Source: Oscillospiraceae bacterium | Lineage (GTDB): Bacteria; Bacillota; Clostridia; Oscillospirales; Ruminococcaceae | Direction: 5' to 3' | Assembly (NCBI GenBank): GCA_009777445.1 | Contig: WRLV01000011.1 | Span: 1-40,033 of the forward strand | Length of the DNA stretch: 40,033 nucleotides | Part shown: in pieces, positions 1 through 40,033 of the stretch | Layout: each line of letters begins with the position of its first letter | How positions within the stretch are numbered: position 1 is the stretch's first letter | Notes under the pieces: model-generated | The model's database searches: none | Seen by the model: only the letters and a program-made list of their open reading frames with translations | What the model was told of the DNA's origin: nothing | Made by a program: the position numbers and the translations under genes

Positions 1-122
1 TCGCTGTCAAGTGGGATTTTTTCGTTATAAACCGTATTAATAAAACGTATAATATTTTCAGCCGGATAGACTTCAATGATTTCCTTCATAATTCGGTCAA
101 AACTTATTTTTTCTTCTGCCAT
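1..122 (-). CDS. N-terminus of a probable Rpn-like/PD-(D/E)XK family protein (partial)
   Basis: An open frame reads leftward from an ATG at 122 and leaves the window after 40 codons with no stop. A ribosome binding site (AAAGGAGCG) lies 7 to 8 bases before the ATG. The visible part includes the segment FINTVYNEKIPLDS. That resembles, from memory, the N-terminal 'phenylalanine-isoleucine-asparagine ... proline-leucine-aspartate-serine' stretch of clostridial Rpn-like nuclease/transposase proteins (PF12784 relatives). The promoter in front has the same TTGACT/17/TAAAAT layout as the two broken Rpn-like genes at 697-1305 and 20299-20970, which supports a family link. With the catalytic part outside the window the assignment is tentative; an unrelated hypothetical protein is possible. 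Confidence 0.5.
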   Translation of the reverse strand, partial: MAEEKISFDRIMKEIIEVYPAENIIRFINTVYNEKIPLDS

Positions 123-146
123 ACAACGCTCCTTTTCTTTGTATTA

Positions 147-175
147 ATTTTAACATTAATCGCTGAAAAAGTCAA
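147..175 (-). promoter_or_regulatory. sigma-A-type promoter for the partial gene at 1-122
   Basis: Read on the minus strand: -35 TTGACT (170-175), 17-base spacer, -10 TAAAAT (147-152). It sits about 25 bases before the ATG. The same -35, spacer length and -10 recur at 1303-1331 and 21016-21044. Confidence 0.65.
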
Positions 176-257
176 GGGGTTTTCACCACATTTCAAAAAA
201 CCCCCACCCAACACCAAAGGCATAGAGTAGAGATTTTCATCTTTTTTTTAAAAACCC

Positions 258-286
258 TTGAAATAACCAAAAAAATGTAGTATAAT
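258..286 (+). promoter_or_regulatory. sense promoter of peptide module copy 1
   Basis: -35 TTGAAA (258-263), 17-base spacer, -10 TATAAT (281-286). It predicts a start near 292-294, just at the first leader hairpin. Copy 3 has the same promoter; copy 2 has lost the -35. Confidence 0.8.
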
Positions 287-292
287 GTAACT

Positions 293-373
293 ACCGGGGA
301 AACCCGGTCAGGGCAAGATTGAAAACGGCGTTGTGCCGGACGGTTGCGTTCACTTCCGAAAGGAGGTGTTTGT
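293..373 (+). promoter_or_regulatory. structured leader of peptide mRNA, with Shine-Dalgarno in a hairpin (copy 1)
   Basis: Three stem-loops can be drawn by eye. The first is ACCGGG-GAAA-CCCGGT at 293-308, with a GNRA tetraloop at the predicted 5' end. The second is CGGC-GTTGT-GCCG at 326-338. The third is CACTTCC-GAAA-GGAGGTG at 351-368, whose right arm is the Shine-Dalgarno itself, paired through seven base pairs (one G-U). Translation should therefore need opening of the hairpin, a hallmark of type I toxin mRNAs. The SD hairpin is identical in all three copies (1506-1523 and 1829-1846). In copy 3 the first hairpin has CTCGGT, which keeps pairing by G-U. Confidence 0.7.
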
Positions 374-451
374 ATGGAGATAGCTTATATTGTATCAATG
401 ACAGTTATCACTGTTGTGGCTATATTAGCAAATCGAAACACAAAAAAGTAA
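374..451 (+). CDS. 25-residue hydrophobic peptide, candidate type I toxin (copy 1)
   Basis: ATG 374 to TAA 449-451. The peptide starts MEIAYIVSMT, continues with a valine/isoleucine/alanine-rich stretch (residues 3-19) able to span a membrane once, and ends in a polar cationic tail NRNTKK. Small size, one membrane helix and a basic C-terminus are the known traits of type I toxins of the TxpA/BsrG, Fst and C. difficile CD2517.1 kinds. The SD (GGAGGTG) is perfect but lies in a hairpin. Compared with copy 3 the ORF has four base changes, three of them silent and one isoleucine/valine, so the peptide itself seems to be under selection. No sequence family is claimed; a holin-like (Hol_Tox) relationship is plausible because the leader resembles, from memory, those genes. 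Toxicity is inference. Confidence 0.75.
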   Translation: MEIAYIVSMTVITVVAILANRNTKK

Positions 452-523
452 CCGCCCTCGACCAAAGATAGCGGTTACTTAACTTGCAACTTTGGACGCA
501 ACCGTTTGAGGTTTTGCCCTGTT
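440..523 (-). ncRNA. predicted antisense RNA (antitoxin-like), copy 1
   Basis: A convergent promoter, -35 TTGACA (553-558), 17-base spacer, -10 TATTAT (530-535), predicts a start near 523. The shared hairpin at 446-480 would end it near 440, giving an RNA of about 85 bases. It would overlap the last codons and 3' end of the peptide mRNA, as RatA does txpA and SR4 does bsrG. The same promoter is intact in all three modules. Boundaries are predicted only. Confidence 0.6.
446..480. terminator. bidirectional terminator over the peptide stop codon (copy 1)
   Basis: A perfect 10-bp inverted repeat, AAGTAACCGC (446-455) with GCGGTTACTT (471-480), contains the TAA stop in its left arm. On the minus strand it is followed by six T residues, a good intrinsic terminator for the antisense RNA. 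On the plus strand the T-run is broken (TTAACTT), so sense termination may be leakier here than in copy 3. Confidence 0.75.
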
Positions 524-529
524 TTTATT

Positions 530-558
530 ATAATAACATATTTTTAAAATTTTGTCAA
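530..558 (-). promoter_or_regulatory. antisense promoter, copy 1
   Basis: On the minus strand a perfect -35 TTGACA, 17-base spacer and TATTAT -10, directed back toward the peptide gene. An alternative TATAAT lies 3 bases further on, with a 20-base spacer. It is closer to consensus than the sense promoter at the -35, suggesting antisense RNA in excess. Confidence 0.7.
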
Positions 559-576
559 GGGGTTTTTAAAAAAATG

Positions 577-675
577 TAGGGGACGGGCTTGCCCGTCCCG
601 ATGTTTTTGCCCGTCCCTAATTGTTTGTTAATCCGAATTGTGTTCTTGCGGGACGAACAAGCCCGTCCCCTACGT
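577..675. repeat. GGGACGGGC palindromic intergenic repeat cluster
   Basis: GGGACGGGC-TT-GCCCGTCCC (580-599) is a perfect 9-bp inverted repeat. A half copy TGCCCGTCCCTA follows (605-616), then GGGACGAACAAGCCCGTCCCC (about 651-671), flanked by GTAGG and CCTAC. A matching palindrome lies at 21079-21098. Such short elements are dispersed in many clostridial genomes. No coding capacity. Confidence 0.65.
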
Positions 676-696
676 TTTTCAAAAACCAATCAGAAC

Positions 697-1305
697 TTAC
701 TGCAAGAACCTCTCAATCTCGTTTTCGGACATGCCGCCTCGTTTAAACCTTTCAATGATTTCTTGCATGCATTCTTGTCTGCCTTTTTGTATGCCCCTTT
801 CCATGCCCTCTTGCCTACCCTTCTCAACAGCCGCCCTCTCACGCGCCCAATTATCCCATTCCATTTTATGGCGTGACTCGTAAACCAAACGCGTTTTCTC
901 GTCAGCGGACAGTTCCATAAGACGAACAACGGCTTTTTCAACTTGTGGATTTTGTTCTGCTAACATAGTGAATTCCTCCCTACTTTTGGCAGACAAAAAC
1001 TTAGTCCACCACCATAATTGCGTACCGTCATCGGCAGCAGGAATTTTCGGCAACTCAATCGTATGTATTTCTAACTTATCAGAAAACTCCGAACCTGTTT
1101 CGGGATTATACAGCGTATAACAATTGTGATAATTCTCGCTGTCATCTATAAAATTGTGGTTGGTAATTACTATGCTAATTACTTGTTTAATGTCAGAATG
1201 GTCATTACCCGATTTCATTTGTCCTGTAATCATTTTAGAAGTGTAATACAGAATGCGCTCGCGCAAAACCGGAGACGGTTCAACTTGAATTTCTATAATA
1301 TTATT
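697..1305 (-). pseudogene. internally deleted Rpn-like (PD-(D/E)XK) gene
   Basis: The frame is open from 1305 and the first in-frame start is TTG at 1266 (189 codons). Before that TTG the frame still codes IEIQVEPSPV, which fits the conserved 'histidine-isoleucine-glutamate-isoleucine-glutamine' strand of Rpn-family nucleases, followed by the family's ERILYYTSKMITGQ block. The C-terminus carries the glycine/arginine/glutamate-rich segments (KGRQEGMERGIQKGRQE) and the final EIERFLQ typical of the family. The N-terminal half, with the start codon and first acidic catalytic residues, is missing. A promoter lies immediately upstream (1303-1331), so it joins almost directly to the middle of the gene. 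It is probably non-functional as a nuclease, though a C-terminal fragment could be made from TTG 1266. The copy at 20299-20970 is cut at the same place. Confidence 0.7.
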
Positions 1306-1331
1306 TTATCACATTCGATTTTGAAAGTCAA
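1303..1331 (-). promoter_or_regulatory. promoter of the broken Rpn-like gene
   Basis: Minus strand: TTGACT (1326-1331), 17-base spacer, TAAAAT (1303-1308). The surrounding 45 bases closely match 21005-21050, in front of the second broken copy. Confidence 0.6.
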
Positions 1332-1411
1332 GTTTTTCAAAAGTTTTGTCAACCACTTTTCAAAAAACATTCAAAAAACCCCCACCCAACACCAAAGGCA
1401 TAGAGTAGAGA

Positions 1412-1441
1412 TTTTCATCTTTCAAAAAAATGTAGTATAAT
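1412..1441 (+). promoter_or_regulatory. damaged sense promoter, copy 2
   Basis: The -10 TATAAT (1436-1441) is intact, but the expected -35 is replaced by TTTTCA/TTTCAT (1412-1418), a weak match. The peptide gene of this copy is probably expressed less than those of copies 1 and 3. Confidence 0.5.
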
Positions 1442-1528
1442 GTAACTACCGGGGAAACCCGGTCAGGGCAAGATTGAAAACGGCGTTGTGCCGGACGGTT
1501 GCGTTCACTTCCGAAAGGAGGTGTTTGT

Positions 1529-1606
1529 ATGGAGATAGCTTACATTATATCCATGACAGTTGTTACTGTTGTAGCTATATTGGCAAATCGAAACACAAAA
1601 AAGTAA
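1529..1606 (+). CDS. 25-residue hydrophobic peptide, candidate type I toxin (copy 2)
   Basis: ATG 1529 to TAA 1604-1606. It differs from copy 1 by two residues (valine 7 and isoleucine 12 exchanged for isoleucine and valine); the other base changes are silent (TAC, TCC, GTA, TTG codons). The leader with its SD hairpin (1506-1523) is unchanged. Membrane segment and NRNTKK tail are as in copy 1. The upstream promoter lacks a good -35, so this may be a silenced copy that still makes antisense RNA. Confidence 0.7.
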   Translation: MEIAYIISMTVVTVVAILANRNTKK

Positions 1607-1681
1607 CCGCCCCACGCCCAAGTGTAGCGGTTACTATTTAACCACGCATTTGAGCGCAACCGTTTGAGGTTTTGCCCTGTT
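1596..1681 (-). ncRNA. predicted antisense RNA, copy 2
   Basis: Promoter on the minus strand: TTGACA (1711-1716), 17-base spacer, TATTAT (1688-1693). It predicts an RNA from about 1681 to about 1596, ending at the shared hairpin. The 5' part contains CAGGGCAAAACC and ACGGTTGCG, as in the other copies. Confidence 0.6.
1602..1635. terminator. bidirectional terminator, copy 2
   Basis: AGTAACCGC (1602-1610) pairs with GCGGTTACT (1627-1635). A run of A residues on the left gives T residues for the antisense transcript. On the right the sequence is TATTTAACC, a poor T-run. Confidence 0.7.
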
Positions 1682-1687
1682 TTTATT

Positions 1688-1716
1688 ATAATAACATATT
1701 TTTAAAATTTTGTCAA
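1688..1716 (-). promoter_or_regulatory. antisense promoter, copy 2
   Basis: TTGACA, 17 bases, TATTAT on the minus strand. Fully conserved with copies 1 and 3 although the facing sense promoter is damaged. Confidence 0.7.
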
Positions 1717-1735
1717 GTGTTTTTTCAAAAAACCC

Positions 1736-1764
1736 TTGAAATAACCAAAAAAATGTAGTATAAT
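1736..1764 (+). promoter_or_regulatory. sense promoter, copy 3
   Basis: TTGAAA (1736-1741), 17-base spacer, TATAAT (1759-1764), identical in layout to copy 1. Confidence 0.8.
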
Positions 1765-1851
1765 GTAACTACCGGGGAAACTCGGTCAGGACAAAATTGA
1801 AAACGGCGTTGTGCCGGACGGTTGCGTTCACTTCCGAAAGGAGGTGTTTGT

Positions 1852-1929
1852 ATGGAGATAGCTTATATTGTATCAATGACAGTTGTCACTGTCGTAGCTA
1901 TATTGGCAAATCGAAACACAAAAAAGTAA
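1852..1929 (+). CDS. 25-residue hydrophobic peptide, candidate type I toxin (copy 3)
   Basis: ATG 1852 to TAA 1927-1929. Same peptide as copy 1 except valine at residue 12. GTC, GTA and TTG codons replace GTT, GTG and TTA without changing the protein. The SD hairpin (1829-1846) is unchanged. The 5' hairpin (1771-1786) keeps pairing through a G-U pair, and the leader tag reads CAGGACAAAA instead of CAGGGCAAG. With an intact promoter and the longest terminator stem this looks the most complete of the three modules. Confidence 0.75.
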   Translation: MEIAYIVSMTVVTVVAILANRNTKK

Positions 1930-2007
1930 CCGCCCTCGTTCAAGATTAGCGGTTACTTTTTTTAACCAATAACTTTTGAGCGCAACCGTTTGAGGTTTTG
2001 CCCTGTT
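1918..2007 (-). ncRNA. predicted antisense RNA, copy 3
   Basis: Promoter on the minus strand: TTGACA (2037-2042), 17-base spacer, TATTAT (2014-2019). Predicted RNA from about 2007 to about 1918, ending at the shared hairpin. Confidence 0.6.
1921..1961. terminator. bidirectional terminator, copy 3
   Basis: A 13-bp inverted repeat, AAAAAGTAACCGC (1921-1933) with GCGGTTACTTTTT (1949-1961), ending in T runs on both strands. This is the strongest of the three. Confidence 0.8.
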
Positions 2008-2013
2008 TTTATT

Positions 2014-2042
2014 ATAATAACATATTTCAAAAGATTTGTCAA
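2014..2042 (-). promoter_or_regulatory. antisense promoter, copy 3
   Basis: TTGACA, 17 bases, TATTAT. It is the counterpart of 530-558 and 1688-1716. Confidence 0.7.
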
Positions 2043-2061
2043 GCGTTTTTCACCACATTTC

Positions 2062-2098
2062 AAAAAAACCCCCACCCAACACCAAAGGCATCGGGTGG
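2062..2098 (-). terminator. terminator of the secreted-protein gene
   Basis: On the minus strand CCACCC (2093-2098) ... GGGTGG (2072-2077) is followed by GGG and seven T residues (2062-2068). Its relics precede TA modules 1 and 2 (about 199-243 and 1378-1420), where the right arm has decayed to TAGAGTAGAG. A second small hairpin ACGTTT-TT-AAACGT lies at 2107-2120. Confidence 0.65.
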
Positions 2099-2129
2099 AG
2101 ATTTTCACGTTTTTAAACGTTGTTGATTA

Positions 2130-3518
2130 TCACGGGCCTACTTGCGCATCTGCCGCTTGAATAATAATCGGTATTTGCAGAATAGCGTTTGAGTTAAACA
2201 CTACAATCGCTGTGTAGGTTCCGAGTGGTGTGTTTCTGTTTGGTGTTACTGCGAGTGCCATTGTGCCTGCATTGTATTGAATTCTGAGGGTTGTAGGAGC
2301 CCTTAAAGATTCGGGAACTGTTATTCTCGGATTGCCATTATTAAAGAGAAGGAGACCGGTAGGAGGGTTATCAGTGTCTATTTCTCCACCTTTGATTATA
2401 GCAACCGCAGGTTTATCTGTAGTAGCCGATGCCGGTACAGGCAACGAAAGGTAAACAGGAGTTGTTCCGTTAAGTGTTTTAGAGACAGCAGTTATGTTTT
2501 TGTTAACTGTTTGCGGATTAGCTGAACTGTTTATATCAGCCGCCGGAACATTAAATGCGAAGTAACCACTGCTACCATATTCGCCGGAAGAATTAACTTC
2601 TGTTACAGAGTTCCCCACGTTAACGGTGAGGTTAACTCTTCTGCCGCTTTGGTCGTTTTGAACGGTTACTCTTGCTCTGAGAACACCACTTGTGTATGCG
2701 CCTGAAGATGAGTTGATTACAAGAACATCGTTAGCGTTAACATATGCAGTGACTAAATCAATAGTAGCACCGGCAACTTTAGGGTTAACAACAGCGGTCA
2801 CGCTGTAAGTGTTGTCTTTGTGCGCCGGTTTAGCCGATGTAGAGTCGCCTCTCACCATACCGAAAACGTTTAATCTTGCTTCAACACCAACGGGAACAGA
2901 AACTTGGCTCAAGCTTCTTGTGGCGTTTAAAAGCGCAGCCCCGGAAGAAGTTGACGGGCTAACAAGTTTAACTATGTTTGCCGCTTGTTTAACATCAAAT
3001 TCAACGATTGATTCGTTAATATCTTCTGCTTTTGTATCTTTGTTTAAAGCAACAGCGTTGGTGTGGTATGCATTAACCCAAACTTTGCCTTCTTCTCTGC
3101 CTGCTTGAACTCTGCCACGCGCAACTTTTGCAATGTCGGTAACAGCTTTGGCAGGTCTTACAATTTTGTTGCCTTCGCCTAAGCGGACACCGGATGAGGT
3201 CGCCGCGACATTCCAAAGAGTTGAACGAGCCGCAGTTACGTTGTAGAATTCCCCACTGCTGGTGAGGTCGTGGAAAAGGTTAAGTTGAACAAGGTTTCTT
3301 GCTACAACCGCGCCGTTTGACATGGTTGCTCTGCCGCCGCCTGCCCAAATTTCCACCGGGTCACAGCCGTCTTCAAGATTAGCATATGGTTCATCGCCAC
3401 CCGGGGCTTCATGGAATATTGCATAACCTTCTGCGATTTTAGTTTCTGCACTTATGCTGACGGCGAAAACCGACAACGACATTGCTATTGCTAAAATAAT
3501 TGAAATCTGTTTTTTCAT
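2130..3518 (-). CDS. secreted protein of unknown function
   Basis: 462 residues. A clear Sec signal peptide (MKKQ, a hydrophobic stretch, then SVSISA before ETK, cleavage near residue 24) follows a GGAGG ribosome binding site. The mature part is rich in valine, asparagine, serine, threonine and alanine, with patterns of short beta strands and one cysteine. I see no SLH, LPXTG, dockerin or catalytic motif. The last ~70 residues (NTPLGTYTAIVVFNSNA and on) look like an immunoglobulin-like beta domain, as in S-layer or surface proteins. It stands alone between the flagellin gene and the TA array, with its own promoter and terminator. A surface-layer or matrix protein is a guess from composition only; no family is recognised. 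Confidence 0.75.
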   Translation of the reverse strand: MKKQISIILAIAMSLSVFAVSISAETKIAEGYAIFHEAPGGDEPYANLEDGCDPVEIWAGGGRATMSNGAVVARNLVQLNLFHDLTSSGEFYNVTAARSTLWNVAATSSGVRLGEGNKIVRPAKAVTDIAKVARGRVQAGREEGKVWVNAYHTNAVALNKDTKAEDINESIVEFDVKQAANIVKLVSPSTSSGAALLNATRSLSQVSVPVGVEARLNVFGMVRGDSTSAKPAHKDNTYSVTAVVNPKVAGATIDLVTAYVNANDVLVINSSSGAYTSGVLRARVTVQNDQSGRRVNLTVNVGNSVTEVNSSGEYGSSGYFAFNVPAADINSSANPQTVNKNITAVSKTLNGTTPVYLSLPVPASATTDKPAVAIIKGGEIDTDNPPTGLLLFNNGNPRITVPESLRAPTTLRIQYNAGTMALAVTPNRNTPLGTYTAIVVFNSNAILQIPIIIQAADAQVGP

Positions 3519-3607
3519 TGAACTTTTCCTCCATGTTCTATAGTTAAATACTGCATCCTGCAGTACAGCAAGCCGGACACCTGCCGCACTAATTAATGCT
3601 TATTGTT

Positions 3608-3624
3608 TTGTGGTAAAATTTACC
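3608..3624. promoter_or_regulatory. 17-base palindrome in the leader of the secreted-protein gene (operator candidate)
   Basis: GTGGTAAA-A-TTTACCAC is an 8-bp perfect inverted repeat. It sits about 10 bases downstream of the predicted start of transcription from the promoter at 3641-3669, where a repressor could block elongation. Confidence 0.45.
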
Positions 3625-3640
3625 ACTCTTCTAATTACTA

Positions 3641-3669
3641 TTATAATATAAAAATATTAATAAATTGTA
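3641..3669 (-). promoter_or_regulatory. promoter of the secreted-protein gene
   Basis: Minus strand: TTTACA (3664-3669), 17-base spacer, TATTAT (3641-3646). It predicts a 5' UTR of about 115 bases, which also contains the palindrome CTGCATCCTGCAG near 3551-3563. Confidence 0.55.
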
Positions 3670-3749
3670 AACAAACTGTAAATTAGTTCGGCAAGTCGGC
3701 AAAATTTGCTTTTTTATGCACTATACCTATAACGATATTGGTATAGTAT

Positions 3750-3780
3750 AAGCCTACGCCGCACAAAGCGGCGCGGGCTT
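3750..3780 (-). terminator. flagellin transcript terminator
   Basis: AAGCC..CGCCGC-ACAAA-GCGGCG..GGCTT forms a strong interrupted stem just after the flagellin stop; the T-run on the minus strand is weak. Immediately beyond is a second inverted repeat, ACTATACC ... GGTATAGT (3720-3747). Confidence 0.55.
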
Positions 3781-3799
3781 ATTATAATGGTAGTCGCGC

Positions 3800-5515
3800 T
3801 TAGCCGAGCAACTGCAGAACTGCTTGAGGAGCTTGGTTAGCTTGTGCAAGCATTGCTTGTGAAGCTTGTTGCAGAATGTTTGATTTTGTGTATTCAATCA
3901 TTTCAGCAGCCATGTCAGTGTCGCGGATTTGAGAATCAGCGGCTGTCAAGTTTTCGTGAGTTACAGACAAGTTGTTAACTGTATACTCAAGACGATTTTG
4001 AAGCGCACCGAGTGCAGACCTTTGCATAGAAACAGTGTTAATCGCATCATCAATAGCTTTGATTGCCGCATTAGCTGATTCACGGTCAGCAACGTTAATG
4101 CTTGAAAGACCTAACGAGCTTGAACTCATGTTATCAACATTAAGGGTAACTCTTTGGTCAGCAACGCCATTAGCACCGATTTGGAATGTCAAACCTTCGC
4201 CAACAGAGTCAACTCTTTCTTTACCAACACCGAAGCCTGCACGACCTTCGTTATCTTCGTTTTCAGAGCCGTCTAAGCTAATTGTGAGAGCATCATCGGC
4301 ATCTCTAACCGCCGTGTTAGCCAAGAAAGTAACGTCGCCATCGGGAGGAATAGCTGAGCCGAGTTGAACTTCAATGTCAAGACCGGCTTTAGCTAAGATA
4401 TTTTCGATATCTCTTGCTGTGTATTCAATACCGGTAGCAAGGTGCAATGTAAATGTACCTGTTAATTCGTTGGTTTCAGGGTCAACACCGGGGCCGTTTC
4501 CTTCATCGTCAAGTTGAGCAACTACTCTTTCTTGACCACGAGCAGAGTCGGTTAAGATTGTGATTTCACGTGCATCAGGACCATAAGAATTAGAGATAAA
4601 TCTGATACGGTCAGCAAATCTGTCTGTTCCGGCTTCAGCTTCTGAACCGCCGTGGAGATAAGCTTGAATTTCGAGCCAGCCTGAGTCAGCTCTAATACCG
4701 CCAACGGTTATCATTTCGGTTGTGTCTTCAGAAATAGCTTCTACTGATTTAATAACGCCGGTTTCAAGGGTAACTTTGATGTTCGGTACAGGGAATTCGC
4801 CCGCATCTTCATCAGCACCTTTGGTAACGGTTGCGTTTTTAATGATTTCGTCTAATTGAGATTGTGTGTAAGAACGACCTGCAGCAAGGTTAATGGTCAA
4901 AACTTTAGAAGTGGTATCCCAAGTTGCGTTTTCACCGCCGGGGCCTGAAGCTCCATCATGAACAAATTGAACGCCAACGCCTGCTATATCAGCAGTAATT
5001 GTGCCTTCCCAAGCGTGGTCGCCAGGGCCTACGATTACGCCAAAGCGTGCGCCGTAGCCATTGTTTAAACCGCCAACGCCTGAAAGTGAGCCGTCGAGCA
5101 ATTTAATGCCGTTGTATTCGGTTGATTCAGAAATTCTGTCAATTTCTGTTCTCAAAGCTTCAACTTCAAGTTGCATAGCTTCACGGTCAACAGGGTTTTG
5201 ATATGTGCCGTTTGCTGATTGAACTGCTAACTCTCTCATTCTTTGAAGAATAGCGTGAGTTTCATTCAAGCCGCCTTCAGCTGTTTGAATAAGGCTAATA
5301 CCGTCATTTGCATTGTTGATTGCTTGTGAAAGACCACGGATTTGCGCTCTCATTTTTTCAGAGATTGCGAGACCCGCCGCGTTGTCGCCCGCGCGATTGA
5401 TTTTAAAACCTGACGACAATTTTTCAGTTGCTTTCTTAACGCCGCTCACGTTGATACTCATTTTGTTTTTAGCGTTCATCGCGTTAAGATTGTGTTGTAC
5501 TACCATTCCTGCCAT
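3800..5515 (-). CDS. fliC: flagellin
   Basis: 571 residues from ATG 5515, chosen because AAGGAGGAATTTATC lies directly before it; an upstream in-frame start at 5545 has no site. Residues 1-150 are the conserved flagellin D0/D1 region ([53 protein letters not shown]). The last ~90 residues are the matching C-terminal D1/D0 ([36 protein letters not shown]). The middle ~330 residues are the variable exposed part. It seems to hold two related stretches ('leucine-x-x-alanine-glycine-x-x-tyrosine-threonine ... isoleucine-isoleucine/leucine' around [15 protein letters not shown] and [15 protein letters not shown]), suggesting an internal duplication. It is exported by the flagellar type III route, so no signal peptide is expected. 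No other flagellar gene is adjacent; it is monocistronic with a sigma-28-like promoter. Confidence 0.95.
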
Positions 5516-5708
5516 GATAAATTCCTCCTTGAATTCTTTCCTCACCCAATATCCTTATCGAGTGAACTAAATTTTTACGCTGAAAGTCTTTCAGCGGTGC
5601 CGGGTTTTCCGGCGCGGTTTTGGTGTTTGTCTTGCAAAACAAAGGTTTTGGTTTTAAGTTTTTTATAAGCGTCTTGCCTTAAAAAACCAATTCGCACCAG
5701 ACCCTTAC
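5516..5708 (-). promoter_or_regulatory. long structured 5' UTR of flagellin mRNA
   Basis: About 190 untranslated bases. They contain a perfect 9-bp hairpin CGCTGAAAG-T-CTTTCAGCG (5578-5596) immediately next to GTGCCGG-GTTTT-CCGGCGC (5597-5615 on the plus strand). Nearer the start codon are GGA triplets in AAGGATATT, GAGGAAAG and AAGGAGGAA. In Bacillus, CsrA represses flagellin by binding GGA motifs around the Shine-Dalgarno, so the layout would suit CsrA control. That link is inference. Confidence 0.5.
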
Positions 5709-5715
5709 AGCTATT

Positions 5716-5742
5716 ATATCGTTTAGCGTTTATAAAACTTTA
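5716..5742 (-). promoter_or_regulatory. sigma-28 (sigma-D) type promoter of flagellin
   Basis: Minus strand: TAAAGTTT (5735-5742), 11-base spacer, AACGATAT (5716-5723). The known consensus is TAAAGTTT-N11-GCCGATAA, so the -35 matches exactly and the -10 core CGATA is kept. Confidence 0.75.
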
Positions 5743-5768
5743 GCTAATTTTGAAACTTTTTTTAACTC

Positions 5769-5797
5769 TTGCAATTTGGCGGGGGATTTGTTATAAT
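5769..5797 (+). promoter_or_regulatory. promoter of the 5851-6659 gene pair
   Basis: TTGCAA (5769-5774), 17-base spacer, TATAAT (5792-5797), about 55 bases before the ATG at 5851. Confidence 0.65.
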
Positions 5798-5850
5798 AGT
5801 TATATATAATTATAGGAAGAGGTAGAGCTAAATTTAGGGGGTGAATATCT

Positions 5851-6144
5851 ATGTTAAAAGATTATTGGGGAAACGAAGCGTTGGATTTTGGGGAAGACAC
5901 TGAACTTGAATCTAAATATGCGGATAAAATATTCGTGTCCGTAAGTAACAAGCCATTCGGGAAAAGTTATGTCTTGTTTATATGCGAAGAAAGCGAATCG
6001 GAAAAAGCGCAGGAATATTTAGAGAGTTTTAGCAAAAGTATGAGGGGACGGGGAATCACAGCATTTGGGGCAGGAATCGGCGGTGTTGAGGAGCTTAAAC
6101 GCAGACGAAGCCAAGAAACTCTTATGGGAGGTTTTGAAGTTTGA
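5851..6144 (+). CDS. small protein of unknown function, paired with a retropepsin-like gene
   Basis: 97 residues, ATG preceded by AGGGGGTGAATATCT. It is acidic at the N-terminus (LDFGEDTELESKYADK), with a central hydrophobic strand (SYVLFICEES) and a GAGIGGVEEL turn, and ends in a basic segment. No signal peptide or membrane helix. The stop overlaps the TTG start of the next gene by four bases, so the two are translationally coupled and likely act together. I do not recognise the family. A partner or substrate of the downstream protease-like protein is possible but unproven. Confidence 0.65.
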   Translation: MLKDYWGNEALDFGEDTELESKYADKIFVSVSNKPFGKSYVLFICEESESEKAQEYLESFSKSMRGRGITAFGAGIGGVEELKRRRSQETLMGGFEV

Positions 6145-6659
6145 CTTTTTTAATCAAAAATCTTGAATGCGAAAATGCTGTGATGGATTTCAAACCGTTT
6201 CAGTTAAAATGCGTTGTAACAAGCGTGGGCGGCTCTTCAAACGGCTATTGCAAGCCGTTCAATGCGCTAATAGATACGGGCGCAAGGCATACGTGTATTT
6301 CAAGAAAAAGAATGGCAACAATACTGCCGGAAATACGTGATGAAAAAGGTAACATATTACAACCGTTCGCACATGTCCGTTCGCAAGGCGTATACGGTAA
6401 AATTCACGAAACACCGGTGTATGTGCTGCCTAATTTTTATATGGACAAGATACATCTTACCAACGTGATTGTAATCGTACCCGACACCGCCAACTTCGAC
6501 TGCCTTATCGGGCGTTCGATTTTACATCAGTGTGTCTCGACATTCGACCCGGAAGATGATACCATGTGCTTTGAATTTAGAGACAGTTTGAAGAAATCAA
6601 AGCAAACTTTACAAGGGTTACCGGTGTTTGATGAGGTAAAACTGTTTGCAGAGTTTTAG
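6141..6659 (+). CDS. retropepsin-like (clan AA) aspartyl protease
   Basis: 172 residues from a TTG start that overlaps the previous stop. The catalytic signature of retroviral-type aspartic proteases is visible: FNALIDTGARHTCIS, with the catalytic Asp at residue 45 in D-T-G-A. The matching hydrophobic-hydrophobic-Gly motif is DCLIGRSIL (about 120-127), close to the 'aspartate-x-leucine-leucine-glycine' flap-side motif of the family. Single-domain retropepsins act as homodimers. Substrate unknown; no signal peptide, so cytoplasmic. The physical coupling with the 97-residue gene is the only functional hint. Confidence 0.75.
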   Translation: MTFLIKNLECENAVMDFKPFQLKCVVTSVGGSSNGYCKPFNALIDTGARHTCISRKRMATILPEIRDEKGNILQPFAHVRSQGVYGKIHETPVYVLPNFYMDKIHLTNVIVIVPDTANFDCLIGRSILHQCVSTFDPEDDTMCFEFRDSLKKSKQTLQGLPVFDEVKLFAEF

Positions 6660-6712
6660 GGGCGTGTATTTGCAGAGAACCGGGGCGGATAAGCCCACAC
6701 CTTACAGTACGC

Positions 6713-7492
6713 TTAAAGTCTTTCAATATGCCCGACAAGCTCTTCCTCTTCATATTTTATTAACATCTCAATTAACGGTTCCGATGTGTGCCCTTCACCA
6801 AAGTATTTATCGAAACACTCATAATATTTGCGCCTGTCGGCGTATTTGATATTTACGGGCAAAAACCCGGCTTTGATTAATTCAAGATTGATTAAAAGCC
6901 TTCCGGTTCGCCCATTTCCGTCTATAAAAGGGTGTATTCCTTCAAAGCGCAGGTGCATTTCGGCGACTGCTTCTATGATATGCCTTTCTTTTTTGTTGTG
7001 GTTATACTCTATCAAGAGCGTTTCCATGTGTTTTTCTATCAAATATGGTTGCGTGGGTACATGAAGCGCACCGACAATTGTTACGGGGACACCCCGATAC
7101 ACACCCTTGTTTAACGCATCATTCATCAAAACAAGCGAGTGAATTTGTTTTATTACACTTTCGGTAAGTTCAGCATTCTTATCGGCAAGGCTAAATATAA
7201 ACTCGAAGGCATCTCTATGACCGATTGCTTCTAAATGCTCTTTTAGCGGCTTTTCGCCTATAGTAATCCCCTTTTCAAGGATTAAGGCGGTTTCGCGCAA
7301 AGTGAGGGTGTTTCCCTCTATTGCGTTTGAGTTATAGGTGTTCTCGACTATAAACCCATCCCTCAAACGTTTTAATTCAGTCGAATTAAGCGGTCTGAGC
7401 GTTGCTAATTCTGATTTAAGTTGATTAACTTTTGAAAAATTCATTTTTTTCAAGCCTGTCCTTTCTGCACAAATTCGCTTTAACCCCCTCAT
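6713..7492 (-). CDS. Fic-family protein (AMPylase type)
   Basis: 259 residues. The Fic core HPFIDGNGRTGR (187-198) has every canonical residue of HxFx(D/E)GNGRxxR, including the catalytic His. An N-terminal SNAIEG (55-60) fits the (S/T)xxxE(G/N) inhibitory helix of self-inhibited Fic proteins, so activity is probably held in check in cis. The start is ATG 7492, overlapping the TGA of the upstream gene (ATGA) with GAGGAG in front; an internal ATG 16 codons later is the alternative. It modifies proteins with AMP (or another nucleotide); target unknown. Its place at the end of the zapA-U32-radical SAM operon is unusual (see findings). Confidence 0.9.
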   Translation of the reverse strand: MRGLKRICAERTGLKKMNFSKVNQLKSELATLRPLNSTELKRLRDGFIVENTYNSNAIEGNTLTLRETALILEKGITIGEKPLKEHLEAIGHRDAFEFIFSLADKNAELTESVIKQIHSLVLMNDALNKGVYRGVPVTIVGALHVPTQPYLIEKHMETLLIEYNHNKKERHIIEAVAEMHLRFEGIHPFIDGNGRTGRLLINLELIKAGFLPVNIKYADRRKYYECFDKYFGEGHTSEPLIEMLIKYEEEELVGHIERL

Positions 7493-8142
7493 CTAAACTC
7501 CTCACCGTCAGCAGTCAAGACCCGTGTTCTCGTAAGTGAACCTTCGGCAACGAGCGCGCGTTCTTTTTCAGACATAAAATTTTTATAACCCTCAATCAAT
7601 AAAACAGGGTTTATATTAAAGTCGTTCCCTGCCGGAAGTGTTAATGTTATATCAGTGTCATTCAGTTTAACGCCCTCAATGAACGGCTTTAGGTCTATGA
7701 GGGTTTTCTTTTTTTTGGTTTTTTTCTCAACCTCTATTTTCTCACTGTTCAGAAATTCGCCGAACGTTTCAATGTTTATGTCTGCGATTTTATATTCGGC
7801 TTTTTTAATCATAGTGTGCTTCATAATCGGGGTTGCGGTTTCTAAAATCCTGATTGAGTTACAAAGGGCGTTGTTAAGACGAAGGCTCATCTCATCAAAC
7901 GGCAGTGGCGATACTAAACGCATGTCCATAGACTCTCTGCAGCCTTGTGTCCCCAATGACAGTGGCAAAGCAAACGTGAGATATATATGCCGATTGAACC
8001 CTTGTGTCTCCCACACAGGGAGTTTTGCACGCTTTAAAGCCCTCTGAACAGTCCTGTATAAATCAAGGTGTGAAATATATTTCGCTATTCCCGTCTTGCT
8101 GAAAAAAACTCTCACATCTGTAAATTCTTGATGGTTATTCAT
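7489..8142 (-). CDS. TIGR03936/DUF2344 family radical-SAM-linked protein
   Basis: 217 residues. VFFSKTGIAKYISHLDLYRTVQRALKRA near the start and GFNRHIYLTFALPLSLGTQG are the hallmark regions of the DUF2344 family. In Firmicutes this protein always accompanies the TIGR03960 radical SAM protein, and in many other bacteria it is fused to it. It overlaps that gene by eight bases here. Exact role unknown; a tRNA or ribosome-related modification has been suspected from its usual neighbours. A lysine-rich insert (VEKKTKKKKT, about 140-149) lies mid-protein. Confidence 0.85.
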   Translation of the reverse strand: MNNHQEFTDVRVFFSKTGIAKYISHLDLYRTVQRALKRAKLPVWETQGFNRHIYLTFALPLSLGTQGCRESMDMRLVSPLPFDEMSLRLNNALCNSIRILETATPIMKHTMIKKAEYKIADINIETFGEFLNSEKIEVEKKTKKKKTLIDLKPFIEGVKLNDTDITLTLPAGNDFNINPVLLIEGYKNFMSEKERALVAEGSLTRTRVLTADGEEFR

Positions 8143-9937
8143 TTAACAAGCCTCTCTTATTTTCTTTGATGAGAAATTCCTTTTTTAACCCCATATCTAA
8201 ATGCGCCCAGGGCATAATCTCATCATATTCTCGTTTGCGCAAGGCGTAAAATTGCGGCTCAACACCGCAATCAGCGAAAGCCTGTTCCCACAAATTCGGC
8301 TTAAAATGCTCACCCCACGCATCCGCTCTACAGCCCAACTTATACGCCCTGAGAATTACGTCAGACAAGCGGCGGTCGCCCCTTGCCAACACCGCTTCTA
8401 AAAACGACTCGTCATAATCAGACCAACTTATTCTCACTTTTTTGTTGTTCAACAGCGACAATAAATGCCGTCGGCGCGCATCAAATTCCTCTTTTGACAC
8501 CTGCGGTTCAAACTCAAAAGGCGTAAAAGGCTTCGGCACAAAAGTTGAAAGCGACACCGACACCGAAACAGGGCGAATTTTAGTTTTTGCTTTTTCTGCT
8601 TTTTGTAATGTCTTTCCCACATCATAATAAACCTCGATGACATTTTCAATCAACGTTATTATTCCCTCGATGTCCTCAAGGGTCTCGGTGGGAAGCCCCA
8701 CCATAAAATAGAGTTTAACACTCGAATAACCCCCCGAAAAGGCAATTCGACAACTCTTTTCTAAATCAGCCTCGGTTACATTTTTATTGATAACATCGCG
8801 TAGTCTTTGCGTTCCCGCTTCGGGCGCAAAGGTAAGGCCGCTCTTCCTCACCGACTTGATTTTTTCAAGCACTTGCGAGCTGAACTTATCCACCCTCAAA
8901 GAGGGTAATGACAATCCAATATTATTTTTATTTGTATATTCACAAATTTGGCTCAACAAACCCTCAATATCGCTGTAGTCGCTTGTGCTCAAAGATGTGA
9001 GGGATGCCTCGTCATATCCTGTGTTATCGCAAAGACGGCTTAATTGACTAACTATAGTCTCTTTTGTCTTTTCGCGATAGGGGCGATAGATAAACCCTGC
9101 CTGACAAAACCTGCAACCTCTAAAACAGCCCCTCAACACCTCAACCACGGCGCGGTCATGAACAATATCGCAAAAGGGGACAACAAAATTAGTCGGAAAA
9201 TAAGCCTTATCAAGGTCTTCAACAATTCTTTTCGTAATCGGCATGGGCGCGGAATCAATCGGAACAATCTCTTTTACGCTCTTGTCATCGTTATATTTTA
9301 CATCGTATAACGATGGCACATAGACACCCTTTATATTCGCCGCCGCCCTCAAAAACTCTTCTTTTTCGGCGTTGCGCGCTTTGAACTTTTCGTATAACTT
9401 TAAGAGTTCAAGCGTAACTTCTTCCCCCTCACCTATTACAAAAAGGTCAAAAAACGCCGCCATCGGCTCGGGGTTACAAGCACATGGGCCGCCACCTATT
9501 ACAATGGGGTAATGCCTGTCCTTCGCCAACAACGGCACGCCGGCTAAGTCTAACATAGCCAAAATGTTGGTATACGTTAACTCATACTGCAAGGTGAACC
9601 CGATAAAATCAAAATCGGCAATCGGCTCAAGACTTTCTAAGCCGTATAACTTTATATTGTTTTCAATCATCGCTTCATACATATCGTCAGCAGGCATAAA
9701 CACCCGCTCACACCAATAATGAGGAACGGAATTAATCAACGAATAAAGTATTTTGAGACCCAAATGAGACATTCCAATCTCATATGTGTCGGGGAAACAA
9801 AACGCAAAGCGAAGCAGTGACTCACCGCGAACGGGTTCGACATTTTTATAAACAGCCCCCACCTCACCACCGACATAACGTGACGGCTTTTGAACATTAA
9901 GCAAAACTTTGTCTAACGCGCTCTTATAATCAATCAT
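8135..9937 (-). CDS. TIGR03960-type B12-binding-domain/radical SAM protein
   Basis: 600 residues. The N-terminal ~180 residues form a B12-binding-like fold (IGMSHLGLKILYSLIN, VIGGGPCACNPEPMA, VIGEGEE). The radical SAM cluster motif is CFRGCRFC (Cys 271, 275 and 278, C-x3-C-x2-C), followed by QAGFIYRPYREK. The conserved LTFAPEAGTQRLRDVINKN and YFMVGLPTET blocks of this family are present. It carries a [4Fe-4S] cluster and generates a 5'-deoxyadenosyl radical; substrate unknown. Starts two bases after the U32 gene stop and overlaps the next gene. Confidence 0.9.
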   Translation of the reverse strand: MIDYKSALDKVLLNVQKPSRYVGGEVGAVYKNVEPVRGESLLRFAFCFPDTYEIGMSHLGLKILYSLINSVPHYWCERVFMPADDMYEAMIENNIKLYGLESLEPIADFDFIGFTLQYELTYTNILAMLDLAGVPLLAKDRHYPIVIGGGPCACNPEPMAAFFDLFVIGEGEEVTLELLKLYEKFKARNAEKEEFLRAAANIKGVYVPSLYDVKYNDDKSVKEIVPIDSAPMPITKRIVEDLDKAYFPTNFVVPFCDIVHDRAVVEVLRGCFRGCRFCQAGFIYRPYREKTKETIVSQLSRLCDNTGYDEASLTSLSTSDYSDIEGLLSQICEYTNKNNIGLSLPSLRVDKFSSQVLEKIKSVRKSGLTFAPEAGTQRLRDVINKNVTEADLEKSCRIAFSGGYSSVKLYFMVGLPTETLEDIEGIITLIENVIEVYYDVGKTLQKAEKAKTKIRPVSVSVSLSTFVPKPFTPFEFEPQVSKEEFDARRRHLLSLLNNKKVRISWSDYDESFLEAVLARGDRRLSDVILRAYKLGCRADAWGEHFKPNLWEQAFADCGVEPQFYALRKREYDEIMPWAHLDMGLKKEFLIKENKRGLLNE

Positions 9938-9939
9938 TT

Positions 9940-10866
9940 TTAAACTTCTACCTCTCGAATTTGTTTTAATCTGTTTATATCAAAACTATTGAACGCCGAT
10001 TTATCTTTTTTGCTTCTTATCCCCGACATATTAGTATAATCATCGCGATAATAGCCATCGGTAAAATCGGCTCCCCTTGAAAAGGCGGCGCGTAAAAGTT
10101 TAGTGTCCGCTTTGCCACCCTCACGCGCTATATAACAAGAATTTACCGCTGCCGCCACATATTCGGGGCGTTTCATTCTTCCCTCAATTTTTATAGCACT
10201 CACCCCTATGTTTTCAAGCTCTTTTATATTACTTATAAGCGACATGTCTTTTAAAGACAAGGCATGGCTTAAATTTCCCGCTTTCATCGGCAGTCTGCAC
10301 GGCTGTGCGCAAGCACCGCGGTTTCCACTTCTGCCGCCGAAAAACGCACTCATGTAACACTGTCCGCTCAAAGACACACACAACGCGCCGTGAACAAAAA
10401 CTTCTGTCTCAATGGGCGACACTGCAGTAATCGCACTAATCTCTTTAAAAGACAACTCTCTTGCCAAAACCACACGTTTAAACCCTAAACTCGCCGCCAT
10501 CTTCACCCCCGACACCGAAGTAACACTCATCTGCGTAGAAGCGTGAACCGGCAAATCAGGATAACGGTCTTTGATTAACCGCAAAACTCCCAAATCCTGT
10601 ATAATAAAGCCGTCCGGCGTGACTTCTTTTAAAATTTCTGCTACTTGTTCAAGTTCGTTGTCGAAAATAAGGGTGTTTAATGCTAAATAAACTTTTACGT
10701 TAAAACTGTGACATTTTTTTATGGCTTCTTTCAATTCTTCAAAGGTGAAATTTCGCGACTGTCTTGCCGAAAATTTTTTCACCCCTAAATAAACAGCGTC
10801 CGCCCCGTATTTAAGGGCGGCGCAAACGCTATCGGCTCCCCCGCAGGGTGCTAAAATTTCTAACAT
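9940..10866 (-). CDS. U32 family peptidase (short form)
   Basis: 308 residues. It begins LEILAPCGGADSVCAALKYGADAVYLG, the standard U32 N-terminus. It also carries the family signature around EVFVHGALCVSLSGQCYMSAFFGGRSGNRGACAQPCR (cysteines that in relatives hold an iron-sulfur cluster). Characterised relatives (RlhA, TrhP) hydroxylate RNA rather than cleave protein, so 'peptidase' may be misleading. The usual clostridial protein is 400-700+ residues with a C-terminal extension such as DUF3656; this one ends right after the SRGADFTDGYYRDD block. The start overlaps zapA by seven bases, a common clostridial pairing. Confidence 0.9.
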   Translation of the reverse strand: MLEILAPCGGADSVCAALKYGADAVYLGVKKFSARQSRNFTFEELKEAIKKCHSFNVKVYLALNTLIFDNELEQVAEILKEVTPDGFIIQDLGVLRLIKDRYPDLPVHASTQMSVTSVSGVKMAASLGFKRVVLARELSFKEISAITAVSPIETEVFVHGALCVSLSGQCYMSAFFGGRSGNRGACAQPCRLPMKAGNLSHALSLKDMSLISNIKELENIGVSAIKIEGRMKRPEYVAAAVNSCYIAREGGKADTKLLRAAFSRGADFTDGYYRDDYTNMSGIRSKKDKSAFNSFDINRLKQIREVEV

Positions 10867-11525
10867 AACGATATTTGACCCTCGTCATCTAAAGCCGCCA
10901 GCCGCTGTCTAAGCTCGTCACATTCCGCACGACTCTCGTCTAACTCTTCCCTTAGCTTGACTATTTCAGCCTCTTTAACTTTTGTGTATTCGTCAAATGT
11001 CCTCTCAAAGCTGTTGAGGGTATTGCGCAATTTTATGTTTTCTTCTTCTTTTATGGTTGCGATATGTTCCATTTCACCCTGCGCGCTTACAAAGCCTTTG
11101 TTTAACAGGGCGATTTCACTTTGTTTCTCCTCAACCAACTTTTCAAGAGTGTTCTCATATTCCAACAACTTTCTTTGCATCTCTGCTTTTTCGCTGTCTT
11201 TGAAATTCGCAATTTGCTCCATCTCGCTGTTCGCGCTGTGAATGTTTTCGGCAAGCTCAAAGTTTAATTTCTTATCGTGTTCCGAAAGTTTAAGCTCCAT
11301 GCCTTTGAGTTCGTTTTTACACGCGGTTATTTCCTTGTCGCTCTCCTCTAAGATGTTAAGCGCGACAAGAGTCAACACCTCGCTCTCGCTTCTTTTGTTT
11401 AGATTTTTTGAATATTCAACAATCTGCTTTTCGAGACTCTCAGCAATAGCCTCTAACCGCGTTGAATCACCATCTGTCACTAAACTATAGTCGCGGTTGC
11501 AGATTTTCAGTTTTACACGTTCCAT
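10860..11525 (-). CDS. zapA: ZapA-like cell division protein with long coiled coil
   Basis: 221 residues, against roughly 90-150 in typical ZapA. The N-terminal ~70 residues (VKLKICNRDYSLVTDGDSTRLEAIAESLEKQI ... VLTLVALNILEE) are the ZapA domain that binds FtsZ and promotes Z-ring assembly. The remaining ~150 residues are almost continuous coiled coil. They contain two related repeats of about 50 residues, beginning EMEQIANFKDSEKAEMQ and EMEHIATIKEEENIKLR. First gene of the operon, with a strong GGGGGGTG ribosome binding site. The preceding 165 bases hold only a weak promoter candidate (TAGAAT -10 near 11564-11569). Confidence 0.8.
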   Translation of the reverse strand: MERVKLKICNRDYSLVTDGDSTRLEAIAESLEKQIVEYSKNLNKRSESEVLTLVALNILEESDKEITACKNELKGMELKLSEHDKKLNFELAENIHSANSEMEQIANFKDSEKAEMQRKLLEYENTLEKLVEEKQSEIALLNKGFVSAQGEMEHIATIKEEENIKLRNTLNSFERTFDEYTKVKEAEIVKLREELDESRAECDELRQRLAALDDEGQISLC

Positions 11526-11693
11526 ATTGCGACACCCCCCTTATTTATTGCTATCATCTTAATTCTACCACAAAACTTATGAAATTGGAATAGCAAGCGA
11601 AAAATTTTAATAGTTTGTACTAAATTTTAAACATTCATATTGAAAATTTAACTATTTTTACCAATAGAATTTGTCGAATTTGCCGTCAGTCGC

Positions 11694-12968
11694 CTATCTT
11701 CGGGTGAACATAATATCCACCTGCGGGTTTCCCGACACCCAAGCAGGGACATTACTCCCCTCAATTCGACAGGTTACATTAACTCTTCTTGTACCGTCTT
11801 CATGCTCCAACCCCATAAGGTTGACGGTTGCCGTTATATCTTCAGGGGTTAGCTCTTGCAAGAAACTTAAAGGCCCAACCACGTTAACCATCAGCGCGTC
11901 GGTAAGAACTCTTGCATCAAAGTCACTCGGCGGATTGATAATCTTCAAATCAGCCGAAAACACCGTAAAGATTAGCTCCCCGTAATCTTCAATACCCTCA
12001 AAATTAAGGCTCACCGATGAATTCATCGAAATATTTCTATAACCGGGCGGTAAAATAGGGGCAATGGTTTCACGCCGCGGTGTCCTCAACGCAAAATAAT
12101 CCAATTCACTTATATTTATTTGAGCCAACTCAATGCGGTCAAGGCTGTCAATCGAATTGTCGGGCGATGATATTGTTATTTCGGTGGGATGAACTACAAT
12201 CTTATCTAAAAGATTGCTTATATTGAAATTCGACTGATAGCCGGTAATCGAGAAAGATGTGGGTAATGTCTTTACTTTATGAATTGCCAACGTCACATTA
12301 AAGTCGCTGTTGTCAAGTTCGACCTCGGGTTCTTGAAGCACTGCGTTATTATTATAGAGTATAATTTCACCTCTCATTTCGGTGGTAGAGGTAATTTCGG
12401 TGTTATTTTCGACTCTCACTACAGCGCGGGTGATTGCATCAACATAGCGCGCTTCCCCCTTGAACGTAACGGTTGGCGGCGTTACTTTCAAGTTTTCGCT
12501 GTCAACCTCAAAGCCGTCCGACACAATAATTCCGGCGGCTAATGGTTCAATCGTGAGGGTTTTTTCCGCTATTCTTACAACATTAACGGCAACGGTTTCA
12601 ACATCGGGATAAACTTCACCGTCCACGTCTTTATTAAGGTTCACCTTAACCGGGACTTCATACTGCCCCTCGCCGGTAATAGAGCTAAGGTCAAGATATG
12701 CCGAGAACTCCTCGGGGCGAAGATTGCCTATGTCATATCGCTTTCCTTCTACTCTTGCGGTGACATTAAAATCGCTCCCTTTTGCCACGCTTAAATTATT
12801 TTCTTCCATAAAAATTGTGGGTTCAATGCTAACGGGAAGATTCTCAACGCTATTAACCACATCAGGGAAAATCTGAAGCGAAATAGCAAACCAAATAACA
12901 ACCGATGCCGCCAAAGCCAAAACCATCGATTTTATATTTCTTTTGATTGAATATAAGAACCTGTTCAT
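11694..12968 (-). CDS. cdaR: CdaR/YbbR domain protein, regulator of the diadenylate cyclase
   Basis: 424 residues: a short cytoplasmic N-terminus, one membrane helix (about 13-32, MVLALAASVVIWFAISLQIF), then extracellular YbbR-type beta repeats. Four repeats can be recognised by recurring 'proline-x-x-valine ... tyrosine/leucine-aspartate-leucine-serine' patterns, for example SAYLDLSSITGEGQYEVPVKV. CdaR binds and modulates CdaA in Firmicutes, and cdaA lies directly upstream with a 3-base gap. The usual third gene of the operon, glmM, is absent; 165 non-coding bases follow instead. Confidence 0.9.
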   Translation of the reverse strand: MNRFLYSIKRNIKSMVLALAASVVIWFAISLQIFPDVVNSVENLPVSIEPTIFMEENNLSVAKGSDFNVTARVEGKRYDIGNLRPEEFSAYLDLSSITGEGQYEVPVKVNLNKDVDGEVYPDVETVAVNVVRIAEKTLTIEPLAAGIIVSDGFEVDSENLKVTPPTVTFKGEARYVDAITRAVVRVENNTEITSTTEMRGEIILYNNNAVLQEPEVELDNSDFNVTLAIHKVKTLPTSFSITGYQSNFNISNLLDKIVVHPTEITISSPDNSIDSLDRIELAQINISELDYFALRTPRRETIAPILPPGYRNISMNSSVSLNFEGIEDYGELIFTVFSADLKIINPPSDFDARVLTDALMVNVVGPLSFLQELTPEDITATVNLMGLEHEDGTRRVNVTCRIEGSNVPAWVSGNPQVDIMFTRR

Positions 12969-12971
12969 ACT

Positions 12972-13874
12972 TTAAGACGACCCCTTTTTCTTATTGGCTT
13001 TTTTGTTTTTTTCTTTTGGAATGTGTTTCTTGTCCTTTTTGAGGACGTTATCGCCATAGTCCGAGAGAATTTTGCTGTTCAACAACTCATTCAACATCTT
13101 CTCATTAAGACCTCTTGTAAGTATTCCGTTCTCGGCGACTGAGACAGTCCCCGTTTCTTCAGAAACAACGATGATTAGCGCATCGCTGACCTCGCTCATG
13201 CCAATTGCCGCGCGATGTCGTGAACCCAAATCTTTAGCAATCATTTCTTCTTTTTGAGGTTTCGGCAAAAAACAACCCGCTGCCGTCAATGTTCCGTTTC
13301 TGATAATCACTGCGCCATCGTGCATTGGCGAGTTAGGGAAAAATATGTTGCCTAAAAGCTGCTCAGAGGGTTCGGCATTTATGACAACCCCTGTGTCAAT
13401 CTGTTCACCCAATTTTGTTTGTCGTTCCATAACAATCAGCGCGCCGGTTGCTTTTCGCGACAACCGTTCGCAAGCGGCGGCGATTTGCCCGTTTGAACTG
13501 ACAATCCTCGAAACAATGTCCGACAAATTCCCTTCAAGGTTAAAAGACAAGCGCACGACATTATTTCTGCCCACCTTTTCTAACATTCGGCGTAATTCGG
13601 GCTGAAACATAACGATAACCGCCATCATACCGACATTTAAAAGCGAGTCGCTTATAATTCCCAACGCTTTAAAGTCAAACTGGCGAATAATCGTCATCAT
13701 CAGCATAAACACAACGATTCCCTTGATAAGCTGAACTGCTCTCGTCTCTTTAACAAATCTAATCACCCCAAAAACAATCACAGTCAAAAGCAATATGTCA
13801 AGATAGTCAACAAAGCTCATCGTTCTCACGATGCTAACAAGATTATCTAAAATATCTCTCAAATAAGTAAGCAC
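12972..13874 (-). CDS. cdaA: diadenylate cyclase CdaA (c-di-AMP synthase)
   Basis: 300 residues from GTG 13874, picked because AAGGAG stands six bases before it; the open frame reaches back to a TTG at 13913 inside the mazF stop region without a site. Three N-terminal membrane helices (about residues 20-95) are followed by the DAC domain. The signature MHDGAVII (DGA at about 186-188) and GSRHRAAIG (RHR at about 219-221) bind ATP and catalyse c-di-AMP formation. The lysine-rich tail (KEKNKKANKKKGSS) is typical of the family. c-di-AMP is often essential in Firmicutes, controlling potassium and osmolyte transport. Co-transcribed with cdaR and apparently with mazEF upstream. Confidence 0.95.
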   Translation of the reverse strand: MLTYLRDILDNLVSIVRTMSFVDYLDILLLTVIVFGVIRFVKETRAVQLIKGIVVFMLMMTIIRQFDFKALGIISDSLLNVGMMAVIVMFQPELRRMLEKVGRNNVVRLSFNLEGNLSDIVSRIVSSNGQIAAACERLSRKATGALIVMERQTKLGEQIDTGVVINAEPSEQLLGNIFFPNSPMHDGAVIIRNGTLTAAGCFLPKPQKEEMIAKDLGSRHRAAIGMSEVSDALIIVVSEETGTVSVAENGILTRGLNEKMLNELLNSKILSDYGDNVLKKDKKHIPKEKNKKANKKKGSS

Positions 13875-13894
13875 ATTTGTCTCCTTAAAGCCGT

Positions 13895-14224
13895 TTACTC
13901 TATAAACGAACAAATCAAATCTATAGCCTCGTCTGTAATATCGTCTGAAACAGTTTCTACATATGAGGCATTTCTGGCAGTTATATCTAATGCACGAGCT
14001 TGGTCACAAAGAATTACTCCTGTAGTTTTAGTCTCACCATCAAGGCGAATGTGAAAGGCGTGGTCTTTATCGGTTCTCGTTATTGGACAAACCATTACCA
14101 TTTTGCAGTGTTTATTATATTTCTCATTGCTGACGACTAATGCAGGTCGTCTGCCGCTCTGTTCAAATCCCACTTGTGGGTCGAAATTCATAACAATAAT
14201 ATCGCCCTGATTTGGAATATACAT
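13895..14224 (-). CDS. mazF: MazF-family endoribonuclease toxin
   Basis: 109 residues. GDIIVMNFDPQVGFEQSGRRPALVVSN at the N-terminus, VCPITRT in the middle and GVILCDQARALD further on are the conserved MazF/PemK blocks. It cleaves mRNA at short sequence motifs when freed from MazE. It follows mazE by 13 bases and precedes cdaA by 20 bases, so all are probably on one transcript. Confidence 0.95.
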   Translation of the reverse strand: MYIPNQGDIIVMNFDPQVGFEQSGRRPALVVSNEKYNKHCKMVMVCPITRTDKDHAFHIRLDGETKTTGVILCDQARALDITARNASYVETVSDDITDEAIDLICSFIE

Positions 14225-14237
14225 TTATATATCCTTT

Positions 14238-14522
14238 CTACCACACTTCTTTTCCCATCGGTTTTCCCCAATCATATTCCGTTGGTGCGTACAAGGTTTC
14301 GTCAGCGAGAATTTCGTCTATTGGTTTATGATAAAACGTTTCAAGCCTTTCATCAATGCTTTTTTTAGCACGCCGCTTGCGCGCTGACCTTCTTATTATT
14401 ATAGAATCATTTTCTGCCACAATATCAACTTGGTCGTTTTCTTGAAGCAACAACGAGTCTAATATAATTTTGGGCAATCTTATTGCTTGACTGTTCCCCC
14501 ATCTTTGAATAGTAGTTACCAT
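14238..14522 (-). CDS. mazE: MazE-family antitoxin
   Basis: 94 residues. The N-terminal AbrB/SpoVT-type swapped-hairpin domain (TTIQRWGNSQAIRLPKIIL) binds DNA. The C-terminal tail ends EYDWGKPMGKEVW, matching the conserved MazE 'aspartate-tryptophan-glycine-lysine-proline ... glycine-lysine-glutamate' end that blocks MazF. RBS AAGGAG eight bases before ATG. It normally represses its own promoter, but here only 4 bases separate it from the upstream gene, so a separate promoter would have to lie within that gene. Confidence 0.93.
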   Translation of the reverse strand: MVTTIQRWGNSQAIRLPKIILDSLLLQENDQVDIVAENDSIIIRRSARKRRAKKSIDERLETFYHKPIDEILADETLYAPTEYDWGKPMGKEVW

Positions 14523-14526
14523 ATAA

Positions 14527-15426
14527 TCAACTCCTTTTAAAATCAGAAATCATTTTTTCTATAAGGGTGACAATTCTTGAAGTTGGGCGTTCAAAATAGA
14601 TGTTTTCGATATAAATCAGGTTTTTGTCTTCAACGGCGCGAAGAGAAGAGAATAGCTCGTTGTCGCTTAAATCGTTGACCGTGTATTTATTGTTAAGCAA
14701 GATTATGTCGGGGTTTAATTCAAGCAGTTCGCCTGCCGTGACATAGCCTTCAAGCCCTTGAGCCGCGTTTTCGCCGAAGCATGAAAAAACAGCGTGCTCT
14801 AACGTGCCGTTTGCGGCAATTTTAAAATCCTCTGTTATATAGATAAATTTGCCGATGTTAACCACGTCAGCGTTTTGGCAGGCTTTTAAAATTACGGAAA
14901 ATTGTTCTTCCCCCAACTGCGCACCGGTGAACAACCCTTCTAACACGAGACCTAAACCCTCATAAATCCTCTTAAATTCTTCAAGGTCGTTTGGCGCACC
15001 GATTAAAAGTGTTTTTATACCGTGTTGCTCCATTGCAAACAAGTGATTGGGCGCGATAGGGGTTGAAGTTAAAAGCAAATCGGGTTTAAGCTCGATAATT
15101 CTGTCAATATCCGGTCGCGCACTGCCCCCCACATCGGGAATTAAAGCAGTGTCACGCGGAAAATCACAATAAGAACACAGCCCAATCAGCCTTTCTCCCG
15201 CCCCGAGTTCAAAAACAATTTCAGTGAGCGCGGGGGACAGCGAAACTATAGAGCGCGGCTGAGAGTCTATTACAACATCGTTGATTATAACAGGATACGG
15301 CAAAATCTCAATTTCAGGGGAAGAGGTTGGTTGAGCTTCTTGTTCACCCTCAACAACTATATCACATCCAACAAAGAAAACAAGAATAGCCGACAAAAAC
15401 AGTGGTAAAATTTTCAGTCTTATCAT
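14527..15426 (-). CDS. ABC-type metal/cobalamin substrate-binding lipoprotein (BtuF/FepB fold)
   Basis: About 299 residues. The N-terminal signal with FFVGC fits a lipobox with the acylated Cys at about residue 21-22. Then come VIDSQPRSIVSLSPALTEIVFELGAGERLIG, DVGGSARPDIDRIIELKPDLLL and the long linking helix pattern of the helical-backbone receptor family (iron-siderophore, haem, vitamin B12). The closest look is BtuF-like, and cobalamin would suit the B12-type radical SAM protein nearby, but the ligand is not readable from sequence. No permease or ATPase is adjacent. Start ATG 15426; a TTG one codon earlier is also possible. Stop of dusB and start nearly touch. Confidence 0.8.
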   Translation of the reverse strand: MIRLKILPLFLSAILVFFVGCDIVVEGEQEAQPTSSPEIEILPYPVIINDVVIDSQPRSIVSLSPALTEIVFELGAGERLIGLCSYCDFPRDTALIPDVGGSARPDIDRIIELKPDLLLTSTPIAPNHLFAMEQHGIKTLLIGAPNDLEEFKRIYEGLGLVLEGLFTGAQLGEEQFSVILKACQNADVVNIGKFIYITEDFKIAANGTLEHAVFSCFGENAAQGLEGYVTAGELLELNPDIILLNNKYTVNDLSDNELFSSLRAVEDKNLIYIENIYFERPTSRIVTLIEKMISDFKRS

Positions 15427-15429
15427 CAA

Positions 15430-16425
15430 TCAGAACATACCTCCGGAAGATACCTCATCAATTAATTTGTATAAGTCACCCAAAACCCTCATGTTGTTAC
15501 AAGAATTTCTTAATTTAGCGGCACCTCTTATTCCTTTCAGATACCACCCTGCAACTTTGCGCGCTTCTTTCATGCCTATAAATTCACCCTTCGAGCTTAC
15601 AATAAGCTCAACATGTTCCCTCATAACCGCCATTTTTTCGGCTAAATCGGGCTTATAATCTAAGCGCGTGCCGTGTTCAAACCAGTGCTCTATTTCACGA
15701 AAAAGCCACGGATTGCCGCAGGCACCTCTTCCGACCATCACGAGGTCACAGCCTGTTTGCTCATACATTCTGATACAGTCGTCAAGCGTGCAAACATCGC
15801 CGTTGCCTATTACCGGAATACTCACTGCTTCTTTCACCTGTCGAATAATGTCCCAATCGGCTTTGCCCGAATAAAATTGCTCTCTTGTTCTCGCGTGAAC
15901 GGTGAGCGCGCTTATGCCCGACTTTTGCGCCATTTTTGCCACTTGACAGGCGTTTATGCTGTCTTTGTCCCACCCTGAGCGGATTTTTAAAGTCACCGGA
16001 GTTTTCCCGTCCACCGCGCGAACAACCGCTTTGATAATGTCCTCTAACAATTCAGGGTTTTTCATAAGAGCAACACCCGCCCCATTCCCCACAATCTTAG
16101 GGACAGGGCACCCGGAATTAACATCAATCGGCGAGCCGCCGATGGAACTTGTTTCAAGCACGATTTTGGCGGCGTTTGCCATAAATTCAGGCTCCGCGCC
16201 GAAAAGTTGAACAGACATGGGGGACTCAAGCTCTGTTACCCCCACCAACACTTGCGACTTCTTATCCTCATAACACAGCCCCTTACAGCTGACCATCTCA
16301 CTCGTAACATGCGCCGCCCCAAACCGCTTGGCAATAACCCTAAACGCATAATCCGCAACGCCTGCCATCGGGGCTAACGATGCCGTTTGCTTGAGCGCGT
16401 TTTTACCTATCGTTATATACTTCAT
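15430..16425 (-). CDS. dusB: tRNA-dihydrouridine synthase (DusB type)
   Basis: 331 residues. [23 protein letters not shown] at the start, then [24 protein letters not shown] with the catalytic Cys at 106, [18 protein letters not shown] and IGNGDVC: the full Dus flavoprotein pattern with FMN-binding residues. It reduces specific uridines in the tRNA D-loop with NAD(P)H. A small oddity is Ser in place of the usual Met/Gly before the Gly-Cys of the active loop. First gene of an operon running through cdaR. Confidence 0.93.
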
Positions 16426-16450
16426 ATTCCATCCAATATATACAATTCTA

Positions 16451-16479
16451 ATTATAGCACAAAACCCGAATCAAAACAA
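16451..16479 (-). promoter_or_regulatory. promoter of the dusB-to-cdaR operon
   Basis: Minus strand: TTGTTT (16474-16479), 17-base spacer, TATAAT (16451-16456), 25 bases before the dusB ATG. Confidence 0.65.
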
Positions 16480-16525
16480 GGGCTAAATTTAGGAAATAAT
16501 TTTTTTCTTCTTCTTTTCTTTTTAT

Positions 16526-17368
16526 TCACGATTTCTTCTTAAGCTTAAGCAAAATAACCAACGCTAAAACAACAGCAACCGCAACAACCGCGATATTGAA
16601 AAGCAAAGTGTAATCGAAAGATTGCGGCTCCGGCTCTTCAATCGATACTTCAATCGTGGGGGCAAAGAAAAACTGTGTTATTTCAAGATGGTCGAACTCT
16701 TCATTGATGATTTCGTTTTTATACCTTACAATATCATAAACAGGCGGTTTGACAAGAGGGTCTGCGCCAAAGTGCAGGGTGTAATCTCCTGCACCGCCCT
16801 CAAAAACCAACTCGTCTGCATAGAAGCGCACGACAATACCGCTAATCTTTATAGGTCTATCATCTCCATTGCGAATAGTCAAGAGGAATGTGTCGTCACG
16901 AAACGCTAAACGGTTGAAATAGATGGTCGTGTCAGTGCGAGTTGTATCACCGAAAGTCAAATTATAAAGTTCTTTACTTACGCCTAAAGAAGTGCTTACC
17001 GGTCGTCGAAACATGCTATCGGTTTCAATGGTCATCTGCTCAAGGTTTAAGTTTTTCAGCCCATCGATGAAAACGTGGGTTGTTTTGTCTTCTTCCTCTA
17101 CGCTGAATTTCGGCATAATTTCGGTTTCAATTTTTTCGTCTTTGCCCGTGCGAATGAAAAACGGGAGATATTCACCGTTGGAGTCTTTGATTCTAAGGTC
17201 GGATAAATCGCTGTTTGCGTTGTTATAAATTTCGGGGGTAAGCCTTATGGATTTATATTTGTTTTCGCCGCTGTTTTCGATGGTTGCGGTGTTTATTTGG
17301 GTTTCTTCCGCTAAAATGTTTGTGCAAAATAACGCAAGAAGACTCAAGCTAATTATTTTCTGAAACAT
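16526..17368 (-). CDS. DUF3999-like membrane-anchored extracellular protein
   Basis: About 280 residues from ATG 17368, which gives a clean signal peptide (MFQKIISLSLLALFCTNILA). The frame is open to 17398 and two other starts lie there. The exported part is mostly beta (SIRLTPEIYNNANSDLSDLRIKD, DTTIYFNRLAFRDDTFLLTI). One C-terminal membrane helix (about 252-274) ends in KLKKKS. DUF3999 proteins are typically encoded next to DUF2339 proteins, as here, with an overlap of about 20 bases. Molecular role unknown. Confidence 0.7.
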   Translation of the reverse strand: MFQKIISLSLLALFCTNILAEETQINTATIENSGENKYKSIRLTPEIYNNANSDLSDLRIKDSNGEYLPFFIRTGKDEKIETEIMPKFSVEEEDKTTHVFIDGLKNLNLEQMTIETDSMFRRPVSTSLGVSKELYNLTFGDTTRTDTTIYFNRLAFRDDTFLLTIRNGDDRPIKISGIVVRFYADELVFEGGAGDYTLHFGADPLVKPPVYDIVRYKNEIINEEFDHLEITQFFFAPTIEVSIEEPEPQSFDYTLLFNIAVVAVAVVLALVILLKLKKKS

Positions 17369-19889
17369 CGCTTTGCTCAACATCGCTTTCAACCCCAATC
17401 TTTAATTCTAATCTCTTGCTGAAATATTGATAAACGAACGAAATAGCTACAAGGCTTACTCCTAACGCAAAGTACGAAATTATTCTGTAGCCTTGCGTTA
17501 AAACCGCGAGGTCAACTAAAAACAGTTTTGCAACGGCAAACAGTGAAAGCCCCAACCCCGCCCTTCTTATAAAGGAATATCTTTTCACGAAGCCGAACAA
17601 TATCCAGGCGAGCGCGGTTAATATATAAACTATGCTGAGCCACGCGCTTGCAAAAGACAGGGCATATTGCGCTATTAAATTTTGCGTGAGTATTATTATG
17701 AAATACAACGAAACTATTAGTGGATACCATTCCACCCCTAATTTGCGGTCTAAGACGATTAACTTTATAAAGTCGCTCACCGCAAAAACCGAGAGAAGTG
17801 AAATCAGCGCAAGTGCCGCTGAACCGATAATGGCTACACCGAGTGGGGCTTCGGCGTAATAGGGTGTACTCCAACTGTTTAAGCCGAACAGCCAAAAAAG
17901 CCCTAATATATATAGAATGATTGATATTATTTTAGTCCCTATATCTGATAATACTTTTATTCGCGGCGCGGCATAAGCGATTGAAAACGTCAGTAATATT
18001 GCCAATGCCGAAACAAGATAATCTATGTTATAAAATCTCTGCGCGCTTTGAGTGACACGGTAAAGCAAATCGTTTAGCTCACTGCAAATATACAACGCGT
18101 AAATCCACAAATTTATAATCGCTATGCACTTATAAGTTTTTTGCCAACCGCTTGAGAGCGTTTTTTTATACATATAAGCCCCGAGAATAATTAAACTGCC
18201 GATGGTTACTGCGAAATACTTCCACGAAAAGAGGAAATTGACTCTCAACGTTAAATCAAGGAATAAGAACGCCCACATACACAATCCGTTTATGATATAA
18301 CCGGCAATTTTGAAATGTTTCTGCTCCTTTAAAATTCCGTATGTGGTGAGAGCAACGCCTTGCGCGAGCCAACCGAGTGTCAACCACGCGCTGCCGAATT
18401 GAAACGGAATAATTAAAACCACAAATGTCAAACCCGTCAAATAAAACAACGCTTGCACATGTTTTTCGCCCGAAAAATTCTTTTCGAGTAAGTGACCGAG
18501 CAGAAGATAAATCGCCGCGAAAGCAATTGATAACAGCCCCGTAGCATCGTTCCAACTAAACGAATAAAAGAGCAGATACATAATCAAGCTGCTGAAAAAC
18601 GTGTTAATGGAAAGCAAAACGGCATCCGATTTTTTAAAACGTAAGCGCTCTTTATAAGTGCTGATTATCGGAACTGCCGAATAAACCAAAAACGCAAACA
18701 TTACATAAGCGACGGTTATGAATTTATTATGTAACAGTGCTTTAATATCTGAAGACGACATTATAACCGAAATAACGACCGTGGCGATAATGTTCAGCGA
18801 CATTCCGACGTATGTCGCGATTGTCCATTTTCTCTTGAACGCAACCATCAGCGCGAGTAAATTCAACACAACAAAATAAGCCATCGCGCCGTAAAGCATG
18901 GGAAGGCTGTTGCCATCTATTATTGAAAAGAGCGGTAAATATCCGCCAACAAGCGCAATCGCAAGTATTGTTTGCGAATTATAACGCGTTGACAAAATAA
19001 ATGTGACCGCCGTTATCAGGGCGCATAAAGCCAACGCAGGGTACATTCCAAGAATTTCAAGCCCAAAATAACTTATGGCAAGCGCGGTATAAAGCACGCC
19101 GACTCCCCCGGCGGTTATTCCGAGCGAGAAGACGTTTGGTTTTTTTCTGTTCAAAAGTTCACCCGCCGCAAGCATAATCGCGCCCAACACAAACATCATA
19201 ACGCCTTTGAGCGTATCAGGGAGTTGAACATACGTATAGTGTGCGGCGGTAATAACTCCTATAATAATCAACAATATGCCGATTATATTCAGCAAGTTAA
19301 GCCCGACAAATCTCTCGACATTATTTTTTTTGGTAATGGCTAAAATTTGACTTTCGGTAGTTAGTTCTTGTTTTAGTCTCTCAAATTCGTCATGTTCGTT
19401 CTCTGAAAACGCCCCATGAGTTTGCGCATAGCGTGCGCGTGTCTCTGTGATTTGAACGTTAACCTGCTCTGCCAACTCACCGAGTTTTCGGGAGATTTCG
19501 GTGTCAAGACCGACATTGTTTTCATGCAATGCGTTGGTCATATGCTCTATTCTGCTTTTTATGCTGCACTCAAGAGCACTAAGCCTGTTTTGTTGCCCTT
19601 CAAACAAGCTTTTGAAATATATTTCTAATTTTTCTTTTGTGGTATGAACAATCTTGACTTTTTCATTATAGACCTGCTCATACAATGCGTTCTTCAAGCC
19701 GGTGTTCTGCTGAGACAAGCTTTCGGCAGCCTGTGCTGATTTTTCATATTCGATATTCAGCTTTTCAAGCTCTGCCTTCAGCCTCGCGTTTTCTTTGGTT
19801 AAATCGCTGTTCTCTATGTGTTTGACTTCGTTTTCAAGCTCAGCCAAAAGCTCTTTTTGACGAATGGTAATGTTCCGCAAATCGCTCAT
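17349..19889 (-). CDS. DUF2339-like polytopic membrane protein
   Basis: 846 residues from ATG 19889 (GGAGGG seven bases ahead); the longer frame from 19931 would start inside the promoter. Residues 1-150 are charged coiled coil (RQKELLAELENEVKHIENSDLTKENARLKAELEKL and on). From about 190 onward there are more than 20 hydrophobic helices with short loops, the DUF2339 architecture. A NRKKPNVFSLGITAGGVGVLYTALAISYFG block is typical. No transport or enzymatic motif is recognised. It pairs with the downstream DUF3999 gene; a role in the cell envelope is only a family-level suspicion. Confidence 0.8.
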   Translation of the reverse strand: MSDLRNITIRQKELLAELENEVKHIENSDLTKENARLKAELEKLNIEYEKSAQAAESLSQQNTGLKNALYEQVYNEKVKIVHTTKEKLEIYFKSLFEGQQNRLSALECSIKSRIEHMTNALHENNVGLDTEISRKLGELAEQVNVQITETRARYAQTHGAFSENEHDEFERLKQELTTESQILAITKKNNVERFVGLNLLNIIGILLIIIGVITAAHYTYVQLPDTLKGVMMFVLGAIMLAAGELLNRKKPNVFSLGITAGGVGVLYTALAISYFGLEILGMYPALALCALITAVTFILSTRYNSQTILAIALVGGYLPLFSIIDGNSLPMLYGAMAYFVVLNLLALMVAFKRKWTIATYVGMSLNIIATVVISVIMSSSDIKALLHNKFITVAYVMFAFLVYSAVPIISTYKERLRFKKSDAVLLSINTFFSSLIMYLLFYSFSWNDATGLLSIAFAAIYLLLGHLLEKNFSGEKHVQALFYLTGLTFVVLIIPFQFGSAWLTLGWLAQGVALTTYGILKEQKHFKIAGYIINGLCMWAFLFLDLTLRVNFLFSWKYFAVTIGSLIILGAYMYKKTLSSGWQKTYKCIAIINLWIYALYICSELNDLLYRVTQSAQRFYNIDYLVSALAILLTFSIAYAAPRIKVLSDIGTKIISIILYILGLFWLFGLNSWSTPYYAEAPLGVAIIGSAALALISLLSVFAVSDFIKLIVLDRKLGVEWYPLIVSLYFIIILTQNLIAQYALSFASAWLSIVYILTALAWILFGFVKRYSFIRRAGLGLSLFAVAKLFLVDLAVLTQGYRIISYFALGVSLVAISFVYQYFSKRLELKIGVESDVEQSDVSENN

Positions 19890-19921
19890 GTGTCTGCCCT
19901 CCGCTTCAAGTTTTGTATAAT

Positions 19922-19949
19922 AATTATACACTATTTCTATAATTTGTCA
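19922..19949 (-). promoter_or_regulatory. promoter of the DUF2339-DUF3999 operon
   Basis: Minus strand: TTGACA (19944-19949), 16-base spacer, TATAAT (19922-19927). It places the transcript start near 19914 and settles the gene start at 19889. Confidence 0.75.
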
Positions 19950-20046
19950 AGGTAGCCACAGCGCAAATTGCAAGGAATGGACAAATTAATATAAATATTG
20001 CGCAAAATTTTCATAGCAAAGTTTAAAAAGTTTAAAACTATTATTC

Positions 20047-20075
20047 TTGACATCTTGTTTAATTTATGATATAAT
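20047..20075 (+). promoter_or_regulatory. consensus promoter of tRNA-Ser
   Basis: TTGACA (20047-20052), 17-base spacer, TATAAT (20070-20075): a perfect sigma-A promoter about 70 bases before the mature tRNA. Confidence 0.8.
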
Positions 20076-20147
20076 ATTAAAAGTGAGATTTTCGGGTGGT
20101 CTAATAATTGCTCTTGAGTTTGATTTAGCCAACACGATATTTCTCTT

Positions 20148-20233
20148 GCAGGTGTACCGAAGTGGTCATAACGGGGCGGTCTTGAAAACCGTTTGGGGGA
20201 AACCCCACAGGGGTTCGAATCCCTTCACCTGCG
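20148..20233 (+). tRNA. tRNA-Ser (anticodon TGA)
   Basis: 86 bases. Acceptor stem GCAGGTG (20148-20154) pairs with CACCTGC (20226-20232). The anticodon loop CTTGAAA has TGA at 20183-20185 and is closed by GCGGT/ACCGT. A long variable arm (TGGGGGAAACCCCA) marks a class II tRNA, and the T arm is AGGGG-TTCGAAT-CCCTT. The 3' CCA is not encoded, so it must be added. Confidence 0.95.
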
Positions 20234-20249
20234 GCTGAAAATAAATGAA

Positions 20250-20276
20250 CACCGCCCGGCAGTTTGTCGGGCGGTG
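20250..20276 (+). terminator. hairpin after tRNA-Ser
   Basis: CACCGCCCG-GCAGTTTGT-CGGGCGGTG, a perfect 9-bp stem with a weak T-run (GTTGATTTGG). It shares its stem and loop style (CCCGGCA...TTGT...GGGCGGTG) with the terminator at 39284-39320. Confidence 0.65.
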
Positions 20277-20298
20277 GTTGATTTGGTGTTACGAATTT

Positions 20299-20970
20299 TT
20301 ATTGCAGTTGCAAACTTTCAATTTCTTTGTGTGTTAAACCTGTGGCTTTTTCAATTTGCCACATAGGCATATTCATTGCGATAAGGTTTCGCGCAACCTC
20401 GGCATAACCCTCAACACGCCCCTCTCTACGCCCCTCTCTACGCCCCTCAATAATCCCCTCTTGCTTAGCCCCACGAACAAACATATTATGGTCACGCCGT
20501 GCTTTTTCCCTGCGTTCATACAAATCACGTGCCTTTTCATCGCCAGACAACTCACGCAATCTGACAACAGTCGGTTGAAATTGCGGATTCCTTTCAGCAA
20601 TCATGGTTAGCTCCTCCTCCGTTTCGGCGTTAATAAACTTTGCCCAATCGTACAGTTCTGTGCCATCAGTGTTGGGTGGCAATTTGCTCAACTCAAGCGT
20701 ATGTATTTCCAACAAATCAGAAAATTCAACATTCGATTTTTGGTCGAACATTACGAAACGATGATGATATTCCGGGCTATCGGCAATCAGCGTTTCTTCC
20801 GTAATTATTATGCTTATAACTTTCTTAATTGTGTCGTAATTATCACCGCTACCCATTTGCTCTGTTATGAGTTTTGAACTGTAATAAATTACGCGTTCTT
20901 TAAGCTCGGGAGTTACTCGAAGTTGAATTTCTATATGGATTGTCTTTTTGCTTAACAGGCAAAATCGCCT
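20299..20970 (-). pseudogene. second internally deleted Rpn-like (PD-(D/E)XK) gene
   Basis: An ORF of 185 codons starts at ATG 20856, but the same frame is open to 20970. It codes HIEIQLRVTPELKERVIYYSSKLITEQM before the ATG, the same core-to-middle segment as in 697-1305. Upstream of the HIEIQ segment the frame meets a stop. In another frame, TTG 20989 after a GAGGTG site begins SSRIIKAILPVKQKD, which may be the remains of the true N-terminus, so the first half was deleted and the frame lost. The C-terminus has three short tandem copies coding GRREGRREGRVEG and ends EIESLQLQ. Probably non-functional. Confidence 0.7.
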
Positions 20971-21015
20971 TTATAATTCTACTGCTCAAAATAACACCTC
21001 GCTTTCTGTAATATT

Positions 21016-21044
21016 ATTTTAGCATATTTGATTTTAAAAGTCAA
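21016..21044 (-). promoter_or_regulatory. promoter of the second broken Rpn-like gene
   Basis: Minus strand: TTGACT (21039-21044), 17-base spacer, TAAAAT (21016-21021). It closely matches 1303-1331. Confidence 0.6.
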
Positions 21045-21078
21045 GTTTTTTGAAAATTTGTAGCTGTTTATAAGAGAA

Positions 21079-21160
21079 GGGACGGGCAAGCCCGTCCCCT
21101 ACAACTCGTCCGCGCAAGCGGACACAATAATTGTCAATTGTCAATTGTACATTGTCAATT
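21079..21160. repeat. composite repeat at the 3' end of uxaC
   Basis: In order: the palindrome GGGACGGGC-AA-GCCCGTCCC (21079-21098), a hairpin GTCCGC-GCAA-GCGGAC (21108-21123), then several TTGTCAATTG units (21130-21160) that run into the uxaC stop codon. The last residues of UxaC are coded by the repeat. Confidence 0.6.
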
Positions 21161-22558
21161 GTTCGTCAGGTATTCCTTAACATTATAATAAGAAACATCC
21201 TCAACTATTTTAGACAGCCTTTTCATGTCAGCAGGGTATTCGCCTTTTTCAACCCATTCCCCTATTAAATTGCAGAGTATTCTTCTGAAATATTCGTGGC
21301 GTGGGTAGGACAAGAAGCTTCGTGAATCGGTTAACATTCCGATAAATCCTGCCAAAAAGCCGTCATTGCCTAACGAAATGAGTTGCTCGCACATTCCGGT
21401 GTTGTGGTCGTTGAACCACCACGCCGAGCCGTGCTGAATTTTGTTGACACAACTGCCGTCTTGAAAACAGCCTGCAATTGTGTCTATGACGGCGTTGTCG
21501 TTCGGATTAAGACTATATATAATGGTTTTGGGGAGGGTGTCGTCTTTTGTTAACGCGCCCAAGAAATCAGCCATCAGAGATGCGGGGGCGAAATTGCTTA
21601 TGCAGTCAAACCCGGTGTCGGGTCCCAATCTCTCGAACATTAGAGGATTGTTATTGCGTTTGCAACCATAATGCAACTGCATGAGCCACCCCATTTTGTG
21701 ATATTGCACCGCGCTGAACAGCATGAATGCCGTTTTATAATTTCTGATTTCAGTCTCTGTCAATGTCTCGCCTTTTACGCGCTTGCTGAAAATTTGTTCG
21801 ATTGTCTCATTGCTTGCCGGCAGATAGTCAACGTACTCCAACGCATGGTCAGAGACGTTACAGCCCATGGTGGCGAAAAAGTTCATACGGTTAATGGCGG
21901 CCGCCTTTAAGTCCTCGAAGCTTTTGATTTCAATATTGCTTTTCTCTGATAATTTAGCGATATAATCACAGAACTCAGGGCTTTCAATGTTCATCGCCTT
22001 GTCGGGTCTCCATGCGGGCAAAACTTTGACATCAAAAGTTTTGTCTTCGGCAATGGCTTTGTGCCACTCAAGTGAGTCAATCGGGTCGTCTGTCGTGCAA
22101 ATTAGTTCAACGTTGCTTTGTTTGATTAAGCCGCGAACCGACATCGCGGCTTCTTTAAGTTTTTCGTTGCAAAGCTCCCAAACTTCTTGAGCCGTGTCGC
22201 CTGACAATACCCCATGATAACCGAAATAACGTTGAAGTTCAAGATGAGTCCAGTGGAAAACAGGGCTGCCGATACATTGACAGATGGTCTCAGCGTATTT
22301 TTGAAACTTCTCGCGGTCAGAAGCGTCACCCGTTATGTATTTTTCGTTCACCCCTGCACAACGCATAAGTCGCCACTTATAATGGTCGCCACCGAGCCAA
22401 ACCCTCGTGATGTTCTCGAACCTCAAATCTTTGGCAATCTCCTCAGGGTTAATGTGACAGTGGTAATCAATAATGGGTAGCTTTTTGGAATAATCGTGAA
22501 ACAGCCGCACCGCCGTTTCGTTGTGAAGCATAAAATTCTCGTCCATAAACTTTTTCAT
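21155..22558 (-). CDS. uxaC: glucuronate/galacturonate isomerase
   Basis: 467 residues from ATG 22558, nine bases after AAGGAGGAA. PIIDYHCHINPEEIAKDLRFENI is the conserved metal-binding N-terminus, and THLELQRYFGYHGVLSG, LICTTDDPIDSLEWH, NPNDNAVIDTIAGCFQDG and GMLTDSRSFLSYPRHEYFRR are the family's other blocks. It converts D-galacturonate to D-tagaturonate (and D-glucuronate to D-fructuronate). It is the only gene of the pectin island on the minus strand, transcribed divergently from uxaB. Confidence 0.97.
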   Translation of the reverse strand: MKKFMDENFMLHNETAVRLFHDYSKKLPIIDYHCHINPEEIAKDLRFENITRVWLGGDHYKWRLMRCAGVNEKYITGDASDREKFQKYAETICQCIGSPVFHWTHLELQRYFGYHGVLSGDTAQEVWELCNEKLKEAAMSVRGLIKQSNVELICTTDDPIDSLEWHKAIAEDKTFDVKVLPAWRPDKAMNIESPEFCDYIAKLSEKSNIEIKSFEDLKAAAINRMNFFATMGCNVSDHALEYVDYLPASNETIEQIFSKRVKGETLTETEIRNYKTAFMLFSAVQYHKMGWLMQLHYGCKRNNNPLMFERLGPDTGFDCISNFAPASLMADFLGALTKDDTLPKTIIYSLNPNDNAVIDTIAGCFQDGSCVNKIQHGSAWWFNDHNTGMCEQLISLGNDGFLAGFIGMLTDSRSFLSYPRHEYFRRILCNLIGEWVEKGEYPADMKRLSKIVEDVSYYNVKEYLTNN

Positions 22559-22594
22559 GAGCAAGTTCCTCCTTAAATAAATTTATCATTATTA

Positions 22595-22623
22595 ATTATA
22601 CCGCTATTTTTAGCTTAAATCAA
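22595..22623 (-). promoter_or_regulatory. uxaC promoter
   Basis: Minus strand: TTGATT (22618-22623), 17-base spacer, TATAAT (22595-22600), about 37 bases before the ATG. Confidence 0.7.
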
Positions 22624-22640
22624 TAGCAAAAACAAAAATA

Positions 22641-22680
22641 GTTGTTATGCACAACATATATGACTAAATATGTACATATT
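22641..22680. promoter_or_regulatory. palindromes between uxaC and uxaB (operator candidates)
   Basis: GTTGT-TATGC-ACAAC (22641-22655) and the perfect 14-base palindrome AATATGTACATATT (22667-22680) lie upstream of both divergent promoters. They are the best-placed candidate sites for a shared uronate-responsive regulator. AT-rich sequence makes chance palindromes more likely. Confidence 0.35.
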
Positions 22681-22750
22681 AGATAAATAAGAGGGTTAGG
22701 TTGCCTTTAGTAAATATAAATAAATTTTTTAAATTATTTCGGCTAAATAC

Positions 22751-22779
22751 TTGACATATTCACAAACAAGTAGTATAAT
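22751..22779 (+). promoter_or_regulatory. promoter of the uxaB-uxaA operon
   Basis: TTGACA (22751-22756), 17-base spacer, TATAAT (22774-22779), a perfect consensus. Just downstream AGGTAT-GTAAAAA-ATACCT (about 22789-22807) forms an inverted repeat over the start of the transcript, a possible repressor site. Confidence 0.75.
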
Positions 22780-22906
22780 GTTAAATAAAGGTATGTAAAA
22801 AATACCTATTATCCCTGTCTATAATTGAGAAAAAACCGACAAACTGCTTAAATACACAGAAAATTCAACAAGCACGATTGTGCAGAAAGGGCACGGGTGA
22901 ATATTT

Positions 22907-24370
22907 TTGACAAATTTATCACAATTGAAGATTGAAAGAAAGAACAACCCCGTTAAAGCAATACAGTTTGGGGAGGGTAACTTCTTGCGCGGCTTCGCGG
23001 ATTATATGCTCGATGTTTTGAATGAGAAAACCGGGTGGGGCGGCGCGGTTACGATTTTACAGCCGATTGAATTTGGCACACTTGAACCTTTTAAGGCGCA
23101 AGACTGCCTTTACACCGTGTTCTTACGCGGTCTTGAAAACGGCAAAGAAAAGATTGAAAAGCGAATTATAACCTGCTGTAACAATGCGGTTTCCTGCATT
23201 AAAGAATACGAACAATACCGCGCTCTCGCTGAGGTTGACACACTTAGGTTTGTCATATCCAACACCACCGAGGCAGGAATTGTCTACGATTCTTCCTGTA
23301 AACTTGAGGACTGCCCACCATCGTCTTATCCGGCTAAGTTGGCTAAGTTTTTATTTAAGAGATATACATATTATAAAGGCGATGAAAGCAAAGGGTTGAT
23401 AATCCTTCCGGTTGAGTTGATTGATGATAACGGAATAGAACTAAAAAGAATTGTCAAACTCCACTGTGCCGACTGGAAATTGGAAGAGTCTTTTGTTTCA
23501 TGGTTGGACTCGGCTTGTGTGTTCGCTTCAACGTTGGTTGATAGGATTGTCACCGGCTATCCGAAAGACGAGAGCGAAGTATTCGCGGAGTTTGGCTATG
23601 AAGATAAGCTTACCGTCACAGGTGAGCCGTTCGCGCTGTGGGTAATTGAGGCTGACCGCGATATAAGTGGCGAACTCCCCTTTGACAAGGCGGGATTGCC
23701 TGTGATTTTTACCGATAATCAGAAACCTTATAAACAAAGAAAAGTGCGGATTCTCAACGGTGCGCACACCTCGTTTGTGCTTGCTTCTTTTTTGGCAGGT
23801 AATGATTATGTCGGTCAGTCAATGGACGATGAGTTGATTTATAAGTTCATGAGCGGCACTGTTTTTGACGAGATTGTCCCGACTTTAGATTTGCCGCCGC
23901 AAGAGCTTAAAGACTTTGCGAACGCCGTAATAGACAGGTTTAAAAATCCATTTATAAAACACGCTCTCTTAGATATATCATTGAACAGCGTTTCAAAATG
24001 GAGGGCGCGCTGTCTGCCGTCTCTTACCGAATATGTTAAGCGCAAAGGCGCGTTGCCTTCAAAGCTGTGCTTCTCAATTGCGGCAACTATTGCTTTTTAT
24101 AACGGCACTCAACTTAAAGACGGCGTATTAATCGGAAGCCGCAATGACATTCCATATAATATAAGAGATGATAAGGCAGTTTTGGAATTTTTCGCGGCAA
24201 ACTCAAAACTCGCAGCTGACGAATTAGTCAAGCTCTTTCTAAGCAACAAAGACTTCTTCGGGGCAGACTTAAATGAAATTGACGGGCTTTGCGACAAAGT
24301 TTCAAAATACTTAGGTTCAATTCGCGAGAACGGCATGAGAGAAGCAATAACTGCCGTTGTTGCCGAGTAA
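22907..24370 (+). CDS. uxaB: tagaturonate reductase (altronate oxidoreductase)
   Basis: 487 residues from a TTG start with GGGTG eight bases ahead; no ATG alternative fits the family start. AIQFGEGNFLRGFADYMLD is the NAD-binding N-terminus, RFVISNTTEAGIVYD and RKVRILNGAHTSFV are the conserved polyol/mannitol-dehydrogenase family blocks, and LPSLTEYV follows. It reduces D-tagaturonate to D-altronate with NADH. First gene of the rightward operon, 14 bases before uxaA. Confidence 0.95.
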   Translation: MTNLSQLKIERKNNPVKAIQFGEGNFLRGFADYMLDVLNEKTGWGGAVTILQPIEFGTLEPFKAQDCLYTVFLRGLENGKEKIEKRIITCCNNAVSCIKEYEQYRALAEVDTLRFVISNTTEAGIVYDSSCKLEDCPPSSYPAKLAKFLFKRYTYYKGDESKGLIILPVELIDDNGIELKRIVKLHCADWKLEESFVSWLDSACVFASTLVDRIVTGYPKDESEVFAEFGYEDKLTVTGEPFALWVIEADRDISGELPFDKAGLPVIFTDNQKPYKQRKVRILNGAHTSFVLASFLAGNDYVGQSMDDELIYKFMSGTVFDEIVPTLDLPPQELKDFANAVIDRFKNPFIKHALLDISLNSVSKWRARCLPSLTEYVKRKGALPSKLCFSIAATIAFYNGTQLKDGVLIGSRNDIPYNIRDDKAVLEFFAANSKLAADELVKLFLSNKDFFGADLNEIDGLCDKVSKYLGSIRENGMREAITAVVAE

Positions 24371-24384
24371 TAACGGAGAATTAT

Positions 24385-25896
24385 ATGCAGGTAATTAAAA
24401 TCAACGGCGCAGATAACGTTATAGTTGCCATAAACGCCGTTTCAAAAGGTTTCGAGGTTAAACTCGATGGGGTTAGCATTATTGTTAACCATGACGTTCC
24501 GGCAGGGCATAAAATAGCGATTTGCGACATTGATAACGCACAGCCGGTAATTAAATATGGCGAGAGAATTGGTTTCGCGAAGGGCGATATAAAAACGGGT
24601 GATTGGGTTCATGTTCATAACTTGAAAACCGCACTCAGCGGAAAAGTTGAGTATACATATAACCCCGTTGATGTCACTAATTCACCGAAAGCTACGATGA
24701 CACCGCGCACTTTTAATGGCTTTTTGCGTGAGAACGGCACTGCAGGAGTTCGCAACGAGGTTTGGATTATTCCCACCGTTGGCTGTGTTAACGGAACGGT
24801 AAAACTTCTCGAACAATACGGGCGTGAGCGTTTGAAAGAAAAATTTGCCACCGGAGGCTCGCCGGTTAATGAATTAATTGCTTTTCCTCACCCATATGGT
24901 TGTTCTCAAATGGGTGAAGACCAAGAGAACACCCGAAAGGTTTTGGCTAACTTAGTCAACCACCCAAATGCGGGCGCGGTTTTGGTTGTCGGTCTCGGCT
25001 GTGAGAACAGCGGCGTGGGAATTTTGAAAGATTATATCGGGCAGTACAACCCTGATAGAGTAAAGTTTTTAATAGCGCAAGACCACGATGACGAGGTCGC
25101 TGTCGGTGAGAAACTTTTAGACGAGCTTATTGAACATGCGGCGATGGCACGGCGCACTGAGCTTCCTGTTTCTAAGTTGGTGATTGGCTTAAAGTGCGGC
25201 GGCTCAGACGGTTTTTCGGGAATAACGGCTAACCCCGTTGTCGGCGAGTTTTCAGATTTATTGGTTTCAATGGGTGGAACGTCAATACTAACTGAAGTGC
25301 CGGAGATGTTCGGGGCAGAGCAAATCTTGATGAATCGCGCGAAAGACGGGAATGTCTACAACGAGATTGTAAGTCTTATCAATAATTTCAAGGAATACTA
25401 TGAGAAAGCCGACATGCCAATCTACGAGAACCCCTCACCCGGAAACAAAGCAGGGGGAATTTCAACGCTTGAAGATAAGTCGTTGGGTTGCACTCAAAAA
25501 TCGGGAACTTCACCCGTTTGCGGTGTATCGGAATATGGCGAGAGAGTAAAAACAAACGGGCTGAATTTGCTTTGCGCCCCCGGAAACGACCTTATAGCGG
25601 CAACCGCTTTAGCCGCGGCAGGTGCGCAGATTGTATTATTCACCACAGGCAGGGGAACACCTTTTGCCTCACCCGTTCCCACCGTGAAAATTTCAAGCAA
25701 CACCGCCTTGTTCACCAAAAAGGCAGGGTGGATTGACTTCAACACAGGCTATGCCGTAGACGGGACACGCACAATAACACAGTTAAGCGCGGATTTATTA
25801 GACTTCGTGATTGAAACAGCAAACGGAAAGCTGATTAAAAGCGAAGAGTTGAAACTCTACGACATGGCGATTTTTAAAACCGGGGTAACTTTATAG
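24385..25896 (+). CDS. uxaA: altronate dehydratase
   Basis: 503 residues from ATG 24385 (CGGAG site); the frame is open further upstream but that part overlaps uxaB. The N-terminal ~95 residues are the SAF domain (DVPAGHKIAIC). The rest is the catalytic domain, with GFLRENGTAGVRNEVWIIPTVGCVN, HPYGCSQMGEDQENT, GLKCGGSDGFSGITANPVVG and TTGRGTPFASPVPT. It is an iron-dependent dehydratase making 2-keto-3-deoxygluconate from D-altronate. The stop codon abuts a 32-base repeat at 25895-25926. Confidence 0.96.
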   Translation: MQVIKINGADNVIVAINAVSKGFEVKLDGVSIIVNHDVPAGHKIAICDIDNAQPVIKYGERIGFAKGDIKTGDWVHVHNLKTALSGKVEYTYNPVDVTNSPKATMTPRTFNGFLRENGTAGVRNEVWIIPTVGCVNGTVKLLEQYGRERLKEKFATGGSPVNELIAFPHPYGCSQMGEDQENTRKVLANLVNHPNAGAVLVVGLGCENSGVGILKDYIGQYNPDRVKFLIAQDHDDEVAVGEKLLDELIEHAAMARRTELPVSKLVIGLKCGGSDGFSGITANPVVGEFSDLLVSMGGTSILTEVPEMFGAEQILMNRAKDGNVYNEIVSLINNFKEYYEKADMPIYENPSPGNKAGGISTLEDKSLGCTQKSGTSPVCGVSEYGERVKTNGLNLLCAPGNDLIAATALAAAGAQIVLFTTGRGTPFASPVPTVKISSNTALFTKKAGWIDFNTGYAVDGTRTITQLSADLLDFVIETANGKLIKSEELKLYDMAIFKTGVTL

Positions 25897-25926
25897 TTGA
25901 CAATTGACAGTTGAGAGTTGACAGTT
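25895..25926 (+). repeat. TTGACAATTGACAG repeat at the uxaA stop codon
   Basis: A 32-base stretch beginning AGTTGACAATTGACAGTTGA, made of TTGACA-like units. It is identical, base for base, to 39209-39240 and starts within the uxaA stop codon. Confidence 0.75.
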
Positions 25927-25933
25927 AATTGTG

Positions 25934-25962
25934 TTGGAATTACTCGTTAACGAGTATAAAAT
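25934..25962 (+). promoter_or_regulatory. internal promoter with a 16-base palindrome filling the spacer
   Basis: -35-like TTGGAA (25934-25939), 17-base spacer, -10 TAAAAT (25957-25962). The perfect palindrome TACTCGTTAACGAGTA (25941-25956) occupies the spacer almost exactly, the classical position for a repressor or a MerR-type activator. It would drive the KDPG aldolase gene and those after it. Confidence 0.6.
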
Positions 25963-25989
25963 ATGAAAAAAATGAAGGAGAAGTATGTT

Positions 25990-26949
25990 ATGACTGTTTT
26001 AGAGGAAATTTCAAAAATCGGTATAGTTCCGGTCATTGCGTTGGATGACGCTAAAGATGCAAAGCCTTTGGCAAAGGCACTTTGCGATGGTGGGCTTCCT
26101 TGCGCCGAGGTAACATTCAGAACAGCGGCGGCGGAGGAAAGCATCAAAATCATGTCAACAGAATTCCCGAATATGTTGGTGGGGGCAGGGACAGTTCTTA
26201 CCACCGAGCAAGCCGACCGCGCGGTGGCGGCGGGAGCGAAATTTGTCGTCAGCCCGGGCTTAAACCCAAAAATAGTTAAGTATTGTGTAGACAAGGGAAT
26301 ACCGATGGCACCCGGTTGCGCTAACCCTTCTGACGTAGAGCAAGCTATAGAATTAGGGTTGAAAACCGTCAAGTTCTTCCCGGCTGAACAAGCCGGCGGT
26401 CTTAACATGATAAAGGCGATGGCGGCTCCTTATACAGGCATCACCTTTATGCCGACAGGCGGCGTTAACGCCAAGAACCTTCTCGATTATCTCAACTTTA
26501 ATAAAATAATCGCTTGCGGCGGCAGTTGGATGGTTACAAAAGACATGGTCAGCGCGGGAGAGTTTGACAAAATCACCCGTCTCACCCGTGAAGCAGTTGA
26601 GCTTATGTTGGGCTTTAAATTAGCTCATATCGGCATTAACGAAACAAGCAACGACAACGCATTAAACACCGCAAATCGTTTTGATGAATTGTTTGGCTTT
26701 AAAGCAAAACCCGGCAACAGCTCAAACTTCGCCGGCAAATTCATCGAGGTTATGAAAACCCCTTACTTAGGCAAAAACGGTCATATAGCAATCGGAACAA
26801 ACTTTATCGAACGCGCCGTCTATCACCTTGAAAAACGCGGTGTCAAATTCGATAAAACCACCGAAAAGAGAGACGGCGCAGGCGTACTCAAAGCCGTTTA
26901 TCTCGAAGGCGAACTCAGCGGCTTCGCAGTTCATTTAGTTCAGTCTTAA
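25990..26949 (+). CDS. KDPG aldolase fused to a VOC-like domain
   Basis: 319 residues from ATG 25990, nine bases after AAGGAG; the frame begins earlier (25963) but that start has no site. Residues 1-205 are a class I KDPG/KHG aldolase: PVIALDD, AEVTFRT with Glu 40, GAGTVLT, FVVSPGLNPKIV and VKFFPAEQAGG, with the Schiff-base Lys at 128. Residues about 207-319 form a second, glyoxalase/VOC-like domain (LAHIGINETSNDNALNTANRF, GKNGHIAIGTNFIERAVYHL, GFAVHLVQS). It cleaves 2-keto-3-deoxy-6-phosphogluconate to pyruvate and glyceraldehyde-3-phosphate. The fused domain recurs, from memory, in clostridial homologues; its role is unknown. Confidence 0.9.
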   Translation: MTVLEEISKIGIVPVIALDDAKDAKPLAKALCDGGLPCAEVTFRTAAAEESIKIMSTEFPNMLVGAGTVLTTEQADRAVAAGAKFVVSPGLNPKIVKYCVDKGIPMAPGCANPSDVEQAIELGLKTVKFFPAEQAGGLNMIKAMAAPYTGITFMPTGGVNAKNLLDYLNFNKIIACGGSWMVTKDMVSAGEFDKITRLTREAVELMLGFKLAHIGINETSNDNALNTANRFDELFGFKAKPGNSSNFAGKFIEVMKTPYLGKNGHIAIGTNFIERAVYHLEKRGVKFDKTTEKRDGAGVLKAVYLEGELSGFAVHLVQS

Positions 26950-26966
26950 ACCGGCGAGCCGCCGGT
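26950..26966. repeat. ACCGGCG-AGC-CGCCGGT intercistronic hairpin
   Basis: A perfect 7-bp stem right after the aldolase stop, followed by GGCAGA. Related copies are at 28935-28951 (loop AAC) and, imperfect, around 29018-29042. Confidence 0.65.
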
Positions 26967-27033
26967 GGCAGAATTCTTTATTTTTGTATGTCTTTTAAAA
27001 CTAAAATAAATTATAAAAAGGAGAGTATAAGCA

Positions 27034-28056
27034 ATGAAACGGGTAATTACATTTGGCGAAATCATGTTAAGATTGGCACCGGAGGGGTACTACAGATTTG
27101 TTCAGGCTGAAAAATTCAACGCGACTTATGGCGGAGGAGAAGCGAACGTTTCGGTTTCTCTTGCGAATTACGGCTATGACGCTAAATTTGTCACCAAACT
27201 CCCCAAACACCAAATTGGTCAAGCGGCAGTTAATTCTCTCAGAAAATACGGCGTTGACACAAGCTTTATCGCGCGCGGCGGCGACAGAGTGGGGATTTAT
27301 TTCCTCGAAAAAGGCGCGAGTCAAAGACCCTCAAAGGTAATTTATGACCGCGCAGGCTCTTCTATTTCGACTGCCACCACCGCCGACTTCGATTGGGATA
27401 AAATTTTCGACGGCGTTGACTGGTTCCATTTCACGGGAATCACCCCTGCTTTAGGCGACTCTGCTACTGCTGTTTGCCTTGAAGCGTGCAAAAAAGCTAA
27501 AGAAAAAAATATTACCGTAAGCTGTGACTTAAACTACAGAAACAATCTGTGGAGCAAAGAAAAAGCAGGAAAAGTAATGGGCGAGCTTTGCCAATATGTT
27601 GATGTTTGTATCGCAAACGAAGAAGATGCAGGCGACGTATTCGGGATTACCTCAAAGGGGACAGATGTCACCAAGGGTGCGGTAAATCATGATGGTTATA
27701 AAGATGTTGCGAAACAACTTATGGACCGTTTTAACATGAAAAAAGTAGCCATTACTTTAAGAACATCAATCTCAGCAAGTGACAACAACTGGGCGGCTAT
27801 GCTTTATGACGGCAACGGCTATTATTTCTCAAAAGAATATCCTGTGCGCATTGTTGACCGTGTTGGCGGTGGCGACAGCTTTGGCGGCGGCTTAATTTAT
27901 GCTTCGCTTGAAGGCTTTGAACCACAAAAAGCCATTGAGTTTGCGGTTGCGGCAAGCTGTCTGAAACACACTGTTGAAGGCGACTTTAACCTTGTTGACG
28001 TTGCTGAAGTAACAAAACTCGCCGGCGGTGATGCATCGGGAAGAGTTCAAAGATAA
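27034..28056 (+). CDS. kdgK: 2-keto-3-deoxygluconate kinase
   Basis: 340 residues, AAAGGAGAG ribosome binding site. PfkB fold: FGEIMLRLAPEGYYRFVQAEKFNATYGGGEANVSVSLA at the N-terminus, and DRVGGGDSFGGGLIYA near 276-290 with the catalytic Asp at 281 and the anion-hole glycines. It phosphorylates KDG to KDPG, the common step for both branches of this island. Confidence 0.93.
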   Translation: MKRVITFGEIMLRLAPEGYYRFVQAEKFNATYGGGEANVSVSLANYGYDAKFVTKLPKHQIGQAAVNSLRKYGVDTSFIARGGDRVGIYFLEKGASQRPSKVIYDRAGSSISTATTADFDWDKIFDGVDWFHFTGITPALGDSATAVCLEACKKAKEKNITVSCDLNYRNNLWSKEKAGKVMGELCQYVDVCIANEEDAGDVFGITSKGTDVTKGAVNHDGYKDVAKQLMDRFNMKKVAITLRTSISASDNNWAAMLYDGNGYYFSKEYPVRIVDRVGGGDSFGGGLIYASLEGFEPQKAIEFAVAASCLKHTVEGDFNLVDVAEVTKLAGGDASGRVQR

Positions 28057-28095
28057 TTATAATTTATTAATTTTTAATTTTAAGGAGCAAGTTTG

Positions 28096-28935
28096 ATGGA
28101 ACTTAGAACAGCCGCTTCACCAAAAGACGTGAAGCATTATGACACAGACCGTTTAAGAGAGGAATTTCTTATTGACGATTTGTTTAAACCCGATGAAATT
28201 AAAACCCTTTACAGCCATATCGACAGGATTATTGTCGGCTCTGCCGTTCCCGTTTCAAATGCGTTGACTTTGACAGCGGGTGAAGAAATTCGCGCAGCGT
28301 ATTTCTTAGAACGCAGAGAAATGGGAATCATCAATGTCGGTGGCAAAGGTGTCGTAACCATAGACGGCAAAGACTATGCACTTGACTTCAAAGACGGGAT
28401 TTATATCGGAATGGGCGCGAAAGACATCTCTTTCAAAAGCGACGCTAAAGACAATCCCTCAAAATTCTATTTTAACAGCGCGCCTGCCCACAAAGCTTAT
28501 CCCATCAAGTTGGTTAGAAAAGACGACATACTCCCCGAAAATAAAGTTGAATTAGGCACGGGTGAAGCCTGTAACGAGCGTGTAATCAATAAATACATAG
28601 TTCCGGGGCAGGTAGATAGTTGTCAATTAGTAATGGGTATTACCTCGCTCAAACCGGGCAGCGTATGGAACACCATGCCTTGGCACACCCACGACAGAAG
28701 AATGGAAGTCTATCTTTATTTTGAAGTTCCCGATGATGCGGTAGTGTTCCATTATATGGGTGAACCCAACGAAACAAGACACATAATCATGCGTAACCAA
28801 GAAGCGGTAATTTCACCGAGCTGGTCAGTGCACAGCGCGAGCGCGACAAAGTGTTATTCGTTTATTTGGGGAATGGTGGGCGAAAACCAAGCCTTCGATG
28901 ACATGGACTGGGTTCCCACAAAAGACATGCGCTAA
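28096..28935 (+). CDS. kduI: 4-deoxy-L-threo-5-hexosulose-uronate ketol-isomerase (DKI isomerase)
   Basis: 279 residues from ATG 28096 after AAGGAGCAAG. Cupin fold with RTAASPKDVKHYDTDRLREEFLI at the start. Conserved metal-ligand segments are MPWHTHDRRMEVYLYFE and MRNQEAVISPSWSVHSASAT, ending in MDWVPTKDMR. It isomerises the 5-keto-4-deoxyuronate that forms from unsaturated galacturonate released by GH105. Confidence 0.95.
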   Translation: MELRTAASPKDVKHYDTDRLREEFLIDDLFKPDEIKTLYSHIDRIIVGSAVPVSNALTLTAGEEIRAAYFLERREMGIINVGGKGVVTIDGKDYALDFKDGIYIGMGAKDISFKSDAKDNPSKFYFNSAPAHKAYPIKLVRKDDILPENKVELGTGEACNERVINKYIVPGQVDSCQLVMGITSLKPGSVWNTMPWHTHDRRMEVYLYFEVPDDAVVFHYMGEPNETRHIIMRNQEAVISPSWSVHSASATKCYSFIWGMVGENQAFDDMDWVPTKDMR

Positions 28936-29060
28936 CCGGCGAACCGCCGGTGGTAGACCGGGGAAACTCGTTTTTATTTGCAATAGCTCACGCGCTGGTT
29001 CATCTTGAGCTTTTTCAACCGGCGAGACAGCGAGCCGCTGGTAGCAGACCGGGAAAACTC
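28935..29060. repeat. pair of ACCGGCG-type repeats between kduI and kduD
   Basis: ACCGGCG-AAC-CGCCGGT (28935-28951) is followed by GGTAGACCGGGGAAACTCG. About 85 bases later an altered copy reads ACCGGCGAGACAGCGAGCCGCTGGTAG, then CAGACCGGGAAAACTCA. The 160-base gap holds nothing else recognisable. Confidence 0.55.
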
Positions 29061-29095
29061 ATTAGTCGGTCATAAAATATTTAAGGAGAAACATA

Positions 29096-29893
29096 ATGAA
29101 TAATTGTTTGTCAAAAAACAAGTTTTGTTTAGACGGAAAAGTCGCTTTAGTTACCGGAGCGGCGCACGGCATAGGCTTTGCCATCGCTGAAGGTTTAGCA
29201 GGAAACGGAGCTAAAGTCGTGTTTAATGACCTCAGTCAAGAAATGGTGGACAAAGGTTTGGCGGCATATAAAGAAAAAGGTATTGACGCCAAAGGTTATA
29301 TTTGCGATGTTACCAACGAAGAACAAGTAAAGGAGATGGTCGAAAAGATTGAAAAGGATGCGGGTGTTGTTAAAATTCTCGTCAACAATGCCGGCATGAT
29401 TATCCGCAAGCCCATGGAAGAGATGAGTGCGGCAGAGTTCAGAAAAGTCATTGATGTTAACCTGAACGCCCCGTTCATCATGTCGCAGGCGGTAATCCCC
29501 GGGATGCTCAAATCCGGCGGCGGCAAAATAATCAACATCTGCTCTATGATGTCAGAGCTTGGTCGCGAAACAGTATCAGCATACGCGGCATCAAAAGGCG
29601 GGCTGAAAATGCTCACCAAAAACATAGCTTCTGAATATGGTGGGCGGAATATCCAATGCAACGGCTTAGGCCCCGGCTATATTGCCACTCCGCAAACTGC
29701 CCCGCTTCGCGAAGAAGGGCACCCATTCAACAGTTTTATCATCGCAAAAACTCCTGCCGAGAGGTGGGGCAACCCCGAAGACCTTGCGGGGCCCGCAGTG
29801 TTCTTGGCATCTCCCGCATCAGACTTTGTTAACGGGCATATCCTATACGTTGACGGAGGAATTTTAGCTTATATCGGAAAACAGCCGAAATAA
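29096..29893 (+). CDS. kduD: 2-keto-3-deoxygluconate-forming short-chain dehydrogenase
   Basis: 265 residues, AAGGAGAAACATA before ATG. SDR features: cofactor loop TGAAHGIG (20-27), NNAG (97-100), catalytic Ser 150, Tyr 163 and Lys 167 in YAASK, and DVTNEEQVKEM. The sequence also resembles gluconate 5-dehydrogenase, but placement straight after kduI points to KduD, which reduces 2,5-diketo-3-deoxygluconate to KDG. Confidence 0.92.
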   Translation: MNNCLSKNKFCLDGKVALVTGAAHGIGFAIAEGLAGNGAKVVFNDLSQEMVDKGLAAYKEKGIDAKGYICDVTNEEQVKEMVEKIEKDAGVVKILVNNAGMIIRKPMEEMSAAEFRKVIDVNLNAPFIMSQAVIPGMLKSGGGKIINICSMMSELGRETVSAYAASKGGLKMLTKNIASEYGGRNIQCNGLGPGYIATPQTAPLREEGHPFNSFIIAKTPAERWGNPEDLAGPAVFLASPASDFVNGHILYVDGGILAYIGKQPK

Positions 29894-29927
29894 GGCAAAT
29901 ATTTTATTTTAATAAAGGAGAAATCAT

Positions 29928-31283
29928 ATGAAAATTCAAAGAATTATAGCTTGCGTATTAACAGCGGCAATGGCAATGTCAGTTATGTCAGCATGTACCG
30001 GCGGCGGCAGTGGCGGCGGCGGTGGTGGCGGCGGTGGCGGTGGCGGCGGTGGCGGCCAAAGCACAATCACCGTATCATGGTGGGGCGGCGAAGGAAGACA
30101 CGAAGCAACAAACGAAGCCCTTGCAAAATTTGAAGAATTAAACCCCGAAATTAAAACAAGTGCGCGTTTTGGCGCGTGGGACGGTTGGGAAACAACCATG
30201 GCAACCGGCTTTATGTCTAACACAGCCCCTGATGTTTGCCAACTTAACTGGAACTGGTTATACCTGTTCACAAACTTCGGCAGAAACCCCGTGTTAACAG
30301 ATTTGAATGGTTATTCAAGCACAATTGACCTCGCACAATTTGATGCAGGTTCAATTGACCAATGTACTATTGAAGGGCAACTCTTAGGTATTCCCGTTTC
30401 CACAACCGGGCGCATATTCTTCTGGAACGAAGCTATGTTTGAAAGGGCCGGCACTTCAATCCCCACAACCTTAGACGAGCTTTATGCGGCAACTACAGCG
30501 ATTAAAAACAATTTAGGCGAAGACCATTTCCCGTTGGTTTTAGGCGAATATGACCGTATGATTTTAATGGTTTATTACCTTCAATCAATCTATGGCAAAG
30601 CATGGGTAGTTGACAATGTTCTGCAATACACCGAAAGCGAAATTGCTGAAGGTTATGACTTGTTTGCCGAATGGGAAGCAAAAGGCGTTATCCCGACTAT
30701 TGCTAACCTCACAGGTGACGGCGCGCAATCTCTTGACAGAAACGCAAAATGGATTGACGGACGTTATGGCGGCATCTTTGAGTGGGACTCTTCAGCCCCC
30801 AAATTCAAAGAAGCTATGGATGAAAACCAAAGTTTCGTTTTGGGCGATTTCTTCCCTGACTTTGGTGGCCCACACACCAACCAAGGCTATGGTTTTTCAA
30901 AAGTTTCGATGGTGTTCAGCATATCTGCAAGTGCTAACAACAAAGACGGCTCTGCTAAATTAATCGAGTTCCTCTTAAACGATGATGCAGGAACTTCAAT
31001 CATGGGTTCAGAACGTGGCATTCCGCTTTCAAGAAAAGCCCTTGAAAACACAAGAAGCCAAAACTTGTTAGACGAGCTTACCATGGATGCTAACCAAAAA
31101 GTTATGGCATGGGTTCAGTTCCCACTTGACCCCTTGTTTGAAGATGCTACACTTAGAGATGGCGCAACCGGCGTTTACTACAGAACTTTCTCAAGAGTCA
31201 GCGCGGGCTCAGCTACATCAGCAGAAGCGGCAAAAATGCTCAGCGATGAAGTCACCGCTGTTTTAGAACTCGATAGAGGCTAA
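29928..31283 (+). CDS. ABC sugar transporter substrate-binding lipoprotein
   Basis: 451 residues. The signal peptide ends MSVMSAC, a lipobox with Cys at residue 23, then comes a run of 18 glycines broken by one serine (residues 25-43). The rest is a family 1 extracellular solute-binding protein: ITVSWWGGEGRHEATNEALAKFEELNPEIK, DVCQLNWNWLYLF, GIPVSTTGRIFFWNEAMFERAG. Probably binds oligogalacturonides, judged from context. The permeases follow after the GH105 gene; no ATPase is here, so a shared MsmK/UgpC-type ATPase elsewhere is expected. Confidence 0.9.
   Translation: MKIQRIIACVLTAAMAMSVMSACTGGGSGGGGGGGGGGGGGGGQSTITVSWWGGEGRHEATNEALAKFEELNPEIKTSARFGAWDGWETTMATGFMSNTAPDVCQLNWNWLYLFTNFGRNPVLTDLNGYSSTIDLAQFDAGSIDQCTIEGQLLGIPVSTTGRIFFWNEAMFERAGTSIPTTLDELYAATTAIKNNLGEDHFPLVLGEYDRMILMVYYLQSIYGKAWVVDNVLQYTESEIAEGYDLFAEWEAKGVIPTIANLTGDGAQSLDRNAKWIDGRYGGIFEWDSSAPKFKEAMDENQSFVLGDFFPDFGGPHTNQGYGFSKVSMVFSISASANNKDGSAKLIEFLLNDDAGTSIMGSERGIPLSRKALENTRSQNLLDELTMDANQKVMAWVQFPLDPLFEDATLRDGATGVYYRTFSRVSAGSATSAEAAKMLSDEVTAVLELDRG
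30001..30057 (+). repeat. GGC/GGT trinucleotide tract coding a polyglycine linker
   Basis: Nineteen codons, 18 of them GGC or GGT, directly after the lipoprotein Cys. Slippage would change linker length in steps of one residue without a frameshift. Confidence 0.85.
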
Positions 31284-31323
31284 ACAATTTATGCAGAAAG
31301 TGAAGAAAGGGCATATTTGAAAA

Positions 31324-32415
31324 ATGGAAAAAATAACTAAGGTTCAGGACTTTATTGATGCTTTATATAAAAGCTATACAAATTATAAGACCTATTGGAA
31401 CTATGAGGACGGTTGTGTTCTCACGGGGTTTGTTCAGTTGTTTGACGTTACTCAAGATAAAAAGTATATCGAATATGTGGTTAACTATCTTGAAAAGGTA
31501 ATACTCGATGACGGAACAATCACTAACTATGAAACCGGCGCGAATAATATTGACGGTTTCAACTGCGGCAAAGTTTTATATCGCGCTTATGACTATACTA
31601 AAGACGAAAAATTCAAAAACGCCATTGAGTTCTTGATTAAAAATTTAAGGCAGCACCCGCGCACTAAAACCGAGAACTTCTGGCATAAGGGGATTTATCC
31701 TAATCAAGTTTGGTTAGACGGGCTTTATATGGCGCAACCGTTTTATGCGGAATATGAAACGCGTTACAACAACAAAGAAAATTATGCAGACATAGCAAAA
31801 CAATTCCAAAACGTCAAAATGCTTATGCGCGACTCTAAAACCGGGCTTTATTATCACGGTTATGACGAAGCAAGAAAGATGTTTTGGGCAGACAAACAAA
31901 CAGGGCTTTCACCCAATTTCTGGTTGCGTTCAATCGGTTGGTTTTTCATGGCACTTGTGGACACAATTGATGCCATTTCAGAACAAGTCTATGAACATCG
32001 TCGCGTGCTTATTGATATTTTCAGAGAGCTTGCAGATGCGATTTTGGCGCAACAAGACTCCAAAACAAAACTCTTCTATCAAGTTATTGACCACCCCAAC
32101 GCTGAGGGTAACTACACCGAAACATCGGGTTCGTCAATGGTCGCTTACGCGCTTATGAAGGGCGTTCGTTTGGGCGTTTTAAACAGAGAAAAATACTTAG
32201 ACAAAGGGGTAGAAGTATTTGACGGGATTGTTGAGCACAAGTTGAATGACGGGATTCTCTCCGACATTTGCTGTGTGGCAGGGTTAGGCCCCGAAAACAA
32301 CCCTACACGCAACGGCTCAGTTGAATACTACATCTCTGAAACCAAAGCAAACAACGACGCTAAAGGCGCGGGGCCGTTTATGATGGCATATGCGCAAAGA
32401 CTAATGTTAATATAA
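31324..32415 (+). CDS. GH105 unsaturated rhamnogalacturonyl/galacturonyl hydrolase
   Basis: 363 residues with no signal peptide, so cytoplasmic. An (alpha/alpha)6 barrel like YteR/YesR: NNIDGFNCGKVLYRAYDYT, then NQVWLDGLYMAQPFYAEYE with Asp 132 at the position of the YteR catalytic Asp, FWLRSIGWFFMALVDTID and ETSGSSMVAYALMKGVRLG. It removes 4,5-unsaturated galacturonate from the end of oligosaccharides made by pectin or rhamnogalacturonan lyases. It sits between the binding protein and permease genes, inside the transporter operon. Confidence 0.92.
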   Translation: MEKITKVQDFIDALYKSYTNYKTYWNYEDGCVLTGFVQLFDVTQDKKYIEYVVNYLEKVILDDGTITNYETGANNIDGFNCGKVLYRAYDYTKDEKFKNAIEFLIKNLRQHPRTKTENFWHKGIYPNQVWLDGLYMAQPFYAEYETRYNNKENYADIAKQFQNVKMLMRDSKTGLYYHGYDEARKMFWADKQTGLSPNFWLRSIGWFFMALVDTIDAISEQVYEHRRVLIDIFRELADAILAQQDSKTKLFYQVIDHPNAEGNYTETSGSSMVAYALMKGVRLGVLNREKYLDKGVEVFDGIVEHKLNDGILSDICCVAGLGPENNPTRNGSVEYYISETKANNDAKGAGPFMMAYAQRLMLI

Positions 32416-32434
32416 AGAAGTATAGGGGGTTATT

Positions 32435-33370
32435 ATGTCAAGTTTTAGTAACAACGCCGGCGTATATGGGCAAACCGGATTTTTAGCGTTTTGCAAAAGA
32501 AACTACGGTTTTATGTTCATTCTTCTCTGGTTTGTCGGATTTTTGATTTTCAGGCTATACCCATTCGCTTCCTCTCTTTATTACAGCTTTACCGACTTTA
32601 ACCTACTGCGCCACATGACCTCAACACATAATGCGGTCGGTTTTGACAACTATGCTTTTGTCTTCACAGATGACATTCCGCTCAGGTCTTTGGGAATTAC
32701 TTTCATGTATTCTTTTGTCACTGTTCCCTTGAAGCTGATTGTTTCTCTGTTTGTTGCCTACATACTGAACTACAAACTTAAAGGGGTTAACCTTTTCAGA
32801 ACCGCTTATTACATTCCGTCAATTCTCGGCGGCTCTATTGCCATAGCGGTATTGTGGAAAGCGATGTTCAGCAACGAGGGCGTAATTAACACCATTATGG
32901 GTGCTGTCGGGCTGGCCCCATACAACTGGCTCGGTGAGTCGGACACGGCGGTGTTTATTATCTCCGCGCTGAGAATTTGGCAGTTCGGTTCGGCAATGGT
33001 ATTGTTCTTAGCGGCACTTAAAGGGGTTTCTCTTGACCTCTATGAGGCGGCAACCATAGACGGCGCTTCAAAAGTGAGACAGTTTTTCAGCATCACCGTT
33101 CCTTTGATTACCCCGATTATATTCTACAACCTTATCACACAAGTCGTTCAGGCGTTTCAAGAGTTTAACGGCCCGTTCATTATTACAAACGGTGGTCCGG
33201 ACGGGGCGACTACGCTAATCGCATTGCTAATCTATAACAACGCATTCAGGCAGTATGACATGGGTATGGCGAGCGCGATGGCGTGGGTATTGTTCTTGAT
33301 TGTGGCAATATTGAGTATAGTTGCATTTGTAAGCCAGAAAAAATGGGTTTACTATGATGATGTTAAGTAA
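32435..33370 (+). CDS. ABC sugar transporter permease (MalF/UgpA type)
   Basis: 311 residues, strong GGGGG ribosome binding site, six membrane helices. The EAA loop for contact with the ATPase is LYEAATIDGASKVRQFFSITVPLITP (about 205-230). RTAYYIPSILGGSIAIAVLW is the typical helix 3 segment. Works with the next gene as a heterodimer. Confidence 0.93.
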   Translation: MSSFSNNAGVYGQTGFLAFCKRNYGFMFILLWFVGFLIFRLYPFASSLYYSFTDFNLLRHMTSTHNAVGFDNYAFVFTDDIPLRSLGITFMYSFVTVPLKLIVSLFVAYILNYKLKGVNLFRTAYYIPSILGGSIAIAVLWKAMFSNEGVINTIMGAVGLAPYNWLGESDTAVFIISALRIWQFGSAMVLFLAALKGVSLDLYEAATIDGASKVRQFFSITVPLITPIIFYNLITQVVQAFQEFNGPFIITNGGPDGATTLIALLIYNNAFRQYDMGMASAMAWVLFLIVAILSIVAFVSQKKWVYYDDVK

Positions 33371-33385
33371 GGGGGGCGAGAAAGA

Positions 33386-34255
33386 ATGGTAGAAAGTTAT
33401 AAGGCGTCACAAAAAATCGCAACTGTCATCAAATATATCGTGCTTATTATCGTTGGCATCATCATGATATACCCACTGTTGTGGATGATAGGCGCGACAT
33501 TTATGAGCAACGCAGAAATTTACGGCTCAATTTCACCCATTCCGATGAATTGGGATTTTAGCGGATGGGCAAAAGCAGCCACCACCACATTAGGCGGAAG
33601 CATTAACATTTGGCAAGCAATGATTAACACCTATTTAATCGTAATTCCTAAGGTTATTTTCACTATCATTTCCAGCACAATTGTAGCCTATGGGTTCGGA
33701 AGATTTGAGTTCGTCGGCAAAAAAGTCTTCTTCGCAATCATGGTGTCAACATTGTTCTTACCGCAGGTAGTAATGAACGTTCCCCAATTCATCATGTATA
33801 ATTCTTGGGGTTGGGTTAACTCACCGCTTTACCTTCCGCTTATCGCGTCAACGCTGTTCGCGACAGAGTCATACTTCGTATTCATGTTAGTGCAATTTTT
33901 GCGCTCTGTTCCGCGCGAACTTGACGAAGCGGCTAAGATTGACGGCTGTAACGCTTTTCAGATTTTAGTTATTATTATCTGTCCTATGTTAAAGCCGGCA
34001 ATGGTTAGCGCAGGGTTGTTCCAGTTCATGTGGTCGTCAAACGACTTCTTAGGGCCGTTGCTTTATGTTACGTCACCCGAGAGATATCCGGCGGCAATAT
34101 TCGTAAGAAGTGCGGTGGGTGACTCGGGGGCCACCGTTGAATGGAACTTAGTTCTCGCTTTGTCGCTCATTTCAATTCTCCCGTCGCTCATTGTTTTCTT
34201 CTTGGCGCAAAGACAATTCGTTGAGGGGATTTCAGCGGGCAGTGTTAAGGGTTAG
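33386..34255 (+). CDS. ABC sugar transporter permease (MalG type)
   Basis: 289 residues, six membrane helices. EAA loop LDEAAKIDGCNAFQILVIIICPMLKPA (about 179-205). It ends LAQRQFVEGISAGSVKG, the usual carbohydrate permease C-terminus. Its stop codon lies inside the first unit of the GGGTTAGGTTA repeat at 34249-34277. Confidence 0.93.
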   Translation: MVESYKASQKIATVIKYIVLIIVGIIMIYPLLWMIGATFMSNAEIYGSISPIPMNWDFSGWAKAATTTLGGSINIWQAMINTYLIVIPKVIFTIISSTIVAYGFGRFEFVGKKVFFAIMVSTLFLPQVVMNVPQFIMYNSWGWVNSPLYLPLIASTLFATESYFVFMLVQFLRSVPRELDEAAKIDGCNAFQILVIIICPMLKPAMVSAGLFQFMWSSNDFLGPLLYVTSPERYPAAIFVRSAVGDSGATVEWNLVLALSLISILPSLIVFFLAQRQFVEGISAGSVKG

Positions 34256-34277
34256 GTTAGGGTTAGGTTAGGGTTAG
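34249..34277 (+). repeat. GGGTTAGGTTA tandem repeat at the permease stop codon
   Basis: Two full 11-base units and a partial third (GGGTTAG). The first covers the last two codons and the stop of the permease gene. It resembles telomere DNA only by chance of composition. Confidence 0.8.
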
Positions 34278-34303
34278 ATTTTTTAAAACAATTAAAAAAG
34301 CGT

Positions 34304-34327
34304 GGGGCGACGAGACACCGTCGCCCC
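34304..34327. repeat. GGGGCGACG palindromic intergenic repeat
   Basis: GGGGCGACG-AGACAC-CGTCGCCCC, a perfect 9-bp stem between the permease and GH28 genes. Could act as an attenuator or mRNA processing site, or be a dispersed repeat like those at 580-599 and 21079-21098. Confidence 0.65.
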
Positions 34328-34355
34328 TATGTCATAAACAGAAAGGACATGGAAA

Positions 34356-35915
34356 ATGAAGCCGAAACTTATAAAAAAAGGTTGTCGTTTCGCCGTGATT
34401 AAAATGGACGATGGCGGACATTACAACACAAAAAAGGAATATGAAATTTCAATCCGCGAAACTAAGGTTGTGTCGGAGCCGCGCCGATTTAAAACAAACA
34501 AATCAATTGTTCCCATATTCACGCTTAAACCCGGCACTGACTATACGGTTTATATAGAAGAGCATGAACTTAGCTTTAGAACCGACAAAGAATTCGTTAC
34601 CTTGTGCGTTCGCGACTTTGGGGCGAAAGGCAACGGCGTTCAAGACGACACGGTTTACATTCAGGCTGCCATAATGGCATGTCCTCCAAAGAGCCGTGTT
34701 TTAATACCCCCCGGTGACTATCTCGTGACAAATCTTTTTTTAATGAGTAATGTCAAAATCGAAATTTTAAAAGGCGCGCGGTTGATTATGAACACCGAGC
34801 GGTATGCCCATGCTGTCTTACCCGGCATAATTGAAAGTTATGACGGCTTAAGCGAATATAATCTCGGAACGTGGGAAGGCAACCCACTTTCAAAATTCGC
34901 CTCTTGCATAAACGCGCTGAATGTTTCAAACGTTGAAATTTATGGCGAGGGCGAAATTTTCGGCAACGCCTCTGACGAAAACTGGTGGCACGATGCTAAA
35001 GTGAAAAGAGGGGCGTGGCGACCGCGATTGTTTTTCACCAACGCTTCAAGCGACATAAGTGTTATCGGGCTAACCTTCAAAAACAGCCCAAGTTGGAACA
35101 TCCACCCTTATTTTTCAAAAAATCTTGAGTTTATCGCGCTGAACATCATAAACCCCGCTGACTCTCCCAACACCGATGGAATTGATGTTGAGTGCTGTAA
35201 AAACGTTCACATAATCGGCGTGCACTTTGACGTGGGCGACGACTGTATCGCGCTTAAATCCTGCAAAATTTATATGGCTGAAAAGTATAAACGAACCTGT
35301 GAAAATATATATATCGCGAACTGTCTTATGGAAAGCGGTCACGGCGCGCTTACTGTCGGCTCTGAGATGGCGGGCGGCGTTAAGGGCGTGATTGTGTCGC
35401 ACTGCTTTTTCCTTAACACTGACAGGGGGTTAAGGGTAAAAACGCGGCGTGGGCGTGGGCGGTTGTCGATTTTAGATGATATTACCTTTTCGTGTATCAC
35501 GATGGACAATGTGCAGACACCATTTGCGGTTAACAGCTTTTATTTCTGTGACCCCGACGGAAAAAGCGACTATGTTCAAAACACAGAGCCGCTGCCCATT
35601 GACCACCGCACGCCGCAAATCAAAACTCTTGTAATTGAAGATGTCGTCTGCGAAAATGCGCATATCGCGGCAGCTTATTTCACAGGGTTGCCCGAAAGAA
35701 AAATCGAGCAAATAATAATGAGAAATGTGAGAATAAAATTCGCCGACGATGCAAAAACCGGTGAAGCTGAAATGCGCTGTAACATTCCACCCATGTCAAA
35801 ACACGGCATTTATGCTTGTAATGTCAACCGCCTCTTGCTTGAAAATGTCGTGATTGAAAACCACGAAGGCGATGACTTAGTTGTTGAAAATGTTAACGAG
35901 GTTGAAAGGGGGTAA
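34356..35915 (+). CDS. GH28 polygalacturonase-family hydrolase
   Basis: 519 residues with no signal peptide, so intracellular. An N-terminal beta domain of ~75 residues (probably Fn3-like) precedes DFGAKGNGVQDDTVYIQAAI, the start of the right-handed beta helix. All GH28 catalytic motifs are visible: NTDG (272-275), GDDC (294-297), GHG (328-330) and RGLRVKT (357-363). It hydrolyses alpha-1,4-galacturonide bonds, most likely an exo-type enzyme that trims imported oligogalacturonides to galacturonate for UxaC. Confidence 0.93.
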   Translation: MKPKLIKKGCRFAVIKMDDGGHYNTKKEYEISIRETKVVSEPRRFKTNKSIVPIFTLKPGTDYTVYIEEHELSFRTDKEFVTLCVRDFGAKGNGVQDDTVYIQAAIMACPPKSRVLIPPGDYLVTNLFLMSNVKIEILKGARLIMNTERYAHAVLPGIIESYDGLSEYNLGTWEGNPLSKFASCINALNVSNVEIYGEGEIFGNASDENWWHDAKVKRGAWRPRLFFTNASSDISVIGLTFKNSPSWNIHPYFSKNLEFIALNIINPADSPNTDGIDVECCKNVHIIGVHFDVGDDCIALKSCKIYMAEKYKRTCENIYIANCLMESGHGALTVGSEMAGGVKGVIVSHCFFLNTDRGLRVKTRRGRGRLSILDDITFSCITMDNVQTPFAVNSFYFCDPDGKSDYVQNTEPLPIDHRTPQIKTLVIEDVVCENAHIAAAYFTGLPERKIEQIIMRNVRIKFADDAKTGEAEMRCNIPPMSKHGIYACNVNRLLLENVVIENHEGDDLVVENVNEVERG

Positions 35916-35920
35916 GAGCT

Positions 35921-36709
35921 ATGCTCAATATAGGACTACGGCTTCATGACGGTGAGAAATTACCTCTTAGTGAACTTTTGCCGTTGGTACGGCAAAAAGG
36001 GTTTAAGTGCGCGCATTTGGCGTTATCGAAATCTATTTCGGAGTACAGCGTGGCGAATGATGCGCTGACTCCCGGTTATGCCATGCATTTAAAAGAATTA
36101 TTTTCGCAAAATAATATTGATGTCGCGATTTTGGGTTGCTATCTCAACCTCTCATCTGAAACGGTTGACATTGAGCGTTATTTGGCGCATATTCGCATAG
36201 CATCAATTATGAAAGTCGGCATGGTGGGGAGCGAAACGCCCGGTGACGGCGGCTATGACACCCTTATAAAAAACCTTAAAACAGTGCTGAGTTATGCCGA
36301 AAAACTCGGGGTTATGTTTGCCGTTGAGCCTGTCGCGAAAGACGTTATGAGTACCCCGAAACTAACAAGGAAAGTGTTAGACGAAATAAACTCACCTAAT
36401 TTAGGGGTTATTTTCGACCCGGTTAACCTCTTGTCAATTGACAATTTCCACGAGCGTGAAAATATTCATAAAGAAGCCATTGAGCTTTTGGGGAATGACA
36501 TTATGGCGGTTCATATAAAGGATTTTGTCAAGGTTGATAACAAACTTGAATCGGTTGCGGCAGGTGACGGCGAGATGGATTATCGCAAAATTTTAAGCTA
36601 TCTCAAAAAAAGCAAGCCGTTTATCCACGCGACACTCGAAAACACCAACCCCGACAACGCCGTGAAGGCAAAAGAGTATATCGAAAGGCAGTTGGCAGAA
36701 GCCAATTAA
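35921..36709 (+). CDS. xylose-isomerase-like TIM barrel protein (sugar phosphate isomerase/epimerase family)
   Basis: 262 residues, AAAGGGGG site. Typical AP endonuclease 2/xylose isomerase barrel: IGLRLHDGEKLPLSELLPLVRQKGFKCAHLAL, MFAVEPV, LGVIFDPVNLL and IMAVHIKDF, with metal ligands Glu/Asp/His in the last three. Probably an epimerase or isomerase acting on a pectin-derived sugar; the exact reaction cannot be told. Confidence 0.82.
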   Translation: MLNIGLRLHDGEKLPLSELLPLVRQKGFKCAHLALSKSISEYSVANDALTPGYAMHLKELFSQNNIDVAILGCYLNLSSETVDIERYLAHIRIASIMKVGMVGSETPGDGGYDTLIKNLKTVLSYAEKLGVMFAVEPVAKDVMSTPKLTRKVLDEINSPNLGVIFDPVNLLSIDNFHERENIHKEAIELLGNDIMAVHIKDFVKVDNKLESVAAGDGEMDYRKILSYLKKSKPFIHATLENTNPDNAVKAKEYIERQLAEAN

Positions 36710-36717
36710 TTAAAAAA

Positions 36718-37449
36718 ATGAGTTTTTTCAGTATTGACAATCCCGTTTTTCGGGCTATATCGCGAGTCGGCGACTTTTTTATATTGTCGTTTTTGGTTCT
36801 CATCACCGGCATTCCGCTCATCACATTGGGGGCATCTTTGACTGCCCTCTTTGATGTCTGCATAAAAATATTGCGAAAGCGAGACGAAAACATCTTTAAA
36901 GACTTTTTCAAGTCCTTTAAAAGCAACTTCAAACAAGCAACCCTTATATGGGTGCCGATGGCTGTGGTGGGAGTCGTTTTGTTTGTGGGGCTTTGGTTTT
37001 GGGATATGCGCATTGAAATAGACGGCGACTTTTCGTCACGTGTGTTTTACGCGCTTAACGTTGGCTTTTTGTTAGTCTGGACGGCAATTATACACTATGT
37101 TTTCGCGGTTCAGGCGGTGTTCGAGAATACGGTGAAAGCCACTGTCAAAACAGCATTTTTAATGTCGCTGAAACATTTCCCAAACACAATTATCCTGTTG
37201 GCTTGCACAGCCGCATTGATTTATGGGTGCATGATTTCCCCTGTTGTTATTGCGTTTTTGCTGTTTGTCGGGGTTGGTCTGTTCGGTATGATTTATTCTG
37301 TGCGCCTTCTCGTTGTTTTCAGAAAACATAACGATGCCCTCGCCCCTGCCGATGACGACGGCAATAACGAGCCAATCCTGCAACTAATCAAAAACAAGAA
37401 GGAAAAGGGCGAGCGCCCCGACTACGGAAAGTCTAAGGTAATCAAATGA
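36718..37449 (+). CDS. DUF624 (YesL-like) membrane protein
   Basis: 243 residues, about five membrane helices, with the family start FFSIDNPVFRAISRVGDFFILSFLVLITGIPLITLGAS. YesL-type proteins lie in rhamnogalacturonan and other glycan ABC-import clusters of Bacillus and Clostridia; role unknown. The ribosome binding site is poor (only A-rich), so translation may rely on coupling with the previous gene 8 bases upstream. The C-terminal cytoplasmic tail is long and charged. Confidence 0.85.
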   Translation: MSFFSIDNPVFRAISRVGDFFILSFLVLITGIPLITLGASLTALFDVCIKILRKRDENIFKDFFKSFKSNFKQATLIWVPMAVVGVVLFVGLWFWDMRIEIDGDFSSRVFYALNVGFLLVWTAIIHYVFAVQAVFENTVKATVKTAFLMSLKHFPNTIILLACTAALIYGCMISPVVIAFLLFVGVGLFGMIYSVRLLVVFRKHNDALAPADDDGNNEPILQLIKNKKEKGERPDYGKSKVIK

Positions 37450-37688
37450 ATTTTTCTAAATCCATAACGATAAATCTTCACGGTATGCTTTCGGCTGCGG
37501 CGCGAAAACGGCTGTTGAGAGAAATTGAAAAAGCCCCACCCGGCATGGAAAAAATCGTGGTAATCCACGGCTGCAACAGCGGAACGGTATTACGCGATAT
37601 GGTGCGCTCAATAAAATCAAAACGAATCTTAGAAATAACCCCAACTTTCTCAAACGACGGGGAAACTACGATTTATTTGAGGGGTTGA
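37446..37688 (+). CDS. small Smr-domain-like protein
   Basis: 80 residues, with an ATGA overlap with the DUF624 stop. ITINLHGMLSAAARKRLLREIE resembles the 'leucine-aspartate-leucine-histidine-glycine' start of Smr domains. VVIHGCNSGTVLRDMVRSI fits their 'histidine-glycine-x-glycine/serine ... leucine-arginine' nucleic-acid-binding loop, and it ends TTIYLRG. A stand-alone Smr domain, possibly an RNA/DNA endonuclease. The co-transcription is with a sugar locus but the next gene is an RNA methyltransferase. Confidence 0.7.
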   Translation: MNFSKSITINLHGMLSAAARKRLLREIEKAPPGMEKIVVIHGCNSGTVLRDMVRSIKSKRILEITPTFSNDGETTIYLRG

Positions 37689-37691
37689 AAA

Positions 37692-38807
37692 ATGACTTTT
37701 AGATTTACCGCGCCCTGCCATTTTGGGCTTGAGAAAACGCTTTCGTTTGAGGTTAAACGCGCCGGCGGAAAAGAGTTGGAAATAATCGATGGAAGGGTTA
37801 ATTTCAGCGGTGATGAGCGTGTCTTGGCTATGGCTAACATTTCTTGCTCTGTTGCAGAGAGAATCGGGATTGTGTTGGCTGAATTTAACGCAAAAACTTT
37901 TGACGATGTTTTTGACAATATTAAGAATGCCGAAAGCACCGCGCTCATCGAAAAAGACGGGCGTTTCCCCGTGGTGAAGGGGCAGTCTGTAAAATCGGCG
38001 TTAAGTAGCATACCCGCTCTTCAGCGAACGGTAAAAAAAGCACTCGTCCATGCTTTGGAAAAGCGGTATAAAACGCGGCTTTGTGAGACGGGGGCTTTGT
38101 TTCCTGTACGCTTTTTTCTGTTTAAAGACAAAATGAGCGTTTATCTTGACACTACCGGCGACGGGCTTCACAAACGCGGTTATCGCGCCAATTCGGGCGG
38201 CGCACCGCTTAAAGAAACCCTCGCGGCGGGAATATGTGACATTGCCGGTGTCAGAAGTGATAGCATTGTAACCGACCCTTTTTGCGGAAGCGGCACAATT
38301 TTAATCGAGGCGGCGTTTAAGGCACTTGACATTCCACCCGGAATTAATCGCCGATTTGTTGCCGAAAACTGGAAAGCCATTCCCAAAAGAATTTGGGAAG
38401 ATGTGAGGGAATGTCTCAGAGCTAACATTAAAGAAAGCAATTTTCATGCCTTTGGCTTTGACAGCGAACCCGAAATGGTGGCACTTGCGACTGAAAATAT
38501 AAGAAAAGTTAAAATCCCTGCGCTGCTGAAACACATCAGTGTCGAGCGGCGGGACATCGCTGATTTTAAATATGAGTGCGAAAACATGAAACTTATAACG
38601 AATCCGCCATATGCCGAGAGAATGTTAAACGAGACTCAAGCCGCCGCGATTTATCAAAGTATGGGGCAAACACTTTTTCCAAAAGGCAATAACGAGATTT
38701 ACGTTATAAACTCAAACGCTGACTTTGAACATTATTTAGGGCAAAAAGCAACCAAAAATCGAAAGCTTTATAACGGAATGTTAATGTGCAGATTGTATCA
38801 ATTTTGA
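37692..38807 (+). CDS. RlmL/YpsC-type class I SAM-dependent RNA methyltransferase
   Basis: 371 residues. Residues ~1-155 are the THUMP-containing N-terminal domain (FRFTAPCHFGLEKTLSFEVKRAG). GDGLHKRGYRANSGGAPLKETLAAGI precedes the SAM-binding motif DPFCGSGTILIEAA (195-208). The catalytic NPPY is at 304-307 in TNPPYAER. The family makes N2-methylguanosine in 23S rRNA (G2445 in E. coli). Three bases after the Smr-like gene. Confidence 0.92.
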   Translation: MTFRFTAPCHFGLEKTLSFEVKRAGGKELEIIDGRVNFSGDERVLAMANISCSVAERIGIVLAEFNAKTFDDVFDNIKNAESTALIEKDGRFPVVKGQSVKSALSSIPALQRTVKKALVHALEKRYKTRLCETGALFPVRFFLFKDKMSVYLDTTGDGLHKRGYRANSGGAPLKETLAAGICDIAGVRSDSIVTDPFCGSGTILIEAAFKALDIPPGINRRFVAENWKAIPKRIWEDVRECLRANIKESNFHAFGFDSEPEMVALATENIRKVKIPALLKHISVERRDIADFKYECENMKLITNPPYAERMLNETQAAAIYQSMGQTLFPKGNNEIYVINSNADFEHYLGQKATKNRKLYNGMLMCRLYQF

Positions 38808-38924
38808 CAATTTTGCCAACTGTTTACACGTATTTTGTCGGCTTTTATTCTTAGACTATTAGTGACGGTTGTCTGTCTTTTTGTTTTTGACTGCCGTCAA
38901 TTGTCACCGAAAAAGGGGAATTTT

Positions 38925-39206
38925 ATGTCGAATTTAAAAAAAATTCTGCCGCTTAACGCTATGAGCGAATTGCCTGAGCCTAATGCTGATGCTAAAAGTA
39001 TAACTGCACTGAAAAAATCAGGCGGTAAAATTGTCGGCTATCAGCTTGAAGATGGCAGCTTAGTGAACAAAAGCGATGCGGTTAACCTTGCCAGACAGGG
39101 CGGGATAAAAGGTGTGGGCATTGCCAAAAATAAGGGGACAGAATATCTTAAGTCTTTGCCCGACGAAAATGACAAAAATAATTTAAGCAATTTGCCAACG
39201 ATGTAA
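38925..39206 (+). CDS. DUF3892 family small protein
   Basis: 93 residues from ATG 38925 after AAAAAGGGG; the longer open frame from 38835 has no ribosome binding site. The sequence ITALKKSGGKIVGYQLEDGSLVNKSDAVNLARQGGIKGVGIAKNKGTEYLKSLPD is the full DUF3892 domain, ending ENDKNNLSNLPTM. Function unknown; common as a free-standing gene in Clostridia. The stop is followed within three bases by a TTGACAATTG-type repeat. Confidence 0.85.
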   Translation: MSNLKKILPLNAMSELPEPNADAKSITALKKSGGKIVGYQLEDGSLVNKSDAVNLARQGGIKGVGIAKNKGTEYLKSLPDENDKNNLSNLPTM

Positions 39207-39208
39207 AC

Positions 39209-39240
39209 AGTTGACAATTGACAGTTGAGAGTTGACAGTT
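39209..39240 (+). repeat. second copy of the 32-base TTGACAATTGACAG repeat
   Basis: Identical to 25895-25926, and likewise begins right at a gene stop. Followed by TCGCC-GT-TGGCGA (about 39247-39258), a small hairpin. Confidence 0.75.
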
Positions 39241-39283
39241 GTGGTGTCGCCGTTGGCGATGGATTTAAAATTATGAAGAAATG

Positions 39284-39320
39284 CACTGCCCGGCACTTGT
39301 TTGTGTTGGGCGGTGTTTTT
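39284..39320 (+). terminator. intrinsic terminator after the DUF3892 gene
   Basis: CACTGCCC (39284-39291) pairs with GGGCGGTG (39308-39315), one G-U pair, followed by TTTTT. The stem and loop resemble the hairpin after tRNA-Ser. Confidence 0.75.
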
Positions 39321-39412
39321 GTTTCAAAAATAAATTAAAATCCTGTCCCAAAATGTCCGTTTTGTTGTGTTATAGTAGTTATATGATTTAATGGAGAAAG
39401 GAGATGATTGAA

Positions 39413-39484
39413 ATGAGAACTAAAAATCAACTGTCAACCGGTTTTAAACTTATCGGTAATGACACTGAATTATTGTTGCTTTAA
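39413..39484 (+). CDS. possible 23-residue peptide
   Basis: ATG with GGAGAAAGGAG in front (plus an overlapping 6-codon frame beginning ATGGAGAAAG), coding MRTKNQLSTGFK and ending in four leucines. No family recognised. The strong ribosome binding site is the only argument for it, and no convincing promoter is seen. It could be a leader peptide or a remnant. Confidence 0.3.
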   Translation: MRTKNQLSTGFKLIGNDTELLLL

Positions 39485-39523
39485 AAAAGACCCAAAAGAC
39501 CCCAAAAGACCCGGAAATATACC

Positions 39524-39552
39524 TTGCATGTTCCAAGAAAGTATGTTATGAT
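39524..39552 (+). promoter_or_regulatory. promoter of the gene at the right edge
   Basis: TTGCAT (39524-39529), 17-base spacer, TATGAT (39547-39552), 38 bases before the ATG at 39591. It is preceded by a short direct repeat, GACCCAAAAGACCCCAAAAGACC (39489-39511, units of GACCC-AAAA). Confidence 0.55.
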
Positions 39553-39590
39553 GTTAGTATTAAAATTTTTAAAGAAAGAGGAAATCAAAA

Positions 39591-40033
39591 ATGGAAATCA
39601 CAATAAACAGTAACGCAAAACTTGAAATTGAATCAAGCGGCGACTACAAAAAAGATGCCAAAAAAGCTTGCAGATTCGCTTATGAGGTCTGGAGTGAACA
39701 GCTAAAATTAGCGAAGCTTATAACAACCATGCAAAACAGAATGGTTCGAGAAGGTTTATACAAACCTTTTGAGGATTTTGAGGAAAAACAGGAAGAATTT
39801 GTGCTTAAACTACCCGGGCAGCTTGAAGCAGAGCGCGAAGCCGCGCGGAACAAAAAAATCAACAAAAACTTTAAGAGATTTATTGAAGCATCAAAGAAAA
39901 TTAAAGAGGCAGAAGCGGCAGGTGAAGATTTGCCGGAGTCGGTCTTCAAAAAATGGACTCCTGAAGACGAAAGGGAGGAAAGAAAAGCAGAATGGGAGTC
40001 CAAACAACTTGAGAAATTGACTGCAATTATGAG
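39591..40033 (+). CDS. charged, helix-rich protein of unknown function (partial)
   Basis: An open frame from ATG 39591 (AAAGAGGAAATC site) to the window end, 147 codons, no stop. Highly charged, mostly lysine and glutamate, predicted largely helical with coiled-coil character from about residue 75 (EAEREAARNKKINKNFKRFIEASKKIKEAEAAGED). The N-terminal 15 residues (ITINSNAKLEIES) look like two beta strands. There is no signal peptide or membrane segment. I do not recognise the family; some phage-encoded small proteins look like this, but nothing else here is phage-like. Confidence 0.7.
   Translation, partial: MEITINSNAKLEIESSGDYKKDAKKACRFAYEVWSEQLKLAKLITTMQNRMVREGLYKPFEDFEEKQEEFVLKLPGQLEAEREAARNKKINKNFKRFIEASKKIKEAEAAGEDLPESVFKKWTPEDEREERKAEWESKQLEKLTAIM

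Follow-up and report, generated by a model that had tools for sequence, protein, structure and literature searches.

Does each of the three repeated units at the start of an Oscillospiraceae contig (WRLV01000011.1) encode a small toxin together with its RNA antitoxin, and what would then keep the toxin mRNA silent? The window, that is, the whole stretch of 40,033 nucleotides that was analysed, holds three units of about 300 bp, marked by direct repeats (239 and 84 nt), and three 25-codon ORFs, so that repeats and ORF calls bear out a preliminary description of the locus. The same description called the units tandem, which is true of copies 2 and 3, which adjoin, but not of copy 1, which lies about 0.85 kb away, with a gene of the PD-(D/E)XK transposase type in between. 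The genome carries nine copies of the module on seven contigs (one cut by a contig end), which form two peptide subtypes, and the module is present in 3 of 394 genomes of the order.

The ORFs (MEIAYIVSMTVITVVAILANRNTKK at 374–451, MEIAYIISMTVVTVVAILANRNTKK at 1529–1606 and MEIAYIVSMTVVTVVAILANRNTKK at 1852–1929, all on the forward strand) would encode 25-residue, membrane-type peptides, hydrophobic with a basic tail, as first described. ORF change within subtypes is mostly silent: copies 1 and 3 show four coding differences, three of them silent (a preponderance already reported), and the ORFs of L008 and L009 differ by one changed codon and eight silent substitutions. Comparison of copy 1 with the ORF of genome G025 gave dS = 2.25 and dN = 0.09 (dS was undefined for 3 of the 45 ORF pairs). 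Whether the peptide is selected had been set in advance to stand or fall with the substitution ratio and the fate of the frame; dN/dS proved far from neutral, and the frame is intact in G025 and G103, genomes of another family. Sequence comparison thus places the peptide under purifying selection.

It is hardly credible, then, that the units are a dispersed, non-coding MITE-like repeat with an incidental ORF. Nine copies on seven contigs would suit such an element, and the genome also holds another short repeat, GTAGGGGACGGGC, which occurs 149 times. However, purifying selection is codon-specific, conservation among the copies stops near the two promoters, and the coding frame is kept in that other family. 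We dropped this reading because of the codon-level selection.

None of the three window peptides matched Pfam, NCBIfam or PHROGs; the Pfam models searched included Hol_Tox (PF16935), and the window peptides, having no Pfam match at all, stayed below its cut-off of 23.3 bits. In the same libraries, the peptide of G025 and two of subtype B gave nothing significant, their best matches (PsbN, an ilv leader peptide and phrog_3947, E 0.16–1.4) being taken as chance; in Pfam, PsbN at E 1.4 was the sole match, for one of these three. PADLOC yielded zero matches for the six peptides tried, and the genome itself contained no Hol_Tox match at E ≤ 0.1. The epithet 'undescribed' suits the peptide, within the libraries searched, but not the kind of system, which is well known. 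Judged by sequence, we are dealing with a new peptide family, missed by these profile libraries, on a known type I toxin–antitoxin architecture.

Copies 1 and 3 have an upstream sense sigma-70 promoter with an 11/12 match (TTGAAA-17-TATAAT; 258–286 and 1736–1764, forward strand, by promoter scan). Copy 2 is without the TTGAA(A/T) −35 hexamer that the seven other complete copies have; its best remaining −35 is TTTTCA, with an 18-nt spacer to TATAAT (1412–1441, forward strand), and the claim of one promoter per unit must be relaxed for this weak site. Downstream, the promoter scan found an antisense promoter with an 11/12 match and an extended TG in all three copies (TTGACA-17-TATTAT at 530–558 in copy 1, then 1688–1716 and 2014–2042, reverse strand), so that the strong convergent promoter originally proposed is upheld. 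Promoter-like sites in positions 1–2200 numbered 20, against 5.1 expected.

The Shine-Dalgarno is covered by a 7-bp hairpin on the forward strand (351–368, with a GAAA loop, in copy 1; 1506–1523 in copy 2; 1829–1846 in copy 3). It forms in the folds of both the long and the short RNA, and a lock between the mRNA ends is therefore not needed to hide the Shine-Dalgarno. The stop codon sits in another hairpin (448–478, 1603–1634 and 1926–1956), formerly described as a bidirectional terminator. Its inclusion of the stop codon stands, but bidirectionality is doubtful, because the T-run that follows it is 6 long on the antisense side in eight of the nine own copies (among them copy 1), whereas on the sense side it is at most 3 in seven of the nine (T2 in copy 1), two copies, copy 3 and C76, having T7 there. 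As a terminator it seems well suited chiefly to the antisense RNA, whose T-tract lies opposite the Lys-Lys codons as their complement. The predicted antisense RNA is about 89–95 nt long, with ends of our choosing (436–524, reverse strand, in copy 1, from promoter and fold), close to the ~85 bases first estimated. Both of the signals expected of an antisense transcript that overlaps the toxin gene, a promoter and a terminator, are predicted from the sequence. In the three window copies the 5' segment of the antisense RNA folds alone as a hairpin. Across eight copies, identity is 1.00 in the stem, 0.94 in the leader and 0.56 in the loop.

The preliminary description had missed that the toxin leader contains a repeat of the 5' segment of the cognate antisense RNA. 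A read-through mRNA would therefore pair its leader with its own 3' end. Fold and family covariation delineate two such long-distance helices on the forward strand. In copy 1, helix 1 joins 309–320 to 510–521 and helix 2 joins 340–350 to 495–505 (the latter partner in the family consensus), the 3' arms (495–521) being complementary to the 5' segment of the antisense RNA. The 5' arms of copy 2 (1464–1475 and 1495–1505, within 1464–1505) face 3' arms at 1653–1679, and those of copy 3 (1787–1798 and 1818–1828, within 1787–1828) face 1979–2005. In eight of the nine own copies the far arm is followed by T5.

Positions 293–522 of copy 1, folded as RNA, reached −93.2 kcal/mol, whereas 200 shuffled versions gave −60.3 (sd 4.9), which corresponds to z = −6.8. 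Pairing in the two helices amounts to 98.5% and 100% over 11 family units; across the complete structure, eight pairs have changed on both sides, four of them within the long-distance helices, which 0 of 500 shuffles reached; RNAalifold predicted both helices unprompted. Pair types in the alignment were not in excess over shuffles (22 vs 20.2, 82/500), which counts against a lock. The single fold of copy 1 contains 12/12 pairs of helix 1 and 0/11 of helix 2, the leader stretch of helix 2 taking other partners in the 3' region; a structure forced to include helix 2 is less stable by 1.7 kcal/mol. Helix 2 does form in the folds of copies 2 and 3, and helix 1 of copy 3 has one A·C mismatch. As aligned, the complementarity between leader and 3' region is conserved and covarying in the family.

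A contig scan for the hairpin gave at least 161 distinct matches, a non-random sample, from which we removed 15 at contig edges and 55 without a Shine-Dalgarno-led ORF ending in the stem. This left 91 modules among the matches listed, some of them from cultured species (Ruminococcus callidus ATCC 27760, [Ruminococcus] torques ATCC 27756 and Dorea phocaeensis); two in which no antisense promoter was found were set aside, and the other 89 clustered to 72 by DNA, which was used instead of single-linkage peptide clustering because the latter fused nearly all modules. The stop position and Lys-Lys end of the 91 were fixed by the search pattern and filter and are no evidence. A broader hairpin-plus-promoter pattern, found at two places in the own genome, was not used. 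Among the matches listed, 78 of the 91 modules had antisense promoters of at least 10/12, versus 2.5 in shuffles; the loose promoter finder used for trimming antisense RNAs was also positive in 49 of 91 shuffles.

For the 72 modules among the matches listed, the duplex of the leader with its own downstream region was −41.9 kcal/mol, versus −28.4 for swapped partners (z = −24). In full folds, ten or more pairs joined leader and 3' region in 57 of these 72, versus 29–31 of 70–72 swapped combinations. The antisense-strand duplex was module-specific too (z = −20 for the modules listed), since shared segments must give the same result. Differences between leader and antisense segment were counted in alignments scoring at least 20: leader T with antisense C occurred 35 times and the reverse 3 times, versus 104 and 75 across modules (p = 3e-5; 72 modules listed). 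Within these alignments, differences run in the direction that keeps mRNA pairing through G·U. The excess of leader G with antisense A (65 vs 5, matches listed) proves nothing alone, because it also appears across modules (407 vs 69; p = 0.13), and the sense duplex was more stable in 68% of cross pairs as well, again among the matches listed.

This directionality bears on a rather unlikely alternative, in which the module is toxin–antitoxin-like, the shared hairpin terminates both RNAs and the 5' repeat is kept for a common 5' fold (a stabiliser, or a site for an RNase or protein) rather than for pairing of the mRNA ends. Such a scheme predicts no G·U direction, contrary to the counts just given, and the bias extends to positions that the antisense RNA leaves unpaired (9 vs 2, small numbers, matches listed); the weak sense T-run of seven of the nine own copies does not suit it either. 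It does accommodate the self-standing hairpin of the antisense 5' segment and the distribution of the T/C differences, 26 where the antisense RNA is base-paired versus 9 where it is not (matches listed). A sense T-run of at least 5 in 40 of the 72 modules among the matches listed also agrees with it and, together with the T7 of two own copies, means that many mRNAs may stop at the hairpin, unlocked.

Three of ten module peptides that we picked exceeded the Pfam Hol_Tox cut-off, so that Hol_Tox peptides do occur in modules of this hairpin and layout. We also assembled 25 Hol_Tox loci selected by peptide (30 before five were dropped; relatedness was not clustered, and the alignments include promoter stretches). 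Here, too, the leader preferred its own 3' region (−62.0 kcal/mol vs −48.8 swapped, z = −8.4; antisense strand, z = −7.4), T/C differences being 18 versus 6. The module-specific complementarity is thus like that of the window family, although the window peptide is not recognised by the Hol_Tox model. A small membrane peptide that is no toxin but a regulator or small subunit, with its dose set by the antisense RNA, would be expected to be short, conserved and multicopy, as this one is. We consider it improbable in view of the Hol_Tox peptides on the same scaffold and of the wide sequence variation of module peptides (matches listed), as in type I toxins.

The convergent promoters and the hairpin in the overlap recall the Fst/par system, as described for par of pAD1 (PMC7472228), where direct repeats give the leader a stretch complementary to the antisense RNA outside of the terminator. 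In our modules, however, the repeats are inverted, and both RNAs therefore carry the same segment; direct leader–antisense pairing was hardly module-specific (−26.6 own vs −25.9 swapped, z = −1.8, modules listed). A par/Fst-type mechanism is accordingly very unlikely, and we dropped a direct leader–antisense interaction for its lack of module specificity.

Our preferred reading, to which we assign a probability of about 0.6, is that each unit is a type I toxin–antitoxin-like module with a new 25-residue membrane-type peptide, whose mRNA would be locked 5' to 3'. The convergent promoters, the hydrophobic, basic-tailed peptide, its selection, the hidden Shine-Dalgarno and the scaffold shared with Hol_Tox fit type I systems. 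The type I-like interpretation of the preliminary description thus agrees with the sequence features, but its shared terminator has to be revised, because most of the own mRNAs probably read through and can close on themselves. Three elements of the scheme can be seen in the sequence: a putative sense promoter (weak in copy 2) leading into a leader whose Shine-Dalgarno lies in a local hairpin; a predicted strong convergent promoter for an RNA of about 90 nt ending at the hairpin with the antisense T-tract; and covarying complementarity between the leader and the sequence that adjoins the antisense promoter on its inner side. From most copies, the mRNA would read through the stop-codon hairpin, end at the T-tract past the far arm and fold into a closed, locked form that would be stable and give little translation. 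The antisense RNA, as the perfect complement of the last ~90 nt, would make first contact at the copy-variable hairpin loop, displace the wobble-rich lock and form a duplex for RNase III. Peptide would come only from mRNA that escapes, whether through shortening or because the antisense RNA is lost, and would then presumably act on the membrane.

A comparable arrangement is described for aapA/IsoA of Helicobacter and for hok/sok, where a 5'–3' long-distance interaction keeps the toxin mRNA inert until 3' shortening (PMC6733600). The covarying complementarity makes our module resemble these locked mRNAs, although they belong to other bacteria and encode other peptides; that the actual mRNA is locked, and that the lock is removed, is what we infer. 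In bsrG/SR4 and bsrE/SR5 of B. subtilis, the RNAs are reported to meet at their 3' ends, with the Shine-Dalgarno sequestered, and loop 3 of SR4 to touch bsrG mRNA in the 3' part of its helix P1 (PMC6562991, PMC7430163), the probable counterpart of our end-to-end helix. Going by description only, these systems are alike but larger: bsrG RNA has 294 nt, SR4 180 nt, and the bsrG and bsrE peptides 38 and 30 residues (PMC6562991, PMC7430163), compared with a predicted 25 residues and RNAs of ~230 and ~90 nt here. B. subtilis toxins are given as 28–60 residues in a review (PMC6563280).

The txpA/RatA pair is described as convergent, with a 3' overlap of about 75 nt and a 59-residue toxin (PMC4147584), and txpA as having a very strong Shine-Dalgarno and a long-range helix, SL4, in which RNase III cleaves at nt 96–98 and 218–220 (PMC3531473). 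Likened by description only, the module shares the convergence and, as predicted, a long-range mRNA helix. Its gene layout fits a TxpA/BsrG-type 3' overlap, given the predicted RNA ends; the likeness to TxpA/RatA and BsrG/SR4 claimed earlier extends to the predicted arrangement, but sizes agree loosely. The C. difficile pairs CD2517.1/RCd8, CD0956.2/RCd10 and their relatives are reported to be convergent and overlapping, with peptides of 34–59 residues, a hydrophobic N-terminus and a Lys-rich C-terminus, and to occur in several copies per genome with mostly cognate-specific antitoxins (PMC6563280). The module is alike in layout, peptide character and copy number, but the C. difficile peptides are longer than 25 residues.

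More tentatively, and with some doubt, one RNA chassis (wobble-locked mRNA, Shine-Dalgarno hairpin, a mainly antisense terminator containing the stop codon, and a convergent promoter) may be common to many unrelated-looking hydrophobic peptides across Bacillota, the peptides being exchanged or diverging freely inside it while paralogues diversify mainly loop and linker for recognition of their own mRNA. The module itself suggests that a search by RNA scaffold may find type I-like loci overlooked by peptide searches. The directional wobble would turn a mechanism of a few probed mRNAs into a prediction for many gut Clostridia, namely, that toxin mRNAs run past the stop-codon hairpin.

Beyond cellular genomes, plasmids (DNA and protein searches) and phages (protein search) gave no match to the module, and none of 56 stretches of viral contigs fitting a peptide pattern was confirmed. 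A DNA search of phages returned two records matching 51 bases of the antisense promoter region only; the one we inspected carries tRNA genes and hypothetical proteins rather than a module. At Rfam gathering scores the unit reached no family, the sole match of relevant score being a tRNA elsewhere. At E 5, positions 1–2200 gave 15 Rfam matches, all under their own gathering scores; among them were weak matches to Enterococcus sRNAs, on the antisense strand.

The three module copies of the window lie at 242–574 (copy 1), 1397–1732 (copy 2) and 1720–2058 (copy 3). Each is a repeat unit of ~300 bp, comprising a sense promoter, a leader, a 25-codon ORF, a hairpin at the stop codon and a convergent antisense promoter, and the three encoded peptides are near-identical (ORFs at 374–451, 1529–1606 and 1852–1929, forward strand). 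The window corresponds to contig C11 of a draft genome of 1.98 Mb (91 contigs), where we found nine units over seven contigs, one of them truncated by a contig end. Seven units encode the window-type peptide (subtype A), and two, on contigs C44 and C27, a second subtype, MEIAYVISITLISI(I/V)AIIAMFNIKK. Among 394 genomes of the order, relatives of the module were present in three, namely the source genome (nine), G025 (one) and G103 (two), a count that leaves out two matches (E 0.001 and 0.01) with partial model coverage, within longer frames. Modules of the same layout with different peptides were present in the genus relatives G023 and G001.

As the preliminary description had it, three of the four differences between the ORFs of copies 1 and 3 are silent, with one changed codon. 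Eight silent substitutions and one changed codon separate loci L008 and L009, and ten silent and four changed separate copy 1 from the G025 ORF (dN 0.09; dS 2.25, near saturation). Because silent change dominates within subtypes and dN (0.26–0.33) is below dS (1.07–1.93) between subtypes, where 10–12 codons differ, the frame must be a gene. Mean identity among the eight complete copies of the source genome fell from the stop-codon stem (1.00) through the leader (0.94), the antisense 5' segment (0.87) and the ORF (0.83) to the hairpin loop (0.56) and the linker (0.51); when only the six complete copies of subtype A were compared, it was 0.94 for the ORF and 0.57 for the loop. We infer that copy-specific recognition is carried by the variable hairpin loop.

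Each unit had been credited with a promoter and a strong convergent promoter. The latter (TTGACA-17-TATTAT with TG, opposite strand) is there in all three window copies, and the sense promoter (TTGAAA-17-TATAAT, upstream of the leader) in copies 1 and 3, whereas that of copy 2 is without the usual -35. The Shine-Dalgarno sequence is located within a CACTTCC-GAAA-GGAGGTG hairpin, and the stop codon TAA inside the 5' arm of another hairpin, whose stem is 8 bp long. This hairpin, previously taken to be a bidirectional terminator, has an antisense-strand T-run of six in eight of the nine copies of the source genome, due to its being the complement of Lys codons. Sense-strand T-runs reach no more than 2–3 in seven copies and 7 in two, so that in most copies the hairpin looks like a good terminator for the antisense RNA only. 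Many matches in genus and order relatives (L012–L021, L023–L036) concerned the promoter stretch alone (A-tract, CCCTTGA, TATAAT), which suggests an extended promoter style common to the group.

The leader of copy 1 contains CAGGGCAAGATTGAAAACGG...CGGTTGCG, and the predicted antisense RNA begins with CAGGGCAAAACCTCAAACGGTTGCG; the leader thus repeats the antisense 5' segment, which both predicted RNAs carry. Consequently, a read-through sense transcript would pair its leader with its own 3' region. For the copy 1 RNA 293–522, the predicted fold closes the two ends on each other and has an energy of -93.2 kcal/mol, compared to -60.3 for shuffled sequences (n = 200, sd 4.9, z -6.8); the form ending after the stop-codon hairpin folds at -61.7 kcal/mol. 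In 11 family units, 98.5% of the cells of one long-distance helix (helix 1, 12 pairs) and 100% of the other (helix 2, 11 pairs) were paired. Eight both-sided pair changes were counted over the whole structure, four of them in these helices, compared to 3.0 in shuffles (0/500 reach 8) and 0–3 in slid versions. Pair types in the same units were no more numerous than in shuffles (82/500 reach the count). Unguided RNAalifold predicted both helices, as did the single-sequence folds of copies 2 and 3. The single fold of copy 1 formed helix 1, helix 2 being replaced by a shifted leader–3' pairing that is 1.7 kcal/mol better.

Using the stop-codon hairpin sequence as a search pattern, we obtained matches in 25 viral-contig stretches, 8 of 197 genomes of the order and at least 117 stretches of named genomes; the 80 titles among the matches listed were mostly Clostridia, Schleiferilactobacillus, Solobacterium and an Opitutales MAG being among the exceptions. 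After edge and ORF filters, 91 of 161 distinct collected matches were kept. Antisense promoters scoring at least 10/12 stood behind 78 of these 91 modules (shuffles 2.5), and sense promoters before 43 (shuffles 2.9). The peptides are diverse: out of ten hand-picked for a Pfam check, three were above the Hol_Tox cut-off, one was below it (E 0.0017) and six were unmatched to Hol_Tox. By eye, some peptides on the same scaffold (L101, L106, L115, L126, L142, L199) are not plain membrane helices and have strand-like basic ends (e.g., MKKELILLLRILKKKGLLSSVTVTKTMIIIRIKK), possibly representing a second type.

In the 72 non-redundant modules, the local score of the leader against its own antisense RNA was 24.7 vs 15.5 against others (permutation maximum 17.0, n = 10,000), the own antisense being the strict best match in 30 modules and ranking within the top tenth in 58. 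Leader–downstream duplexes were more stable for own than for swapped pairs on the sense strand (-41.9 vs -28.4 kcal/mol, z -24) and, equivalently, on the antisense strand (-35.9 vs -25.9, z -20). The sense duplex was the more stable in 61/72 own pairs and 68% of cross pairs; the own-minus-cross gap was -3.5 kcal/mol (p 3e-6). Direct leader–antisense pairing was hardly module-specific (z -1.8), a result that speaks against a mechanism of the par type.

Two kinds of difference between leader and antisense, T in the leader against C in the antisense (T/C) and G against A (G/A), leave G.U pairs and can be accommodated by an mRNA helix, whereas their reverses cannot. Among 159 own-pair differences, 100 belonged to these two kinds and 8 to their reverses. 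T/C exceeded C/T by 35:3 in own pairs and 104:75 in cross pairs (p 3e-5), and the bias appeared at both unpaired (9:2) and paired (26:1) positions of the antisense fold. For G/A vs A/G the ratios were 65:5 and 407:69 (p 0.13), so that this class is mostly a general consensus difference.

As an independent check, the Hol_Tox peptide profile was the sole criterion for gathering loci across 398 genomes of the phylum; matches at E ≤0.001 came from 47 of these (43 above the cut-off). Of 30 loci examined, 25 were usable, several being close relatives; own duplexes again surpassed swapped ones on the sense (-62.0 vs -48.8, z -8.4) and antisense strands (-54.2 vs -44.6, z -7.4). T/C vs C/T was 18:6 and G/A vs A/G 13:4, while 77 of the 118 differences fell outside these classes, in part owing to the inclusion of promoter stretches. 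Ranked by local alignment score, the own partner came first of all in just 4/25. The scaffold is common to these loci and the window module, although the window peptide, which had been proposed for comparison with this profile, is by profile not a member of the family.

The read-through toxin mRNA would close end to end, and the antisense RNA, predicted to be fully complementary to its last ~90 nt, would make first contact at the variable hairpin loop, displace the wobble-rich helix and tag the mRNA for RNase III. Such steps are documented for relatives, from which we transfer them: RNase III decay of txpA mRNA with RatA (PMC3531473), binding that starts at the loop, with contact to the 3' part of helix P1, in SR4/bsrG (PMC6562991, PMC7430163), and a 5'–3' lock released by 3' shortening in aapA (PMC6733600). 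The main weakness of the lock mechanism is that sense T-runs of at least 5 occur in 40/72 collected modules, so the hairpin may often terminate the sense transcript. The module appears to work like Gram-positive type I toxin–antitoxin modules, and we judge that it joins this known kind while adding a scaffold-level observation. Among the papers listed from the open-access literature, no title or abstract start described the 25-residue peptide or surveyed the leader/antisense repeat, which is weak evidence of absence.

The module copies are bordered by a further, distinct repeat (CCCCCACCCAACACCAAAGGCAT...GATTTTCA) at 157–249, 1335–1427 and 2025–2117, occupying the expected place of the copy 2 -35 region. 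Immediately adjoining copy 1, an inverted repeat with 37-nt arms (GGGGACGGGC...) spans 564–685; its core GTAGGGGACGGGC, with 80 forward and 69 reverse occurrences genome-wide (149 in all), frequently forms inverted pairs among the matches listed and is an abundant small dispersed palindromic element. Copies 1 and 2 are separated by a PD-(D/E)XK (PDDEXK_2) transposase-type gene (700–1266, reverse strand), and another PDDEXK_2 piece adjoins the copy on contig C40. Three of the six non-window copies, the three whose neighbours were scanned, lie near type II toxin–antitoxin genes: PIN and HicB-like (L002, contig C40), PemK/MazF-like (L004, C73), and BrnT, RelB and a YafQ piece (L009, C27).
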